From: Salisediminibacterium beveridgei
Lineage (GTDB): Bacteria > Bacillota > Bacilli > Bacillales > Salisediminibacteriaceae
Direction: 5' to 3'
DNA length: 64,000 bases
NCBI RefSeq assembly: GCF_001721685.1
Contig: NZ_CP012502.1
Location: 2,914,001-2,978,000, forward strand
Below the pieces are notes generated by a model. That model was not told the DNA's origin and did no database searches. It saw only the letters and a list, made by a program, of their open reading frames with translations. Shown here piece after piece: positions 1-64,000 of this stretch (position 1 is its first letter; the number at the start of each line of letters is the position of its first letter). The position numbers and the translations under genes were made by a program.

Positions 1-137
1 AGTAGATAAATCGATTTCTGACTCTTCGAAAGCAGTTCAGAAGCATAGTCTTTATAAATTAAAATTTACATCTCATCTGGTATCATGTTATATCGCAAAT
101 TAAACTATTTTAAAATATAACTAAACAAAATTCAAAA

Positions 138-173
138 AAGGCTCCAGAAAGCTATGTCAGCATCTGGAACCTT
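138..173 (-). terminator. Rho-independent terminator of the adhesin-sortase operon
   Basis: An 11-bp stem (one G-U pair) is followed on the minus strand by a run of six T. It lies directly after the sortase stop codon and would end the two-gene transcript. Confidence 0.8.
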
Positions 174-178
174 TTCCT

Positions 179-787
179 TTATTCATTATTTTTTAAAGCG
201 ATTCTTGTCTCATCAATTAATTCTGCCTGAATAATATAACGATCCGGTGCTGCACCAAGAAGATGAAAGGGATAGCACGTGGAAAGCGTCAATGTCGCCG
301 AGTCCTTTTCGACCACGACGGATTCGTCATCAGCGGACGTAATCCAGATATCATTAATGACATAGGTGTATTTGATGCCATCATATATCAGTACCATCTC
401 ATCTCCTTCTTTAAGGTTTCCCAGTTCCCGGAAAACAGTATCCCGATGACCACTTAGCAGCGTATGCCCTTTTTCATCCGGGGTTGTCGTCCACTGACTG
501 TCATGCATGCCTACGCCCTGATCAAGCGCATCATCATCCGTTCCCCAATAGGTCAGGTACTCTTTCTCAAGGGCAGGGATTTGCAAAGACGCAATTTCAT
601 CCCCAGTTTCTACACGTTCCCAATCTAATTCCCGCAGAGCCGGGGAGCGTTCATTCGATTCATCGATTGCGAACACCCCACCTGTTGCGGATTCATATGA
701 AACGTAAAAGAAACCGATGAGTCCAATGCCTGTCAGCAAAAACAATGTGGCAATAAACTTAATAACAAACCCTTCTTTTACGTTCAT
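179..787 (-). CDS. Class D-like sortase (cell-wall transpeptidase)
   Basis: This 202-residue sortase should cut an LPXTG-like motif and join the threonine of surface proteins to peptidoglycan. One membrane anchor at residues 8-30 leaves the catalytic domain outside the cell. The catalytic triad is visible: His114 in LSGHRDT, Cys171 in TLSTCYPF and Arg183 in PDRY. The TLSTC and following GAAPDRYI sequence resemble class D sortases such as B. subtilis YhcS; the class call is from memory of the family. The start codon lies 4 bp after the stop of the giant adhesin gene, so the two are surely co-transcribed and this is the likely dedicated sortase for the LPSTA signal of that protein. A weak SD (GAAAGG) precedes the ATG. 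Confidence 0.9.
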   Translation of the reverse strand: MNVKEGFVIKFIATLFLLTGIGLIGFFYVSYESATGGVFAIDESNERSPALRELDWERVETGDEIASLQIPALEKEYLTYWGTDDDALDQGVGMHDSQWTTTPDEKGHTLLSGHRDTVFRELGNLKEGDEMVLIYDGIKYTYVINDIWITSADDESVVVEKDSATLTLSTCYPFHLLGAAPDRYIIQAELIDETRIALKNNE

Positions 788-791
788 CTCA

Positions 792-3700
792 TCATACCTT
801 TCGCTGTTTTCTGCGGTTGATGAACAATAACGTTACACCAGTCAGAATGAACAGACCACCAGCCAGAAGATACATAAACAGATTGGTAGCTGTTGATGGA
901 AGCGTGCCACCTTTTTCCTCAGACGGTTGTTCCTTTTCTTCTTCTGGTTCATCAGGCTCTTCAATCACCGGTTTTTCCGGTTCGTACGTATTGATCAAGT
1001 CATAACCACTCACTTCACCTGAATAATCCGGAACGTCAATCTCTTGAATCGAGTAGTCGTAGCGGACTCCCTGCTCATCAAATTCTGGAAGATGATTGAA
1101 CTCAAATGTCCAATCGTCATTTGTACTTACAGGGATCTGTTCATACAGTTCACCATTTTGGTAAAGCTGAACATCAATACTGTCGGGTCTTACATCCTGA
1201 TTATCATTTACCCATGTCTTTGTCCCGGTTACTGCCGTTTCCCCGACGCGAAGATTGGTGATACTGAATCCGTCAATCTGCGTCTCATATCCTTCAATTG
1301 CTTCCTCTTCGACGCTGTATGAAATCGCCTGACCCTGTTCATCATAGGCCTCAAGGTCTTCAAACACATACACCCAGCCGTCTTCTTCCGTTACATTCAC
1401 GGTTTCGTAAGCTTCACCGTTGGCCAGCAAAATGACTGTAATGTCCTCCGGACGATCCGGATTGTCGTCATCGAGCCAGCCTTTCGTCACTTCAATATCC
1501 CGCTGTTCGGAACGGGTATTCGTGATGTCATAGCCGTCGATTTCGACAGCATAGCCAGGCACGTCGTGTTCTGTAATCGCGTATTCATAGGTCTCGCCGT
1601 TTTCGTCAAACTCCGGCAGTTCCGTAAAGCTGTAGATCCAGTCGTCATCTTCAGTGACTTCCACCGAATCGATGACCGACTGATTTTGCAGGAGATTCAC
1701 CGTGATGCTGTCCGGACGATCACTTTCATTATCGTCCTGCCAGGATTTCTCCCCTTCTACTGCCACTTCCCCGGTTCGAAGATTGGTGATGGTATATCCT
1801 TCTTCTGCATCTCCAGCGATGCTTTCCAGCACGTAGCTTTCCGAGAGATCCCGTTCCATCACGGTATATTCGTACAACTGCCCTTCAGGATCATACTTTG
1901 ACAGGTTCTCAAAGACAGCTTGCCAATTCACGTCACCGTCTAATACCACTTCATCATAATGTTCACCATTTCGAAGCAGATCCACCGTAATCGCATCAGG
2001 TCTGTCTTCTGTTTCTTCGGTGTCGAGCCAGCTTTTCTCAACCGCGACATCGGTTTGCAACGTATTTGTCAATTCAAAACCATCGGACATCGTTCCGGTT
2101 ACCGGCTCTGCGTGGTAATTTGCTACAGGTTCTTCTTCAACGGTGTAATGATATTCAACGCCCTGATCATCAAACTGATCCAGATCTTCAAACGCATAGG
2201 TCCATAACCCGTCATCCTCTTTGATGACAGCTGAATCATAAGGTGTTTCCGTGTCATCACTTCTGAACAAATTCACAGTAATCTCTTCGGGTCTCTCATC
2301 AAAGGCGGACCCATCGTTCCACTCTTTCGTCACATCTATCGAGATGGATCCCTCTCTCAGGTTGGTGAGTTCAAAACCTGAATCTGTCTGTGACTGAGTG
2401 ACCTCGTAGCCTGCTACAGGAAGCTCAGCAATGTCATAACTGTACTCCGCTCCCTGCTCATCAAACTTTTCAAGATCAGTAAACGTGTGTGTCCAATCAT
2501 CACTCGCCCGAATGACTTTTGTATCAATTGATGCATCCGGATCGTCACTTCTGAACAATTCCACGACAATGAAATCCGGTCTGACATCTGTCGCATTGTC
2601 ATCATCAAGCCAGTTTTTATCGACATCCAGTGACATTGTCTCTGAACGGAGGTTATTGATATTGAATCCATCAATCTGCGTCTCATACCCATCGATTGCT
2701 TCCTCTTCGACGCTGTATGAAATCGCCTGACCCTGTTCATCATAGGTCTCAAGGTCTTCAAACACATACACCCAGCCGTCTTCTTCCGTTACATTCACGG
2801 TTTCGTAAGCTTCACCGTTTGCCAGCAAAGTAACTGTAATGTCCTCCGGACGATCCGGATTGTTGTCATCAAGCCAGCCTTTCGTCACTTCAATATCCCG
2901 CTGTTCGGAACGGGTATTCGTAATGTCATAGCCGTCGATTTCGACAGCATAGCCAGGCACATCGTGTTCTGTAATCGCGTATTCATAGGCCTCGCCGTTT
3001 TCGTCAAACTCCGGCAGTTCCGTAAAGCTGTAGGTCCAGTCGTCATCTGCAGTGACTTCCACCGAATCGATGACCGCCTGATTTTGCAGGAGATTCACCA
3101 TAATGCTGTCCGGACGGTCACCTTCATTATCGTCCTGCCAGGATTTTTCCCCTTCGATTGCCACTTCACCACTTCTGGTATTGGTAATGGTGATTTGATC
3201 CTCCTCGGAAGTGACCGAAGAATCATAACCATCAACAGGAACTTCCACAACTTCATAATTGAATTCTCTTCCCTGTTCATCAAACTCAGGAAGACCACTG
3301 AATTCACCGTCCCAATTGCCTTCACTATCCGGGCTGATTACCATTGTATCGAATGCATCTTCCGGATAATCTGTCTCATCATAAAGCTTTTGATAAACTT
3401 CAACGACGATATTTGCAGGGCGGTCAGCAGAATCTTCTGTATCATTCCATTCTTTTGTTACTGGAATATCCACATTTCCTGTCAAGCGGTTTACAATATC
3501 ATATCCGCTGTCCTGATCCCCGTTCACTTCAACAAATTCATAATTGTCAACAAGTGAAGTTTCCTCCACGGTATAATCATACTCATCGCCGTCTGGATCA
3601 TAAACTGGTAAGTCAGTAAATTCATGTTCCCACTCCGGACCACTTACTTCTACAGGCTCACCCAATGGGTCTCCATCTCTTTGCAGCTGGAATTCCACTT

Positions 3701-6700
3701 CATCAGGACGTTCCCCGAGGCGGTCCGAATCATCAAGCCAAATTTTCTCCGCTGACAGGTCTCTTGTTTCAACATTTGTAATCGTGAAGCCAGCTTCCTG
3801 GGTTCCTTCGATAGTTCCCTGAATCTGATACCCTTCTCCAGGATTCACTTCTTCAACAGTGTATTCATAGAAATCACCATTGGAATCGACCGCATCCAAC
3901 TCTTCAAACGTGTAGTTCCAGCTATTTTCCTGCGTCAGTTCAGTTCTGATTCCTATGGAAGATCCATTTTGCAGGAGCTCAACAGTCACTTCATCCGGCC
4001 GGTTCGATTCATTTCCGTCATCGTTCCATTGTTTATCCACATCAATGGACACCAATTCATAATTAGCCACGTCGATTTCAACCTGCTCTTCATCGTGCGG
4101 GAAGTTTAATTCGAATTCAATATTGCCCCAATGCGGCTGATAACCATCAAGGGGTGCAACTTCTTCAAATTCATACTTTCCTGGTCGAAGATCTTCCACA
4201 ATGATTTCACCGTTGCTGTCGGTTGTATGCGATGTTTCGCTGTATGTCCCGTCGTTGACCAGGTCAACCGCATTCAATGTGAATTCAACATTTTCAAGTC
4301 TCTCGTTGGACTCCCCGTCTGCTTTGACCAGTCTGACAGAACCTTTGATGATGTCGTTATCCACATTACCGACATCAAGCACTTCGGTTTCAGTGACCTC
4401 ATCGTCCACGGTCAGGATGTGCGATACAAATCCACCTTCCTGGATGGTATACCCATCGGGAGGAGTCACTTCCCGAAACTGGTAGTCTCCTGCAGGCAGT
4501 CCTGTGATACTGATGTAACCATTCGAATCTGTTGTCAGTTCATCAAATCCTTCGATCTCGTTGCCATTTGAATCTTCCAATGCAAAGACGGCATCAGCCA
4601 GTGGCGCACTTGTTTCTGAGTCCACCTTCGTTAAAGTAAGATTGGCAAATGGATCATTTTCCACATTGACGCCAACTGTCCGTTCGTTATGAACATCACC
4701 CAGAGTAACGGTTACTTCAACCGGATCCTCCGATGCGATATAGCCTTCAGGAGCTTTTAATTCTTTGATTTCATATGTCCCTGGCTTCAAATCATCAAAT
4801 GTAACGACTCCATTCTCATCTGTTATCCCTGTCTGAGGAGATGGATCAAGATCGTAGTCCCCATCAGAATAAGTCAGTTCAAATTCAGTATCTTCAAGAA
4901 GCTGTCCATTGATGCTGTCCGTTTTGGTGATTTCAACAGACGTTGTTTTGACATTGTTCTCAAATGGCTCTGAACGGATTTCAATTGGTTCTTCCTGACT
5001 GAGTCCGATCTCAAACTCAATTGGTTCATTCTCATCGGACAGTTCAAACCCATCCGGTGGAGAAACTTCTTCAATCGTATATGTCCCAGGACGTAAATCG
5101 CCCGTTTCGATCAAACCATCTACTCCCGATGTCACCGTGCGTTCAAAATCAATTTCCGGATCCTCATCGATATTGACAATACGGAACGTGGCTCCTTGGA
5201 GACGGTTATCTCCGGAAACCCTGTCTGCATCGATCTTCTCCATGAACGCACTGCCAGGGATCAATTCATTCTCCACTGTCAGGGCTCCCGCTTCAATATC
5301 CAGGATAATGTGTTCATCAATAATCGTGAATGGATATTGGTTTGCGTTTTCCTGATAGTGTTCAGCGGGCTGTGTTTCTTCGAAGTAATAATCACCGGGT
5401 TCCAGATCTTCCACATAGATTTCACCATCAGCATCCGTGGTAAACGAACCGATCCACTGATCTCCGGCATCAAACAGTTCAAATTCAACACCTTCAAGAG
5501 TCTCATCGGTTGTTCCGTCCACTTTGGTCAGCTGGACATCACGCTTGATTTCGTAATTTTCCACAGTGATTCCGGTAACTCCCTCGTTGACCTCAGCAGT
5601 TCTTGTGTCACCGACTGTCCGGTCAATGGCATAACCTTCGGGCGCATTCACTTCGACTACCTGATACTCCCCGTATAGAAGATTAACAAATGTGAGTTCT
5701 CCATTTTCATCCGTCTTTCCTGTCCGGATCAATACGTCACCGGATTCGTCATACAGATGGAATTCAGCCCCTTCAAGTAAGGTGTCATTCTCTTCTGCAT
5801 CGACTTTTGTAATTTCCAGAGCCCCTACTTCTCCTGTGATGCTTCCGGAAATATTGTTGAAACTGATCGCCTCGTTAACAGACGAACCTCCTTCATCCTC
5901 GGCAACTTGTTCACCGCTGATGGAAAGGTCGTTGGCGATTCTGCCATCTCCTTCGTAGAGGATATACGTATCATATTCAAGGACATATGCCCGGTCAATC
6001 GTTGATTTCTCATCAATGAAGCTGATCTCATACGATTCCTGGCCGTCCTCATCTTCTGAGTATATGACTTCGTAATCTGTCCCCTCAGTCAGCACGCTTC
6101 CTTCATTTTTATTGATGTCGTCTTCAGTCGCTGTAGTCTCATAAATCGTCAGCGTATCTTGCAAAATCGTCTGATTGATACTTGGTGTATCCTCGATCAC
6201 GAGATTCTCAATTTCCGACTGACTGAAATTCACATTGACGGTCCAATTGACAATCCGGCCGTTCTCAGAACTCTGTCGGCCCTGCTTCGTTGAAAATTCA
6301 CCACCGAATCGTGGACTGACCGATGCTTCAAGAGTTGCCTCTTCACGATTATCGCTTTCAACTGTGGCCGTGTTTTCGTACTTCTCTTCTACGGTTTGGC
6401 CTTCGAAATCAGTTGTAAAAACAATGACAAATCCTTCACTGATGTCCCCAAAACTGACATTGAATCCTGCCGGATCAGTTTTGGATGTGATTGTAACCTC
6501 ATCAGTATCAGTAACTTCGTCACCCAATTCAAAATCATTGGCTCCCGGAGTCATTTTCATTTTATAAATCGCAACATTTTCAATGTCGAAATTCTGGTTT
6601 CCTGATATGGGATCATTCACGATCACATTATCCAGGTCTTCTTCGTTATAGTTCACACCAATCGTCCAGGTAATTTCTTTATCCGCCACATTGTAGCTGC

Positions 6701-9224
6701 CGAATTTGAACCCGTTATTTTTCGTGTACTCATCCGGATTGAATGTGGCACTTCCAGTTTTGGAGACGGTGTTTTCTTCCCCTTCAGGAATCCATTCCAC
6801 TAACGCATCATTGGAATATCCGCTTTGGATTCTTCCGTTTGAATCCCGATCAACCAAATTGTAATCAATATCTGTCTTATACGAAATTGTCACCCGTTCA
6901 GTGATGTCATCGTTGAATGTCACCGTGACCTCATTGTTTTCAGCATTGTATGCAGCATCATAATCGCCGGAATATCCACTGATAGAAAGGGAATCCTGAT
7001 CAAAGGTAAAGCCATCCGGCAGTGTATCCACAAAGACTGTATTCTGCATCAGCTGTTCGTCACGATTGATTGTGACAGACCAGTCGGTGGTTTTCTCCTG
7101 ATAATCTGCGTCTGTATTATTTTTAATCAGAATTCCCTGACCGATGGATTGGCTGCCTTCTGACGTGTTGTCAAATTCATCGGAAATTTCGTTTGTTACA
7201 TTTCCGTCTTCATCAACCCGGTCGATTGTATTAGTCTGGTATCTGATTTTAAATGCATCCGAAATCTCTTCATCAAATTCAACCACATATCCGTTTTCCG
7301 TAACAGTAAGCGAGTAATCTGTGTAGAGTACCTCACCTGTTTCTTCACCCGTATCCGGATCAATGGATACGAGGAAAACTTCAAAAGAGTCTTCGTTTAA
7401 GGTTTGGTTCGCATCACCAAACACATCGGTTAATTTCGCTTCTTCCTGGGAAATTTCTTTTTCGTCATAGTTATATTTTACTTCCCAGTCGATGGTCTGA
7501 CTGACATCGTCATATCCGGTGGCCTCTTTAGCAAGTGGCACACCTCTTGTTACGGCAACGGTCGCATCCGTTTCAAGTTCCAAGTCATCTGCCCCTGTTA
7601 ATATTGCTCCGTTTTTATATTCTTCTCCCACCCGATCATTTACTTGCGTTTCGTAAACAATCCGGTACGCTGAATCAATGTCCCCCATAGCCAGTGTGAA
7701 ATCTTCGTCACGAACATCAAGGGTAAAACCGTTGTTCAGTTTTTCTTCGGTTACTTCAACTGGTGGCTCTTCAAATGATCCGTCTGCATTCATATCCAGT
7801 TCATAAATTTTAAAGGAGTCTTCATCAAACGAATGCTGCCCTTTTGTAATGGCATCGGTCAGCTCCGCATCGTTTATGCCCTGAAGATTTTTATTCACGT
7901 CCACTGTCCAAGTGATTGTTTCAGTATTGTATCCTCTGTTTCCAATCCCTTGCTTATCAAGACCATTTTCATCAGGTTTAAACGAGATTGGGAATTCAAG
8001 GGATTCATCTTCACCGAACGGCAAAACAATTGAATCTCCCTCCGCAGGACCGTCGTAATCGTCATCAAAAGTGGCGGTCAGTTCAATGTTTCCTGAAATA
8101 TTTGATTCCTGGGCAATGGTTTCGTTAAACACAATGATAATGTCGTTCCCACTTGTATAAAATTCACCAAAGACGGTTCCATCCCCTCTGGCTAGCTCCA
8201 TAGCTGCGGATTCAGGGATCTGAGGGATGGTAAACATCTCGGGAACGTTTATGGTATAAGTCGCACCATCACCATACCCGTGTCCATCCTGTAATTTAAA
8301 ATCATAAATCAGTTCGAGACTTGTACCACTGAACGGCTGTTCGAGTGTAAGCTCTGTTCCATCCTCCAGCGTTTCACCATCTTTTTTCACAGTGATATTC
8401 GTAATGATATTCTCTGTTATCTTGTTGTCAGCATTCAAGGTTTCAAATGAACCGGTTTCCTCAGTTGAGGAGGACGCGGATTCTTCTTTCTCTTCGTTTT
8501 GATCATTTGCTTCCTTTTCTGCAGCATCAGCTTCTTCAGTTTGCTCCGTTGACTCCACTTCAGTTTCCTCTTCTGCAGCCTTTGTATAAACCGCTTCAAA
8601 ACTGATCGTTCCTTGATAATAAGCTTGCGTTTGTTCTTCATTATTTTGTTCGTTTGTTTCTTCCTTTTCCTTCGTTTCTTCATCTTGTTCTATTTGGTCT
8701 TCTGACGACTCGCCAGTCTTTTCTTGCTCTTCAATGTCTTCTGACTCCTCTTTCGTTTCTTTCTCAGTGCTCTCCTGCGTCTCTTCCTCAGATCCAGAGT
8801 CGTTGTCACTTTCTTTTGTATTTTTTTCATCATCTTCTTCAAAAGCATGGAAAGTAGCTGTCAATTTTCCTTCTTCAGTCACTTCATATGTACCGATGCT
8901 CTTTTCCTCATCTTGAGCATTGCTGGTTAATAATTCTCCAGTGATCGTTTCGTCAATCAACAGTTCCTCCGAAAGTTCAAAAGATTCTTCGTATTCTTCG
9001 GTCAGGTCAACCGTTTCAGTGTCCCACTCCAAGGTTACGTTAACATCCTCACTCTCACCTGGATCAGGATCCGGCGTCTCTCCGTCTTCATTAATGATAT
9101 GTACATCTGTAAAGACTGAATCATCCTTTTCGTTTGTTACGTCCCCTGCAAGAAACATCCCGCTTGTCAGCGTTTGAAACAGCAGGACAAACGTCAGTAA
9201 TACTAATAACGATTTGTTCTTCAT
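792..9224 (-). CDS. Giant LPXTG-type surface adhesin with SpaA and Cna-B repeats
   Basis: This 2810-residue wall-anchored protein probably acts as a stalked adhesin. The start used here (MKNKSLLV) sits 8 nt after GAGGAG; an upstream in-frame start has no SD. Order of parts: signal peptide (1-26); a very acidic Glu/Thr/Ser-rich segment (about 50-250); several adhesin-like beta domains of the collagen-binding type (about 270-1130); six SpaA/prealbumin-like domains (about 1131-1720) each ending in a GxYxxxExxxPxGY-like signature; eleven Cna-B domains (about 1721-2745) starting with K-x-W-x-D and RPD signatures; then LPSTA at 2775, a hydrophobic helix and an Arg/Lys tail. SpaA and Cna-B folds usually carry self-made Lys-Asn isopeptide bonds, which stiffen the stalk. 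Two Cna-B pairs are near copies of each other. The low pI expected from its composition fits a salty habitat. Confidence 0.92.
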   Translation of the reverse strand: MKNKSLLVLLTFVLLFQTLTSGMFLAGDVTNEKDDSVFTDVHIINEDGETPDPDPGESEDVNVTLEWDTETVDLTEEYEESFELSEELLIDETITGELLTSNAQDEEKSIGTYEVTEEGKLTATFHAFEEDDEKNTKESDNDSGSEEETQESTEKETKEESEDIEEQEKTGESSEDQIEQDEETKEKEETNEQNNEEQTQAYYQGTISFEAVYTKAAEEETEVESTEQTEEADAAEKEANDQNEEKEESASSSTEETGSFETLNADNKITENIITNITVKKDGETLEDGTELTLEQPFSGTSLELIYDFKLQDGHGYGDGATYTINVPEMFTIPQIPESAAMELARGDGTVFGEFYTSGNDIIIVFNETIAQESNISGNIELTATFDDDYDGPAEGDSIVLPFGEDESLEFPISFKPDENGLDKQGIGNRGYNTETITWTVDVNKNLQGINDAELTDAITKGQHSFDEDSFKIYELDMNADGSFEEPPVEVTEEKLNNGFTLDVRDEDFTLAMGDIDSAYRIVYETQVNDRVGEEYKNGAILTGADDLELETDATVAVTRGVPLAKEATGYDDVSQTIDWEVKYNYDEKEISQEEAKLTDVFGDANQTLNEDSFEVFLVSIDPDTGEETGEVLYTDYSLTVTENGYVVEFDEEISDAFKIRYQTNTIDRVDEDGNVTNEISDEFDNTSEGSQSIGQGILIKNNTDADYQEKTTDWSVTINRDEQLMQNTVFVDTLPDGFTFDQDSLSISGYSGDYDAAYNAENNEVTVTFNDDITERVTISYKTDIDYNLVDRDSNGRIQSGYSNDALVEWIPEGEENTVSKTGSATFNPDEYTKNNGFKFGSYNVADKEITWTIGVNYNEEDLDNVIVNDPISGNQNFDIENVAIYKMKMTPGANDFELGDEVTDTDEVTITSKTDPAGFNVSFGDISEGFVIVFTTDFEGQTVEEKYENTATVESDNREEATLEASVSPRFGGEFSTKQGRQSSENGRIVNWTVNVNFSQSEIENLVIEDTPSINQTILQDTLTIYETTATEDDINKNEGSVLTEGTDYEVIYSEDEDGQESYEISFIDEKSTIDRAYVLEYDTYILYEGDGRIANDLSISGEQVAEDEGGSSVNEAISFNNISGSITGEVGALEITKVDAEENDTLLEGAEFHLYDESGDVLIRTGKTDENGELTFVNLLYGEYQVVEVNAPEGYAIDRTVGDTRTAEVNEGVTGITVENYEIKRDVQLTKVDGTTDETLEGVEFELFDAGDQWIGSFTTDADGEIYVEDLEPGDYYFEETQPAEHYQENANQYPFTIIDEHIILDIEAGALTVENELIPGSAFMEKIDADRVSGDNRLQGATFRIVNIDEDPEIDFERTVTSGVDGLIETGDLRPGTYTIEEVSPPDGFELSDENEPIEFEIGLSQEEPIEIRSEPFENNVKTTSVEITKTDSINGQLLEDTEFELTYSDGDYDLDPSPQTGITDENGVVTFDDLKPGTYEIKELKAPEGYIASEDPVEVTVTLGDVHNERTVGVNVENDPFANLTLTKVDSETSAPLADAVFALEDSNGNEIEGFDELTTDSNGYISITGLPAGDYQFREVTPPDGYTIQEGGFVSHILTVDDEVTETEVLDVGNVDNDIIKGSVRLVKADGESNERLENVEFTLNAVDLVNDGTYSETSHTTDSNGEIIVEDLRPGKYEFEEVAPLDGYQPHWGNIEFELNFPHDEEQVEIDVANYELVSIDVDKQWNDDGNESNRPDEVTVELLQNGSSIGIRTELTQENSWNYTFEELDAVDSNGDFYEYTVEEVNPGEGYQIQGTIEGTQEAGFTITNVETRDLSAEKIWLDDSDRLGERPDEVEFQLQRDGDPLGEPVEVSGPEWEHEFTDLPVYDPDGDEYDYTVEETSLVDNYEFVEVNGDQDSGYDIVNRLTGNVDIPVTKEWNDTEDSADRPANIVVEVYQKLYDETDYPEDAFDTMVISPDSEGNWDGEFSGLPEFDEQGREFNYEVVEVPVDGYDSSVTSEEDQITITNTRSGEVAIEGEKSWQDDNEGDRPDSIMVNLLQNQAVIDSVEVTADDDWTYSFTELPEFDENGEAYEYAITEHDVPGYAVEIDGYDITNTRSEQRDIEVTKGWLDDNNPDRPEDITVTLLANGEAYETVNVTEEDGWVYVFEDLETYDEQGQAISYSVEEEAIDGYETQIDGFNINNLRSETMSLDVDKNWLDDDNATDVRPDFIVVELFRSDDPDASIDTKVIRASDDWTHTFTDLEKFDEQGAEYSYDIAELPVAGYEVTQSQTDSGFELTNLREGSISIDVTKEWNDGSAFDERPEEITVNLFRSDDTETPYDSAVIKEDDGLWTYAFEDLDQFDDQGVEYHYTVEEEPVANYHAEPVTGTMSDGFELTNTLQTDVAVEKSWLDTEETEDRPDAITVDLLRNGEHYDEVVLDGDVNWQAVFENLSKYDPEGQLYEYTVMERDLSESYVLESIAGDAEEGYTITNLRTGEVAVEGEKSWQDDNESDRPDSITVNLLQNQSVIDSVEVTEDDDWIYSFTELPEFDENGETYEYAITEHDVPGYAVEIDGYDITNTRSEQRDIEVTKGWLDDDNPDRPEDITVILLANGEAYETVNVTEEDGWVYVFEDLEAYDEQGQAISYSVEEEAIEGYETQIDGFSITNLRVGETAVTGTKTWVNDNQDVRPDSIDVQLYQNGELYEQIPVSTNDDWTFEFNHLPEFDEQGVRYDYSIQEIDVPDYSGEVSGYDLINTYEPEKPVIEEPDEPEEEKEQPSEEKGGTLPSTATNLFMYLLAGGLFILTGVTLLFINRRKQRKV
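1247..1771 (-). repeat. Second copy of a duplicated two-domain Cna-B unit
   Basis: About 525 bp encoding Cna-B domains 9-10 of the adhesin. It is nearly identical to 2645-3169 at a constant offset of 1398 bp (466 codons), with only a handful of amino-acid changes. This points to recent duplication or gene conversion within the gene. Confidence 0.9.
2645..3169 (-). repeat. First copy of the duplicated two-domain Cna-B unit
   Basis: Encodes Cna-B domains 4-5 of the adhesin and matches 1247-1771 almost base for base. The domains between the copies (6-8) are much more diverged from them, so the pair moved as one block. Confidence 0.9.
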
Positions 9225-9459
9225 GTCTAACACTCCTCGTAGATTAAATTTAAGCTTGTTTTGATTTAACAATCAATTCTATTTAAATGGATTGAATGGC
9301 TCATCTTGCATCGCATCTACTCCTCAAAAGGTGTCACTTCCATGATAAAGATTCACTCTTTACAAAATCTTGACATTATAGAAAATACTGATTGGAAGCT
9401 TACCTTCTGTAACAATTTAAATTAAAACGAAACAAAACGTTCAGGTGCATACAAAAAAA

Positions 9460-9485
9460 GACCAAATATACACTCTCATTTGGCC
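9460..9485 (-). terminator. Terminator-like hairpin upstream of the adhesin gene
   Basis: An 8-bp stem (GGCCAAAT/ATTTGGTC, one G-U pair) is followed on the minus strand by seven T. It ends the transcript of the small ORF 9476-9619, or acts as an attenuator in a long adhesin leader. Confidence 0.55.
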
Positions 9486-9619
9486 GGTTGCACTACTCGC
9501 TCCGAAATGTCAAAGTGCCCAATTAAAAACATTTCATCATTGCTTCCTGATTCGATTGACTTCATAAAATGGAGCACTAAAAAAACTGAACCCATGCTGC
9601 GTTTTGAAATTCTGTTCAT
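9476..9619 (-). CDS. Possible 47-residue small protein, unrecognised
   Basis: This short ORF (begins MNRISKRSM) has its stop codon inside a rho-independent terminator hairpin, an arrangement typical of real short genes. Against it, there is no good SD before the ATG and no recognised family. It could also be the remnant of a larger gene. I assign no function. Confidence 0.25.
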   Translation of the reverse strand: MNRISKRSMGSVFLVLHFMKSIESGSNDEMFLIGHFDISERVVQPAK

Positions 9620-9792
9620 CTTAAATATATGATAAAGTAAATGCGTATCCAGTGACGCAGCCTGGATTTTGACGACTATCCAGTCTGGATCTTTAAATTA
9701 TTTATTGTAAAGAAACAACCTCTACAAATTCTTTACAAAATCGCATAAACGGATAAGTTTTTTTCTTTTTCATCTGAAATGAGGGTTCTGCA

Positions 9793-12700
9793 ATGGAGCA
9801 ACTGTCGACAAATAAAAAAATATTTTTTTTGATTCTCCTGCTCGTTGTCGTTTTAACCGGACTTCGCTTTTCATGGATTTATTATTTTGCAGAGGAGAAT
9901 TTCCCCTCTGTAGAGAATGGATTTCTGGATATGAGGGCTGCTGATTTTTCAGGGAACAAGTATTATTCTCTCGAAGGGGAATGGGGATTTTTTCCGGATG
10001 AACGCATTGATCCCGCAGATCCACCGGCGTTTTCTCATGCCACAACCGTTCCAGCCCTTTGGGATCATACTTTACTGAATACTGAAGACACTTTGCTTGG
10101 GGAAGGTTCGTACTATTTGGAACTCGAGCTGCCTGAAGATATGGACAAGGATCTCGGCGTCCGATTTTATGAAATCAACAGCGCTGCAGCCATATACAGC
10201 AACGGGGAACTCGTCTATGCCAGAAATGACCTTGATCACGAATACGGTGACCGGGGCATGGACTATGGCCCGGTTGATATAACTCTCTCGCCACCGGAAG
10301 ATGGCCGACTTGAGCTTGTCATTCATGTTTCAAATCATGCCATCGAAATCAGGGGCGGGATGGCACGGGACGTGTTGATCGGGTCCGACGATGCTTTGGC
10401 ATCGCTGTCTTTTGCATCAAAAGCACTGCAGCTGTCTGCCGGACTGGTCCTTGCCCTCCATGCAGTCTACGCCTTCATATTGTTCGGCATTCAAAGGCAG
10501 TCCCGAACCAGGCTTTTGCTTCTTTTTGGCCTGATGCTGTCACTTTTCGCCACCGGTGTCTTCATTGATGATGAAGTACTTGTGATGCTTCCGGTTTCGC
10601 TTCCGGATTATTTTAAAATGCTGTTGACCATATTTATTTTAACGCTTTTTGTCATGTTTCTGATCATTGCAAGAACGGTTCATGTATCCGAAAAATTCAT
10701 TCGTCCGATTGCTGTTTTTTTCGTTCTGCTTGCCATGACGGCTCTGATGTACCCGATTGCCGGCTATACACATTTCACGTCCACTGTGATGCTGATATTC
10801 TTTGTCTTTGCTCTCGCAATGCTGGTCATTACGATCCGTTCGATTAGCAGAGGGAATGTTTATGGCTACTTTATTTTGATTTTTCTCATTGCCTATACAT
10901 CCAATATGACTTGGGGTGCGCTGATTAAACTCAATGTCTTGCAATTTCCGTTCTATCCAATGGACTTTATTTTTTCCATGATGGCCTTAATGGGACTTGT
11001 ATTGAAACAGCATGTCGATATCACCCGGGAAAATCGGAAACAAGCGGATATCATTATCGAAAATGAGAAAAATAAAGATCGATTCCTTGCCAACACTGCC
11101 CATGAACTGAGGAATCCGCTGCACGGTATTATGACTGTCAATGACACACTCCTCAATCAATTGGAGGCCAAACCGAAAGAAGCAATCCGAGATGACCTCC
11201 TGTTGAACCGTAAAATCGGTCAGCAGATGAAATTCATTCTTGATGATTTACGTGATTTTACGTTGCTGAAAGAAAGCCGCGTCCGTCTGATGCCTGAAGC
11301 AGTGGCTGTTCATCCAATGGTGCAAACCATCCTGGATATTCTGCACTTTCAGCTCGACAGCCGCTTCGTGACCTTCAAAACGGACCTGCCTGAAGATCTG
11401 CCGCCTCTGTTAGCGGATCAGGAACGGTTGTTCCAGGTCCTGTATAACCTGCTTCACAATGCCGTAAAATTCACAAAAGAGGGTTCAATCAGTGTCACAG
11501 CCCGCCACCTGCCATCTTCCGGCATGGTACATTTGATAATTGCTGACACGGGGAGCGGCATCCAAGAGGCTGATCAGGAACGACTCTTCATTCCTTACGA
11601 ACAGGGGGATGGTTCAGACCGCGGTGGTCTGGGACTCGGGCTCAACATCAGCAGGGAGTTGACGGGTCTGCACGAGGGGAAATTGCAAATTGAATCCAGG
11701 GAAGAGTGTGGAACCGAGGTTCATATTCATTGGCCGGCAGCCGAGGGGGGAAAAATCAATCACGTACCACTTTTTGAACAGGAGACAGAACGGTCGAAAA
11801 AACCTGTGGTGCATCAGGTCAATGATGCTGAATTTTCCAGAATATTGATTTCAGACGATGATGCCGGCAATCTCGAACTCCTTGAAAAAGCCCTGGAGGA
11901 TGAATATTCGATTACGAAAGCACTCAGTGGCAAAGAGGCCTTGAAGCTCATTCAAACAAGCCGTTTCGATCTTGTCATCAGTGATGTGATGATGCCGGAG
12001 ATGTCCGGTTATGAACTGACCGCCGCCATTCGTAAAGAATATGATCTGATTCAGCTGCCCGTGCTTCTCTTGACAGCACGATATCACCCGGCGGACATCG
12101 CTGCAGGTTTTCAGGCAGGAGCGAATGACTATGTCAGTAAACCTTTTGAGCTTGCGGAGTTCAAAGCAAGAGTTGCGACTTTGACACAATTAAAGCAGTC
12201 TGTTTACAAACAGATTGAAACCGAAGCTGCCTGGCTCCAGTCGCAAATCCGGCCGCATTTTCTATATAATACGTTAAACACCATTGCATCTCTCGGCCAT
12301 TATGATACCGACAAAATGGTAGATCTGCTTTATGAATTCGGTGATTATTTGAAAAACAGTTTCCGTTCACCGTCAAAAGATGGTTTCATCACGCTTGAAG
12401 AAGAAATGAACCTCATTCGCCCTTATCTGTATATTCAAAAGACGCGCTTTGCTGACCAGTTAGCGACTGAGATCGACATAAAAAATGAGGCAGACATTCT
12501 CGTCCCGCCCTTGGCCGTTCAGACCCTTGTCGAGAATGCTGTCAATCACGGTGCGTTGAAGAACCGGGGAAATGGAACGGTGCTGCTCTATGCCAGCTCC
12601 CATAAAACGCACGCCGAAATCGTGATTTCCGATAACGGGCCCGGTAGAGCTGACGATTTACTAAAACGGCTTGAAGAAACTTCTGCTTCTGGAATTGGCC

Positions 12701-12816
12701 TGAAAAATACCCAAGACCGAATCAAAGCCTTAAACGGCGAAGGCCTGCTCATCACCGACAACCCAGGGGGCGGTATTCGAATCACCATAACCTTGCCAAA
12801 AAGAAATCTTCGTTAA
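9793..12816 (+). CDS. Hybrid sensor kinase: 7TM sensor, HisKA kinase, receiver and LytS-type kinase
   Basis: This 1007-residue membrane protein is a fused signalling chain. A single anchor (12-32) is followed by an extracellular beta-rich domain (about 40-190) and a seven-helix block (about 205-400), as in 7TMR-DISM receptors. Then come a HisKA domain with phospho-acceptor His437 (TAHELRNPLHG), an HATPase domain (N-box HNAVKF, G-box GLGLGLN), a receiver with Asp731 (ISDVMMPEMSG), and a second, LytS/YpdA-type kinase module with His822 in PHFLYN and its own ATPase lobe (VENAVNHG). The SD GAGGG lies 7 nt before the ATG. The convergent SARP-type regulator at 12937-14070 is its probable partner. 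The ligand is unknown; DISM receptors often sense carbohydrates or other small molecules (family knowledge). Confidence 0.9.
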   Translation: MEQLSTNKKIFFLILLLVVVLTGLRFSWIYYFAEENFPSVENGFLDMRAADFSGNKYYSLEGEWGFFPDERIDPADPPAFSHATTVPALWDHTLLNTEDTLLGEGSYYLELELPEDMDKDLGVRFYEINSAAAIYSNGELVYARNDLDHEYGDRGMDYGPVDITLSPPEDGRLELVIHVSNHAIEIRGGMARDVLIGSDDALASLSFASKALQLSAGLVLALHAVYAFILFGIQRQSRTRLLLLFGLMLSLFATGVFIDDEVLVMLPVSLPDYFKMLLTIFILTLFVMFLIIARTVHVSEKFIRPIAVFFVLLAMTALMYPIAGYTHFTSTVMLIFFVFALAMLVITIRSISRGNVYGYFILIFLIAYTSNMTWGALIKLNVLQFPFYPMDFIFSMMALMGLVLKQHVDITRENRKQADIIIENEKNKDRFLANTAHELRNPLHGIMTVNDTLLNQLEAKPKEAIRDDLLLNRKIGQQMKFILDDLRDFTLLKESRVRLMPEAVAVHPMVQTILDILHFQLDSRFVTFKTDLPEDLPPLLADQERLFQVLYNLLHNAVKFTKEGSISVTARHLPSSGMVHLIIADTGSGIQEADQERLFIPYEQGDGSDRGGLGLGLNISRELTGLHEGKLQIESREECGTEVHIHWPAAEGGKINHVPLFEQETERSKKPVVHQVNDAEFSRILISDDDAGNLELLEKALEDEYSITKALSGKEALKLIQTSRFDLVISDVMMPEMSGYELTAAIRKEYDLIQLPVLLLTARYHPADIAAGFQAGANDYVSKPFELAEFKARVATLTQLKQSVYKQIETEAAWLQSQIRPHFLYNTLNTIASLGHYDTDKMVDLLYEFGDYLKNSFRSPSKDGFITLEEEMNLIRPYLYIQKTRFADQLATEIDIKNEADILVPPLAVQTLVENAVNHGALKNRGNGTVLLYASSHKTHAEIVISDNGPGRADDLLKRLEETSASGIGLKNTQDRIKALNGEGLLITDNPGGGIRITITLPKRNLR

Positions 12817-12873
12817 TGCAACGAAAGCTTCATTCCCGTAGTAAACGTTAACATTCAAATGAAATACAAAAAA

Positions 12874-12918
12874 CGTATCGCCAAAAGACGCTCTCCATAC
12901 GTCTTTTCCGGCGATACG
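12874..12918 (-). terminator. Terminator of the SARP-type response regulator gene
   Basis: A long stem (CGTATCGCC paired with GGCGATACG, with an inner AAAAGACG/CGTCTTTT arm) is followed on the minus strand by a T-run. It separates the two convergent signalling genes. Confidence 0.8.
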
Positions 12919-12936
12919 GTAATGTCTTTGGACCGA

Positions 12937-14070
12937 TCAGTTCTCCGTCCTTTTTTTCCATTCTTCATACCATGATAAAACCGCAGGGTCCGGTAATGCA
13001 TCGAGTTCATGATGCATAACCGTTTGCAATTGCTTGAACTGTTCATGAACCTGATCAGGTCGTCGCAGCTTGGCAAGTACCTGCATCTGCAGTAAATACA
13101 CGTCTTCGTCCAATGGGTTGCGATAGAGCACTTTTGTATACCAGCGTAATGCCCGGTCCCATTGATGATTTTGTTCAAAATGCATTGCCAGTGCCATTGC
13201 TTTTTCGCGCCAGATCAACTGATGATTGACCCGCTCTTCTTCCGGCCATACAAGATCACTATATGCCAAATAGTCACCGTCGTATTGTTCAAGCTTTGTT
13301 TCAATCGTTTTTGAGCTCCCATTGGCTATGTATTCTTCAGTTTCCAGTAGCACCTTCTTCCATTCGAAGATATCTACGTTCGTCTTTTCAACCTTCAGTC
13401 TGTAGCCTTCATCCACGTTGATCAGCTGCAAGTGCTCATGAAAGGGAGAGAGGGTTTTGCGGATATGATACACAGCCGTATACAGTTGTGAATAAGCTTT
13501 TTGCACACTCACACCACTCCAGATCATTTCAACGATTTCCGCTTTCGATACGGTTTTGTTCTGATGATGCAGAAGATACAAAAACAGTTCCCTCGCTTTT
13601 GCAGTCCGCCAATTCAGTTCATGCTCATTGTTGTTCTCATCCGTGATTTTTATGGCATGCTGTATACTGATCTCTATCGTTGTTCCCGATATATTTAATG
13701 AAACTTCCTTTCGTTTGTTTCGGACGAGACGCTCGATTGTTTTTTTTAGACGATCAAAACGGACCGGTTTCACCAGATAATCCATTGCTTCAAGTTCAAA
13801 TGCTTCAATGGCATACTCCCGGTGCGCTGTTACAAACACAATATCCGTGGCTGGGCTGGTTTCCGTCAACTGATCTGCCATAACCAGACCGTTCATACCA
13901 GGCATTTCTATATCGAGAAATACTACATCATAATGATCCTGTGCGATTTTTTCCAAAGCGGTTACCGGATCCTGGGTACGTTCAATAGTCGTTACCTCGT
14001 CCGTCCTCATGAGCAGATTTTCGATATAATCAAGCGCCAGAACTTCATCATCAACTGTCATTACACGCAT
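12937..14070 (-). CDS. Response regulator with receiver, winged-helix and BTAD domains (SARP type)
   Basis: This 377-residue cytoplasmic regulator has a receiver domain (1-120) with phospho-acceptor Asp53 (VFLDIEMPG), the conserved acidic pair at 7-8 and Lys in DYLVKP. A winged-helix DNA-binding segment (about 140-225) and a bacterial transcriptional activation domain with helical repeats (about 245-370) follow. This is the architecture of COG3947 regulators. Such regulators are typically encoded beside 7TM hybrid kinases, as here with the convergent gene at 9793-12816. The last receiver-binding step could come from either kinase module of that protein. Its target genes are not evident. The membrane protein gene upstream lies only 78 bp away on the same strand and may share its transcript. 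Confidence 0.88.
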   Translation of the reverse strand: MRVMTVDDEVLALDYIENLLMRTDEVTTIERTQDPVTALEKIAQDHYDVVFLDIEMPGMNGLVMADQLTETSPATDIVFVTAHREYAIEAFELEAMDYLVKPVRFDRLKKTIERLVRNKRKEVSLNISGTTIEISIQHAIKITDENNNEHELNWRTAKARELFLYLLHHQNKTVSKAEIVEMIWSGVSVQKAYSQLYTAVYHIRKTLSPFHEHLQLINVDEGYRLKVEKTNVDIFEWKKVLLETEEYIANGSSKTIETKLEQYDGDYLAYSDLVWPEEERVNHQLIWREKAMALAMHFEQNHQWDRALRWYTKVLYRNPLDEDVYLLQMQVLAKLRRPDQVHEQFKQLQTVMHHELDALPDPAVLSWYEEWKKRTEN

Positions 14071-14148
14071 GGCCGATCACCCTCGTATATTAGATTTAAT
14101 CCCTGAATCATACATCTCTTTATTTACCATGACAACTGTTTAAAAACC

Positions 14149-14859
14149 TTACCATTCAAAAAAGAACTTCAATGAAATTGTCACAACCGTATAAGCAAAC
14201 ACACCGATCGCAAACGTCGGAAAATGGATCTCCCGTTCATGGGGCAGTTCATTTTTAAAGACGTTGAAAATCATCGCACCGGAAATAATCGCAAAAATGA
14301 TCGCTTTCATCAACGAATCGAGCTCTATCGTCAATGCGAAAACCCAGCCGGCAACGATACCGCCTGCCATGATATATCGCCCGTTATGTGTATACTCCAC
14401 CGGGAATTCACGGTACATGTCGTGGGCAACTGCAATGATATGCAGACCGATGGCGAAACTGTAAAAGACCGCCTGCACTCCGGCAATATCAGCAGACAAA
14501 ACCGTAAAGGAGATCATGGCATTGTAGATTGTATAAAAGGCCACCGCGGTATAAAAGGAGGAGCGTCTGCTGACATCATGACGGCGAACGATCACCTGGA
14601 TGAGCAGAAAGCTGACAACACCGATTAAGCCGATGATATAAATTTCCGATTCCATCGTAAGTGCCCGGTATTTATCATCAATTGCCGCCTGTTCCTGGTG
14701 AAGTGTCGGCAACAGGTAAACGAATACATAGGAAACCGCAAGTCCACCGGAGAAAGAAAACCACAGCAACCGCTTGATCCGTTCTGTCGGAAGTAATTTA
14801 TTCGCAAACAAGTGTAATAGGATAAATACGATACCGATAAAAAAAGAAACCATATTCAT
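14149..14859 (-). CDS. Uncharacterised multi-pass membrane protein
   Basis: About 236 residues with seven or eight predicted hydrophobic helices and hardly any soluble part. The start chosen is MNMVSFF, because the 13 residues before it are hydrophilic and the upstream ATG (14898) has no SD; either is possible. A GGxAxxYVFVYLLP stretch in the second helix faintly recalls ZIP-like membrane proteins, but metal-binding His residues are not obvious and I assign no function. It lies upstream of, and on the same strand as, the SARP-type regulator, with 78 bp and no terminator between, so it may belong to that signalling locus. Confidence 0.65.
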   Translation of the reverse strand: MNMVSFFIGIVFILLHLFANKLLPTERIKRLLWFSFSGGLAVSYVFVYLLPTLHQEQAAIDDKYRALTMESEIYIIGLIGVVSFLLIQVIVRRHDVSRRSSFYTAVAFYTIYNAMISFTVLSADIAGVQAVFYSFAIGLHIIAVAHDMYREFPVEYTHNGRYIMAGGIVAGWVFALTIELDSLMKAIIFAIISGAMIFNVFKNELPHEREIHFPTFAIGVFAYTVVTISLKFFFEW

Positions 14860-14968
14860 GTCTTCATCCCCAGTCTTCTTCCCTGCTCCTTCTGTCATTT
14901 TACACCATCCGGCACTCGAATTGAAATCGACAATATTCCGACAGAATATTCTGAATCAACCTTTGTCA

Positions 14969-14977
14969 TGCTATAAT
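14969..14977 (+). promoter_or_regulatory. Extended -10 promoter for acoR
   Basis: TGCTATAAT is a consensus extended -10 element about 110 bp before the acoR start. No strong -35 is seen, as expected for this type. Confidence 0.6.
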
Positions 14978-15086
14978 AAAGAAACAACGATACGAACGGT
15001 GACTTTATTGCCAAAACGTTGAGGATGCCGCTGCCTGTTCATTGCACAGAACCTGATAACACTTTTTCATAAGGGTGGTGTTCCAC

Positions 15087-16991
15087 GTGATCGAGCAGAA
15101 TATCAGTAAGCAGGTATGGGAGCGCTTTCTTAAAGAGGGAACTGTCGACGAAACGAGGCTCAGGCGTCGCATTGTCGAGTCCTGGTCATTTTGCCGTGAG
15201 GCAGGCGTTGATCCTTATAATGGAAAGGGTTCGACCCTTCTCAGTCTGGAAGAATTGAACGAAAAGAAAAAACAAAACCATGAACTGCTGGACATGTCTT
15301 TACCTTTCTTGCAAAACCTCCAATACCTTTTCAAGGGGACAAGATCCATTTTGCTCTTAATTGATCCGGAAGGGTATGTTTTAAAGGTGATGGGTGAAGA
15401 AGAAACACTCAGACATGCTATGGAAATCAACTTTGTCGAAGGAATCCGCTGGACCGAAGAGCAGGTAGGGACCAATGCCATCGGGACGACGCTTCGCACC
15501 AAAGAGCCGATCACTGTTTACGGTCCGGAACACTTTGCTGTTGCCTCGCAGAATTGGGTCTGTTCTGCTGCACCGATAAGAAAGGATGATGGTTCGCTTC
15601 TCGGTGTGCTCAATGTGTCAAGCCGGGTGGGAACATGTAAACATGAACACACACTCGGTGCTGTAGCCGCTTCAGCCTATGCTATAGAATACGAATGGCA
15701 AAAGCGCCAGAAAGAAGATGAACTTGAACTGATTTCAAAAGCACTGATGCAAGACGATGCTTTTGAATCCTATGTCCTCACCTGCGCTGATGGGCGGGTG
15801 ATTTACATCCACGCCTCATTGTACGACTTGACTGATTACCGGGATCAGACCATTCAACTCGATACACTGCTCGCTGAAACCGGCCATACCATCACCATGA
15901 AAATTCCCGTCTTCTCCGAGAGAGAGGGCCGGCAAATCGGTCACCAGGTTTTTCTTCGAAAACATGTCATTGAGAAGTTTAACAGGCAGATAAAAAAAGT
16001 GCGCTTTCAATTTCCCGGAGTCACAGGTGTGAGTGAAGTCTTTGCTCAAGTTCTGGACCAGGCTGCATGCCTCGCAGACGCTGACGTACCCGTGCACTTA
16101 TCCGGGGAAACCGGAACCGGTAAAGACATGATTGCACGAGCACTCCACGACAACAGTAAAAGGGCCGAAAAACCGTTTGTCGAACTGAACTGCGGTGCAA
16201 TTCCTGAAAGCCTGATTGCAAGTGAACTTTTCGGCTACGCCCCAGGGGCATTTACAGGTGCCAGAAAAACCGGCTACATCGGAAAATTCGTTGAGGCAGA
16301 TCAAGGCACACTGTTTCTCGATGAAGTCGGCGAACTCTCCCCTGCCATGCAGGTTGCACTTTTGAAAGTGCTGGATGAACAGCGCTTTATGCCTGTCGGG
16401 ACAAATGAAGTCAGAAGTTGCGACGTCAGGATTATCACTGCGACGAACCGGGATTTGGTCACACTGGTCCGGGAAGGGTCATTCCGGGAAGATTTGTTTT
16501 ACCGTCTCTATGCCTTCCCACTTCATCTTCCTGCATTACGGGACCGCCAGGAGGATATCCCGGCCTTCATTCAATGGTACAAACGCCGTCACGAATGGCA
16601 TGTGCATTGGCCGAAACCTGTCATGGATGAATGGATGGCATACACCTGGCCAGGTAACATCCGCCAGCTGATTCTCTCATTGGACAGGTTAAGGATTTAT
16701 TATCCTGACTCACTTCCTGATCCTTCAACCATCCGTCAGGTCATCGGTTCGCCGGACCATGAGGGAATCCGGACACCAGCCCCTGTTCAAACGAACATGA
16801 ACAACCCTGAATACCTGATCAATGAAAAAAATGATGCAGAAAATCAGCTATCCTATGCAGAACAGATTGAAAAAGAAACACTCCTCCACGCATTGAAGGA
16901 AGCACACGGTAACCGGGGAAAAGCGATGTCGTTAACCGGTATGCCCCGCAGCACGTTCTATCGGAAACTCAACAAATACAGCCTGATCTGA
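15087..16991 (+). CDS. acoR: AcoR-type sigma-54-dependent activator of acetoin catabolism
   Basis: This 634-residue enhancer-binding protein activates sigma-54 RNA polymerase in response to acetoin. It has a GAF-type sensor region (about 60-200), a divergent middle domain, an AAA+ ATPase (about 320-545) with Walker A GETGTGKD, the sigma-54 contact loop GAFTGA and Walker B TLFLDEVGE, and a Fis-type helix-turn-helix at the C terminus (GNRGKAMSLTGMPRSTFYRKL). The GTG at 15087 is chosen because AAGGGTGG lies 8 nt before it; the longer frame starts on top of that SD. It lies directly upstream of acoABC-bdhA, whose -24/-12 promoter it should drive. Similar in layout to B. subtilis, although there acoR follows the operon. 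Confidence 0.92.
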   Translation: MIEQNISKQVWERFLKEGTVDETRLRRRIVESWSFCREAGVDPYNGKGSTLLSLEELNEKKKQNHELLDMSLPFLQNLQYLFKGTRSILLLIDPEGYVLKVMGEEETLRHAMEINFVEGIRWTEEQVGTNAIGTTLRTKEPITVYGPEHFAVASQNWVCSAAPIRKDDGSLLGVLNVSSRVGTCKHEHTLGAVAASAYAIEYEWQKRQKEDELELISKALMQDDAFESYVLTCADGRVIYIHASLYDLTDYRDQTIQLDTLLAETGHTITMKIPVFSEREGRQIGHQVFLRKHVIEKFNRQIKKVRFQFPGVTGVSEVFAQVLDQAACLADADVPVHLSGETGTGKDMIARALHDNSKRAEKPFVELNCGAIPESLIASELFGYAPGAFTGARKTGYIGKFVEADQGTLFLDEVGELSPAMQVALLKVLDEQRFMPVGTNEVRSCDVRIITATNRDLVTLVREGSFREDLFYRLYAFPLHLPALRDRQEDIPAFIQWYKRRHEWHVHWPKPVMDEWMAYTWPGNIRQLILSLDRLRIYYPDSLPDPSTIRQVIGSPDHEGIRTPAPVQTNMNNPEYLINEKNDAENQLSYAEQIEKETLLHALKEAHGNRGKAMSLTGMPRSTFYRKLNKYSLI

Positions 16992-17025
16992 AAAGACTGT
17001 TAAAAATCATTCTCAAAAAGAGATA

Positions 17026-17066
17026 AATCGGGACAAAATGGGACACTTTATCATTTTGTCCCGATT
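17026..17066 (+). promoter_or_regulatory. Inverted repeat: candidate AcoR enhancer site and/or acoR terminator
   Basis: Two perfect 15-bp arms with an 11-nt spacer. GGGACA occurs at 17030 and 17040 and its complement TGTCCC at 17057. It lies about 130 bp before the -24 element, a normal distance for an enhancer-binding protein site. The hairpin followed by TTGTTT could also end acoR; both roles are inference. Confidence 0.5.
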
Positions 17067-17141
17067 GTTTATGCACTCACATACCCCTCCCGGTTCGAAG
17101 CAGCCTGTAACCCCATATTCGAAAGGATAAAAATTATTTTT

Positions 17142-17155
17142 TGTAAGCGCTTACT
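17142..17155 (+). promoter_or_regulatory. CcpA catabolite-responsive element (cre) at the aco promoter
   Basis: TGTAAGCGCTTACT fits the cre consensus and contains a perfect 12-bp palindrome. It ends 2 nt before the -24 element, so bound CcpA would block sigma-54 polymerase when preferred sugars are present. Confidence 0.8.
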
Positions 17156-17156
17156 A

Positions 17157-17173
17157 TTGGCATGGATATTGCA
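17157..17173 (+). promoter_or_regulatory. Sigma-54 (-24/-12) promoter of acoABC-bdhA
   Basis: TTGGCATGGATATTGCA matches the sigma-54 consensus with GG and GC at the correct 10-bp spacing. It lies between acoR, which encodes the matching activator, and acoA. Transcription should begin near 17185. Confidence 0.92.
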
Positions 17174-17218
17174 TACTTTTTAATGTGAACAACTCTTTTA
17201 GGAGGTGGTCTGCCCTTT

Positions 17219-17299
17219 GTGAGGTTTCCTGGCGATCAGTTATTGTTCTATTACGTGTCTGACAGATTCACTTACGAAAAAAGGAGGCAGAACGAATGA
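17219..17299 (+). CDS. Candidate 26-residue leader peptide coupled to acoA
   Basis: A GTG-started ORF lies 13 nt behind a strong AGGAGG in the acoA leader, and its TGA stop overlaps the acoA ATG as ATGA. The acoA SD (AAAGGAGG) lies within its last codons. The peptide (begins MRFPGDQLL, ends in a basic KRRQNE tail) matches no family I know. It may couple translation to acoA, or the first SD may be only a leftover. The spacing is slightly long for GTG. Confidence 0.4.
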   Translation: MRFPGDQLLFYYVSDRFTYEKRRQNE

Positions 17300-18297
17300 A
17301 AATTTCTGAGAAAGAAGTCACCGGAATCACGACGGAAAAGGCGCGCTGGATGTATCAGAAAATGCAGGAAATCCGTATGTTTGAGGACCGGGTTCACGAT
17401 CTGTTCGGAGAAGGAAAATTGCCTGGATTCGTTCACTTGTATGCAGGAGAAGAAGCAGTTGCTGTTGGCGTATGCGCCCACTTCGATAACAAAGACACCA
17501 TCACCAGTACCCACCGGGGTCATGGCCACTGTATTGCGAAAGGCTGTGAGCTTGACGGAATGATGGCAGAACTTTACGGAAAATCCACCGGGCTGTGTAA
17601 CGGTAAAGGCGGTTCCATGCATATTGCCGATGTGGAAAAAGGCATGCTCGGAGCCAATGGCATTGTCGGCGGCGGATTTCCGCTGGCTACAGGTGCTGCA
17701 TTAACCGCAAAACTGAAAAAGACCGGCGGTGTCTCTGCCTGCTTCTTTGGTGATGGTGCCGGCAACCATGGAACATTCCATGAAGGCATTAACCTTTCAG
17801 CCATCTGGGATCTTCCGGTACTTTTCGTCGCTGAGAACAATGGGTATGCAGAAGCCACTCCGTTTGAGTATGCGTCTTCTTGCGACAACATTGCCGATCG
17901 GGCACAAGGCTATAATATCCCAGGTGAAATCGTCGACGGGAAAGACGTGGTCGCTGTCTATGAAGCAGCTCAGCGCGCCGTTGACCGGGCGCGTAACGGG
18001 GAAGGCCCAAGCCTGATTGAATGCAAAACCTACCGGAACTACGGACACTTCGAAGGCGATGCACAGAAATATAAAACCGCTGAAGATAAAGAGCGGCACT
18101 TGGGTGAAGACGATGCGATTGTCCGTTTTCGCAGCTACATTTTAGAAAACAGCCTGATGACCGAGGATGAGCTGAACCAAATTGATCAGGATGTGGAAAA
18201 AGCTGTGACTCATGCAGTGAGTTTCGCTGAGGAAAGTCCGGATCCGACAATTGAAGATCTGACTACTGACGTTTACGTGAACTACCAGTCTGAATAA
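17296..18297 (+). CDS. acoA: Acetoin dehydrogenase E1 component, alpha subunit (TPP-dependent)
   Basis: With AcoB it forms the thiamine-diphosphate E1 enzyme that cleaves acetoin to acetaldehyde and passes an acetyl group to the lipoyl arm of AcoC. The 333-residue length is normal. The TPP/Mg motif GDGAGNHGTFHEG...ENNGYA is clear, as is the RGHGHCIAKG segment. The SD AAAGGAGG precedes the ATG. It is the first main gene of an operon (acoA-acoB-acoC-bdhA) behind a sigma-54 promoter and a cre box, which fits AcoR activation by acetoin and CcpA repression. It is distinguished from branched-chain or pyruvate E1 alpha by the acoR and bdhA neighbours. Confidence 0.93.
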   Translation: MKISEKEVTGITTEKARWMYQKMQEIRMFEDRVHDLFGEGKLPGFVHLYAGEEAVAVGVCAHFDNKDTITSTHRGHGHCIAKGCELDGMMAELYGKSTGLCNGKGGSMHIADVEKGMLGANGIVGGGFPLATGAALTAKLKKTGGVSACFFGDGAGNHGTFHEGINLSAIWDLPVLFVAENNGYAEATPFEYASSCDNIADRAQGYNIPGEIVDGKDVVAVYEAAQRAVDRARNGEGPSLIECKTYRNYGHFEGDAQKYKTAEDKERHLGEDDAIVRFRSYILENSLMTEDELNQIDQDVEKAVTHAVSFAEESPDPTIEDLTTDVYVNYQSE

Positions 18298-18312
18298 AGG
18301 AGGAACGAACAC

Positions 18313-19347
18313 ATGACAAGACAAATAACTTTTTCCGAAGCGATTCGTGAAGCCATGCAATTGGCGATGCGTAAGGATGAGAATGTCATTTTGATGGGTG
18401 AAGACGTAGCCGGTGGTGCTGAAGTGGATCATCTCCAGGACAGTGAAGCCTGGGGCGGAGTCATGGGTGTCACCATGGGGCTCGCCACTGAATTTGGCCG
18501 TGACAGGGTACTCGATACGCCGATTGCCGAAGCAGGTTACATGGGCGCTGCGGTCACTTGTGCCGCGACGGGTATGCGTCCGGTTGCAGAGCTGATGTTT
18601 AACGACTTCATCGGCAGCTGCCTGGATGAAGTCATGAATCAGGGCGCCAAGCTCCGGTATATGTTCGGCGGGAAAGCGAAAGTACCCCTTGTGGTTCGTA
18701 CCATGCACGGGGCTGGTTTCCGGGCTGCCGCCCAGCACTCCCAGAGTCTTTACGGTATGTTTACTGCCATTCCTGGGATCAAGGTCGTCGTACCTTCCAA
18801 CCCATATGACGCAAAAGGTCTTCTCCTTGCCGCCATCGAGGACGATGATCCGGTCATCTTCTTTGAAGATAAGACGCTTTATAACATGAAAGGTGAAGTC
18901 CCTGAAGGTTACTACACCGTCCCTCTAGGAAAAGGTGAGGTGAAGCGTGAAGGAACGGATCTCACGATTGTCGGCATTGGTAAGCAAGTGAATACCGCTC
19001 TCGATGCAGCCGCCCAGCTTTCAGAAAAGGGATTGAACGTGGAAGTGGTAGATCCAAGGAGCATGTCCCCACTCGATGAACAGATCATTCTGGATTCCGT
19101 GATGAAAACGAACCGGCTGATCATTGTCGACGAAGCCAATCCGCGTTGCAACATGGCGACAGACATCGCCGCGATGGTCGCAGACAAAGGATTTGATTTC
19201 CTCGATGCGCCGATCAAGCGGATCACTGCTCCGCATTGTCCGGTACCGTTCTCACCGGTACTTGAAGATATGTATTTACCTTCCGCAGATAAAATCATTA
19301 CCGCCGTCAATGACATGATCGCAGACGACACCACCATGACCGTCTGA
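18313..19347 (+). CDS. acoB: Acetoin dehydrogenase E1 component, beta subunit
   Basis: This 344-residue partner of AcoA completes the E1 heterotetramer of the acetoin cleavage complex. The transketolase pyrimidine-binding fold (about 5-180) includes MGEDVAGGAE and DTPIAEAGYMGAA, followed by the typical C-terminal transketolase domain (about 200-325) with VVDPRSMSPLDE. The start lies 15 nt downstream of the acoA stop, behind AAAGGAGG. Family members are usually 325-345 residues, so it is complete. Confidence 0.93.
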   Translation: MTRQITFSEAIREAMQLAMRKDENVILMGEDVAGGAEVDHLQDSEAWGGVMGVTMGLATEFGRDRVLDTPIAEAGYMGAAVTCAATGMRPVAELMFNDFIGSCLDEVMNQGAKLRYMFGGKAKVPLVVRTMHGAGFRAAAQHSQSLYGMFTAIPGIKVVVPSNPYDAKGLLLAAIEDDDPVIFFEDKTLYNMKGEVPEGYYTVPLGKGEVKREGTDLTIVGIGKQVNTALDAAAQLSEKGLNVEVVDPRSMSPLDEQIILDSVMKTNRLIIVDEANPRCNMATDIAAMVADKGFDFLDAPIKRITAPHCPVPFSPVLEDMYLPSADKIITAVNDMIADDTTMTV

Positions 19348-19432
19348 ATGCCAACGCAGGGTGTGTGTCATGACCACACCCTGTTTTCATGACCAAATCC
19401 GCCAATTGAAGACAGGAAGGAGCGTTCAGCAT

Positions 19433-20707
19433 ATGGCCAAACAACTTGTCATGCCGAAGATGGGCATGAGTATGGAAGAGGGAACCATCGTTCTCTGGCA
19501 TAAAAAAGAGGGCGATCCCGTCAAAAAAGGTGAACCCGTTGTATCCATCAGCTCCGAAAAAATTGAAAATGACGTGGAATCTCCGCAGGACGGGTTATTG
19601 TTGAAAATCGCTGCGGTAGTGGATGAAACCATCAAAGTCGGTGAAGTCATCGGCGTTGTCGGTCAGGAAGGTGAATCTGCGGATACAGGCGGTCAAAAGC
19701 CTGCCAAACAAGAAGAACCTGCCGCTCAAGCCAAGCCCGAACCGGCGAGAGAACAACAGGCTGCTTCGATGAAACAACAGGCTGCTTCAACTGCTGACGA
19801 ACCGCGCAAACGCATATCACCAGCAGCGAAAAAACTCGCCAAAGAACAAGGCGTTGATCTGAACGATGTCACGGGAACCGGTCCGAAAGGGCGTGTGACC
19901 CGGGAGGATATTCTGAAAGCGGCACAAGAAGACACCTCGGATAAGCCGGCAACTGAACAAGTTGCTGCCGGAGAACCTGAAACAGCTCAGGCACCTGCTG
20001 AAGCGTTTGAATCAAAACCTTACAGCAACATCCGTAAAGTCATCGGTGAACGGATGAATGACAGCCTTCACCAGTCAGCGCAACTCACGATGATGCGTTA
20101 TGCCGATGTAACAAGACTGATGGCGTTTCGAAAAGAGACGAACGAATCACTCGCAACCGTCCACGGAGACCGCAAACTCACCGTGACGGATCTCGTCGCC
20201 CGGGCCACCGTCCTCGCCTTGAGGAAGCATCCATTTATGAACAGCGCGCTTGTGGACAATACCATCTACGAATACAAACAGGTCCATCTCGGCATTGCCG
20301 CATCCATGGAACGCGGTCTCATGGTCCCGGTTGTTAAGGACGCTCACCAGATGAGCACGCTGGCGTTATCGGGTGCGATACGAACGCTTGGTCAAAAAAC
20401 CAGAGACAATGAACTCGCTCAGGATGAAATGAAAGGTTCCACCTTTACGATTACCAATCTCGGCGCTTCCGGTATTGGTTTCTTTACGCCGATCCTGAAC
20501 CCGCCCGAAACCGGCATTCTCGGCGTTGGTGCAGGAGAAAAGACCCTCGTCATGAAAGACGGCCAGCCAATAGAAGCGATTCGTCTGCCATTAAGCCTGA
20601 CCTTCGACCACCGCGTTGTGGATGGTGATCCTGCCAGTCAGTTCCTCGCCACTCTTGTCACACTGCTTGAAGAACCGCATGCCCTGATGACGCTGGACCA
20701 GTGGTAA
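19433..20707 (+). CDS. acoC: Acetoin dehydrogenase E2 (dihydrolipoyl acetyltransferase)
   Basis: This 424-residue core enzyme transfers the acetyl group from E1 to CoA. Parts in order: one lipoyl domain with the lipoylated Lys43 in SSEKIEND; an Ala/Gln/Pro/Glu-rich linker (about 85-118); the E1/E3-binding domain (about 120-158); a second linker; and the catalytic domain (about 200-420) with the C-terminal DHRVVDGD active site. The start MAKQLVMPKMG, preceded by AGGAAGGAG, is used; the longer frame only adds a non-conserved stretch. No E3 gene (acoL) follows. Instead bdhA comes next, so a shared dihydrolipoamide dehydrogenase from elsewhere must complete the complex. Confidence 0.92.
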   Translation: MAKQLVMPKMGMSMEEGTIVLWHKKEGDPVKKGEPVVSISSEKIENDVESPQDGLLLKIAAVVDETIKVGEVIGVVGQEGESADTGGQKPAKQEEPAAQAKPEPAREQQAASMKQQAASTADEPRKRISPAAKKLAKEQGVDLNDVTGTGPKGRVTREDILKAAQEDTSDKPATEQVAAGEPETAQAPAEAFESKPYSNIRKVIGERMNDSLHQSAQLTMMRYADVTRLMAFRKETNESLATVHGDRKLTVTDLVARATVLALRKHPFMNSALVDNTIYEYKQVHLGIAASMERGLMVPVVKDAHQMSTLALSGAIRTLGQKTRDNELAQDEMKGSTFTITNLGASGIGFFTPILNPPETGILGVGAGEKTLVMKDGQPIEAIRLPLSLTFDHRVVDGDPASQFLATLVTLLEEPHALMTLDQW

Positions 20708-20746
20708 ACCATAAAATAATAGCTAGACAAAAGGAGCGATCTCATC

Positions 20747-21796
20747 ATGAAAGCAGCCGTTTGGTATAAAGCAAAAGATCTCAGAGTCGAACAAGTGGAC
20801 ACACCGACGATCAAACAAGAGCATGAGGTAAAAGTAAAAGTCAGCTGTTGCGGCATTTGCGGAAGTGACCTCCACGAATATGCGGCAGGGCCGATCTTTA
20901 TTCCTGTGAACGACCCCCACCCGATCAGTGGCGACAAAGCCCCGATCATCATGGGGCATGAGTTTGCAGGAGAAGTGGTGGAAGTCGGCTCCAAAGTAAG
21001 CCGGGTCAAGGTCGGCGATCATGTCGCCATCGAACCGATTTTGGCTCCATCCAAAGATGGTGCTTATGTCGATGAGAAGTACAACCTCTCCCCATTCCTT
21101 GGCTTTCACGGTCTCTCAGGCGGCGGTGGCGGTTTCAGTGAATACACGGTCCTCGGTGAACATATGGTGCACCCTGTTCCGGAAGGATTATCCGCAGAAC
21201 AAGGGGCACTGGTCGAGCCAGCGGCTGTTGCATTGCATGCCGTCCGCCAAAGCAGTTTGAAAGCCGGTGATACTGCTGCCGTTTTCGGCGCAGGGCCGAT
21301 TGGACTGATGGTGATCGATGCCTTGAAAGCAGCCGGCGCCTCGACTATTTATGCGGTCGAAGTATCCGCGGCGCGCCTGAAAAAAGCAGAAGAACTTGGC
21401 GCGATTGTGATCAATCCGAAAGAAACAGATCCCGTGGCAAAAATCCATGAACTGTCAGGCGGCGGGGTTGATTTCTCCTTCGAAGTCACCGGCATTCCTG
21501 CCGTTCTGAAGCAATGTCTGCACAGCACCCATACCGGCGGTGAAATGATCATCGTCAGCATTTGGGAAGAGGAAGCATCTTTCCAGCCAAATGACCTGGT
21601 TATTGCCGAACGGACGATGAAAGGGATCATCGCCTACCGGAACATTTATCCGCAGGTGATGGAACTGATGAAACAGGGTTATTTCTCCGGGGATCAGATG
21701 ATCACATCGCGTATTGGCCTTGATGATGTTGTCGACAAAGGCTTTGAGAAGCTTTTAAACGATAAAAGCCAGGTAAAGATCATCGTGACACCATAA
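20747..21796 (+). CDS. bdhA: 2,3-butanediol / acetoin dehydrogenase (zinc-dependent)
   Basis: This 349-residue medium-chain alcohol dehydrogenase interconverts 2,3-butanediol and acetoin with NAD(H). Visible features are the catalytic zinc site CGICGSDLHEY and GHEFAGEVVEVG, the long GPIFIPV...HPISGDKAPIIMGHE segment characteristic of B. subtilis BdhA, and the nucleotide-binding GAGPIGLM at about 186. As the last gene of the aco operon it would feed butanediol into the acetoin cleavage complex. That makes the operon a full route from 2,3-butanediol to acetyl-CoA and acetaldehyde. An SD AAAGGAG precedes the ATG. Confidence 0.92.
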   Translation: MKAAVWYKAKDLRVEQVDTPTIKQEHEVKVKVSCCGICGSDLHEYAAGPIFIPVNDPHPISGDKAPIIMGHEFAGEVVEVGSKVSRVKVGDHVAIEPILAPSKDGAYVDEKYNLSPFLGFHGLSGGGGGFSEYTVLGEHMVHPVPEGLSAEQGALVEPAAVALHAVRQSSLKAGDTAAVFGAGPIGLMVIDALKAAGASTIYAVEVSAARLKKAEELGAIVINPKETDPVAKIHELSGGGVDFSFEVTGIPAVLKQCLHSTHTGGEMIIVSIWEEEASFQPNDLVIAERTMKGIIAYRNIYPQVMELMKQGYFSGDQMITSRIGLDDVVDKGFEKLLNDKSQVKIIVTP

Positions 21797-21806
21797 GCTT
21801 TCATCA

Positions 21807-21850
21807 CAAAAGAGCTCCGTTGCATATCATACTGCAATGGGGCCCTTTTC
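21807..21850. terminator. Bidirectional terminator between bdhA and the cryptochrome gene
   Basis: A roughly 17-bp imperfect stem flanked by A4 on the left and T4 on the right sits between two converging genes and can serve both. Confidence 0.7.
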
Positions 21851-21853
21851 TGT

Positions 21854-23284
21854 TCACATCCCGAGTTCTTTTTTCCGATTCTGTATGGATTGATCCAGAT
21901 CAACCATCGGCTCAGCATACTTTACATGCATGTTGAGTTTGGCCGGGTCATAGACCACGTGACCTGGCAGCTCTTTGGGCAGATGAAGCCAATAGCGTGC
22001 GTAATCCCCGGAAGGGTCATAGCGTTTCCCCTGTCCGATCACGTTAAATGCCCTCAACTCCCGGAGGTCAGTTCCCACTCCGGCCTGATAGGCCCAGTTG
22101 CCATAGTTACTCGCCGGATCAAAGTCGATCAGCATCGCTTCAAAGTATGCCGCTCCCCAAAGCCAATCGATTCCTAAGTTCTTCGTCAAAAAGCTTGCAG
22201 CGTTCTGCCTGGCCCGGTTGCTCATGAAACCCGTCTGATTGAGTTCAGCCATCGCGGCATCGACCAACGGATACCCGGTGTTTCCCTGCCTCCACTTTTG
22301 AAAGGCTTCCTGATCCTGATGCCAAGGGAGACTGTCGTTCAACAAGCCTTGTCTTACAAACAGGCGCTCGTCCGTTGCCCGCATGAGCCACTGGAAATAA
22401 TCACGCCACAGCAGCTCAAAAAAAAGCCAGTAACTGGAGAGATTTCTGCCATGTTCGGCCTCCACCTTCATCAGCGCCTGATAGACCCGTCTTGGTGAAA
22501 GGGCTCCGCGACTGAGCCAGAATGATAATTTAGAACTGTCTTCAAAATCGAAAAGACCATCCCGGGTTTCTTTATAGGTATACACCCCGCCATTTTGACT
22601 GACATAGCTGTCGAGCCGATCCAAGCCAGCACGTTCCCCGCCTTGCACAATGCCTTTCTTCCCGTCCAGCCAGCTTTTCATAAAGTCCGGCAAGCTGAAA
22701 GTGACCCCTTCTGCTTGTTGATACATCAGAGACACTCTACTTTCCATCTCAGTAAACAGCCCCTGATCTTCTATAGAAAATGCTGAATGCTTTTTCGGAA
22801 TGCCCAGATATTTCTCCAGTTTCCCCCGGAATGTCGAAAAGGACATCGGGAAATCGCCCAGCTTCACAGGCAGATCTTTTTGTTTGATGAGTGTATGCCC
22901 TTCAAAGATGGACCATTTTATTTCCGGATGGCGGTTCATGAGCTGTTCCAGTTCCCTCCTCTCCCATACGCTGGGATGATCCTGTACAAGAACCTCTTCC
23001 ACACCGTATTCACGAATCGCAAAGGAAACTTCATCCACCACGTCACCAGATCTGATCGTGAACGATATGCCGAGTCTTTGAAGTGCCTTTCCGAGTTCAA
23101 TGAGACTCTCAGCGAGAAACCTTCGCCGGTTTTGGCCCATTCGATAAACGCCAGGCAAGACCTCCTCATCCTGACGCTCATCATGGATGTAGAGTCCGAC
23201 AATCCCTGCTTCTTTTTCCATCGCACGGATGAGCGGCCCATGATCGTGAGTCCGTAAATCCTGCCTGTACCAGATCAATTGCAT
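21854..23284 (-). CDS. DASH-type cryptochrome / photolyase-family flavoprotein
   Basis: This 476-residue blue-light flavoprotein is of the cryptochrome-DASH type, which repairs pyrimidine dimers mainly in single-stranded DNA. The N-terminal photolyase domain (1-135; LIWYRQDLRTHDHGPL) would hold an antenna pigment. The FAD-binding domain (about 200-470) shows NRARQNAASFLTKNLGIDWLWGA, DFDPASNYGNWAYQAGVG and the C-terminal GQGKRYDPSGDYARYW, all typical of DASH. ATG at 23284 is preferred over the adjacent GTG because of the SD GGGAG. It is divergent from a TIGR03643-family gene that commonly neighbours cryptochromes. Confidence 0.88.
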   Translation of the reverse strand: MQLIWYRQDLRTHDHGPLIRAMEKEAGIVGLYIHDERQDEEVLPGVYRMGQNRRRFLAESLIELGKALQRLGISFTIRSGDVVDEVSFAIREYGVEEVLVQDHPSVWERRELEQLMNRHPEIKWSIFEGHTLIKQKDLPVKLGDFPMSFSTFRGKLEKYLGIPKKHSAFSIEDQGLFTEMESRVSLMYQQAEGVTFSLPDFMKSWLDGKKGIVQGGERAGLDRLDSYVSQNGGVYTYKETRDGLFDFEDSSKLSFWLSRGALSPRRVYQALMKVEAEHGRNLSSYWLFFELLWRDYFQWLMRATDERLFVRQGLLNDSLPWHQDQEAFQKWRQGNTGYPLVDAAMAELNQTGFMSNRARQNAASFLTKNLGIDWLWGAAYFEAMLIDFDPASNYGNWAYQAGVGTDLRELRAFNVIGQGKRYDPSGDYARYWLHLPKELPGHVVYDPAKLNMHVKYAEPMVDLDQSIQNRKKELGM

Positions 23285-23399
23285 CACTTCTCACTCCCTC
23301 GGTGTTGCACTTTTTTCTCCATGTTTGAGTATGCCCCTGATCATCACCGCTTAATCCTGAAAATCAGAGAGCATATTGTTCGATGATGAGCAGGCGATC

Positions 23400-23408
23400 T
23401 GATACAAT
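23400..23408 (+). promoter_or_regulatory. Extended -10 promoter of the TIGR03643 gene
   Basis: TGATACAAT, an extended -10 form, lies about 37 bp before the start codon at 23445. Confidence 0.5.
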
Positions 23409-23444
23409 CCGATACACGAACTGATTCTAAGGAGGCATCGAGCT

Positions 23445-23711
23445 ATGAAAGGTACTGAACGCTTATCAGTTGAAGACATTGACCGCATCGTTGAAATGGC
23501 TTGGGAAGACCGGACCCCCTTTGATCTCATCGAATTGCAATTTGGCCTGAAAGAAAAAGAGGTCATTAAACTGATGCGAAAAGAAATGAAATCCTCATCC
23601 TTTCGCATGTGGCGAAAGCGAGTGAATGAACGATCCACAAAACACAAAGCACTGCGCTCAAAGGAAGTCAAACGCTTCCGGTCTCCGTTACAGAAAACTC
23701 TTACTTATTGA
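23445..23711 (+). CDS. TIGR03643 / DUF2805 family small protein
   Basis: An 88-residue basic protein with the family's typical opening (LSVEDIDRIVEMAWEDRTPFDLIELQFGL) and the FRMWRKRV signature near residue 52. Predicted helices at 8-30 and 32-45 look like a helix-turn-helix, so nucleic-acid binding is possible. The function is unknown. Members are often encoded next to cryptochrome/photolyase genes, as here where it is divergent from the DASH gene. AAGGAGG stands 11 nt before the ATG. Confidence 0.8.
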   Translation: MKGTERLSVEDIDRIVEMAWEDRTPFDLIELQFGLKEKEVIKLMRKEMKSSSFRMWRKRVNERSTKHKALRSKEVKRFRSPLQKTLTY

Positions 23712-23834
23712 TACAACAGAAAAAGTTGTCACGGCTCGTCCGCAAAAAGTCGTCGAAAATAAATTATGTTCACCACTGAGCATTAGACTTGCACATCATT
23801 AAGCGATGTTTTACACTATGGACATAGTATTAAT

Positions 23835-23850
23835 TGTGATGCGCATCACA
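23835..23850 (+). promoter_or_regulatory. Perfect CRP/FNR-type operator upstream of nox
   Basis: TGTGATGCGCATCACA is TGTGA-N6-TCACA, fully symmetric. A TTTTAT -10-like box at 23871 places the site near -41.5, the position for class II activation. Fnr-type activation under low oxygen, or control by the Crp/Fnr protein encoded at 26831, would fit. Confidence 0.75.
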
Positions 23851-23925
23851 AACAAAATGTCAGTGTGGCGTTTTATTTTTGAGCAGTTAAGTGAATCTTT
23901 TCACAACATAAAGGAGGACATCAAC

Positions 23926-25275
23926 ATGAAAATCGCAGTCATTGGAAGTACACACGCAGGAACAGCCGCCGTCCGGAATATGGCCCACCTCTATCCGGAA
24001 GCTGAGATCCACGTGTATGAACGAAACGATAATGTATCCTTTCTCTCTTGCGGCCTCGCCCTGTATGTCGGCGGTGTCGTGAAGGATGCGCAGGAACTGT
24101 TCTATTCTTCACCCGAGGAACTGACAGCCATGGGGATCCACGTTCATATGGAACATGACGTTTCCTCGATTGACACCGATAACCAGACCATTGATGTCGT
24201 GGATTTGAACAGTGGCCAAAAACGGACGGATGCATACGACCGCCTCGTTATGGCGACAGGCTCAGCCCCTGTTGTCCCGCCAATTCCGGGTGTTCATCTT
24301 GAAAATGTACTCCTCGCCAAAAATTATAATCAGGCGAACCGGATCATTGAGCAATCCAAAAAAGCCGATCGCATCACAGTCGTCGGCGGCGGCTATATAG
24401 GCGTTGAACTTGTCGAAGCTTTTCAGGAAGCGGGCAAAAAAGTGACGCTGATTGATGGCGAAAACCGCATCCTTAATAAATATCTCGATAAAGAGTTTAC
24501 TGATGTCGTCGAAGAGGATTTTGAGGCAAAAGGCATCGACCTCCGCCTCGGTGAATCGGTCACCCGTTTTGAAGGCGACGGAACCATTCAGGCCGTTCAC
24601 ACACAAAACGGGCGCGTCGAAACGGATCTGGTCATACTCTGTGTCGGATTCCGCCCGAATACCGATCTTCTTGCCGGACAGGTGGATATGCTGTCAAACG
24701 GCGCGATCACTGTGAATGATTATATGCAGACGAGTCACCCAAACATCTTCGCTGCAGGTGATTGCTGTGCGGTCCGTTACAATCCGACAGGGGAATACAC
24801 CTACATTCCACTTGCCACAAACGCCGTACGCATGGGAACACTGGTTGCACGAAACATCATGGCACCACAGTCCCGTCACATCGGAACACAGGGGACATCT
24901 GGTCTACACATTTTCGGATTGAATATGGCCTCCACAGGCTTAACAGAAACGACAGCAAACATGTTGGGTGCAAATGTGAAAAGCGTCACGATTCATGAAA
25001 ATCACCGTCCCGAATTTATGCCGACATCTGAAAATGTTCATTTGAAAGTTACCTTCGATCCCGATTCCCGGCGGATCTTAGGTGCTCAAGTCTTATCGAA
25101 AGCCGATGTGACACAGTCCATTAATACGTTCAGCCTCGCCGTTCAAACGGGGATGACGATTGATGACCTGGCTTTTGTCGACTTTTTCTTCCAGCCTCAT
25201 TTTAATCAGCCATGGAATTTCATGAACAAAGCTGGACTTGCAGCTTTTGAATCCCGTGAGCACGCAACCGTATAA
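23926..25275 (+). CDS. nox: NADH oxidase / CoA-disulfide reductase family flavoprotein
   Basis: This 449-residue FAD enzyme resembles water-forming NADH oxidases: His10 (GSTHAGTAAV) and the single redox Cys42 (SFLSCGLALYVGG) are at the family's standard positions. FAD and NAD binding are shown by GSTHAGT, VVGGGYIGVE (about 155) and TSHPNIFAAGDC (about 275). It would oxidise NADH with O2, or alternatively reduce CoA disulfide or persulfide, since these subfamilies share the same motifs. The start used follows AAAGGAGG; the longer frame has none. A perfect CRP/FNR box lies in its leader, linking it to redox or oxygen control. Confidence 0.85.
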   Translation: MKIAVIGSTHAGTAAVRNMAHLYPEAEIHVYERNDNVSFLSCGLALYVGGVVKDAQELFYSSPEELTAMGIHVHMEHDVSSIDTDNQTIDVVDLNSGQKRTDAYDRLVMATGSAPVVPPIPGVHLENVLLAKNYNQANRIIEQSKKADRITVVGGGYIGVELVEAFQEAGKKVTLIDGENRILNKYLDKEFTDVVEEDFEAKGIDLRLGESVTRFEGDGTIQAVHTQNGRVETDLVILCVGFRPNTDLLAGQVDMLSNGAITVNDYMQTSHPNIFAAGDCCAVRYNPTGEYTYIPLATNAVRMGTLVARNIMAPQSRHIGTQGTSGLHIFGLNMASTGLTETTANMLGANVKSVTIHENHRPEFMPTSENVHLKVTFDPDSRRILGAQVLSKADVTQSINTFSLAVQTGMTIDDLAFVDFFFQPHFNQPWNFMNKAGLAAFESREHATV

Positions 25276-25286
25276 GCATTGACGAC

Positions 25287-25316
25287 AACGCCTGACGATT
25301 CAGTTCAGGCGTTTTT
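25287..25316 (+). terminator. Terminator of nox
   Basis: AACGCCTGA/TCAGGCGTT stem followed by a T-run, just after the nox stop codon. Confidence 0.85.
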
Positions 25317-25332
25317 CCGTGGATAATCCTGA

Positions 25333-25767
25333 TCACAGGTCTTTTTTGAACACAAAGCTTGCCCGCTCATAATCCATATGTTCCACGTAGAAACGGTGCG
25401 ACTGCGTCCGCTGCAGGCCTGATGACAAAGCAATTTTTTCATAACCGTTGTCCGAAGCCCATTCCTGCACAAACTGCAAGAGAATTTCACCATACCCTTT
25501 GGAGCGTTCCTGCTGATCGGTCACAAGATCACAGATCCAGATCGAACGCCCGTCATATAAGTTCGTCATCGGGATGAAGCCCGTGACCGCTAAGAGATAA
25601 TCATCCACAATCAATCCAAACATCCGGTAGCCGTTCACTTCAATCGCTTCATTTACAAGTTCAAGATATGTTCCCTCATCCAGATGCGTTCGCAGCTGTC
25701 TCATCACAGGAAAGGCCGCTCTGAATTCATCTGCTTCGGTCAATTCAATAACGCTGATTTCACTCAC
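25333..25767 (-). CDS. GNAT-family N-acetyltransferase
   Basis: This 144-residue protein has the GNAT fold: the acetyl-CoA loop appears as QERSKGYGEILLQFVQEWA (about 86-105), preceded by the beta-strand IWICDLVTD and followed by ALSSGLQRTQSHRFYVEHMDYERASFVFKK. It would acetylate an amine on a small molecule or protein; the substrate is unknown. It stands alone between convergent nox and the OsmC/glutaredoxin pair. An SD (GGGGGAAG) lies upstream of the ATG. Confidence 0.85.
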   Translation of the reverse strand: MSEISVIELTEADEFRAAFPVMRQLRTHLDEGTYLELVNEAIEVNGYRMFGLIVDDYLLAVTGFIPMTNLYDGRSIWICDLVTDQQERSKGYGEILLQFVQEWASDNGYEKIALSSGLQRTQSHRFYVEHMDYERASFVFKKDL

Positions 25768-25871
25768 TTCACTTCCCCCCTTTTGATCACGCAGAGCCTT
25801 GATTAGTGATCTGCTCCTGAAACTATTCTATCATTTCTCACAAAAAAACAGAGCCCTGACTCAATAAAGAA

Positions 25872-25908
25872 AACGCCCCGGAATTGGCGTCAATTGTCCG
25901 GGACGTTT
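25872..25908 (-). terminator. Terminator of the glutaredoxin-OsmC operon
   Basis: AACGTCCCGGA paired with TCCGGGGCGTT, followed on the minus strand by TTTCTTT. Confidence 0.8.
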
Positions 25909-25922
25909 CTGTCTTGTCTTGG

Positions 25923-26363
25923 TTATGCTTTTTTCCAAGTAGCGTCAATCGGAATCCCTGCTGCTACGAAAGTGGTAAACACGGGACAACGTTCGTCCGT
26001 TATTTTCTTCAATTCCTCAATGCGCTCCTCGGATTCTGACGTTTGCACCGTCGCTTCAATCCCGACTTGCTGGAAATAAGACTGGACGTCTTTATCACCC
26101 ATCAGGCCACGGGGATCGAGTTCGCCAGTTACGCGAAAGTCGATCCCCTGCAAATCAAAACCGATTTCCTTAGCAACCATATTGGCAATGACGTTTTCAC
26201 AGCCTGCAAGAGATGCCAGCATATTCGCCAGTGGATCCGGCCCGGTGTCTTCACCACCCATATTTTCCGGTTCATCGATGATGACCGTGTGTTGTTTTGT
26301 CGTAAGTGTTGATTTCATCCCTTTTGCTGATCCGGTTACTTCAAATTCCATTTTCTGTGCCAC
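25923..26363 (-). CDS. OsmC/Ohr-family protein
   Basis: This 146-residue protein (start GTG, 8 nt after GGAGG; the longer frame adds a basic stretch without SD) carries the two family cysteines, in SLAGCENV and DERCPVF. OsmC/Ohr proteins reduce organic hydroperoxides with these thiols; a subset handles sulfur-relay or persulfide chemistry. It is the second gene after a glutaredoxin-like gene, 59 bp apart, so the pair could be enzyme and reductant. Which substrate it uses cannot be told. Confidence 0.85.
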   Translation of the reverse strand: MAQKMEFEVTGSAKGMKSTLTTKQHTVIIDEPENMGGEDTGPDPLANMLASLAGCENVIANMVAKEIGFDLQGIDFRVTGELDPRGLMGDKDVQSYFQQVGIEATVQTSESEERIEELKKITDERCPVFTTFVAAGIPIDATWKKA

Positions 26364-26421
26364 AAAACATTCCTCCTTATTGATGTTGTTCACGTTCTTC
26401 CGACGATTCACACGTCTTTTT

Positions 26422-26682
26422 TTATGACGGATTCTCACCCGAAGGACATTCCGTTTCTGTGGAGAACACCTGCATGATCTCTTCGTATTCCGTCAACACA
26501 AAATTCCCCATCACCACAGCAGGGGCTCTCACTTCTCCTGCATAAGCTTTGATTTCCTGGACGAATTTCTGATCACTGAAGAGATCGGCTTCGACATATG
26601 ATATCTTGCACTTGTCAAAATGTTTTCGGACAGAAGCACATTTTGAACAGCCCGGGATCGTATACAGGGTTATCCTTTCCAT
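26422..26682 (-). CDS. Glutaredoxin-like thiol-disulfide protein
   Basis: An 86-residue thioredoxin-fold protein with the redox pair CSKC (residues 12-15, after TLYTIPG) and the cis-proline loop RAPAVVMG. The motif fits glutaredoxin/NrdH-like proteins. A third Cys at 25 and a Cys near the C terminus (ECPSG) are extra. AAAGGAGG lies 7 nt before the ATG. It is first in a two-gene operon with the OsmC protein and is a plausible electron donor for it. Confidence 0.8.
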   Translation of the reverse strand: MERITLYTIPGCSKCASVRKHFDKCKISYVEADLFSDQKFVQEIKAYAGEVRAPAVVMGNFVLTEYEEIMQVFSTETECPSGENPS

Positions 26683-26830
26683 GAGAGGCCTCCTTTTGTT
26701 TTGTTCTGGCTGTTTGAGTTGATAGGTTCATTCTAAAGGACGCACATCATTATTTCTGTAATCTGTCATACATGCCTGCTGATCATGCTATAGTAAACTT
26801 AGATCGAAACCAAACATGGAGGTGGGCATC

Positions 26831-27511
26831 GTGGATAAATTAATGCTGCTCTCAGAGATCAATCTCTTCAATGAACTTCCGATGGATGAATTGAAACTGA
26901 TTGATGAGTTGAGTGAAATGCGTCCTGTCAAAAAAGGCACTGTCATCCTGTCTCCGGATCAGCCCATTGAAGCGCTTTTTCTGTTAAAAAGAGGTCAGGT
27001 CCGTTTATATCATATGAATGCACAAGGCAAACAGTTAACGATGGACATCCTCGTCGACGGAAATATCTTTGGCGAGACGTCTTCATTATCATTAACAGAT
27101 AATGAAATCTACGCGGAAGCGATGACGGATACGTATCTCTGTATTATTGGAAAATCTGAATTCGAAGGTCTCATCGAGCAAAATCCCAAGATCGCTGTGA
27201 AATTTATCAATATTCTGTCTGGCAGATTGAAAGAGGTTTACAGCTTATCTGAAAAAATCGCCTACAGTGATGTGAAATACCGTTTATTATACCTGCTCCT
27301 GAAACTCAGTGAACGAACAGGTACCCGAAAAGGAGAATGGCAATCCATCAACATGAAACTTACCCACCAGGACATGGCCAATATGATCGGTGCCACCCGG
27401 GAAACCACATCCGCCATCCTGAGCCAGCTGAAACAGGATGGTTTAATCAAAAAACAGCTGCGCATGCACATTCAGGCAGATGAAGTCAAAGAAATGCTCG
27501 AACTTTCCTGA
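26831..27511 (+). CDS. Crp/Fnr-family transcriptional regulator
   Basis: This 226-residue regulator has an N-terminal cyclic-nucleotide-binding-type beta barrel (about 10-125), a long dimer helix (about 125-150) and a winged helix-turn-helix (about 165-215) with the recognition helix GATRETTSAILSQL. The RET motif usually reads TGTGA half-sites. It has only one Cys (in YLCIIG), so it lacks the Fe-S cysteines of Fnr and must sense something else. The GTG at 26831 with GGAGGTGG 6 nt before it is taken as the start; the ATG at 26816 sits on the SD. The perfect TGTGA-N6-TCACA site before nox, 3 kb away, is a candidate target. Confidence 0.88.
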   Translation: MDKLMLLSEINLFNELPMDELKLIDELSEMRPVKKGTVILSPDQPIEALFLLKRGQVRLYHMNAQGKQLTMDILVDGNIFGETSSLSLTDNEIYAEAMTDTYLCIIGKSEFEGLIEQNPKIAVKFINILSGRLKEVYSLSEKIAYSDVKYRLLYLLLKLSERTGTRKGEWQSINMKLTHQDMANMIGATRETTSAILSQLKQDGLIKKQLRMHIQADEVKEMLELS

Positions 27512-27522
27512 TGACGCTTATT

Positions 27523-27544
27523 AAAAACTGAATATTCAGTTTTT
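27523..27544 (+). terminator. Weak terminator after the Crp/Fnr gene
   Basis: AAAAACTGA-ATAT-TCAGTTTTT is a 9-bp stem ending in T; it is GC-poor, hence the low confidence. Confidence 0.4.
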
Positions 27545-27619
27545 TGTACCCGGCATTACATCTTTTCATCATGGATCATCGTATGCTTGATGTATCCTAA
27601 TCGAAAGGCGTGATGCAAA

Positions 27620-28048
27620 ATGAAAAACAATCTGATTTATGGTGTCATTGCAGGACTTACGGGCGGACTTATTTTTGGTATTCTGATGCAGATGATGGGC
27701 ATGATTGAAATGATCGCCATGATGGCAGGAAGCAGCAGTCTTTTCGTCGGTTGGCTCATTCACATGATCATCAGCATCGTCTTCGGGGTTTCCTTCACGG
27801 TTTTGGCTCCTAAATTCAATAACCTGCCGCTGTTTACGATTCTCTTCGGAGTTGTGATTTGGGTGATCGGTCCGCTGGTCATCATGCCGATGATGCTCGG
27901 AATGGGTACGATGCTGATGAACGCATTTGCGATGGATCAGCTGATGAGTTTAGGCACTCACCTGTTCTTCGCCGTCATAGTCGCTGTCGTCTATAAGCTG
28001 CTCACCTCTAAAGCCGGGTTCACCAACACAATCCCCGCAACGAAGTAA
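27620..28048 (+). CDS. Uncharacterised small membrane protein, Met- and Gly-rich
   Basis: 142 residues with four hydrophobic helices (about 5-30, 43-65, 70-95, 108-132). Glycines and methionines are common in the helices (for example GILMQMMGMIEMIAMMAG), which suggests close helix packing. No family is recognised and no transport or enzyme motif is visible. AAAGGCG lies a short distance before the ATG. It stands alone between the Crp/Fnr gene and the insertion sequence. Confidence 0.6.
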   Translation: MKNNLIYGVIAGLTGGLIFGILMQMMGMIEMIAMMAGSSSLFVGWLIHMIISIVFGVSFTVLAPKFNNLPLFTILFGVVIWVIGPLVIMPMMLGMGTMLMNAFAMDQLMSLGTHLFFAVIVAVVYKLLTSKAGFTNTIPATK

Positions 28049-28120
28049 GTGGAAGATCGGGATCTTAAAAAATAGGTTCTAAGTCAATTGTTTGGGTAGT
28101 GGCATTTTGCCGCTGCCCCT

Positions 28121-29323
28121 TTATCCTACTTGAAAATGTTCATTTTTGAATTGATGATGCAGTAATACCCGGAATCGGAAACGATCGTATCGTCTGAATC
28201 CGAATGCATTTCGTTTGATCACTTTCGTCTGATTGTTTAACCCTTCGATCGGACCGTTTGTATAACCATAGGCAAAGCTGTTCAGGATGGCCACTTCCCA
28301 ATTTCGGAATGTTTTCGGGACGTCTTGAAACTCTTGCATCTCCGATGCCTCCACGCATTGATAGAACAGATGAAGTTCTTCTTTTACGCTTCGCACATCA
28401 TGTTGCCCAGCCTGTTTCGCCGTTTCAAACCAATCGCGATAAGCTTCTTTCACTTCATAGGCTTCACGAAGCTCTTCTGACAAAGACAGATAGCGTTGAA
28501 GATACCAGTGTTGTTTCTCCGTTAAGTCTTGCGCGTGTTTATGAAAAACATGCTTCATCCGTTTACACTTTTTCCGATCATATTCGTGGAATTCCTTCTG
28601 TACACGGCGCCGAATCCGGTCCAGCGCCCAATAGATATAACGGCAGAAATGAAACCGGTCGGCGACAATAACAGGTTTGCCCAATGCCTGGTCTACCGCT
28701 GATTTAAAGGAATGGCTCATGTCCATAACCACGATCCGGACTTGACTGCCTTTCTGTTGTAAATAACGTTTGACGGTTTGGACCGCACGGTCCGGCAAAA
28801 TATCCAATGGTTTTCCTGTCAAACCATCTGCAATCATGACTTGATATTTCCCTTTTTCGGTGTCTCCCTTATACTCATCGATGGCAATGACCGAAGGGAG
28901 CTCCTTCACCTCCGACAACATAGGGGCAGCGATCTGATCGAACCTTCTCATCACGGTGGTCGGAGACGTATGAAACTGTCTGGCCGTGTCCGTGAAATTC
29001 TTTCCCTGGATCACACGGAGTCCCAACGCCTGATTCCATTCCAAAGTGTGTCGTTGGTAACGCTCCACCAGTTTAATCTGTTCAGAAAATCGCTTGCCGC
29101 ATCGGCACACGTAACGTCTTCGACGATAGAACAAGACCGTAGGTCGTTCCCACATTTTCAGGTGTTGCACCTTCTGGATCCGGTAATCATGGACTTTACT
29201 CGTCCATTCAGAACAACATGGGCACCTGTGCGGCTCACGTTCCATCTCGATATGAATGTGTACTTCCCCATCAACAATGGCTGTTTTCGTGACGATCGCT
29301 TCTTCTAACCCCGGAAAATTCAT
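28121..29323 (-). mobile_element. ISL3-family transposase (insertion sequence)
   Basis: A full-looking ISL3 transposase of about 400 residues starting at MNFPGLEEAIV; the open frame extends to 29473 (450 codons), but the extra part is unlike the family. It shows the N-terminal zinc-finger cysteines (HRCPCCSEW...CRCGKRF), the helix-turn-helix (GKNFTDTARQFHTSPTTVMRRF), the DDE nuclease (AIDEYKGD; VVMDMSHSFKSAV) and the C-terminal NGPIEGLNNQTKVIKRNAFGFR. No frameshift is seen, so it may still be active. I could not define its terminal inverted repeats with confidence. Confidence 0.9.
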
Positions 29324-29706
29324 GTTAAAATCAGTAGTATGCACGCAGATCCTCTCCTTCACTTTGTTTCTCGTCAATTCAAGTGTAAAGGATAGAGGAG
29401 CCTGCGTGTTTTTTATCCCCAAATTTGTGGCCATGTCACAAACTGTCTTTGAACAAATCAGCTTGTTTTTCATGAGTGACAGGCGGCGACGCCAGAGGGA
29501 TCAGTGCAGTCTGAAGATCCATTCTGACGATGCAAAGCTGAGACAGAATTAGCTGAAGACAAGCCCCTTGGCAAGCGTCCGCCGTGAGCGTTTGAAAAAC
29601 ACCTCGAAGAGAGAACCGCAATTGTTTCTAAACCCCAGCATATATTTTAGAGCCAAAAAATAAGCCGAGGCGCATGTTGCCCTCGGCTTATTCCTATGGT
29701 GTTCTA
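29324..29706. other. Region between the ISL3 transposase and the thioredoxin gene
   Basis: About 380 bp: the likely non-coding end of the insertion sequence, about 150 bp of unexplained sequence, and the thioredoxin terminator at 29659-29692. GGTTCT at 28074 and its complement at 29613-29618 could be parts of IS inverted repeats. No gene is supported here. Confidence 0.4.
29659..29692 (-). terminator. Terminator of the thioredoxin-like gene
   Basis: A perfect 12-bp stem (AATAAGCCGAGG/CCTCGGCTTATT) followed on the minus strand by a T-run. Confidence 0.88.
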
Positions 29707-30027
29707 TCAGAGATGTTCTTGCAAAAATGCCTTCACTTCTTCAGGGGTTTTCGCCTGAGCGCTGTGGAGATGGGCGGTTTTTTCGCCATTTCGAAACAGC
29801 AGAATACTCGGAAGGCCCATCACATCATACTTTTCAGCCTGCTCTGCCAACGCATCACTGTCGACTTCATACAACTTTAAATCGCTATGGTCCTTTAACA
29901 CATCATCCATAAAGAAATCCATCCGCTTGCAGTCCGGGCACCAGTCTGCTTCAAATTTTACAGCTACCGTATCCGTTGTATCGATCAATGATGTGAAGAC
30001 CTCAGTCGATGTAATTCGATTCTTCAT
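29707..30027 (-). CDS. Thioredoxin-like protein (WCPDC)
   Basis: 106 residues with a thioredoxin fold: the active site reads FEADWCPDCKRMD and the cis-proline loop MGLPSILLFRNG. The Pro-Asp pair between the cysteines differs from WCGPC of thioredoxin A, so redox potential and partner will differ; similar B. subtilis proteins such as YtpP are thiol oxidoreductases of unknown target. The start MKNRIT is chosen because GGAGG lies 8 nt before it; the upstream ATG overlaps that SD. Monocistronic. Confidence 0.85.
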   Translation of the reverse strand: MKNRITSTEVFTSLIDTTDTVAVKFEADWCPDCKRMDFFMDDVLKDHSDLKLYEVDSDALAEQAEKYDVMGLPSILLFRNGEKTAHLHSAQAKTPEEVKAFLQEHL

Positions 30028-30241
30028 TTCATAAACCTCCTTCATGTGATTCCTGTCATTGTATAATAACAGTTTCTGCGGAATCTGTATGCCCCCATAC
30101 TAAATCAAATCAGATCAGGATATTAAGTCAGAAAATCACAATATGTAATTTCCCTTTCCGCATTTCAGGAAGTCAAGATTCGTCATAACCGTTTTGCGCA
30201 TGGGACGCTTCAGTCCTTCTGAATCATGTCCTGTAAAAGAC

Positions 30242-30267
30242 GTTTTAAACGATCGGATTCAGGCTAA
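30242..30267 (+). promoter_or_regulatory. Possible sigma-B-like promoter of dps
   Basis: GTTTTA-N14-GGCTAA is partly like the sigma-B consensus (GTTTAA, GGGTAT). A TATAAT at 30270-30275 offers a sigma-A alternative. Weak evidence. Confidence 0.25.
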
Positions 30268-30312
30268 TATATAATAATGTAGACTGATTATGAGAATTGG
30301 AGATGATCAAAA

Positions 30313-30756
30313 TTGGCACATGCTAAAACAGAAGAAATCCTGAACAGACATGTATCAAACTGGAATGTATTATTCGTTAAATTACACAATTATCACTGGT
30401 ATGTCGGCAGTACACAGTTCTTCACACTGCATCAGAAATTCGAAGAACTCTATAACGAGGCTGCGCTGCACATTGATGAACTGGCTGAACGTCTTCTTGC
30501 AGCCCAGGGAAGCCCGGTAGCCACAATGACCGAATACCTTCAGCACGCCACGATCAAGGAAGCTGACGGTGAGAAAACGTATCAGGAAATGCTCGACACA
30601 TTGATCAGTGACTTCAACTTGCTATCGAAAGAGTTGAACGCGGATATCAAATCCCTTGAGGACGAAGCAGGTGACGATGTCACAGCGGATATGATGATTG
30701 CCCTTCGCCAGTCTGTTGATAAGCATAACTGGATGTTGAAACAATATGTGCAATAA
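30313..30756 (+). CDS. dps: Dps-family ferritin-like DNA-protection protein
   Basis: 147 residues forming the four-helix bundle of Dps, which assembles into a 12-subunit cage that stores iron and uses up hydrogen peroxide. The ferroxidase site shared between subunits is visible: HNYHWYVGSTQFFTLHQKFEELY...HIDELAERL. The start is TTG, about 10 nt after GGAG, giving MAHAKTEEILNRHVSNWNV. Monocistronic, with its own terminator. In bacilli, Dps genes are under PerR or sigma-B; no clean PerR box was found here. Confidence 0.9.
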   Translation: MAHAKTEEILNRHVSNWNVLFVKLHNYHWYVGSTQFFTLHQKFEELYNEAALHIDELAERLLAAQGSPVATMTEYLQHATIKEADGEKTYQEMLDTLISDFNLLSKELNADIKSLEDEAGDDVTADMMIALRQSVDKHNWMLKQYVQ

Positions 30757-30772
30757 GTTTAACTGAGCATGA

Positions 30773-30803
30773 AAAATCTGCCTCTATAATAGTGGCAGAT
30801 TTT
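30773..30803 (+). terminator. Terminator of dps
   Basis: AAAATCTGCC/GGCAGATTTT stem with a seven-T tail. Confidence 0.9.
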
Positions 30804-30863
30804 TTTATTTGACTATACAGGATACGCAGTCATCAGACGAAAAATGCAGGCTGGTATCTGTCG

Positions 30864-31625
30864 TCAGAACGAGGCTGTCCAGCCCCCATCTACGGTCAAT
30901 ACCGTGCCATTGACGAAGCTGGAGTCCTCAGAAGCCAGGAAGAGCGCTGCCTGAGCAATTTCTTCCGGCTGGCCGGTACGCGGCGATAACCCGTGCGTCA
31001 TCCCCGCCCGTTCCATGCCGAATTGGCTGATATTCGTCATACTTGAGCCGATATTTGTTTCAACTGCTCCCGGCGCAATCGCATTGCAACGGATCCCTTT
31101 TTTCGCATAGAAGAAGCCGGTGTTTTTAGTCAAACCGATCACTGCATGTTTACTTGCACCATAAGTGGCTCCTGCATGAGCTCCGCTGAAGCCCCCGGTG
31201 GAGGCAATATTGACAATTACACCGGATTCTTTTTCCATGAAGATGGCAAGGGCCTTACGCATCGAACGCATCACACCTTTCGTGTTTACATCGAAGATCA
31301 GATCCCAGCGGTCTTCTTCTATTTCCCCTACCGGTTCGAAATTATCCATGATACCGGCATTATTGACGAGAATATCCAGTGTGCCAAAGGTACTGACAGC
31401 GGTATCGATCATGTTTTCCACATCTGAGAGGACTGCCATGTTGGCCTTAAATGCGACTGCTTCTCCTCCATCCGCAATAATCTCCTCCGTCACTGCCTGC
31501 GCGCCTGCTTCATTCAGATCCGCAAGCAGCACTTTTGCCCCTTCTTTTGCATACAATTTCGCAATCGCCTTTCCCATGCCTGATGCCGCCCCGGTCACAA
31601 CGGCTGCTTTCCCCGATAATTTCAT
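30864..31625 (-). CDS. Short-chain dehydrogenase/reductase
   Basis: 253 residues of a classical SDR: the nucleotide site TGAASGMGKA, NNAG, catalytic Ser in IASTGG and YGASK. The acidic residue in LLADLNEAG after the second strand suggests NAD rather than NADP. Substrate unknown; the enzyme is divergent from a TetR-family regulator with a palindromic operator between them, and a cre box lies in its leader, so it is probably a substrate-induced, sugar-repressed enzyme. AGGGGGGAG precedes the ATG. Confidence 0.85.
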   Translation of the reverse strand: MKLSGKAAVVTGAASGMGKAIAKLYAKEGAKVLLADLNEAGAQAVTEEIIADGGEAVAFKANMAVLSDVENMIDTAVSTFGTLDILVNNAGIMDNFEPVGEIEEDRWDLIFDVNTKGVMRSMRKALAIFMEKESGVIVNIASTGGFSGAHAGATYGASKHAVIGLTKNTGFFYAKKGIRCNAIAPGAVETNIGSSMTNISQFGMERAGMTHGLSPRTGQPEEIAQAALFLASEDSSFVNGTVLTVDGGWTASF

Positions 31626-31648
31626 TTAATCTCCCCCCTGAACACTTT

Positions 31649-31662
31649 TGATAGCGCTTACA
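31649..31662 (-). promoter_or_regulatory. CcpA cre box before the SDR gene
   Basis: TGATAGCGCTTACA fits the cre consensus. It lies 24 bp before the SDR start and just downstream of a minus-strand TATAAT (31672-31677), a roadblock position. Confidence 0.7.
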
Positions 31663-31697
31663 TTTACATCAATTATAGTCCTCGCTTCACATGGCAA

Positions 31698-31728
31698 TAA
31701 GCAACAAATTCAGTGCATTTGTTGCTTA
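31698..31728. promoter_or_regulatory. Palindromic operator between the SDR and TetR genes
   Basis: Perfect 12-bp arms TAAGCAACAAAT and ATTTGTTGCTTA with a 7-nt spacer. A third copy of the half-site core (TTGTTGCT) overlaps the tetR -10 at 31748-31755. It is the likely binding site of the adjacent TetR-family protein. Confidence 0.8.
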
Positions 31729-31754
31729 ATCTGTAATCGTGCGCCTTTTGTTGC

Positions 31755-31760
31755 TATAAT
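31755..31760 (+). promoter_or_regulatory. -10 box of the TetR-family gene
   Basis: A consensus TATAAT 34 bp before the start codon, overlapped by a TTGTTGCT half-site, which suggests autorepression. Confidence 0.55.
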
Positions 31761-31794
31761 AAGAGAAAATCAACAGATAGGCGGTGAGCTGTTT

Positions 31795-32379
31795 ATGAGC
31801 CTAGACCGGCGAATCAGTAAGTCCAAAAGAGCTTTGCATGACGCATTACTGCTCTTGGCTGAAGATCAGCCCCTGGATAAACTGTCGGTGACGCAAATCG
31901 TCCAGCAGGCAGAACTCAATCGCGGTACTTTTTACAAGCATTATGACAGTAAAGAGCAGCTCCTCACTGAACTCATTGATCACGTCCTGATTGAACTCGC
32001 CGACGCCTTCCGCTCTCCCTATGCCGATTTACATCCTTTTTCTCTGAAAGACCTGACACCGGGTCACATCAAAATATTCGATCACGTTTACGAGCATGCC
32101 CGCTTCTATTCCGCCGTGCTAAACTCAAAAGTCATACCTGGTGTGCAGGAACGGATTATTGACACGCTGAAACATTTAGCCAAGGACGTTGTGCCTTCAG
32201 GACAAATGGCACAGACTGACATCGTACCCCATCTCTTTATCAGTTACTATGCTCATGCTCTATTCGGCCTGATCAAAGAATGGGTCAGAAGTGACTTTTG
32301 TTATTCATCCTCCTACATGTCCCGTCAACTTATCCAAATCCTCAGGCAGCAACCCGTTGGAGAGGCGCCTCAACCTTGA
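31795..32379 (+). CDS. TetR/AcrR-family transcriptional regulator
   Basis: 194 residues with an N-terminal helix-turn-helix (about 10-55; LSVTQIVQQAELNRGTFYKHYDSKEQLL) and an all-helical ligand and dimer domain resembling TetR_C members of the YfiR/DhaS kind. The ATG at 31795 behind GGCGGTGAG is used; the longer open frame has no SD. It is divergent from the SDR gene and likely represses it through the palindrome at 31698-31728. Confidence 0.88.
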   Translation: MSLDRRISKSKRALHDALLLLAEDQPLDKLSVTQIVQQAELNRGTFYKHYDSKEQLLTELIDHVLIELADAFRSPYADLHPFSLKDLTPGHIKIFDHVYEHARFYSAVLNSKVIPGVQERIIDTLKHLAKDVVPSGQMAQTDIVPHLFISYYAHALFGLIKEWVRSDFCYSSSYMSRQLIQILRQQPVGEAPQP

Positions 32380-32948
32380 CATCGCGCATTGTGCTTTCGC
32401 CAAAAATATATATGAAAACGAACCGATATAGCCAAAAGTGGAGCGACATCATTCGATTTACAACAAAAATGCAATCCCAAAGGCAAGACCAATGAGATAG
32501 CGGGGTTGGGCTTTTTTAGCACACCACTTTGTCAACTCCACTAGCGGTTAATCGTCATCTTGAAAGTCGATATCCTAGAATCCCCGACTTCAAATTTCGT
32601 TAGAAATTAAGTGGCGGGAGTATTCATCCGGACCTGACGGAACTGCGTGACTCCTCGCTCTTATAAAAAAATGGCAAAATAAGGACACCCGATATACATT
32701 AGACTATAACGCTATCAGGGTACCCTTTCGCGGCCGATGTATTTTGTTTACATTCTACAGCAACTTGTACGAATTACATCATTCTGATTTTCTCGTATAA
32801 CCTGCGATTTTTCCCTTGCACTTTTCCGGCAGAGCCATTAAGGTATTATTCAGCTGATGATATTGCTTTTTTCCGGTGAGACCATCAGTCTGAATGTTGA
32901 AAAACACTTGAGGAACACACCCTCTCCCATAGAAAGGAACGACCTGTT
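32380..32948. other. Gene-free region with terminator and possible IS200/IS605 scar
   Basis: 569 bp without a supported gene. It contains a plausible terminator for the TetR gene (stem CAATCCC/GGGGTTG at 32472-32508, then T6) and an imperfect hairpin at 32582-32619 resembling the right end of IS200/IS605 elements. The rest is unexplained. Confidence 0.45.
32472..32517 (+). terminator. Probable terminator of the TetR-family gene
   Basis: A 7-bp stem with one G-U pair and a long loop, followed by six T. Confidence 0.45.
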
Positions 32949-33950
32949 ATGAAAACTAATTTTTGGAAAGACCTCCCCCGACCTTTTTTTATATTGGCCC
33001 CGATGGAGGCTGTCACGGACGTTGTCTTCCGTCACGTCGTCAGTGAAGCCAGCGCACCCGATGTGTTTTTCACCGAGTTTGCCAACTCGGACAGCTTCTG
33101 TCATCCACTTGGCAGAGAGAGCCTGCGAGGAAGATTGATGTTTACAGAAGATGAACAGCCGATCGTGGCGCACATCTGGGGAGACAAGCCGGAGCATTTC
33201 CGGACGATGAGTATTGCCATGGCAGAGATGGGGTACAAAGGCATCGATATCAATATGGGCTGTCCTGTTTCGAACGTAGCCGGGGACGGAAAGGGAGCCG
33301 GGCTGATCAAGCGTCCGGACGTCGCTGCAGAACTGATTGAAGCTGCCAAAGCAGGAGGACTGCCGGTGAGTGTGAAAACGCGCCTCGGCTATTCGAAAAT
33401 CGAGGAATGGGAAAACTGGCTCCGGCATATTCTCGAACAGGACATTGTCAATCTGTCCATCCATCTGCGGACGAAAAAAGAAATGAGCGATGTTCCCGCT
33501 CACTGGGAACTGATTCCTGAGATCAAAGCGCTCCGGGACGAGGTTGCTCCGCATACGCTCCTGACCATTAACGGGGATATCGAAGACCGGGAAGCGGGAG
33601 TTGAACTCGCTGAAAAATACGGTGTGGACGGGATCATGATCGGACGCGGGATCTTCAAAAATCCGTATGCTTTTGAAAAAGAAAAAAAAGAACACTCAAG
33701 CGAAGAGCTGCTTGATCTGTTGCGCTTACAGCTCGATCTGCATGACAAATACACGAAAGAATTAGAACGAAGACCGTTCACCCCGCTTCAGCGCTTCTTC
33801 AAAATTTATGTCCGAAGCTTTCCGGGTGCCGGTGAACTGCGAAAGCGCCTGATGGAAACGAAATCAACAGATGAGGTACGGGAAATCCTCGATTCTTATG
33901 ACAGTCATTCAGTAGAAGAATCTGCCAGTTTAGCAGAAACATTTCATTAG
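32949..33950 (+). CDS. tRNA-dihydrouridine synthase family protein
   Basis: 333 residues with the FMN TIM barrel of Dus enzymes, which reduce uridines in tRNA with NADPH. The barrel opens with [15 protein letters not shown]; the catalytic cysteine is in [29 protein letters not shown] and [15 protein letters not shown] complete the family pattern. The C-terminal helical domain binds tRNA. Several Dus subfamilies share these motifs, so the modified position is not assigned. B. subtilis has other Dus genes, so this may be an additional paralogue. AAAGGAACG precedes the ATG. Confidence 0.85.
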
Positions 33951-34044
33951 AAAGTGATCAAAATATCTGGTTTTGAACTACCGCTAGGCTAAAGCCTTGG
34001 TTGCCGTTAGTTATCCTTCGTTCCTGTTAAGGATGTCAAAAACA

Positions 34045-34086
34045 GAAAGTACCTGATGCAAAAACATTCAGCACCAGGTACTTTTC
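34045..34086. terminator. Bidirectional terminator between the dus and SHOCT genes
   Basis: An 11-bp stem (GAAAGTACCTG) with T-rich sequence on both sides, between converging genes. Confidence 0.8.
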
Positions 34087-34101
34087 TATTTTCTATTCCG
34101 T

Positions 34102-34302
34102 TTAATCCGTCAGCTTTTTCTTCATCTGTTCAAATTCGTCCTCGTTCAGCTCTCCTTTGGCATACCGTTCATTGATGATCTGTCTGGCATCTGTTTCCCT
34201 TCGATCTTGAGAAAGCTTCCCTTCGAATCCATTCCCATTCATGACTACATACACCAGTGCGCCAACGATCAGAATTGGTATCAAAAAACCGAAACCCACC
34301 AT
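34102..34302 (-). CDS. Small membrane-anchored SHOCT-domain protein
   Basis: 66 residues: one N-terminal membrane helix (4-22) followed by a C-terminal SHOCT domain (ARQIINERYAKGELNEDEFEQMKKKL), a short motif thought to mediate oligomerisation. Function unknown. It starts 22 bp after the multicopper oxidase stop codon behind GGGAGG, so it is the second gene of that operon. Confidence 0.85.
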   Translation of the reverse strand: MVGFGFLIPILIVGALVYVVMNGNGFEGKLSQDRRETDARQIINERYAKGELNEDEFEQMKKKLTD

Positions 34303-34324
34303 TATCGCCTCCCTTCCTGTTTTC

Positions 34325-35851
34325 CTATTTCACTTCAAATTGCCCCATCATGCCAACGTCTTCATGCTCAAGAATATGACAGTGATACATGAAGACTCCA
34401 GGCTCAGAGAACTTGGCAATGATCCGGACGGTTTCATTCTCTTGGACGAGCACCGTATCTTTCCAGCCTCTTTCATTTTCAGGCGGCGCTTCACCATTAC
34501 GGTCGAGAACCTGGAACTGGATACCGTGGATATGAAACGGATGAATCATCCCCCGTTCCCCCATTCCTCCCATCATTCCGCCCATCATACCTTGGGACTC
34601 GTTGGAAATTTCCCATACCTCAATATCATTTAACGTTACTTCTTCGTCGATCCGGTCCATATCCATCTGCCGGCCATTGATGTTTACATGCGGCCCCATA
34701 CCACCCATTACAAATTGCCTTGTGACATCCGCATCGGCCGGATCTAACTGTTCAATATCCACCAATTGCTTCGGTAATGCGGTCTGAAACCCATCTTCCC
34801 CAGTCACTTCAAAAGTCATTAACCGCGTTCCTTCACCTCTCAATTCAACCTGATCTCCCTCTTCAAAATCCGAAAAGTCCACGATCAATTCTGCACGTTC
34901 CGCAGAACTAAGTGTCAGATTGTTCATTTCAACAGGTTTTTCCAGAAAACCGCCATCACTTGCAATCTGATGGAACGATTGCCCACCGCTAAGTTCAAAG
35001 TCATAGGTGCGGGCATTGGAGCCATTCAGGACCCGAAAGCGCATTTTTCCTTGAGGCACCTCTGTGTATGGATCGACTGCACCATTCACTAAAGGCGTAT
35101 TACCGTGCAGTCCCATCATGATATCTTGCATGCCCGGATTATAGTCAAACGTTCCATCATCCTTCAGCTCTTTATCCTGCACTATTAACGGGATGTCATT
35201 TTCCCCGTAATCTTTCGGGATATCGAGACCATCCGATGCATCATCTTCAATCAAAAGAAGTCCCGCCAGTCCTTTATAAACCTGTTCGCCTGTCTTATGA
35301 TGAGGATGCGGATGAAACCAAAGCGTTGACGCCGGCTGCTTGATTTCAAATTCCGGTCTCCAGATGCCACCGGGCTCGATCACCGAATGCGGACCACCAT
35401 CCGCTTCACCCGGCACTTCAAGACCATGCCAGTGAACCGTCGTCTCTTCCTCCAGTGCATTCTCCACATTCACCGTGACCTCGTCGCCTTCTCTGACACG
35501 AAGCACCGGCCCGAGATAATCGCCATTGTATCCATAGGTTTCTGTTGGCTGCCCTTCATAAAATTCAGTCTCTCCAATTTGCGCTGTCAGCGTAAATTCT
35601 GCTTTCCCGTCCTCTGGATTTTCATCTTCCAAAACTGGCGGGATCGGCAACGGGATTTCCCTGTCATTACGGTTTTCGTTGTCAGTCAACGCATCTTCTG
35701 ATGCCTCTGAATCGTCAGTCGTATTCTGTCTCTGCGTTTCATCACCTGACATGCCGGGTCCTTGGTCCATCGTCATCGAGTGGGAAATCACCATCCCGAG
35801 AAGAATCCCTAAGATCAAAAGGGCTCCTAATAACAGGCCATTTTTGTTCAT
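34325..35851 (-). CDS. Membrane-anchored multicopper oxidase (CueO/laccase-like)
   Basis: 508 residues. An N-terminal hydrophobic helix (about 5-25) without a lipobox anchors or exports it; then comes an acidic linker and three cupredoxin domains. All four copper-ligand groups are present: HWHGLEV, HPHPHH, HPFHIHG and YHCHILEHEDVGMM, the last giving the type 1 Cys and a Met axial ligand. A Met-rich loop (QGMMGGMMGGMGERGM) before the third site recalls the copper-binding Met segment of CueO, hinting at Cu(I) or metal oxidation. The ATG at 35851 is 9 nt after AGGAGG. Co-transcribed with the SHOCT protein. Confidence 0.88.
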   Translation of the reverse strand: MNKNGLLLGALLILGILLGMVISHSMTMDQGPGMSGDETQRQNTTDDSEASEDALTDNENRNDREIPLPIPPVLEDENPEDGKAEFTLTAQIGETEFYEGQPTETYGYNGDYLGPVLRVREGDEVTVNVENALEEETTVHWHGLEVPGEADGGPHSVIEPGGIWRPEFEIKQPASTLWFHPHPHHKTGEQVYKGLAGLLLIEDDASDGLDIPKDYGENDIPLIVQDKELKDDGTFDYNPGMQDIMMGLHGNTPLVNGAVDPYTEVPQGKMRFRVLNGSNARTYDFELSGGQSFHQIASDGGFLEKPVEMNNLTLSSAERAELIVDFSDFEEGDQVELRGEGTRLMTFEVTGEDGFQTALPKQLVDIEQLDPADADVTRQFVMGGMGPHVNINGRQMDMDRIDEEVTLNDIEVWEISNESQGMMGGMMGGMGERGMIHPFHIHGIQFQVLDRNGEAPPENERGWKDTVLVQENETVRIIAKFSEPGVFMYHCHILEHEDVGMMGQFEVK

Positions 35852-35935
35852 TACCATCATCCTCCTATTGATCAGCTACTGTAAGTGTACAAGCCATTTA
35901 TCAAGAAATGATGGAGAGACTTCGTCATTTCAAAA

Positions 35936-35976
35936 AAGATCCTGTGCTGCATCAGTTCAATGCAGCACAGGATCTT
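35936..35976 (-). terminator. Terminator of the dicarboxylate transporter gene
   Basis: A perfect 17-bp stem with a 7-nt loop and a T6 tail on the minus strand. Confidence 0.92.
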
Positions 35977-35996
35977 CAACTTACCCTTTGTTATTT

Positions 35997-37667
35997 TTAT
36001 TCAAGGTGCCCCGGGAATGTCTGCAAATCAATACCGAAAACAACCGGCAAGAGCAGCATCACAAATACAACGACAATGAGTACTGAAATGATATTCATCC
36101 AGATCCCTGCTTTGACCATGTCCCCCATCTTCAAATACCCTGACCCGAACACAACGGCATTCGGAGGTGTAGCGACTGGCAACATAAATGCACAGGACGC
36201 CGCAACGGCTGCAGGAATCATCATCGCAAACGGATGAACGTCTATCGCCAGGGCGAACGCCGCCATGATCGGCATCAGCATCGTCGCCGAAGCGGTGTTC
36301 GATGTGATCTCCGTCAGAAAAATGACCAATACGGTAACTGCCAGAACGATCACAATAAATTGAATACCAGCCAGAACAGTCAGCTGTGAACCGATCCAAA
36401 CGTCAAGGCCTGTATCGGTAAAACCGCCTGCAATGGCCAGACCTCCCCCAAAGAGAATCAGGATTCCCCACGGCACGTTTTTGGCCGTTTCCCAGTTCAT
36501 CAATTTGACCCCCTGATATTTGAACGATGGGATTAAAAACAGCATGACCGCTCCGGTGATTGCAATCATTGCGTCATTGATATTCGCATTCACATATTCC
36601 TGCAGCACGAACGATCTCAAGATCCAGGCAAGGGCTGTTAATCCGAAAACAGTCAGAACCATTTTCTCGTCGGCACTGATTTTTCCGAGTTCTTTTTTCT
36701 CGCCATCAATGACTTCTTTCCCGCCCGGTATTTTCTTTAATGTCATCGGAAATGCAAAGGTGACCAGATAAAACCAGGCAATACCCAGCAAAACAAGAGA
36801 GAGTGGCACCCCGAACGCCATCCATCCGGCAAACGACAGGTCAATCCCGAATAATTCATTTAATTGCCCGGCGAGGATGGTATTGGGAGGTGTTCCGATA
36901 ATCGTCCCGAGTCCGCCGATGGATGCGGAATATGCAATCGCAATCATGAGCCCCTTGGAGAAGCGTTCTGCTTGCTCTTTCGCATTTTCAACCGGACTCT
37001 CATCAATCAGATGAGAGAGCTGAAAAATAATCGCAGTTCCGATCGGAACCATCATCATCGCCGTCGCCGTATTGGATATCCACATGGAAAGGACTGCGGT
37101 CGCCAGCATAAAGCCGAGCATCAACCGCTTCGGACTGGTTCCGATAAAATCAATAATGGTAATGGCAATCCGTTTATGCAAATTCCAACGCTCAAGCGCC
37201 AAAGCAATGATAAATCCACCAAGAAAAAGAAAGATAATATTATTACCGTAATTCGGTGTGACTTCAGCTACAGGGATATCCGCAGCAAAAGGAAAAATGA
37301 TGATCGGCAAAAGCGAAGTGACCGGAATCGGGATCGCTTCGGTGATCCACCAGGTCGCGATCCAGGCTGTTCCCGCCAATACTCCGCGGGCTGTCGCTGG
37401 TAAATCTTCTGCCGGAAGAAATAATAAGATCAACAGAAATAATATCGGACCTAAAAGAAGACCGACCACTTGTTTTCTCGAGAAATCCCTGCCGTCAGGA
37501 GAGGGTTCCCTGTAGGTTCCGGTCATTTTCCCGGACACTTTTTCCATCCGGCCACGATCCCCCGATGGGGGTTCACCTTTCCCCCTCGCACTCATGAAAC
37601 TGAGAAGCTCCTTAATCCGGTCATGACTTTCCCATGCCTTTTGCCAAAGATTTTTTACTGCGATCAT
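35997..37667 (-). CDS. DASS-family (SLC13) sodium/dicarboxylate transporter
   Basis: 556 residues, about 11 membrane helices after a 60-residue hydrophilic N terminus. The two substrate and sodium signature loops are clear: ISNTATAMMMVPIG and TSNTASATMLMPI, each followed by a helix-hairpin region (TPPNTILAG; TPPNAVVFG). It imports C4-dicarboxylates such as succinate, malate or fumarate with Na+. Monocistronic; a cre box lies about 105 bp upstream, as expected for carbon-catabolite control. GGGGAGTGAGG precedes the ATG; later internal starts are possible. Confidence 0.9.
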   Translation of the reverse strand: MIAVKNLWQKAWESHDRIKELLSFMSARGKGEPPSGDRGRMEKVSGKMTGTYREPSPDGRDFSRKQVVGLLLGPILFLLILLFLPAEDLPATARGVLAGTAWIATWWITEAIPIPVTSLLPIIIFPFAADIPVAEVTPNYGNNIIFLFLGGFIIALALERWNLHKRIAITIIDFIGTSPKRLMLGFMLATAVLSMWISNTATAMMMVPIGTAIIFQLSHLIDESPVENAKEQAERFSKGLMIAIAYSASIGGLGTIIGTPPNTILAGQLNELFGIDLSFAGWMAFGVPLSLVLLGIAWFYLVTFAFPMTLKKIPGGKEVIDGEKKELGKISADEKMVLTVFGLTALAWILRSFVLQEYVNANINDAMIAITGAVMLFLIPSFKYQGVKLMNWETAKNVPWGILILFGGGLAIAGGFTDTGLDVWIGSQLTVLAGIQFIVIVLAVTVLVIFLTEITSNTASATMLMPIMAAFALAIDVHPFAMMIPAAVAASCAFMLPVATPPNAVVFGSGYLKMGDMVKAGIWMNIISVLIVVVFVMLLLPVVFGIDLQTFPGHLE

Positions 37668-37772
37668 ACTACCTCACTCCCCTTTTTATAATTTTCAAAA
37701 AGTTCCCCAAGGAAATTATATCACCGGTCATATAAGATATGGAAAACCTGTAAGAACCAATCAGCTCACTCA

Positions 37773-37786
37773 TGATAGCGCTTACA
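37773..37786 (-). promoter_or_regulatory. CcpA cre box upstream of the DASS transporter
   Basis: TGATAGCGCTTACA, identical to the cre box before the SDR gene at 31649. It lies upstream of a minus-strand TATAAT (37715-37720). Confidence 0.7.
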
Positions 37787-37913
37787 TTAAAATGCGCTTA
37801 ATTTCGATAAAATCTGTTCATTTTTAATCCGGGAAACCCTTTACGAAGACTGCTGATACAGGGTTTTTACACTGCACCCACCTTGGTTTCGATATGGTCT
37901 TTCAGTTCAAAAA

Positions 37914-37946
37914 AATTCTCCATCACCGGTTTCGTGATGGAGAATT
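37914..37946 (-). terminator. Terminator of the surface protein-sortase F operon
   Basis: A perfect 13-bp stem (AATTCTCCATCAC) followed by seven T on the minus strand. Confidence 0.92.
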
Positions 37947-37966
37947 TATTGAAATCATGATGGTTT

Positions 37967-38653
37967 TCAGTTTAAATCCTCTTTCAGAACGCTATACACA
38001 ACAAGTCTTTCATCATGAGTCCCCGCTTCTGTATTGAACTCACCCGTGCATGTAATCAGATTCAGCTGGCTGCGGTAAGAATAGCCGAAAATGGTTTGAA
38101 GCGGTGCATCATTGCGATCGTAACTTTCACTATTTTGCACCACGAACACCTTTTCTGTTCCTTCTTCATCGGTGACAATGATTTCATCGCCGGCTTCTAG
38201 CTTTTCCAGATCAATAAAGATCGCTGGCCCTGTCCGGCTGTCCACATGCCCTGCCAAAACAGCACTTCCCTGTTCGCCGGGCATATAACCGCCTTCGTAC
38301 CAAGCGACTTCATCCATTTCAGTTGGTTCATCCATTTGTCCACCGGGCAGTAACCCGACTTCCTCAATGATTGCATCGACACCAATCGCGGGTATTTCAA
38401 TCCGATGGGGAACGATACCATCTCGTTCATAACGCATAACCGAAGAACCGTCTCCGCCGGACGTAATTTCCGAAGGTAGTGTTAATGGAGAGGCTGACAC
38501 CTGGTCAACCTCATCCTCTTCTACGGCGCTGGCCTCATTAACGGGCTCTTCAGTCATCGTCTCGGCATTATCGTTACCGTTATCGATTGGTTCACCATTT
38601 TCTGATCCGCAGGCTGCAAGGACCAGAGTTAATCCGATTAGCCATTTTTTCAT
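37967..38653 (-). CDS. Class F sortase lipoprotein
   Basis: 228 residues. The signal peptide ends in a lipobox (LVLAACGS), so it is a lipid-anchored enzyme; an acidic linker (about 20-75) leads to the sortase domain. Catalytic residues: His in VLAGHVDS, Cys in LNLITCTGEF and Arg in DERLVVYSV, the pattern of class F sortases. It starts 30 bp after the gene for an MPQTG-ending surface protein, so that protein is the obvious substrate. ATG at 38653 with AAAGG before it is preferred to the upstream GTG. Expression should depend on the ECF promoter at 40103-40132. Confidence 0.88.
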   Translation of the reverse strand: MKKWLIGLTLVLAACGSENGEPIDNGNDNAETMTEEPVNEASAVEEDEVDQVSASPLTLPSEITSGGDGSSVMRYERDGIVPHRIEIPAIGVDAIIEEVGLLPGGQMDEPTEMDEVAWYEGGYMPGEQGSAVLAGHVDSRTGPAIFIDLEKLEAGDEIIVTDEEGTEKVFVVQNSESYDRNDAPLQTIFGYSYRSQLNLITCTGEFNTEAGTHDERLVVYSVLKEDLN

Positions 38654-38683
38654 CCTGATCACCTTTATTTCGTCACAATCTTT

Positions 38684-40063
38684 TTATTGCACTTCCTGAC
38701 CAGTATTTTTTCGTCTTGCAATCATGAAGATCACTGATGCCAGGAACAATGAAGCTGCTGCGTAGAGGATCCAGCTTGCACCTTGGTCCTGTGCACTCAT
38801 ACCGCCCATGCCGGTTTGCGGCATTTCACTTGGCATGCCGGATTCGAAGTTTTCAGGGAACTGATCAACAATCGCACCTGACAAGCCTTCACCGACACCA
38901 AACATATGGGCATACGCTTCACGAAGGTTATCATATGACGTTTCATAGTCGCCTTCCACGTAGCTGTCAAAAGCACCGACCAGCTGATCCACGTGCATCT
39001 GCAGTCCATCAGCCAATTCACTGGCATCCAGACGTTCTTCCGTTGCTGTTTCAAGAAATTCTGCGAACGTAACTCTGTAGCCATCCAGGTTATCCAGTGC
39101 TTCCTGTTGCCCGGCTTCATCTTCTTCAGCTGTTGCAACCACATAGTTTACAAAGAAATCAATATGGTCACTCCACTGCTCTTCAAACGCTTCTCCTGCG
39201 TCATCACCGTAAACGGATGCGATCGTTGCACTGAGTTCCTCTGTGTTCTGATTCAAAGCACCTGCCGTGGCTTCGAAATCATCTGCACCGTCGATGCCTT
39301 TTTGCATCGTAATGGCCGCGAGTCCCGCATGCTCGGACAACAGATGATTCAAATCGGCGCGAAGGTCAGCTGCCGGCGTGTCGGCCTTTGTGCCGCCAAA
39401 GTCATCTGAAAATTGGTCCACGATCGCTGTGGATAAGCCTTTACCTACACCGAACATATGGTGAATGCCTTCCCGGACATTCTCGTAGGCTGCATCGAAA
39501 TCACCTTCATTGTACTGGTCAAATGCCCAGACAAGCTGATCCACGTGCATTTGAAGGCCTTCTGCCAAGGCATCTGCTTCAAGTCTTTCATCGGTTGCAC
39601 CTTCTAAGAACTGAGAGAATTCCGCTCTGTAATTATCCAGTGCTGAAAGTGCCTCTTCCCGGCCTTCTTCATCTTCTTCGGCAGTGGCAGTGACATAGTC
39701 CACGAAGAAACCGATATGATCATTCCACATATCACGGAACATGTCACCTGCTTCATCGCCGTAAACGCTGGCAATCGCTGCGGTTAAATCTTCCGTATTA
39801 TGATCCAGTGAAGCAACGACATCTTCAAAATCTTCCGCTCCGTCAATGCCTTTTTGCATGGCAACGATCGCCAGAAATGCGTGCTCTGATAAATACAAAT
39901 CAAGTGTTGCCCGTAAATCCGATGCCGGCGTGGACACATTCAATTCGTATTCGCTGCCGTGATCCATATTTTCTTCTTCTCCATGATCTGCACCGAGTAC
40001 ACCTGCCGGGAATAAAAGCGCCGCGCTCAGTGGTAAAACCGTCAATGTTCTTTTCAAATTCAT
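38684..40063 (-). CDS. Surface protein with two His-containing helical repeats and MPQTG anchor
   Basis: 459 residues, no family recognised. Signal peptide 1-24; a short His/Glu-rich start; two repeats of about 184 residues (44-228 and 229-400); then MPQTG near 413, a hydrophobic helix and Arg-Arg-Lys, a sorting signal with Met in place of Leu. Each repeat is rich in helix formers and Asp/Glu and keeps four histidines in the same contexts: LSEHA, W-x-DHI, QMHVDQL and HMFGVG. That suggests a four-helix bundle binding a metal or other ligand (inference). It shares an operon with the class F sortase and an ECF-type promoter with the neighbouring sigma/anti-sigma operon. Confidence 0.85.
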   Translation of the reverse strand: MNLKRTLTVLPLSAALLFPAGVLGADHGEEENMDHGSEYELNVSTPASDLRATLDLYLSEHAFLAIVAMQKGIDGAEDFEDVVASLDHNTEDLTAAIASVYGDEAGDMFRDMWNDHIGFFVDYVTATAEEDEEGREEALSALDNYRAEFSQFLEGATDERLEADALAEGLQMHVDQLVWAFDQYNEGDFDAAYENVREGIHHMFGVGKGLSTAIVDQFSDDFGGTKADTPAADLRADLNHLLSEHAGLAAITMQKGIDGADDFEATAGALNQNTEELSATIASVYGDDAGEAFEEQWSDHIDFFVNYVVATAEEDEAGQQEALDNLDGYRVTFAEFLETATEERLDASELADGLQMHVDQLVGAFDSYVEGDYETSYDNLREAYAHMFGVGEGLSGAIVDQFPENFESGMPSEMPQTGMGGMSAQDQGASWILYAAASLFLASVIFMIARRKNTGQEVQ

Positions 40064-40102
40064 CTAAACCATCTCCTTTGTTTTTTGTTCTTTCTTACCC
40101 CA

Positions 40103-40132
40103 GCTAACGACGGCTGGATCAAAACGGATCAC
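40103..40132 (-). promoter_or_regulatory. ECF-sigma promoter of the surface protein-sortase F operon
   Basis: GTGATCC-N16-CGTTAGC on the minus strand, 40 bp before the surface-protein start. Both heptamers and the spacer length are identical to the element before the ECF sigma gene (41681-41710). Confidence 0.8.
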
Positions 40133-40209
40133 TTTTTCGAACATTTTTTATGAAAAAATTAATTTAGTCTTCAGAAAAACCGTTACGAGCGCATTTACAG
40201 TCCATAAAA

Positions 40210-40249
40210 AATACCGGCTGAAAAGTCCAGAGACTTCTTAGCCGGTATT
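40210..40249 (-). terminator. Terminator of the ECF sigma/anti-sigma operon
   Basis: AATACCGGCT/AGCCGGTATT stem followed by a T6 run on the minus strand. Confidence 0.88.
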
Positions 40250-40259
40250 GCTTTTAGTA

Positions 40260-41087
40260 TTATTGTGACGCCAAAACCATCTGTCCTTCTGGCTCCTGGT
40301 TGTTCGGTTGAGGTTCGAGGGTAATCGCGATCTGATCGATTTGAATATCGTCCATGTCACTGATTCTGAAGCTTACAGCACCATTACCTTCCTCATCGAT
40401 ATTGAAACTGCCTGTCGGATAAGGGGTTTCACCTTCAATGATCCATGCCTGGAACACTTCTGTTCCTGTGGCTTCGGGCATATCGGTTACCTGAATCACC
40501 AGATCCACATTGCCATTTTCCGAGATGATCGTCGCCGTCCCCTGTCCCTGGAATTCTTCTTCATCTGTTGATGCAAGATTCGAAGCCAGCAGGATATCGG
40601 AGACTCCGCCATCTTCATCAGGTGTTTCCACTTCATCGAGTAAAGCAAAGTAATCCGACTCGATCTGGTTGCGTTCCGATACAAGTTGTTCTCTTTCCTG
40701 ACTGAGTTCCTGCTGTTCATTCCATAGATACCCGTTTCCAATCAGGGAAAGAAGCAGGGCTGCGGCCAAGCCACCGGAAACAAAAGGATAGATTCTGTTT
40801 CTTTGTTTCCTAGGTTTTCCAATTTCTGTGGCAGTAATCGGTGTTGCCGGTTCAGCAGGCGTGTTCTTCTCTTCAAATACATTTGACAACACACGATGTT
40901 TCATGCCATCCGGCGGTTCAACAGGCTCCGAGAGCAGGGGAAGCTCGTCAGTCAGTTCCTGCAATTCCTTCAGTTCCTCCTGACAGGATTCACAATTCCG
41001 CAGATGCGCTTCAAACGTTTTTGCTTCTTCATCAGATAATTGATGATTAAAATAGTCAATCAGCTGCTCACAGTTGCGGTCAGTCAT
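40260..41087 (-). CDS. RskA-type anti-sigma factor with zinc-finger domain
   Basis: 275 residues. The cytoplasmic N terminus holds the anti-sigma zinc motif (EAHLRNCESCQEE: His-x3-Cys-x2-Cys, near 27-34), which binds and silences the sigma factor. One membrane helix (about 100-120) is followed by a coiled-coil stretch (QQELSQEREQLVSERNQIE) and an extracytoplasmic RskA domain (about 165-270; TEVFQAWIIEGETPYPTGSF). Its ATG overlaps the stop of the sigma gene (ATGA), so the two are made together. Release of the sigma factor should follow a signal sensed outside the membrane, often through proteolysis (family knowledge). Confidence 0.9.
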   Translation of the reverse strand: MTDRNCEQLIDYFNHQLSDEEAKTFEAHLRNCESCQEELKELQELTDELPLLSEPVEPPDGMKHRVLSNVFEEKNTPAEPATPITATEIGKPRKQRNRIYPFVSGGLAAALLLSLIGNGYLWNEQQELSQEREQLVSERNQIESDYFALLDEVETPDEDGGVSDILLASNLASTDEEEFQGQGTATIISENGNVDLVIQVTDMPEATGTEVFQAWIIEGETPYPTGSFNIDEEGNGAVSFRISDMDDIQIDQIAITLEPQPNNQEPEGQMVLASQ

Positions 41088-41644
41088 TGCAAATCCCCCC
41101 TCTCTTCATATAATTCCGCCTTCAGATGCTTTAATGCCAAGCGGATCCTGCCCTTGACCGTGCCAAGCGGGATGTCCACGATTTCGGCTATTTTCGTCTG
41201 AGAATACCCTTTGAAATAAAACAGATCGATAATTTTCTGCTGATCTTCTTTTAATGTATTCATGGCTCCACGTATTCGCTCCCGTTGTTCTTTCCATTCA
41301 ACCATCTGTTCAAGTCCAGGCTGTTTGTCCTGAAGTTCAACTTCAGTATGAACTTCCTCGTTATTGACTTTCTGCTGCTTTCTGAGGTAATCAATCGCAG
41401 TATTTCTCGTCATCGTCAACAACCATGACGAGAACTTCCCCTGTTCAGGTGAATACACGCCTTTTCCTTTCCACAGCTTGATCATCACTTCTTGCACGAT
41501 CTCTTCGGCTGCTTGAGGATCTGATACCATCTTATAGGAAAATGAATAAAGAAGACGTTCATATTTGTCATAAAGCGCTTCTAAGGCGTGCTTATCTTTT
41601 TCCTGCACACGTTGATAAAGCGTCAGATCATCATGTTTTCCCAT
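41084..41644 (-). CDS. ECF-family RNA polymerase sigma factor
   Basis: 186 residues with sigma region 2 (about 20-90; YDKYERLLYSFSYKMV...AEEIVQEVMIKLW and the DNA-melting FSSWLLTMTRNTAIDYLRK) and region 4 (about 125-180; LFYFKGYSQTKIAEIVDIPLGTVKGRIRLALKHL). It resembles SigK-type ECF factors, which pair with RskA anti-sigma factors, as it does here. The start MGKHDD lies 6 nt after GAGGAG; the longer frame has no SD. An element identical to one before the surface-protein operon precedes it, so it should activate both its own operon and that one. Confidence 0.9.
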   Translation of the reverse strand: MGKHDDLTLYQRVQEKDKHALEALYDKYERLLYSFSYKMVSDPQAAEEIVQEVMIKLWKGKGVYSPEQGKFSSWLLTMTRNTAIDYLRKQQKVNNEEVHTEVELQDKQPGLEQMVEWKEQRERIRGAMNTLKEDQQKIIDLFYFKGYSQTKIAEIVDIPLGTVKGRIRLALKHLKAELYEERGDLQ

Positions 41645-41680
41645 CTGCATCTCCTCACTGTGAGTAGTCTCCTTACTTAT

Positions 41681-41710
41681 GCTAACGTTGGAGCGGACGT
41701 TTTGGATCAC
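41681..41710 (-). promoter_or_regulatory. Autoregulatory ECF-sigma promoter
   Basis: GTGATCC-N16-CGTTAGC on the minus strand, 37 bp before the sigma-factor start codon. A second exact copy lies at 40103-40132. Confidence 0.8.
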
Positions 41711-41876
41711 ATCTATCTGAAATTTCGTTACTATTCCCCGTTCCCTAAATCGAAGCGATCAAACGCAACAGGCTAATTGTCGTAACAAGCAGGGGAGTAA
41801 GCCCCGAATTTCACTAATGCTTGATACAGGTACTATCAGACATTTTCCGGAAAACCGGCTTTTATCTCACTTGCTT

Positions 41877-41885
41877 TGGTATAAT
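41877..41885 (+). promoter_or_regulatory. Extended -10 promoter of the Dabb gene
   Basis: TGGTATAAT lies 32 bp before the start codon at 41917. Confidence 0.6.
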
Positions 41886-41916
41886 GAGAGAACAAGCAGG
41901 AATGGAGGAGATTATT

Positions 41917-42222
41917 ATGGATCAAGGCAGGATCAGACATATGGCGGTGTTTACACTGAAAAGTCCGCAGGATTCCGCTGAAACGAAGCAGTTCCTTGCG
42001 GATGGCAAACAGATTTTGAGCTCAATCCCCGTGGTTCAGCATTTTGAAGTCCTGACTCAGGTCAGCAGCAAATGCGAATTCGATTTTGGGTTTTCCATGG
42101 AGTTTGAGAATCAGGAAGCATATGATACCTACAATGCGCATCCCGATCATCAGGCCTTCGTTGAGAAACGCTGGAAGAAAGAAGTTGAGCGGTTCCAGGA
42201 AATTGATTTTAAAGCGTATTGA
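41917..42222 (+). CDS. Stress-responsive alpha/beta-barrel (Dabb) protein
   Basis: 101 residues of the dimeric Dabb fold, with the family's opening IRHMAVFTLKSPQDSAETKQFLADG and closing YDTYNAHPDHQAFVEKRW. Function is generally unknown; members include stress-induced proteins and small-molecule cyclases. The start used is behind GGAGG; the longer open frame reaches back past the promoter. Monocistronic. Confidence 0.85.
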   Translation: MDQGRIRHMAVFTLKSPQDSAETKQFLADGKQILSSIPVVQHFEVLTQVSSKCEFDFGFSMEFENQEAYDTYNAHPDHQAFVEKRWKKEVERFQEIDFKAY

Positions 42223-42237
42223 AACGAACTGTCATCA

Positions 42238-42262
42238 GGCTGCCGGGATTTTCCGGCAGCCC
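42238..42262 (+). terminator. Terminator of the Dabb gene
   Basis: GGCTGCCGG/CCGGCAGCC stem followed by CTTTTTA. Confidence 0.88.
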
Positions 42263-42351
42263 TTTTTATTGACCATGATTTCGTTGAAATACCTTCCCTG
42301 ACACCGATTGTCAATCCCGCGATGTCTGAAAATACGTGAGACGACCTGGCT

Positions 42352-43446
42352 TCAGGACGCTGTCACTTCCGACACTGCACGCACTGCAGCATGGAGTGCT
42401 CCTTCCAGATGACCGCCATGTTGAACCGATGTTTCGGTCCCGGCGAATGCAATCTTTTTGTTCCACACATCAGGGAGTGTTGGCGGTCCGTAGATTGGAA
42501 AGGCAGTGAGGGGAACGGCATCCGCATCGACCGCCGTATGTGAATCCCGCGACCAATCTTTATAGAGGAAGGCGATCGGCTCTTTGGCACCGGGCCCAAA
42601 TAACCTGTTCAGCTGAGCCACAACCTCTTGACGAAGTCTTGTCGGCCCAAGTTCCTGACGTTCTGCTGCAGATCGACCGAAAAAACCGAACAGTGCAGCT
42701 CCGCCTGTATCAGGCGATGCATCATGAATCTCCTGCAGCGGTCCTGCCCAGCTCATTACCTGACCGGACAGTCCCTGCTCCCGCCAGAAAGGCGTCTCAT
42801 AGATGGCTAAGGCTTTGGCCTGTCCGGCCATCCAGGTCGGCTTATCCTGCAGGCTCTTGATGACCTTCTCCGGAAGATCAGGTCTGAATGTGATGGCGCT
42901 TACGATCATGCGAGGCGGAAGGGCTAAAATAACTGCTTTTCCCTGCCGATGTTTCACTTTTCCATCTGCACGTTCCGTCTTCAACAACAGCGTGCCATCC
43001 TCGTTCTTCACGATTTCTTTTACCGTTGTACTTAATTCAACTGTCCCTGGGGGAAGAGTTGCTGCGACGGCCTCAATAAGCGGGGCCACGCCACCAGCGA
43101 GCCGTACCGACTGCTGCATCGATTCTTTCGGCAGTGAATGCCTCTCTGCCGGCTGATGTTGCCCGCGCTCCAATAAAACCGCACCTTGTGCATGCTGATC
43201 AAATGTCCCAAGCCCCAGTTCTCGGACAAGGCGGGAGATAAGAGGCTCATGTTGCGGCCAGAACCATGTTGGACCAAGATCAAACGTGCCGAGATCCGCT
43301 CTGCCTTTCACCGTTTCACTTAAAATCCTTCCTCCCAGCCGGTCCCGTGATTCAAGGACCTGACACGGAATGCCCCTTGAAGTCAAAAGGGATGCCGCAT
43401 GTAAACCACTTAATCCGGCACCCACAATCATTATCGGATCGTTCAT
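42352..43446 (-). CDS. FAD-dependent amine oxidase family protein
   Basis: About 364 residues of the flavin monoamine oxidase family. The N terminus shows the dinucleotide fold IMIVGAGLSGLHAASLL and the RLGGRI motif; the C terminus has the second FAD contact KKIAFAGTETSVQHGGHLEGALHAA. It is shorter than most family members (about 450), mainly in the substrate domain, but has no obvious break. It may oxidise an amine or desaturate a hydrocarbon; the substrate is unknown. SD GGAGG stands directly before the start; the second ATG (43446) has the better spacing. Confidence 0.82.
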   Translation of the reverse strand: MNDPIMIVGAGLSGLHAASLLTSRGIPCQVLESRDRLGGRILSETVKGRADLGTFDLGPTWFWPQHEPLISRLVRELGLGTFDQHAQGAVLLERGQHQPAERHSLPKESMQQSVRLAGGVAPLIEAVAATLPPGTVELSTTVKEIVKNEDGTLLLKTERADGKVKHRQGKAVILALPPRMIVSAITFRPDLPEKVIKSLQDKPTWMAGQAKALAIYETPFWREQGLSGQVMSWAGPLQEIHDASPDTGGAALFGFFGRSAAERQELGPTRLRQEVVAQLNRLFGPGAKEPIAFLYKDWSRDSHTAVDADAVPLTAFPIYGPPTLPDVWNKKIAFAGTETSVQHGGHLEGALHAAVRAVSEVTAS

Positions 43447-43449
43447 CAT

Positions 43450-43779
43450 ACCCCTCCAATGCCAGTTTATTTTTTCATTGCATTACAATCTTCTTCATTT
43501 TTTGAATCAATTATGAATGTATCACATTCAGCTGCCAACATGTCATGGAAAGACTTCAAAGACAACTCAGATCCTCAATCACAATAGAACTGGTGGAGGA
43601 TCTGAAGAGTTATATCCCTTTCTTTTATTTCCTGTAAAAGGCATAATAGGGCCCCTTTAACGATGATTCGTGCTGATTCTTTTTTGTTGCGGTATAATGA
43701 AAGGAGATTCTTGTTGGCATAAGGCTTCAGATCATATACATGTAAAGGAATCTGATATTTTTGGGCAGGAGTGAATAAA
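43450..43779. other. Intergenic region between amine oxidase and NAD(P)-binding protein genes
   Basis: About 330 AT-rich bp. A 9-bp inverted repeat (CAGATCCTC/GAGGATCTG, about 43569-43604) has no T-run, so its role is unclear. A TATAAT at 43693-43698 is the likely -10 of the downstream gene. No other gene is seen. Confidence 0.5.
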
Positions 43780-45180
43780 ATGGGACAAGCGTCCGGAATC
43801 GAAGGCCAGGAAAAACGACCGACCGTTGTCATTGCAGGAGCCAGTGGGTATATCGGCAGAAACATTATGAAAGAAATCGGTGATCAAGCAAATATCATTG
43901 CTCTTTCCAGAAGTGTTTCAAAACAAACAAATAGTGAACATGTAACATGGCGCTCGTGTGACTTATTTTCAATGGTGGACGTGGAGAAAAGCATAGAGGG
44001 AGCAGATTTTGCCGTTTATCTTGTTCATTCCATGCTTGCCTCTGCTCATTTGACGCAAGGCAGTTTTGAAGATATGGACTTGATACTGGCGGATAATTTT
44101 GCAAGGGCAGCAAAGAAAAAAGGCATTAAACAAATTGTCTATTTAAGTGGACTCATTCCGGATGTTGAGGATTTATCCCGTCATTTAAAAAGCAGATTGG
44201 AAGTAGAAAAAGTTCTGGGCTCTTATGGTGTCCCTTTAACGACATTACGTGCCGGGTTAATCGTTGGTCCTCAGGGTTCTTCTTTCCCCATTCTCATCAA
44301 GCTTGTTAAACGGCTCCCGGTCATGCTTTTACCAAAATGGACGGAAACATTAACACATCCCATTGCGCTCACTGATGTGCTGTCGGGATTAAGAAACAGC
44401 ATCGGTAACAGTGATGTCTTCGATAAGACCATTGATATAGGCGGACCGGAAGTGATGACATACAAAGAAATGATGATCCGAACAGCAAAAGCAATGGACA
44501 AAGAACGCTATCTCATGAACATTCCATATTTCACACCCAACCTCTCGAGACTATGGGTGAGTTTAACGACGAATACACCGAAAAATCTCGTTTATCCACT
44601 CATTGAGAGTTTAATTCATCCGATGACAGCAGAGCCCGAACGAATGGTTGAAGGAATCAGTTTTGGTAAAACACCCTTTTTGGAAGCAGCAGTGGATGCG
44701 ATTCAATCTGAACAGACGGGAAAACGTAAAAAAAATGCTTCCAAAGCCGCAGCCCAACATGATGTTCGTTCGGTTCAACGTTTACCTCTCCCGGAGGGGA
44801 GAAATGCCGTTTGGGTCGCTTTACACTATGTAGAATGGCTATCTACCCTTTTAAAACCGTTAATCAGAGTAGAAATCGATGAAGAGTACAACTCTAAGCT
44901 TTTTGCTGTTTTCATTAAAAAGCCAATGATGGAATTCACCTATTCGAAAGAAAGAAGCGTGCCTGACCGGGCACTATTTTATATAACCGGGGGGATACTG
45001 GCAAAAATAACCGGCGATACCCGAGGGAGACTGGAATTCCGGCACATCCCTGACACGAACGAGTTTTTAGTCGCCATTCATGATTACACACCTTCATTGC
45101 CCTGGTTTATTTATGTATTCACACAGGCAAAAGTACATTTATGGGTGATGAAGCGATTCAAAAAAAATCTGTTATCTTGA
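43780..45180 (+). CDS. NAD(P)-binding Rossmann protein with C-terminal DUF2867-like domain
   Basis: 466 residues in two parts. The N-terminal part (about 15-300) is an extended-SDR Rossmann domain: VVIAGASGYIGRNIMKEI, KQIVYLSGL, RAGLIVGPQGSSF and a TDVLSGL segment. The C-terminal part (about 325-466) resembles DUF2867. Such fusions are conserved but their reaction is unknown. The ATG at 43780 is 7 nt after AGGAG; a GTG at 43771 lies within the SD. Codon use is visibly richer in A and T than in neighbouring genes, which may mean a transferred gene. Confidence 0.78.
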   Translation: MGQASGIEGQEKRPTVVIAGASGYIGRNIMKEIGDQANIIALSRSVSKQTNSEHVTWRSCDLFSMVDVEKSIEGADFAVYLVHSMLASAHLTQGSFEDMDLILADNFARAAKKKGIKQIVYLSGLIPDVEDLSRHLKSRLEVEKVLGSYGVPLTTLRAGLIVGPQGSSFPILIKLVKRLPVMLLPKWTETLTHPIALTDVLSGLRNSIGNSDVFDKTIDIGGPEVMTYKEMMIRTAKAMDKERYLMNIPYFTPNLSRLWVSLTTNTPKNLVYPLIESLIHPMTAEPERMVEGISFGKTPFLEAAVDAIQSEQTGKRKKNASKAAAQHDVRSVQRLPLPEGRNAVWVALHYVEWLSTLLKPLIRVEIDEEYNSKLFAVFIKKPMMEFTYSKERSVPDRALFYITGGILAKITGDTRGRLEFRHIPDTNEFLVAIHDYTPSLPWFIYVFTQAKVHLWVMKRFKKNLLS

Positions 45181-45215
45181 ACAACAGCACTGAAAACGAG
45201 GGTAAACCATTTCAA

Positions 45216-45253
45216 ACACAAGGCTGCCAGGAAAAATCCCGGCAGCCTTGTGT
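45216..45253. terminator. Bidirectional terminator between converging genes
   Basis: A 13-bp stem (ACACAAGGCTGCC) with a T-rich tail on the plus strand and a weaker one on the minus strand. Confidence 0.75.
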
Positions 45254-45267
45254 TTCTTTTTAAGCTC

Positions 45268-45675
45268 TTAACAATTCATATGAGGTGACTTGGGATCAAG
45301 CTGCATAAACTCAATGTCATTGCCATCGGGGTCTTTTACCCAGCACTGGTAGTTGTGATCTTTCCCGATCATCGGCTCGACGGTCAATGGGATCCCTTTT
45401 GATTTCAAGTGATCTGCGATTTCATGAATATCATTGACTTCAAGACAGAGGTGATTGAACCCGATACTGTCATCGTTGAATTCAGGTGTCGTTTTCCCAC
45501 CGTAAAACAATTCGATGAATTGCCCAGGTACGACTTTGATATATTCGATCACCGGCTGACCGTGATCATCTTGAATGTCGAATGCATGCTTGAAGCCGAG
45601 AATCTCACAATAAAAATGCAAAGACCTTTCCATATCCGCTACTTTCAATGCGAGATGGCCGATTCCTTTATACAC
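45268..45675 (-). CDS. Glyoxalase/VOC-superfamily protein
   Basis: 135 residues with two beta-alpha-beta-beta-beta units. Probable metal ligands: His in GIGHLALKV, Glu in QFIELFYGG, His in GFNHLCLEV and Glu in GNDIEFMQL, the lactoylglutathione-lyase pattern. It may isomerise or break down a thiol adduct of methylglyoxal, or act on another substrate. It starts 13 bp after the aldo-keto reductase gene, which also suits aldehyde detoxification. Confidence 0.83.
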   Translation of the reverse strand: MYKGIGHLALKVADMERSLHFYCEILGFKHAFDIQDDHGQPVIEYIKVVPGQFIELFYGGKTTPEFNDDSIGFNHLCLEVNDIHEIADHLKSKGIPLTVEPMIGKDHNYQCWVKDPDGNDIEFMQLDPKSPHMNC

Positions 45676-45688
45676 AACACTCAGCTCC

Positions 45689-46633
45689 TTAGACTAAAAT
45701 ATCGTCGATTTTTTCCTGAGCATCTGTCGGAATCACGATCCCTGATGCTTTCACATTCATTTCAACCTGCTCTGGCCTGCTGGCACCAATCAGAGCACTT
45801 GATACATTCGGCTGTCTTAATACCCATGCCAGTGCAAGCTCCGGCAACGTGATCTCAAGATCATTTGCAACGTCCAGCAATTGACTTACCCTGTTCTGGA
45901 CATCCTCATTCAACATCCCTTTGATGAATCGATTGATGGATTCATTCGCTGCCCGGCTTTGATCCGGGACCTGTCCTTCTTTGTATTTACCGGTCAGAAC
46001 GCCCTGGGCCAGCGGGGAAAAGACAACTTGCCCGATCCCATGTTTCTCACTGACAGGAATGATCTCTTTTTCGATCGTACGGTTAAACATATTGTATTGC
46101 GGCTGATTGACGACAATCCTGTCAAGCAATCGCTTATCCGCAATGCGAACCGCTTCTTCAAGCTGTGCCGCACTCCACTCACTGACGCCTGCGTACAGAA
46201 TTTTCCCCTGACGCACGAGGTCATCGATCGCCTTCAAGGTCTCCTCCACCGGTGTCTCATGATCATATCGGTGGCAATAGAAGAGATCCACATAGTCCAG
46301 GTTCATGCGTTTCAAACTGCTGTGGAGCGATTCAGTGATGTGTTTGCGGGACAGTCCGCCGTCATTCGGCCCTTCACCCATCGGGAAGAAGGCCTTTGTC
46401 GAAATCACGTACGATTCCCGCGGATAGGTCTTCAGCGCCTGCGCCATCACACGCTCCCCTTCACCCCGTTCGTAAACGTTTGCAGAATCAAATGAATTGA
46501 TCCCCAGTTCGTAGGCTTTATGTATCGTTTTCTCTGCGGTGTTGTCCTCGACGGATTTACCATACGTCAACCAGCTGCCCAAACTGATCTCACTGATCTT
46601 CAGGCCTGTTTTTCCAAGTCTTCTGTAATTCAT
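45689..46633 (-). CDS. Aldo/keto reductase
   Basis: 314 residues of the TIM-barrel aldo-keto reductase family, closest in motif pattern to voltage-channel-beta-like members (RRLGKTGLKISEISLGSWLTYG). The catalytic tetrad Asp/Tyr/Lys/His is visible in NSFDSANVYERGEGE, STKAFF and YCHRYDHETP. The C terminus (ALIGASRPEQVEMNVKA) holds NADPH. Likely reduces aldehydes; substrate unknown. First gene of an operon with the VOC protein. Confidence 0.87.
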   Translation of the reverse strand: MNYRRLGKTGLKISEISLGSWLTYGKSVEDNTAEKTIHKAYELGINSFDSANVYERGEGERVMAQALKTYPRESYVISTKAFFPMGEGPNDGGLSRKHITESLHSSLKRMNLDYVDLFYCHRYDHETPVEETLKAIDDLVRQGKILYAGVSEWSAAQLEEAVRIADKRLLDRIVVNQPQYNMFNRTIEKEIIPVSEKHGIGQVVFSPLAQGVLTGKYKEGQVPDQSRAANESINRFIKGMLNEDVQNRVSQLLDVANDLEITLPELALAWVLRQPNVSSALIGASRPEQVEMNVKASGIVIPTDAQEKIDDILV

Positions 46634-46795
46634 CGTACCCCTCCTGTAGTTTGATCTAGATTCAATTATACTAAATTACGGGACTAGCCGTAAACTAATC
46701 GGATGGTTCATATTCTAAATTAAGCCTGAAAAACCAAGTTTACTCAGTCAAACGGATATCACTTGCATTCAATCTCAGGTAATCACGCAAAACAA

Positions 46796-46835
46796 AGAGG
46801 CCTCCATCAGGTTCAATAACCTGATGAAGGCCTCT
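46796..46835 (-). terminator. Terminator of groES-groEL
   Basis: A long, nearly perfect 18-bp stem (AGAGGCCTTCATCAGGTT...) followed by TTTGTTTT on the minus strand. Confidence 0.88.
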
Positions 46836-46929
46836 CAAAATCTCAATTATAAATATCGGTGGTTTTTCGGTGAGTTACATGATGAGTAAGGGCTTAAAAC
46901 GCTGATCCATCAGCGCTGATAGACCTTAA

Positions 46930-48609
<1,680 letters not shown>

Positions 48610-48627
48610 TCAAGTCTGATTAGAAAA

Positions 48628-48912
48628 TCAGCCAATAATGGCCAATACATCACTCTCGCGGAGAATCGTATACTCTTTGCCTTCGAATTTCACTTCAGAA
48701 CCTGCGTATTTCGAGAACACAACCTTGTCGCCCTCACTCAGTTCCGGTCGGACGGTTTCACCGTTCTCAGTCACACGGCCTTTACCTACAGCAATCACTT
48801 TCCCTTCCTGTGGCTTTTCTTTTGCTGAATCCGGCAGTACGATTCCGCTTGCAGTCTTTTCTTCCTTTTCCACTAATTCAATGACAATTCGGTCTCCTAA
48901 TGGTTTTAACAA
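48628..48912 (-). CDS. groES: Co-chaperonin GroES (HSP10)
   Basis: 94 residues, standard length when started at the TTG at 48912 ([12 protein letters not shown]), which is 9 nt after GGAGG. The in-frame GTG at 48921 lies directly against the SD and is unlikely. The mobile loop ([17 protein letters not shown]) and the dome motif are present. TTG starts are unusual for GroES. First gene of the operon with groEL, with CIRCE in its leader. Confidence 0.95.
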
Positions 48913-48971
48913 GGAAAACACCCTCCTTTAATATAATTGTGCACGTTTTTGTGCGTTGCAATGTATTCTTG

Positions 48972-48998
48972 TTAGCACTCGGATGCAACGAGTGCTAA
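48972..48998 (-). promoter_or_regulatory. CIRCE operator (HrcA binding site)
   Basis: TTAGCACTC-N9-GAGTGCTAA, a perfect CIRCE element, just after the transcription start predicted from the promoter at 49008-49036. HrcA, not encoded in this window, should repress groES-groEL here in the absence of heat shock. Confidence 0.97.
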
Positions 48999-49007
48999 CC
49001 CATTCTA

Positions 49008-49036
49008 ATAATAATCAAGAGCGCCGTTTTTTGCAA
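49008..49036 (-). promoter_or_regulatory. Sigma-A promoter of groES-groEL
   Basis: On the minus strand TTGCAA-N17-TATTAT, ending about 10 bp before CIRCE. Confidence 0.85.
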
Positions 49037-49202
49037 CCCCTTTGATTAAATTTTCACTCTTCATTCGATGCGACAACTGAGTCCCACGCCCCACATTCCC
49101 TGAACTGACTGCCTGCAAACATCGTTTCAGATGAAGTGGACAACATGCTGTGATACAATTATCGAGACATTCATTATTCAACGGTTGAAGGAGACTGACA
49201 AC

Positions 49203-49934
49203 GTGAACAAATTTTACTGGTTAATCATTATATCGTTTATCTTGTCCCAGGTTGCCCCCGCATTTTTTATCCCTCTTCTCCAGTATATCGGATTTGAAGG
49301 ATCGGAATCGGAAATTTTTGGAACAGCCATTGCCTATGCAATGACTCTCGGTTTCTTTCTGGTAGTGCTCTTCTCCTGGAAAGCAGGACGGGATAAACAG
49401 TTTGATAACAGACGCATGGCTACCGGGAAGACCATTCTCTGGTCGATCATTGGCATATTTTTCGCTTTTGCCGGGCAATACGCTGCATCGATCATTCAAA
49501 TGGGCCTCTTTGACATCGAACCCGGTTCTGAGAACACAGACATGATTGTCAACATGGCTACGGCAGTGCCCTTCATGATTTTTGTCGTCGCCGTTCTTGT
49601 GCCGATTACAGAAGAGCTCGTATTCCGAAAAGTGATCTTTGGCAGCATTTACAAAAAAACAGGTTTTTGGATCGCTGCGATCATCAGCGGACTGATTTTT
49701 GCCGGGCTTCACTGGGACTTCGAAAATCTGATCGTCTATCTGGCGATGGGTGTTGTCTTTTCCTTTCTCTATGTGAAAACAGGACGGATCATCGTTCCGA
49801 TTGTAGCCCATGTGGGCATCAATTCTTTCGTGATGCTGATTCAAGTGGTCTATGGTGACCGGCTTTTGGAAATGATCGAGCAACTTGAGGAACTTGAACA
49901 GGGTCTTCAAGCATTGATGGGAGTGTTCTACTGA
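49203..49934 (+). CDS. ydiL: CPBP-family intramembrane metalloprotease (YdiL-like)
   Basis: 243 residues, seven or eight membrane helices. The CPBP/Abi catalytic motifs are present: EELVFRK, FAGLHWDFEN and HVGINSF, which bind zinc inside the membrane. Substrate unknown. The GTG at 49203 (VNKFYW) behind AAGGAG is preferred over the upstream ATG, which lacks an SD. Position beside groES and ydiK matches ydiL of B. subtilis; relative to that species the order of this block is kept. Confidence 0.88.
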   Translation: MNKFYWLIIISFILSQVAPAFFIPLLQYIGFEGSESEIFGTAIAYAMTLGFFLVVLFSWKAGRDKQFDNRRMATGKTILWSIIGIFFAFAGQYAASIIQMGLFDIEPGSENTDMIVNMATAVPFMIFVVAVLVPITEELVFRKVIFGSIYKKTGFWIAAIISGLIFAGLHWDFENLIVYLAMGVVFSFLYVKTGRIIVPIVAHVGINSFVMLIQVVYGDRLLEMIEQLEELEQGLQALMGVFY

Positions 49935-49935
49935 C

Positions 49936-50145
49936 ATGAAAGAACGATCTGCTAAATTCTATGGCTATCTGTATTTTACTTTCGGCGTGATTCTCGTGGT
50001 TTTCGCCACCCAGGCCATGGGCCAGACCGAAGGCTGGGATTTCTGGACGATTCTCTTGATGATTTTTGCCGCTTTGGATTTCCTGATTGCGTTTAAATAC
50101 TTCAGCATGCACAAACAGGCACAGAAAGGGAAAGAAAATAACTGA
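49936..50145 (+). CDS. ydiK: DUF4305 small membrane protein (YdiK-like)
   Basis: 69 residues with two membrane helices (about 8-30 and 36-55) and a Lys-rich tail. Function unknown. It begins one base after the ydiL stop codon, so translation is probably coupled. The pair ydiK/ydiL beside groES is also found in B. subtilis. Confidence 0.82.
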   Translation: MKERSAKFYGYLYFTFGVILVVFATQAMGQTEGWDFWTILLMIFAALDFLIAFKYFSMHKQAQKGKENN

Positions 50146-50153
50146 TCCAAAAA

Positions 50154-50179
50154 GCCGCCCATTGATTTTGATGGGCGGC
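50154..50179. terminator. Bidirectional terminator between ydiK and the respiratory operon
   Basis: GCCGCCCAT/ATGGGCGGC stem with T-rich tails on both strands. It marks the border between the conserved ydi block and the inserted respiratory genes. Confidence 0.8.
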
Positions 50180-50209
50180 CTTCATTTTATGAAAATACAT
50201 ATAGACTGA

Positions 50210-50815
50210 TCACACTTCGTCTTCGATCAACAGGTGTGCTGACTGGACCAAATCGCGATAAAAGCCACGTATCATGCGCGTGGAGACCTCTTTTTCAAAG
50301 TCCCCGAACATGGGCCTCAGGTAATCCTCCAGCATCACTTCGTACATCGCCTCTGCTTCTTCACGTATGGTTTCACTCTCTGCCTCAACCGACCGTTGCA
50401 ACAGATAATGCAAAAACATGAACACGGTACCGATATGGTCATGCCGCACTCCTGTTCCGTGGGCATAGTCGAGGAATCCGAACCGTTCATAACAGCCGCT
50501 CAGACTGTGAACCGCCGCATTCTGACCTTCCTTCGCGAGATCAAGATAAAAACTGACATAAGGCGGTGCATAACAGGGTCCCGGGATGAAAAAAAGATTG
50601 TCATACTGCATCTGCACTTCGTCATCGGGTGTAACCTCTAACTGATGGAGTAACTCTCGCACGTCTTCATTCATACCCTCAAGAGTTTCGCCGGTTTGAA
50701 TCAGATCATTGATCAACTCGATTTGTCCATGAAAGCAGCGGGCATAGATCAGAAACTGTAAACTATCCATCAAACGTTCTTCTTGGGTGGCATCCGCAAC
50801 CTGTGTTTTTATCAT
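50210..50815 (-). CDS. TorD/DmsD-family chaperone for the molybdoenzyme
   Basis: 201 residues, all-helical. The TorD hallmark region is present: QMQYDNLFFIPGPCYAPPYVSFYLD (compare YxxLFxxPG), and RHDHIGTVFMFLHYLL. Such proteins hold the catalytic subunit while its molybdopterin cofactor is inserted and shield its Tat signal from early export. The ATG overlaps the stop of the catalytic-subunit gene as ATGA, so the two are translationally coupled. Last gene of the operon. Confidence 0.88.
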   Translation of the reverse strand: MIKTQVADATQEERLMDSLQFLIYARCFHGQIELINDLIQTGETLEGMNEDVRELLHQLEVTPDDEVQMQYDNLFFIPGPCYAPPYVSFYLDLAKEGQNAAVHSLSGCYERFGFLDYAHGTGVRHDHIGTVFMFLHYLLQRSVEAESETIREEAEAMYEVMLEDYLRPMFGDFEKEVSTRMIRGFYRDLVQSAHLLIEDEV

Positions 50816-53800
50816 GCTTTGGACACCTCCACTTTTGCGTAAAGTTGCGCTGCCGATCCTCCAATCGGGTCAAACAGGCTGCTGTTACCGAGTGTGCTGT
50901 CGATGCTCAACAGATTATTTGCTGAAAAGCCCGTGTCACGGCCTTTCGCGTATAAGCCGGATTCTTTTTTCGGGGCGGCAAACTCGTAACTTGTGTGACC
51001 ATATTCTGCGCCCGCACCGGACCATTTACCGTCTATCTTGATTGGCTGGGAGCGAAATGCAGTATGACCGAAGTTGTAGCTCGAGCCGACAACGCCTGGA
51101 CGGATCCCTTCCGTTACCATAATTCGGCCCTCTGCTTCATAATCACTGCCTTTGATCTTAATCGTATCGCCATTTTTCAATCCGCGTTTCTTCGCGTCGA
51201 TGCTGTTCATCCAGAGCGGATTATCTTCACGGACTTCACGGAGCCAAACGTTACTGACTTGTCTGTGCGTACCGATATGCTTCGCTTTCCAGTTTGTCAT
51301 CACAAGCGGTAAATCACGCTCGTAGACGGTTTCGTCATATTCTTTAATTTGTTCATGGATTGGAACCCCGCTGTGGAATTCACCGCTGAATGAATGTTTA
51401 TTGCGCGCCGTGATTTCATCATAGAAGTTTGTCTGACCACCGTACTGATATTTAACGTGTTTGCCGTCATTGATATATTCTTCACCCGGTGCTTCAAAAC
51501 GTCCCCCACGGTTTAACATATAGACAACTTTCGGCCATTCTTCCGGGGTAACCGCCCTTTTCAAGCGATCAATGTCGAAAAATTCACCAAGTGCTTTCTT
51601 CCTGGCATTCTCGAAAATTGCCATTTCCTCAGCGTCGGCATCCGGAACCGCTTCGTCCTTCATGGCGATGTTAGCTGCCATCTTCGTGTAGTATTCTTCG
51701 TAACTGTTGAGCTTATCTCCGTTCGCAAAGGCGTTTTCCCCAACGCCCGGCAGATCGAGTCGTTTCGCCAGATCGATAAACACGTCTTCCACCGCTCTTG
51801 CTTCCGGAACAACCCGGGTAACCGGCTGCATGATACTCGACAATCGGTGCAGCTGATTCGGATAAATCGTCTGCTGGCCGTAACGCTCGAGATACGTCAA
51901 GTCCGGCAAAACATAGTCAGATACCTGAGCCGCTTCGCCGACGGTAATGTCGAGGGAGACGAGCAGCGGGATTTTCGATTCATCCTGAAGTACTTCCCGG
52001 TTTTTATAACCGGTTGAAAATGAGAGAATCGGATCCATGCGGTAGACAAACAGCGCCTTCAAGTGATAAGGATATCCCTCATCTGCACTTGGGATCACCT
52101 CATGAGATGAGTTTCCGGTTGTGCCGAACCATGGACGTAAGGCCGGATAGCCGCCGTCGCGCTCAAATAAGGTGCTCTGTTCATATTGCGACTGTTTACG
52201 GGTAATCGGAATGCCCCAAGGTTTTCTGGCGTTTGGAACCGTGTCCAAATCATACGCGCCGTCCCAAGGTCCGAAGTTGGCTCCTGAAGAGATACTGCCG
52301 CCTTTCCAGTCGTAGTTCCCGATGAGGTGATTGAGCAGATTCATCGCCCGTACACTGTAATAGCCGTTTGTATGCATCGCATTACCGCGGTAACCGAAGG
52401 CGGCTGCCTTTTTACCATGCGACGTGAATTCCCGGGAGACGTCTTCGATCATGCTTTTTTCGATACCTGTGATCTCCGCATATTCCTCCAGGCTATGTTT
52501 CATAACTTCCTCTTTATATAACAGGAAGCTTGATTTGACTTCAATTCCATGGACGGATGTGTCCACTTCCAGATCCGCTTCATCAGCGTCTTCAGAAGCA
52601 TGAGGAACACCGTTTTTCAGGACAACATAGTCGTCATCGTCGCCTTCTTCACGAAGTCCGAGCTCTGAGGCACGGAGTTTCTGACGGGTCGCCTCGCTAA
52701 CCTTCACGAGATGAGTCGCATCGCTCCAAGTCGGCTCATCGTCTGCTTCTGCTGCGGCGCGGTTCGGATTCGTCAAATACGTCTTGTCATAGCGTTCATT
52801 TTCGATAATCCAGCGGCCCATCGCCAGTGCAAATGCTCCGTCTGTTCCAGGAATAATCGGTACCCATTGGTGGGCTTTTTCAACGGTTTTGGACATTCGC
52901 GTGTCGACAACGGCCATTTTCATCCCGCGCTCAATTGCATTGGTAATCTGAGGTGCCATCCACGTCGGTCCCTTATTGGCAACCAGGGGATTCGTTCCAA
53001 AAGCGATCATGTATTCAATATAGTCGATATCGGTGTAGGTACGTCGTTTGCCGTGTTCAAAGGAACGGACATTGCCGATCACCGAGCTCACACCGCATAC
53101 CCCGCCATGGTCATCAAAGTTATTACTGCCAAGACCTTGCGTCCAGATGCGGGTGTTGGTAAAATGCCTGCGGTCGCCACCCAGGCAGGCGACCTGATTC
53201 ACTTTCGGTCCGAAATCCGGGTGTTTCGTATCGATCAGTACGTCCTTGTATTTCGCATCGAAATCTTCCTGTGTCATCGCGCCTTCTTTGACCTGCTCCC
53301 AGTCGGCCATGACGACTTCCTCTTCCTCGTACACCGCAAGCTCTTTTAACCCTGGTGTACCAAGATCAGGGCTGCCTTCTACGATTTCTTCATACGCCTG
53401 CTCCCAAGAGATCGTCTTCCATTTTCCGCTGCCTCTCGGACCAACGCGCTTCATCGGCTTTTTCAAACGGTACGCATCGTAGGCGGTTTGAATTCCCGCC
53501 TGTCCTTTCAGGCATGTCCGGCCACCGCGCAAACCCCGTCCGGCAACGGCTACGCTGCCACCGCCAAGAGCCGCGTCGGCGGCAGGTTTAGCATAGTCAA
53601 TTTGGCCAATCGGCTTCATCGTAAGCGGGCTGTATGGGTTCCCGGCGATTTTACGCACAAGAGATGTACAGCCACCCTCGATCTTTCCTTCTTTCACATA
53701 GGCCTTGATCGTACAGTGCGTATTGCACTGCTCACACGTTGTATAGATGACGTTTTCCGCCGTATAGTCCTCAGTGAATGCGCCGATGCCATGTGCATCA

Positions 53801-53940
53801 TCTGCCCAGACGTTTCCGCCGGTAATCTGGCGGACCGGGCTGCCGAAAAACGGTGAAGCAACAGCTATCGCACTGAGGATCCCCGCACCTTTCACAAACG
53901 AACGGCGGTTGACTTTATTTTCAAATACAGATTTACTCAT
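50812..53940 (-). CDS. Tat-exported molybdopterin oxidoreductase, catalytic subunit (TtrA/SrrA-like)
   Basis: 1042 residues of the DMSO-reductase family. A Tat signal (VNRRSFVKGAGILSAIAVA, twin Arg at 12-13) is followed by a [4Fe-4S] site (Cys69, 72, 76 and 143). The Mo ligand is probably Cys282 in DDHGGVCGVSS. The cofactor-binding C-terminal domain begins near 890 (RDLPLVMTNWKAKHIGTHRQ). Its length fits tetrathionate reductase TtrA and the respiratory selenite reductase rather than PsrA (about 750) or ArrA (about 850). The gene order Fe-S, NrfD, catalytic is that of ttrBCA. It overlaps the NrfD gene by 8 bp. Acts outside the membrane as a terminal reductase; the substrate (tetrathionate, selenite, or other S, Se or As oxyanion) is not determined. 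Confidence 0.88.
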   Translation of the reverse strand: MSKSVFENKVNRRSFVKGAGILSAIAVASPFFGSPVRQITGGNVWADDAHGIGAFTEDYTAENVIYTTCEQCNTHCTIKAYVKEGKIEGGCTSLVRKIAGNPYSPLTMKPIGQIDYAKPAADAALGGGSVAVAGRGLRGGRTCLKGQAGIQTAYDAYRLKKPMKRVGPRGSGKWKTISWEQAYEEIVEGSPDLGTPGLKELAVYEEEEVVMADWEQVKEGAMTQEDFDAKYKDVLIDTKHPDFGPKVNQVACLGGDRRHFTNTRIWTQGLGSNNFDDHGGVCGVSSVIGNVRSFEHGKRRTYTDIDYIEYMIAFGTNPLVANKGPTWMAPQITNAIERGMKMAVVDTRMSKTVEKAHQWVPIIPGTDGAFALAMGRWIIENERYDKTYLTNPNRAAAEADDEPTWSDATHLVKVSEATRQKLRASELGLREEGDDDDYVVLKNGVPHASEDADEADLEVDTSVHGIEVKSSFLLYKEEVMKHSLEEYAEITGIEKSMIEDVSREFTSHGKKAAAFGYRGNAMHTNGYYSVRAMNLLNHLIGNYDWKGGSISSGANFGPWDGAYDLDTVPNARKPWGIPITRKQSQYEQSTLFERDGGYPALRPWFGTTGNSSHEVIPSADEGYPYHLKALFVYRMDPILSFSTGYKNREVLQDESKIPLLVSLDITVGEAAQVSDYVLPDLTYLERYGQQTIYPNQLHRLSSIMQPVTRVVPEARAVEDVFIDLAKRLDLPGVGENAFANGDKLNSYEEYYTKMAANIAMKDEAVPDADAEEMAIFENARKKALGEFFDIDRLKRAVTPEEWPKVVYMLNRGGRFEAPGEEYINDGKHVKYQYGGQTNFYDEITARNKHSFSGEFHSGVPIHEQIKEYDETVYERDLPLVMTNWKAKHIGTHRQVSNVWLREVREDNPLWMNSIDAKKRGLKNGDTIKIKGSDYEAEGRIMVTEGIRPGVVGSSYNFGHTAFRSQPIKIDGKWSGAGAEYGHTSYEFAAPKKESGLYAKGRDTGFSANNLLSIDSTLGNSSLFDPIGGSAAQLYAKVEVSKA

Positions 53941-55219
53941 GTGAATTCACCTCATCTTCGTTTAGTTCAAGGGGAAGAAATTTTGCGCCAATCGAATAAA
54001 TCAGCAGCCCCATCGCAACCACGCCGATTGAGCTCAGCCATTCCACCCAGTTCGGGAAATAAAATGCATTGGGCAGTTCTTTCATGGATTGTACGATCTG
54101 TGTTGGGACAACGATGTTAAAACGGACGCCGATAATGCCGATCACAACCATAATTGCAGCTGCTGTAAGCCAACCCGTTGACTGGTTGAAGCGTTTGTTA
54201 AACAGAATAAAGATGGGAAGAACGGCTCCGATAAACAGCTGCACGCCCCAGAATGACCAGGCCATCGGTCCGGTGAACATTACGTTTAAAATCGCCAATT
54301 TTTCAGGTTTCATCGTTAACCCGGCAACAAGGAATTCATAAAATTCAAGGCCGAGGTCAATGATTAAAAAGGCGATCATCAGCATGGAGAGGCTCTTTAC
54401 CATTCCGAAATCCACATCTTTTCCCCGGGCTTTTTGCTGAATGACATACATTGCAATTAAAAGGGCCGTTCCGGAAACGAGTGCGGAGACAACGAAGATC
54501 ACCGGAAACAAAGGGGAGTTCCAGTACGGCTGAGCCGCAACCGCGGCAAACAAGGTGCCTGTTCCGCCGTGAACACCGATAATCGCAATCGGAATGCCGA
54601 GAATCCCGAGTATTTTCATCCAACGGTGGTCTTTTTTCTTGGCGTTATCCGACGAATCATCACTGCCGAGTCGAATGGCATTGGCGACTTTGCCTTTCAT
54701 CCCCTGATCTTCTTTTGCGAGGCGAATGAGGTCGATCCGCATCGCGAACCAGAGTTCTACGGCAAGGAGGACCATATATACCAGGTAAAAACGGACTTCA
54801 TAAGAGAGAACACTGAGTGCGTTCCAATACGTCATCGCATTCAACGCCCGGTCCATCCGCCCAAGATCCAGGGCGATAAAGGACAGGGCAACGATCATGG
54901 AGACTAGTGCGGTAAATAAGGCATAGCGCCCGACGCGTTCATACTGTTCCATTCCGAAAACAAAGATCAACGTTGACAGCAGGAAGGCTCCTGCGCTGAG
55001 TCCGACAAAAAAGATATAAAAAGCTACCCACGCTCCCCATGGAACGAATGTCGATAAGTTCGTGACGCTCAGTCCTTCCACCATCCGGTATATAATTGCC
55101 CCGCCACCTGCGATCAATGCAACGAGGAGGGAAAGCATCCAGATTCGAAAGCGTTTTCGCACGATTTGAGGATCCAGTTCTTCGCGGGCATGTTGTGTTG
55201 GTTGTGACATTTCACTCAT
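53933..55219 (-). CDS. NrfD/PsrC-family membrane subunit (quinol oxidase)
   Basis: 428 residues with about ten membrane helices. The family motif region is clear: VPWGAWVAFYIFFVGLSAGAFLLSTL near 60-85 and MTGPMAWSFWGVQLFIGAVLPIFILF-like sequence near 310-330. It would take electrons from menaquinol and give them to the Fe-S subunit, without haem. A hydrophilic loop of about 30 residues (DQGMKGKVANAIRLGSDDSSDNAKKKDH) separates the two halves and is longer than usual (TtrC/PsrC are about 320-340). GGAGG precedes the ATG by 7 nt. Confidence 0.88.
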   Translation of the reverse strand: MSEMSQPTQHAREELDPQIVRKRFRIWMLSLLVALIAGGGAIIYRMVEGLSVTNLSTFVPWGAWVAFYIFFVGLSAGAFLLSTLIFVFGMEQYERVGRYALFTALVSMIVALSFIALDLGRMDRALNAMTYWNALSVLSYEVRFYLVYMVLLAVELWFAMRIDLIRLAKEDQGMKGKVANAIRLGSDDSSDNAKKKDHRWMKILGILGIPIAIIGVHGGTGTLFAAVAAQPYWNSPLFPVIFVVSALVSGTALLIAMYVIQQKARGKDVDFGMVKSLSMLMIAFLIIDLGLEFYEFLVAGLTMKPEKLAILNVMFTGPMAWSFWGVQLFIGAVLPIFILFNKRFNQSTGWLTAAAIMVVIGIIGVRFNIVVPTQIVQSMKELPNAFYFPNWVEWLSSIGVVAMGLLIYSIGAKFLPLELNEDEVNSHE

Positions 55220-55236
55220 TCGATTAACCTCCTTTT

Positions 55237-56097
55237 TCAGCGTAAGTAATAGACACGTGGTTCTGTGCCATACTCTTCTTTTAAGCGGAATGCGCGACTG
55301 TCTGAAGCAAGCTTTGCGACCGTTGATTCCGGATTGTTCAAATCACCGAAGTATCTTGCATCGCCTATGCATGTCTCCACGCAGGCAGGCTCTTCGCCGC
55401 GCTCCAGCCGGTGAAAGCAGAAGTTGCATTTACGCACGGTTCCGATCGGTGCTTCCCCGCTGCCCCGCTCACCACGTTCCATACCGTGCTCCGGTGCCTG
55501 CATCAGATTGGCACCCAGTATTTCTTCGTACTCCTCACCAAAGTCAAAACTCCTCGCGCCGTATGGACAGGCTACCATGCAGTACCGGCAGCCGATGCAG
55601 CGATCGTTATCCTGAACAACAATCCCGTTATCGGCTTTATACGTTGCGCGAACCGGACAAACGGAAGCACAGGGCGGCTTGTCACAGTGCATGCAAGGTC
55701 TCGCGATATTCGTTCTCGATACATTCGGAAATGTCCCTTCTTCTTCAACGAACACCTGGTTATAGGACACACCAGGAGGTGTCAGATTCTCCGCTTTACA
55801 GGAAACCGTACACGTCTCACAGCCGACGCACTTACGGAGATCGATCACCATGCCCCATTTGACGCTGCTGTGATCCTGACCTGCAGCCGCTCTGACTTCA
55901 AGTTTCTGATTGAATTCTTTACCGACTGATTCCTGGTATTTATTTACGAAATCTTCTTCGGTGATGTGCCCATCGGATAATCGTCTGGCGTCCTCAGCCA
56001 TATTCAAACCGAGATCGGTGCTGTAAACAGATTGACTTAAAATATCTTTGCCGGCGAACAGCGTTTGATTGATTAATGAATCATGTTTCAGTGCCAT
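55237..56097 (-). CDS. Four-cluster Fe-S electron-transfer subunit (TtrB/DmsB-like)
   Basis: 286 residues. Sixteen cysteines in four groups can bind four [4Fe-4S] clusters: CVGCETCTVSC (from 90), CMHCDKPPCASVCP, CIGCRYCMVACPYG and CNFCFHRLERGEEPACVETC. It relays electrons from the NrfD subunit to the molybdenum subunit. An N-terminal extension of about 80 residues without a signal peptide precedes the first cluster, which is absent in DmsB; it probably rides out with the Tat-exported partner. The start MALKHDS follows AAGGGGG, and the longer frame is not needed. Confidence 0.9.
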   Translation of the reverse strand: MALKHDSLINQTLFAGKDILSQSVYSTDLGLNMAEDARRLSDGHITEEDFVNKYQESVGKEFNQKLEVRAAAGQDHSSVKWGMVIDLRKCVGCETCTVSCKAENLTPPGVSYNQVFVEEEGTFPNVSRTNIARPCMHCDKPPCASVCPVRATYKADNGIVVQDNDRCIGCRYCMVACPYGARSFDFGEEYEEILGANLMQAPEHGMERGERGSGEAPIGTVRKCNFCFHRLERGEEPACVETCIGDARYFGDLNNPESTVAKLASDSRAFRLKEEYGTEPRVYYLR

Positions 56098-56110
56098 CGT
56101 ACAGACCCCC

Positions 56111-56290
56111 TTATGATTTTGATTCTTCCTCTTTGTCTTCTTCACTTGTCAGTTCTTTGGTGGATTTCTTGAATTCCTTTAACGTATCCCCTACGGCACG
56201 TCCCATCTCCGGCAGTTTTTTCGGGCCAAAAATGATCAGCGCAATGACCAGGATTAATACAAGTCCCGGTATCCCGATATTTGATAACAT
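56111..56290 (-). CDS. tatA: TatA-type twin-arginine translocase subunit
   Basis: 59 residues: a short outer N terminus, one membrane helix, the [26 protein letters not shown] amphipathic helix and an acidic tail. It forms the pore part of the Tat system. The start [10 protein letters not shown] lies 8 nt after AAGGAG. First gene of the sigma-54 operon, 13 bp before the Fe-S gene, so it is made together with its Tat-dependent cargo. No tatC is in the window; in B. subtilis the pair tatAy-tatCy occupies this chromosomal place. Confidence 0.9.
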
Positions 56291-56333
56291 GTTCATCTCT
56301 CCTTTAGCTATTGGTTTTCTTACGTTTACTAAA

Positions 56334-56350
56334 TGCAAGAAGCATGCCAA
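56334..56350 (-). promoter_or_regulatory. Sigma-54 (-24/-12) promoter of the tatA-respiratory operon
   Basis: On the minus strand TTGGCATGCTTCTTGCA, with GG and GC 10 bp apart, differing from the acoA promoter only in the spacer. Transcription should start near 56322, about 32 bp before the tatA start. The NtrC-type regulator encoded just upstream is the matching activator. Confidence 0.9.
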
Positions 56351-56358
56351 CACAAAAA

Positions 56359-56391
56359 GCGCACGCATATTTTAAAGAAATATGCGTGCGC
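56359..56391 (-). terminator. Terminator of the sensor-regulator operon
   Basis: Perfect 14-bp arms (GCGCACGCATATTT / AAATATGCGTGCGC) with a 5-nt loop and a T5 run on the minus strand. It insulates the sigma-54 promoter, whose -24 box starts 9 bp further on. Confidence 0.85.
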
Positions 56392-56499
56392 ATGACTGAA
56401 AAATCCTGTTAGAGCAAGGATTTCATCTTTATTCGTTTTTCTCTTGCTTTCTATTCCCGTTTGTTACCGGCTGAATATCTGCCGAGGGTCTGTGCCATT

Positions 56500-56536
56500 T
56501 TGTCAGCTTTGTCATGAGAACGTTGACAAAATGTCA
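56500..56536 (-). promoter_or_regulatory. Candidate enhancer site: cluster of TTGTCA repeats
   Basis: TTGTCA occurs at 56500 and 56509, its complement TGACAA at 56524, and ATGTCA at 56531; ATTTTGTCA and TGACAAAAT also form a 9-bp inverted repeat. It lies about 190 bp before the expected start site, a good distance for an NtrC-type activator, and runs into the end of the regulator gene. Confidence 0.5.
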
Positions 56537-57883
56537 TTCTGAATTTTTTTCAAGCTGGTGCTGTTCAATCTTCCTGTAAATATTGCGTACGCTGATGCCT
56601 AGAATCCCGGCGGCTTCGGATTTGTTCCAGTCCGTATGAGTCAGTACGCTGTCGATATGGGTGCGCTCCACTTCCTCCAACGTCCTGAGCGGATCGCAGC
56701 CATCATCTTGCTTCGAGGCCTGACGGGTCCCGCCCGGCAACATCAGATCCGCCGCTTCAATCTCATTATGGGGCGAGAGCAGACAGCCCCGCTCGAGAAT
56801 ATGCATCAATTCACGAATATTCCCGGGAAAATCATACCGGATCAGTTCATTCATGGCGTGTTCCGTCAGCTGTCTCTGACCCGACTGCTTCAAAAAGAAA
56901 TCAACCAGTAAAGGAATATCCTCTTTTCGCTCCCTCAAAGGCGGAACGTCAATGATCATCACCTGCAGCCGGTAAAACAAATCTTCTCTGAAACGCCCTG
57001 CTGCCGCTTCCTCTGATAAGGAACGATTCGTTGCCGCCACGACTCTGACCTGGATGGCACGTTCCCTGGTTTCACCCACTCGTCTGAATGTCCCTGTTTC
57101 GAGAAAGCGCAGCAGCTTCACCTGCGTATCCTTCGGCATCTCACCGATTTCATCGAGGAACAGCGTGCCCCCATCCGCCGCCTCAACGAGACCTTTTTTC
57201 TCTTTTTGCGCACCTGTAAAGGCCCCTCTGGCATGGCCGAAGAGCTCACTTTCAATCAGCTGTTCAGGGATCGCCCCCGAATTCACCGCTATGAATGGTT
57301 CAGCCGCCCGTTTACTCCAGTAATGCAGCCCTTTCGCCACCAGCTCTTTACCAGTGCCGCTCTCTCCTTCAATCAGGATCGAAGCATCGGCATCCGCGAC
57401 CCGGGCTGTCAGATGCTTCACCCGTTCGATCGCTGCGGAACGCCCGACGATGTCAAAATCCTTTTCTTTGGCGTGGAGCAGACTGCGCATCGTCTGATTC
57501 TCTTCGGAAAGCTTTCTTTTTTCCAGCGCTTTCGCGATCACCACTTCAAGTTCGGCCAGATTATAAGGCTTTGTCAAATAATCATAGGCTCCCTTTTTCA
57601 TGGCATCGATCGCCGTTTCCATCGTTCCGTGGCCGGTCAGCATGATCACTTCGACATCCATCATTTCCTGGCGCCTCTTCACGTTCTCAAGCAACGTCAA
57701 ACCATCCATCGGCTCCATACGGATATCAAAAATACCGATATCAAATGATTCCTTCTGCAAAAGGGTCATCGCCTCCTCGCCGGAAGCGGCACCCTTTGCA
57801 TCAAATCCTTTTCGCTTCAACCGGCTGACAAGCAGCTCCCTCAAGTCCTTCTCATCATCCGCAACAAGTATACGGTGCATCAT
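56534..57883 (-). CDS. NtrC-family sigma-54-dependent response regulator
   Basis: 449 residues: receiver (1-120) with phospho-acceptor Asp53 (GIFDIRMEPMDG) and DYLTKP; AAA+ ATPase (about 143-375) with Walker A GESGTGKE, GAFTGA and TLFLDEIGEMP; and a Fis-type helix-turn-helix at the C terminus (NKSEAAGILGISVRNIYRKI). After phosphorylation by the adjacent kinase it should activate the sigma-54 promoter at 56334-56350. Its ATG follows the kinase stop codon without a gap. Last gene of the MFS-binding protein-kinase-regulator operon. Confidence 0.93.
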   Translation of the reverse strand: MMHRILVADDEKDLRELLVSRLKRKGFDAKGAASGEEAMTLLQKESFDIGIFDIRMEPMDGLTLLENVKRRQEMMDVEVIMLTGHGTMETAIDAMKKGAYDYLTKPYNLAELEVVIAKALEKRKLSEENQTMRSLLHAKEKDFDIVGRSAAIERVKHLTARVADADASILIEGESGTGKELVAKGLHYWSKRAAEPFIAVNSGAIPEQLIESELFGHARGAFTGAQKEKKGLVEAADGGTLFLDEIGEMPKDTQVKLLRFLETGTFRRVGETRERAIQVRVVAATNRSLSEEAAAGRFREDLFYRLQVMIIDVPPLRERKEDIPLLVDFFLKQSGQRQLTEHAMNELIRYDFPGNIRELMHILERGCLLSPHNEIEAADLMLPGGTRQASKQDDGCDPLRTLEEVERTHIDSVLTHTDWNKSEAAGILGISVRNIYRKIEQHQLEKNSE

Positions 57884-59953
57884 TCATTCCTCCATCTGTC
57901 TGACATTCTTCAGATTTCCCGCCTGGCCCGGAAGGCGGATCCGGAACGTGGAACCTTGTCCGACTTGACTCTCGACTTCCATCGTTCCCTTCATTTGTTG
58001 CACGATGCCGTAACAGACGGACAAGCCCAGCCCGGTTCCTTTCCCTGTCGGTTTCGAGGTGAAGAAGGGATCGAACAATTTGTCAAAATCGGTCTGCGGG
58101 ATTCCTGTGCCGTTGTCATGAACTTCCGCAACGACTTCTCCTGCTGCTTGAAAGAGCCGGATCGTAAGGGTTCCTTCCTCTTTGTCCGCTATCGCATCGA
58201 TCGCATTCTGGATCAGGTTCACAAATACTTGGGAGAGCTTCATGGCATCTCCGGTAATCAACGGCATGTCCGTTTCTTCATCGACATGCACCTGAACACC
58301 GGATTTTTTCAAGGAATGATCCATCAGCATCAGACTGTCGTCAGCAACTTGCCTGATGTTCAAATGCGTGTCTTGCCAATGCTCTTTCCTGGAGAAATTC
58401 AGAAGGTTTGCGGTGATGGTTTTGCATCGGTCGATATTCTTACGGATAATGGACAGATAATGTGCCATGTCGCCACTATCGAGCAATTCCTGCTGATTTC
58501 CCGTCAACCGGTCACTGAGATCTTCAGCATACACCTGAACCGATGCCAGTGGATTATTGACCTCATGGGCAAAGGATGAAGCCATGAGTCCGAGGGCGGA
58601 CAATTTATCTGTCTGAATGATTTTCTCCTCCATCAGTCTCTCTTCGGTAATATCCTCCATCACAATCAAAGCTTCTTCATCTTGTTCCAATGTATACTGC
58701 AAAGGGAACACCCGATGCCGGTAAACCCTTTCCTGACCTGTCTCGTCGGTCCGCGTGAGTACTTCATCCATTTTCTCAAAAGGATTTGTTTCACCCAGCG
58801 GGCACGAATAACAAGGGGTATCTGAATCGTTAAAGAGCTTGAAACAAGGCACTGTTGTTTTTTCACCAATCCAGCCCCGGAGCTTCGGATTCAGCCAGGC
58901 AATGGAATAATCTTTACGGACCACCGCGAGACCGGCATCCATCGAGTTCACTACTATATCGAGGCGTTCTTTTTCCTGACGGAGGCGCTGTTCTTTTTCC
59001 TGTATGGTTTCATTCATTTCGTTAAATGATTCCGTCAGTTCACCTAACTCATCACTTCGTTCCACGGGCATCGTTTCCGGCCTGTCATCAGTCTTCATGC
59101 GGAGCATTCCCCGCTGAAGCTGCTCGATCGGCTTGACGAAATAAAGACCGGCAAAGACGCTGATCACACTGCCAAACAGGATCATCACCGTTGCAGTGAA
59201 GGCTCCCCGGCGCATCATATCAAAAACCGGGGTCATCGCTTCCCTTCTCGGCTGGTCCATCACCAACTCCCAATCCACTTCGTCAATGGCTGTCCGCATA
59301 TGAATCCCGTCTTCGATTTCATCCACATCCGACTGCCAGAGTCGTGAGTAATCCTGATGGGCAATGATCTGTCCTGTGTGATCCTGAAGGTAAATGACCG
59401 TTTCATCATTGAGCTGATACGAAGACACGCTGCCAATCAATTTTTGCAGCTGTACCGACGCACCGATGTACCCACCGTCCCCATAGGACGTTACCATTTG
59501 CAGATACGGCTGACCGTAATCATTAAAGAGAACCTCAGACAAATTTGTTCCGTCAGGTTCCAAGGCATCTCCTTGGAACCAGCTGGTTCCTGTCCTTCGA
59601 TGATTCAGGGCATTTCTCGCAATTTCAGAAGACACCATTCCTTCTGCATCAAGCATCACCAAAGAATCGATCGCTGGCATGGATCGAAGGACTTCATAAA
59701 AAGCACCCTGATCATTCTCCGGCTGATCCAATGCTGCGAGGATATCCAATTGATGCGTCACCTGCCGGATATCTGAACGGATATCTCCGGCGAGGTTATG
59801 AAGACGCATCTCCTGGATTTCCTCGCTGGTACTGCCTACATAATCAGTCAGATCCGTCAGATAGTATACGGATATCAAAACCAGAGGGATAATCGTCATC
59901 AAAAAACCGAACAAAAGGACTTTTTGCCGGACGGAACGAAATTTATTGCGCAT
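57884..59953 (-). CDS. Sensor histidine kinase with extracytoplasmic Cache-like, HAMP and PAS domains
   Basis: 689 residues from the ATG at 59953, which has GGGAGG before it; the longer frame lies inside the upstream gene. Two membrane helices (about 10-32 and 265-288) frame a Cache-type outer domain. HAMP (about 290-340) and PAS (about 345-445) domains follow, then a HisKA domain with phospho-acceptor His near 464 (SSFAHEVNNPLASVQ) and an ATPase lobe (NLIQNAIDAI; GTGLGLSV). The PAS contains the cysteine motif C-x10-CYSCP near 368, which may hold metal or sense redox. Overlaps the binding-protein gene by 11 bp, so the two probably sense the respiratory substrate together. Confidence 0.92.
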   Translation of the reverse strand: MRNKFRSVRQKVLLFGFLMTIIPLVLISVYYLTDLTDYVGSTSEEIQEMRLHNLAGDIRSDIRQVTHQLDILAALDQPENDQGAFYEVLRSMPAIDSLVMLDAEGMVSSEIARNALNHRRTGTSWFQGDALEPDGTNLSEVLFNDYGQPYLQMVTSYGDGGYIGASVQLQKLIGSVSSYQLNDETVIYLQDHTGQIIAHQDYSRLWQSDVDEIEDGIHMRTAIDEVDWELVMDQPRREAMTPVFDMMRRGAFTATVMILFGSVISVFAGLYFVKPIEQLQRGMLRMKTDDRPETMPVERSDELGELTESFNEMNETIQEKEQRLRQEKERLDIVVNSMDAGLAVVRKDYSIAWLNPKLRGWIGEKTTVPCFKLFNDSDTPCYSCPLGETNPFEKMDEVLTRTDETGQERVYRHRVFPLQYTLEQDEEALIVMEDITEERLMEEKIIQTDKLSALGLMASSFAHEVNNPLASVQVYAEDLSDRLTGNQQELLDSGDMAHYLSIIRKNIDRCKTITANLLNFSRKEHWQDTHLNIRQVADDSLMLMDHSLKKSGVQVHVDEETDMPLITGDAMKLSQVFVNLIQNAIDAIADKEEGTLTIRLFQAAGEVVAEVHDNGTGIPQTDFDKLFDPFFTSKPTGKGTGLGLSVCYGIVQQMKGTMEVESQVGQGSTFRIRLPGQAGNLKNVRQMEE

Positions 59954-60947
59954 CGAGGACACCTCCCTGTTCTGAGGGTACCGGTTCTGCGAGGCGCAAA
60001 ATGTCTTCATTGAGCGTGACTCCAAGTTCCCTCGCCACATCGTCATTGACGTGAAACAACAACTGATCCGGCAGCTCCACCGGCAAATTTTCCGGGTCAT
60101 TTCCAGAAAGAAGCATGCTCACCTGACGGGCTGCCTGGTACCCCTGATCGTAGAATGACGAGCCGTAGCTCATTAGAAAACCAGCCGATGCTTCGTCATC
60201 GTATATCCCCATCAGGGGAACGTCTTTTGCCATCGCAAATTCCGCCAGTTCACCGGTCATCCCTTCGATCACAAAACTCGGTAACGTCATCAGACCGGTG
60301 TTCGGTCCGAGCACTCCGTTCAGTGCTTCAGCGTCAAAAACGTCACCGACGTCAAAGGCCAATGCATTGATTTGTAATTCGTCCGCTGCCTCCAACGCCA
60401 TGGCCAGCGACCGTTCACTGATATCAATCGATGCATTATACAATAAGACAACCGCTTCAAGCTCCGGCAGGGCATCGGTGAATAATTCCACACGCTTCGC
60501 TGAGAGGCTCAGATGATGGTTGGCAATGCCTGTGAACTGGCCGCCAGGTGCTTCAAAACGCTCAATTATGCCCGTTTCCATCGGGGCTGCCATACCGACG
60601 AATACCACAGGCGTATGACTCTCTGTACCATCCATTGCCTCTTGGAGGACCTGCGTCTCGATTCCTCCGAAAGCCGTAATCAAATCATAATCCGCATGCA
60701 CCAGATCTGTTGCGACCGACAAAAGCAGACCAGGATCTTCCTCTTCGTACACATGAAATACCACATCATCGTCGGCAAAACCGAGATCTGCCAGACCATC
60801 CTCTATACCCGTAAGTTTCTCCATCCGGCTGCTTTCGGTGACAAGCACTCCGATTTGTGCCGGTTCTTCGGCCTGGCTGTTTTCAAAAATCAAGAACCCG
60901 ATGATTGCCATAACCATGAGTCCTGTCATTACTGATGCCGTGCGCAT
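59943..60947 (-). CDS. ABC-type substrate-binding protein without transporter (sensor partner)
   Basis: 334 residues of the ABC_sub_bind type (PF04392-like): an N-terminal membrane helix or signal (about 5-25) without a lipobox, then two Rossmann-like lobes (IGVLVTESSRMEKLTGIEDGL..., VVFVGMAAPMETGI..., VVLLYNASIDISERS..., VPLMGIYDDEASAG). No permease or ATPase gene is nearby, and its stop overlaps the sensor kinase start. It most likely presents a ligand to the kinase, as TorT or AioX do in other three-component systems. The ligand is not known. Confidence 0.85.
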   Translation of the reverse strand: MRTASVMTGLMVMAIIGFLIFENSQAEEPAQIGVLVTESSRMEKLTGIEDGLADLGFADDDVVFHVYEEEDPGLLLSVATDLVHADYDLITAFGGIETQVLQEAMDGTESHTPVVFVGMAAPMETGIIERFEAPGGQFTGIANHHLSLSAKRVELFTDALPELEAVVLLYNASIDISERSLAMALEAADELQINALAFDVGDVFDAEALNGVLGPNTGLMTLPSFVIEGMTGELAEFAMAKDVPLMGIYDDEASAGFLMSYGSSFYDQGYQAARQVSMLLSGNDPENLPVELPDQLLFHVNDDVARELGVTLNEDILRLAEPVPSEQGGVLDAQ

Positions 60948-60965
60948 CGCGTGTCCCCCCTCCTG

Positions 60966-62375
60966 TCAGTCTTTCACCGTCTGTTTGTATTCACGTCCCA
61001 GTTTAAACCCTAACGGGACAGCCACCAGCGTTAATACCGCCAAAACGATAAAAGCTTCATTGATGGCGGTCAGACTCGCCTCCTGCAAGTCACCACCGCC
61101 ATTCACAAGAATCTGTGAACGCCGGACTTCGAAATAGATCGATACAAACACGATTCCGAGCGCCGAGCTCATTTGCCGGACGACATTCCCCATTGCCGAG
61201 CCGCGGGAAATCAGTTTTTCCGGAATGGAATTCATCCCTGCGGTTGTCGCAGGCATATTACTGAGACCCATCCCGATCCCCCGGATCCCGTTTAACAAAA
61301 AGACGAACCAAAGCGCTGTTTCCATTGTCAAAAAGCCAAGGGCGAACGTGGACACACTGAGAACCATCAGCCCTCCCGCCGCTGCAATGGTCGGGCCTTT
61401 CACATCGAGCATCCGCCCACCGACATTCATGAACAACCCCATCAGTAAGGCTGACGGAAGAAAGCTCAGGCCGGTCATGATCGCGCCGTAGCCGTATACC
61501 GTCTGGATCAACAGCGGAATCAGAAAGATCCCCCCGAACAGGCTGACAGAACCGATCATGGCGATGAGTACACTGTATGTATACGCCTTGATTCTGAAGA
61601 TGGAGAGATCGAGCAGGGGCTGGTCCTGCCTGGCTTCAATCCGCACAAAGAACCAGAGTGAGAACACGCCAACTGCAATGAGTGTCAGGTTGAGTGCATT
61701 GTAGAGATGAGCCAATTCGTTGATCCGACCCAACGCAAACAAGATCGAGCCGACACCGATCGTGACCGTGACAAACCCAGGTTTATCGAGACGGATATCC
61801 GTTACCCGCTTCGTTTGCGAGAGAAATCGGATGGAAAACAAAATCGCCAATAGTCCTGTAGGGATGTTTACAAGAAAGAGCCATTGCCACGATCCCAGTT
61901 CCACCAGGAGACCGCCCAACGTTGGTCCAATGGTCGGGGCAAGCATCGCAGCGACACCCCACACGCCTGTCGCCAGTCCCCGCTCCTCCCGGGGAAAAGC
62001 ATCGAAGATCAGGACCATGGAGAGCGGCATGATCATGCCGCCACCCACACCTTGAATGGCTCGAAAGCCGATCATCGCACTGATGTCCCAGGAAAAGGAC
62101 CCCAGCACTGAACCGGTCACAAACAGCATCAAGCCTCCTATATACACTTGCTTTTTTCCGAATTTATCGGCAAGATAGCCCGTTAACGGCATGGACATCC
62201 CCATGGCCACCATAAAAATCGTGATGACCCAGCCCGCACTGACGGCATCCGCGTCAAACAGATTCATAAAATAAGGTATGGCAGGATTCAGCATGCTGTT
62301 ATTTAAAATTACCGTAAAGGTACCGGTTAATACCGTAATGACAACCAGCCATTTATTCGGTATGCGATTGAACAT
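60966..62375 (-). CDS. MFS transporter, DHA2 (EmrB/QacA) family, 14 helices
   Basis: 469 residues with 14 predicted membrane helices. Typical motifs: motif A GYLADKFGKKQ after helix 2, motif C-like GVAAMLAPTIGPTLGG in helix 5, and LNNSMLNPAIP in helix 1 (LD-type in this family). It exports a compound in exchange for protons. Only 18 bp separate its stop from the binding-protein gene, so it is probably the first gene of the sensor operon; it may remove a toxic substrate or product of the respiratory enzyme, or be a generic drug pump. Confidence 0.85.
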   Translation of the reverse strand: MFNRIPNKWLVVITVLTGTFTVILNNSMLNPAIPYFMNLFDADAVSAGWVITIFMVAMGMSMPLTGYLADKFGKKQVYIGGLMLFVTGSVLGSFSWDISAMIGFRAIQGVGGGMIMPLSMVLIFDAFPREERGLATGVWGVAAMLAPTIGPTLGGLLVELGSWQWLFLVNIPTGLLAILFSIRFLSQTKRVTDIRLDKPGFVTVTIGVGSILFALGRINELAHLYNALNLTLIAVGVFSLWFFVRIEARQDQPLLDLSIFRIKAYTYSVLIAMIGSVSLFGGIFLIPLLIQTVYGYGAIMTGLSFLPSALLMGLFMNVGGRMLDVKGPTIAAAGGLMVLSVSTFALGFLTMETALWFVFLLNGIRGIGMGLSNMPATTAGMNSIPEKLISRGSAMGNVVRQMSSALGIVFVSIYFEVRRSQILVNGGGDLQEASLTAINEAFIVLAVLTLVAVPLGFKLGREYKQTVKD

Positions 62376-62406
62376 AGTGTCACCTGATTTCAGTTTGATT
62401 TCGATC

Positions 62407-62425
62407 TCTTTCGATTGACGAAAGA
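62407..62425. promoter_or_regulatory. Inverted repeat in the leader of the MFS operon
   Basis: TCTTTCG-N5-CGAAAGA, perfect 7-bp arms, between an extended -10 (TGGTATGAT on the minus strand, 62451-62459) and the MFS start codon. Candidate operator for an unknown regulator. Confidence 0.4.
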
Positions 62426-62482
62426 CCTTGATATCTATCTATCATACCATAATCACGAACTAAAATGGCAGAGACAGAAGAA

Positions 62483-62510
62483 GAGCACCCGGCGCTTTTG
62501 CCGGATGCTC
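62483..62510 (-). terminator. Terminator of moaC-rex
   Basis: GAGCATCCGGC/GCCGGGTGCTC stem (one G-U pair) directly after the rex stop, followed by a T-rich but broken run. Confidence 0.65.
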
Positions 62511-62517
62511 TGAGCTT

Positions 62518-63153
62518 TTAATTGAGTGGATAATGCTTGAGGAAATAGATGAGGGATTGCAGTTCAACAGACAGATCAATATGGTGCACACGGATATTAT
62601 CCGGTACGGTCAATCTTGCCGGAGTGAAATTCAGGATGCCTTTGATACCGGATTCCAGCAGTTGATCTGTGATGCCCTGTGCGGCCATGGACGGCACAGT
62701 GAGAATCACCACTTCAATGTCTCCGAGTTTTTCCTCCATATCATCGAAATGATAAATCGGCACATCACCAATCGTCTGATCCACTTTCGAGCGGTCGACA
62801 TCAAACGCCATTTCAATTCGGGTATTATTACTCTTACTGAAATTATAATTCAAAAATGCCGTACCCAGATTACCGACACCAACCAGTGCCACTTTCGTCA
62901 GCTCATCCTGATCCAGCGTTTTCCGGAAAAAGGACAGGAGATAGTTGACGTTATAACCGTAGCCTTTTTTGCCTAAAGCTCCAAAATACGAAAAATCCCT
63001 GCGGATCGTAGCCGAATCCACCTTCACCGCTTCACTGAGTTCACTTGAGGACACGCGGTGTTTTCCCGATGCCTGAAGCCCTTCGAGAAACCGGTAATAC
63101 AGCGGGAGCCGTTTTGCAGTTGCCTGTGGTATCTTTGCCTGATCTACTTCCAT
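62518..63153 (-). CDS. rex: Redox-sensing transcriptional repressor Rex
   Basis: 211 residues: winged-helix domain (about 5-75; [17 protein letters not shown]...[26 protein letters not shown]) and Rossmann domain (about 80-200; [16 protein letters not shown]) that senses NADH/NAD+. Rex represses fermentation and respiration genes when NADH is low. The ATG at 63153 is preferred to an upstream TTG; GGAGG lies 10 nt before. Follows moaC by 24 bp, as in B. subtilis. Confidence 0.95.
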
Positions 63154-63177
63154 TTCTACACAACCTCCGTTCAGCAA

Positions 63178-63663
63178 TTATCCTTCTCTTTTGAAATCGC
63201 CACTCTTACCGCCGGTTTTCTCCAGCAGGTACGTTTCACCAATCACCATGCCTTTATCAACGGCCTTGCACATATCATACACCGTCAATGCGGTAGCGCT
63301 GGCTGATGTTAACGCTTCCATCTCGACGCCTGTACTGCCTTTGGTTTTCACAGCCACCCGGATGTTCAGACGATGCGACGGCTTTTCTTCCGTCCAGTCA
63401 AACGCAATGTCCACACCGCTGAGTGACAGTGGGTGACACATTGGAATGATCTGTGCCGTATTTTTCGCAGCCATGACTCCGGCTACCTGCGCCACTGCCA
63501 GTACGTCCCCTTTTTTCATGGCACCCTGGCGAACAGCTTCATAAATGTCATTGTTCACTACTACACTTGATACCGCAACGGCGGTCCGGACCGTTTCATT
63601 CTTGTCGGAGATGTCAACCATCTTCGCCCGGCCCTGTTCATTAAAATGGGTAAATGAATCCAT
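63178..63663 (-). CDS. moaC: Cyclic pyranopterin monophosphate synthase MoaC
   Basis: 161 residues. Together with MoaA it converts GTP to cyclic pyranopterin, the first step of molybdenum cofactor synthesis. Family motifs: [46 protein letters not shown] and [23 protein letters not shown]. The start [11 protein letters not shown] follows GAGGAGGG. First gene of moaC-rex; the cofactor is needed by the molybdoenzyme 10 kb away, though this gene order also exists in B. subtilis without it. Confidence 0.95.
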
Positions 63664-63813
63664 CGCATACCCTCCTCGTATTCTTCCACTATTGTACACT
63701 ATTTTTTCACAAACTGCACATATTATTCCGGAAAAGTTGCCACTGACAAAGGAATTCATGTACACTTACGTTGTGAATCAACAAGAAGACGAGCGAATAA
63801 GGGATGAACAATC

Positions 63814-64000
63814 ATGATTGTATTACAATGTGCACAACTGTCCAAGTCCTTCGGGACGGACACGATCCTCAATCAGGTCAAGCTGGAAGTGAAATCGAAT
63901 GAACGGATCGCACTGGTGGGACGAAACGGTGCAGGGAAATCCACACTGTTGAAGATCATTGCAGGTGAATTAACGCATGACGAAGGGACACTCATGATCC
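63814..64000 (+). CDS. ydiF: ABC-F family ATPase, N-terminal part (YdiF-like), cut by window end
   Basis: The first 62 residues (MIVLQCAQLSKSFGTDTIL...) contain the Walker A motif GRNGAGKST and the usual first-domain opening of ABC-F proteins, which act on ribosomes and lack membrane parts. AAGGGATG precedes the ATG. Divergent from moaC, matching the ydiF-moaC-rex neighbourhood in B. subtilis. The rest lies outside the window. Confidence 0.85.
   Translation, partial: MIVLQCAQLSKSFGTDTILNQVKLEVKSNERIALVGRNGAGKSTLLKIIAGELTHDEGTLMI

What the first reader, a model, noticed from the sequence alone, without database searches (positions are those of the whole stretch)
50210..62375. Self-contained, ligand-sensing sigma-54 respiratory module of unknown substrate
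The sequence shows a regulatory operon (MFS pump, orphan binding protein, sensor kinase, NtrC-type regulator) next to a terminator and a near-consensus sigma-54 promoter that reads into tatA, Fe-S, NrfD, 1042-residue Mo subunit and TorD. The gene order Fe-S/NrfD/Mo and the length of the Mo subunit fit tetrathionate reductase (ttrBCA) and the selenite reductase class. Salmonella TtrR is a LuxR-type regulator, so sigma-54 control with a separate binding protein is a different wiring. The electron acceptor could be a sulfur, selenium or arsenic oxyanion.
Basis: partly seen in the sequence, partly recalled or inferred. Interest (0 to 1): 0.85.

Follow-up and report, generated by a model that had tools for sequence, protein, structure and literature searches.

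The report
Sensor-switched tetrathionate-reductase-like respiratory operon
A bacterium, probably from a salt lake, carries a compact gene set in which a sensor outside the cell appears to switch on a molybdenum respiratory enzyme related to tetrathionate reductase; the same unit recurs in many other Gram-positive bacteria, so its unknown electron acceptor can now be tested.

Summary
In detail: from 62375 down to 50210 (minus strand) lie MFS, an orphan PF04392 binding protein, a kinase, an NtrC-type regulator, a terminator, a near-consensus sigma-54 promoter, tatA, Fe-S, NrfD, a 1042-aa Mo subunit and TorD. New here: (1) a paired 13-bp operator, TGACA-N3-TGTCA, just downstream of the regulator gene. 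A script found the pair in 24 of 26 related loci that have the regulator upstream, and in 0 of 5 with no NtrC-type regulator. (2) The Mo subunit lies in a well-supported third clade of the TtrA/SrdA family: not canonical TtrA, not the selenite-reductase class. I know of no characterised member, but could not identify SrdA with certainty. (3) In Desulfosporosinus and Paradesulfitobacterium the same sensor family is wired to enzymes of the canonical TtrA clade. A thionate, probably tetrathionate, is therefore my first guess for ligand and substrate; selenate or tellurate is the main rival. The wiring resembles AioXSR/ArxXSR but uses another class of binding protein. Verdict: a real, conserved, new variant of a known kind. 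The wiring rests on comparison, the substrate on inference; nothing was tested at the bench.

The parts
60966..62375 (-). EmrB/DHA2-type MFS transporter; found beside the sensor genes only in close relatives
   Evidence: (MFS in 6 of 34 sets, one of them a partial distant match)
59943..60947 (-). PF04392 binding protein (X): N-terminal helix, no cysteine, type I binding-protein fold, no ABC partner beside it
   Evidence: AlphaFold pLDDT 92.2; nearest 3lft
57884..59956 (-). Histidine kinase (S): probable dCache sensor domain, HAMP, HisKA, HATPase
   Evidence: dCache 22.5 bits, below its 45 cut-off; 63.7 bits in homologue L149
56534..57883 (-). NtrC-type response regulator (R): receiver, sigma-54 activator, Fis-type HTH
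56524..56536 (-). Operator 1 TGACATTTTGTCA, overlapping the stop codon of R
56493..56505 (-). Operator 2 TGACAAAATGGCA
56359..56391 (-). Terminator hairpin between regulator and promoter
56334..56349 (-). Sigma-54 promoter TGGCATGCTTCTTGCA
   Evidence: rpoN present, (sequence level only; no expression data)
56111..56290 (-). tatA (59 aa)
55237..56097 (-). Fe-S subunit B (286 aa), no twin-arginine signal
53933..55219 (-). NrfD-type membrane anchor C
50812..53940 (-). Mo catalytic subunit A (1042 aa): twin-arginine R12 R13, Fe-S C69 C72 C76 C143, expected Mo ligand C282
50210..50815 (-). TorD-type chaperone
62482..62511 (-). Terminator-like hairpin between rex and the MFS gene
50154..50179 (.). 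Hairpin after the TorD gene (listed by the scan on the + strand only)

Best explanation
A dedicated three-component switch runs a quinol-linked reductase outside the membrane. The tethered type I binding protein (X) binds the electron acceptor and docks on the dCache domain of the kinase (S); S phosphorylates the NtrC-type regulator (R); R binds the operator pair TGACA-N3-TGTCA and drives sigma-54 RNA polymerase at the -24/-12 promoter into tatA-B-C-A-D. TorD matures subunit A; the Tat system exports A and carries B along; NrfD passes quinol electrons through B to the Mo site. Most likely acceptor and ligand: tetrathionate or another polythionate. Shown here: gene content, promoter, operator and their conservation, clade membership, sharing of the sensor family with TtrA-clade enzymes. 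Inferred: ligand binding, X-S docking, phosphorelay, operator binding by R, export of B with A, substrate. I hold the wiring at about 0.85 and the thionate guess at about 0.5; the figure below is for both together.
For: Wiring: promoter and operators stand at matching places in related loci (59 operator sites in 33 loci against 2.9 expected; pair in 24 of 26 loci with NtrC upstream, 0 of 5 with no NtrC-type regulator; 14 of 14 loci with X-S-R in a phylum sample). Two of the three TGMCAWWWTGKCA sites of the genome are this pair. X, S and R distances follow those of the Mo subunit (Mantel r 0.83-0.89, n = 21, 0 of 999 permutations). [quoted passage not shown] Thionate: the same sensor family, with sigma-54 site and operators, adjoins enzymes of the canonical TtrA clade; ten of eleven signature residues of X are in 19 of 19 clade-C-linked and 3 of 3 clade-A-linked sensors; clade-A-linked sensors lie among the others in a tree. 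The gene is in 21 of 21 Mesobacillus genomes, which suits a common acceptor better than a rare one.
Against: The enzyme misses the TtrA model (432 of 1750 bits), forms its own clade, and groups weakly with clade B (85/83), which holds an SF-1/Desulfuribacillus pair, rather than with TtrA. Paradesulfitobacterium keeps both modules, each with its own sensor, which suggests two ligands. X differs consistently between the two groups at eight positions. Some signature residues (K151, mostly R152, Y261, G94) also occur in distant PF04392 proteins of unknown role, so they are not specific to this sensor. Extra operator-like sites without a sigma-54 site exist in relatives. L016, L121, L194, L196 and L200 keep operators with no adjacent regulator. 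No expression or binding data.
Confidence: 0.45

Rival explanations
1. Same wiring, but the acceptor is selenate or tellurate: clade C is a selenate-reductase (SrdBCA-like) line.
For: S. beveridgei and S. selenitireducens are listed as selenate reducers (PMC11944866, passages). The order B-C-A is that of SrdBCA (recalled from Kuroda 2011; not held). B+C grouping 85/83. PMC12016495 (passages) reports SrdABC hits in a Mesobacillus MAG enriched on selenate.
Against: The SF-1-like genome G404 has a second, clade-B copy that is the better SrdA candidate (own three-gene unit, no operators). PMC11944866 attributes selenate reduction in these species to nap and ser genes (passages). 21 of 21 Mesobacillus genomes carry the clade-C gene.
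Confidence: 0.25
2. Same wiring, but the acceptor is arsenate or antimonate.
For: The family holds an alternative arsenate reductase (PMC7331816, PMC10100899, passages); a distant member lies beside arsABCD on a Citrobacter arsenatis plasmid.
Against: The genome has a separate ArrA-type gene; no ars gene recurs near clade-C loci.
Confidence: 0.1
3. X senses an organic ligand, such as an amino acid, and the reductase answers to a general metabolic state rather than to its own substrate.
For: The nearest structures are the L-Trp binder 3lft and relatives.
Against: Eleven conserved sensor residues all differ from 3lft. The operator pair points to a single target operon in this genome.
Confidence: 0.12
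4. Promoter and operators are chance patterns and the operon is read from another promoter.
For: Nineteen matches to the loose sigma-54 pattern exist in the genome; L010 and L138 lack both elements and have other regulators.
Against: Joint conservation across Bacilli and Clostridia and joint absence in 5 of 5 loci with no NtrC-type regulator.
Confidence: 0.04

Closest known systems
AioXSR / ArxXSR / ArrXSR (arsenic Mo enzymes)
   Same: Separate extracytoplasmic binding protein, kinase and response regulator controlling a respiratory Mo enzyme; NtrC/AtoC-type regulator in Aio, Arx and epsilonproteobacterial Arr (PMC5908839, passages)
   Different: AioX is a class II, PhnD-like protein with a binding cysteine; here PF04392, type I fold, no cysteine; other Mo family, other phylum
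TtrSR-TtrBCA (tetrathionate reductase)
   Same: Gene order B-C-A, large Cys-type Mo subunit, NrfD anchor, related family
   Different: TtrS has a fused PF12974 domain and TtrR a LuxR-type HTH; subunit A lies in another clade; no twin-arginine signal on B, which PMC2500031 gives as a mark of the Ttr clade (passages)
SrdBCA (selenate reductase of Mesobacillus selenatarsenatis SF-1)
   Same: Order B-C-A, same superfamily (PMC7331816, passages)
   Different: Which SF-1 copy is SrdA is unsettled; the likelier one is clade B without operators
TorTSR (recalled; not looked up)
   Same: A binding protein and kinase control a Mo respiratory enzyme
   Different: Regulator of another type, not sigma-54 dependent (recalled)

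Membership tests
[quoted passage not shown] cysteine Mo ligand | tested here: met
   50 rows apart from 5 outgroup rows, SH-aLRT 99; C282; ligand rule from PMC7331816, passages
Canonical tetrathionate reductase TtrA | Passes the NCBIfam NF011567 cut-off (1750 bits) or lies in the TtrA clade | tested here: not met
   432 bits; E. coli plasmid TtrA 2075 bits; separate clade 100/100
Canonical tetrathionate reductase TtrA | Order B-C-A | tested here: met
Canonical tetrathionate reductase TtrA | Twin-arginine signal also on subunit B (PMC2500031) | tested here: not met
   Sequence of B has no twin-arginine start; criterion from passages
Canonical tetrathionate reductase TtrA | Reduces tetrathionate | not testable with these tools
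   needs an enzyme assay
SrdBCA selenate reductase | Closest to SrdA of strain SF-1 | tested here: inconclusive
   SrdA accession not available; two candidate copies in G404
SrrA selenite reductase | PsrA/PhsA-type enzyme of about 80 kDa (recalled from Wells 2019; PsrA/PhsA/SrrA lineage in PMC7331816, passages) | tested here: not met
   the genome's Srr-like gene is L085:2455-4671, 738 aa
ArrA arsenate reductase | NCBIfam NF041714 cut-off 1600 bits | tested here: not met
   124.7 bits; the genome's own ArrA-type protein scores 1064.6
AioXSR-type three-component system | Separate binding protein, kinase and regulator beside the Mo genes | tested here: met
AioXSR-type three-component system | PhnD-like class II binding protein with the binding cysteine | tested here: not met
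   PF04392, type I fold, no cysteine
Sigma-54 dependent operon | -24/-12 promoter, upstream operators, cognate AAA+ activator, rpoN in the genome | tested here: met
   promoter activity itself not testable here

The most novel reading that the evidence does not exclude
Clade C is a respiratory line of Bacillota (also found in haloarchaea) whose sensor, operator and enzyme travel together and which reduces a thionate or chalcogen oxyanion not yet assigned to any enzyme of this family; PF04392 sensors of this kind are a new class of extracytoplasmic receptors for inorganic anions that has been re-wired between two clades of Mo enzymes.
Probability: 0.25. Interest if true: 0.8.

Novelty: new variant of a known kind. 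Interest (0 to 1): 0.58.

Why it matters
It gives an operator, a promoter, a sensor residue pattern and a clade marker for a respiratory enzyme line with no characterised member known to me, found at 52% identity or more in 22 of 398 evenly drawn Bacillota genomes, the window's included. Because sensor and enzyme travel together, binding assays on the small sensor could reveal the substrate of the large enzyme. The link of the same sensor family to TtrA-clade enzymes is a natural rewiring experiment, and the operator offers a reporter for sulfur, selenium or tellurium oxyanions in Gram-positive bacteria.

Tried and rejected
Selenite-reductase class: rejected. ArrA: rejected. Substrate from linked genes: the neighbour clusters seen in 3 or more of 34 sets (33 loci plus the window) that are not module genes are rex, moaC, groEL/groES and an Rce1-like gene of close relatives, an ABC ATPase (4), another response regulator (4), a solute-binding-like protein (3) and two clusters that look like wrong-strand frames (7 and 3); none points to sulfur, arsenic or selenium by what I could tell, and most were not scanned by a family library. 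Further targets of the regulator: the third TGMCAWWWTGKCA site of the window's genome (L146), and the extra sites looked at in two relatives (L145, L147), have no sigma-54 site scoring 21 or more within 1.2-2.9 kb; other extra sites in relatives were not looked at. Description in print: searches gave none in their listings; PMC6615313 (outline, passages, section 7 with its table of 39 sigma-54 activator groups of Clostridiales) lists no Mo reductase, and passages of PMC12316311 show none. The library is open-access only. The fold of the kinase sensor domain could not be predicted. Which SF-1 copy is SrdA could not be settled: Kuroda 2011, Wells 2019 and Kambara 2024 are not held. Where the Pyrobaculum arsenate reductase falls was not tested.
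Full report
What is there. On the minus strand, read from 62375 down to 50210, lie an EmrB-type MFS transporter, a PF04392 binding protein, a histidine kinase and an NtrC-type regulator; then, after a terminator hairpin, a sigma-54 promoter, tatA, an Fe-S subunit, an NrfD anchor, a 1042-aa Mo subunit and a TorD chaperone. Rex and MoaC lie upstream beyond a terminator-like hairpin, Rce1-like and GroEL genes downstream. The window is part of a 3,582,268-base single-contig genome. The closest listed protein is 91% identical, from Salisediminibacterium selenitireducens. I infer S. beveridgei; this is not proven.

Promoter and operator. TGGCATGCTTCTTGCA (56334-56349) has the GG/GC spacing of sigma-54 promoters; 1 of 500 shuffles reached its score. 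Between the regulator's stop codon and the terminator lie two 13-bp palindromes, TGACATTTTGTCA and TGACAAAATGGCA. Of four TGACANNNTGTCA sites in the genome only this one has an A/T-only centre; of three TGMCAWWWTGKCA sites two are this pair. In 33 loci scanned, 59 sites (at most 2 mismatches in the arms) were found upstream of the best promoter match, against 2.9 expected from shuffles. Twenty-six of the 33 have the NtrC gene upstream (in the two Mesobacillus loci one more gene lies between); 24 of these show two or more sites. L013 shows one. In L012 the script chose a wrong promoter; the pair and a sigma-54 site are visible in the sequence and were found by script in the same stretch (L187). 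L010, L020, L123, L138 and the clade-B locus L115 have no NtrC-type regulator upstream and show no site; their best promoter scores are 17-19. L010 has an OmpR-type regulator instead. L016 and L121 keep operators without an adjacent regulator.

Phylum sample. Of 398 Bacillota genomes drawn evenly, 32 have a relative of the Mo subunit at E <= 1e-100, and 22, the window's included, are at least 52% identical. I fetched upstream DNA for 20 of the other 21; G569 was left out because a call takes 20 stretches. L201 was too short, and L191 and L194 are cut by a contig end. Of the remaining 17, 14 have binding protein, kinase and NtrC directly upstream, and all 14 carry an operator pair (at most 2 mismatches each) and a sigma-54-like site scoring 19 to 23 of 23. 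L196 and L200 keep operators without an adjacent sensor set; L199 has neither. A score of 19 is also reached by chance sites in loci without the system.

The enzyme. The Tat motif, four Fe-S cysteines and the expected Mo-ligand cysteine are present. The best curated model is TtrA at 432 bits, far below its cut-off of 1750. Trees give three clades in the TtrA/SrdA family: A (E. coli plasmid TtrA, Azospirillum, Pseudomonas, Desulfosporosinus TtrA-like), B (G404 second copy, Desulfuribacillus, Moorella second copy, Chloroflexi, Rokubacteria, others) and C (window, other Bacillota, haloarchaea). Each has 100/100 support in the careful tree; B+C 85/83. I know of no characterised member of C. In Mesobacillus 21 of 21 genomes carry a close relative of the clade-C copy (one in pieces, one with a stop). 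G404, whose size and contig number fit strain SF-1 (PMC4319585, whole text), alone has a further, clade-B copy at that threshold. It is a three-gene unit behind what looks by eye like a terminator, without operators. I recall SrdBCA as a three-gene operon that worked in E. coli from its own promoter, and therefore take this copy as the better SrdA candidate; the accession could not be checked.

Sensor sharing. L008, L148, L149 and L151 carry the same type of sensor set beside a second enzyme set. In L148 and L149 its Mo subunit scores 886 and 895 bits to the TtrA model and falls in clade A, as does that of L008; in L151 the stretch I took ends before the Mo gene. The order is Mo-TorD-FeS-NrfD-SBP-HK-NtrC, with a sigma-54 site and three operators before it in L148, and one operator and a weaker site in L149. 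In a tree of the concatenated sensor proteins the two clade-A-linked sets lie among the clade-C-linked ones (support 86 and 99, midpoint root, quick method). Of eleven signature residues of the binding protein, R41 is kept in 17 of 19 and ten others in 19 of 19 clade-C-linked sensors, and all eleven in 3 of 3 clade-A-linked ones; all differ from the tryptophan binder 3lft. That they line the pocket is inference. Some (K151, mostly R152, G94, Y261) also occur in distant PF04392 proteins, and eight positions separate the two sensor groups. Paradesulfitobacterium keeps both modules, each with its own sensor: either two ligands or two thresholds for one.

Fold and sensing. The binding protein model (pLDDT 92.2) is a type I binding-protein fold nearest to 3lft, whereas AioX is class II (PMC5908839, passages). 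The kinase sensor is probably dCache: 22.5 bits, below cut-off, in the window; 63.7 bits in homologue L149. Docking as in LuxPQ is a recalled analogy. Distances of X, S and R follow those of the Mo subunit (Mantel r 0.83, 0.89, 0.84; NrfD 0.86, Fe-S 0.75; n = 21; 0 of 999 permutations).

Neighbourhood. Clustering the neighbours of 33 loci plus the window, the module's own genes are what recurs widely: Mo, Fe-S and NrfD in 31 sets each, kinase 27, regulator 24, binding protein 23, TorD 11 (some clusters may join distant paralogues). The genome's other Mo enzymes include NarG (2060 bits), an ArrA-type enzyme (1065 bits, below its cut-off of 1600) and an Srr-like enzyme (403 bits to PhsA, below cut-off), so nitrate, arsenate and selenite have candidate enzymes elsewhere.

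Known or new. Sensing the substrate of a respiratory Mo enzyme by a three-component system is known (PMC5908839). New, as far as searches, section 7 of PMC6615313 and passages of PMC12316311 go, are the PF04392 sensor, the operator, its spread over Bacillota and its sharing between two Mo clades. The library is open-access only, so a description elsewhere cannot be excluded.

Noticed in passing
L202, L203, L204, L205 (G822, G777, G860, G718): Four TtrA-family genes (32-34% to the window's Mo subunit) have one in-frame TGA exactly at the position of the Mo-ligand cysteine C282, with a hairpin-like sequence after it by eye: probable selenocysteine members, while the table in PMC7331816 gives cysteine for this family.
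   Followed up: partly
L149 1-15254 with L150; L008: Clade-C and clade-A modules lie in tandem; in Paradesulfitobacterium each has its own sensor set.
   Followed up: partly
L148 10452-11463: The binding-protein gene beside the TtrA-like operon of Desulfosporosinus metallidurans is split into two frames.
   Followed up: no
L141 4482-10414: A TtrA-family B-C-A operon with a further gene lies beside arsABCD on a Citrobacter arsenatis plasmid: a candidate arsenic-linked member.
   Followed up: no
L115 1069-11463 (G404): Two tandem Fe-S/NrfD/Mo sets (749-aa and 1048-aa Mo subunits) near a response regulator, similar to G018 (L124); candidate srd region of strain SF-1.
   Followed up: partly
L022-L047 (haloarchaeal rows) and L143: Haloarchaea carry clade-C Fe-S/NrfD/Mo genes without the sensor set; on one Halorubrum plasmid a bacterio-opsin-activator gene lies upstream.
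   Followed up: no
L121 (Numidum) and L200 (G824): Foreign-looking genes or repeats separate the regulator from the promoter by more than 5 kb, yet operators remain.
   Followed up: no
window 62518-63765: rex and moaC lie directly upstream of the module, also in three relatives.
   Followed up: no
G000 C1 1606891-1608159 and 796340-797965: Two further Mo oxidoreductase genes of the window's genome have one in-frame TGA each: possible selenoproteins.
   Followed up: no
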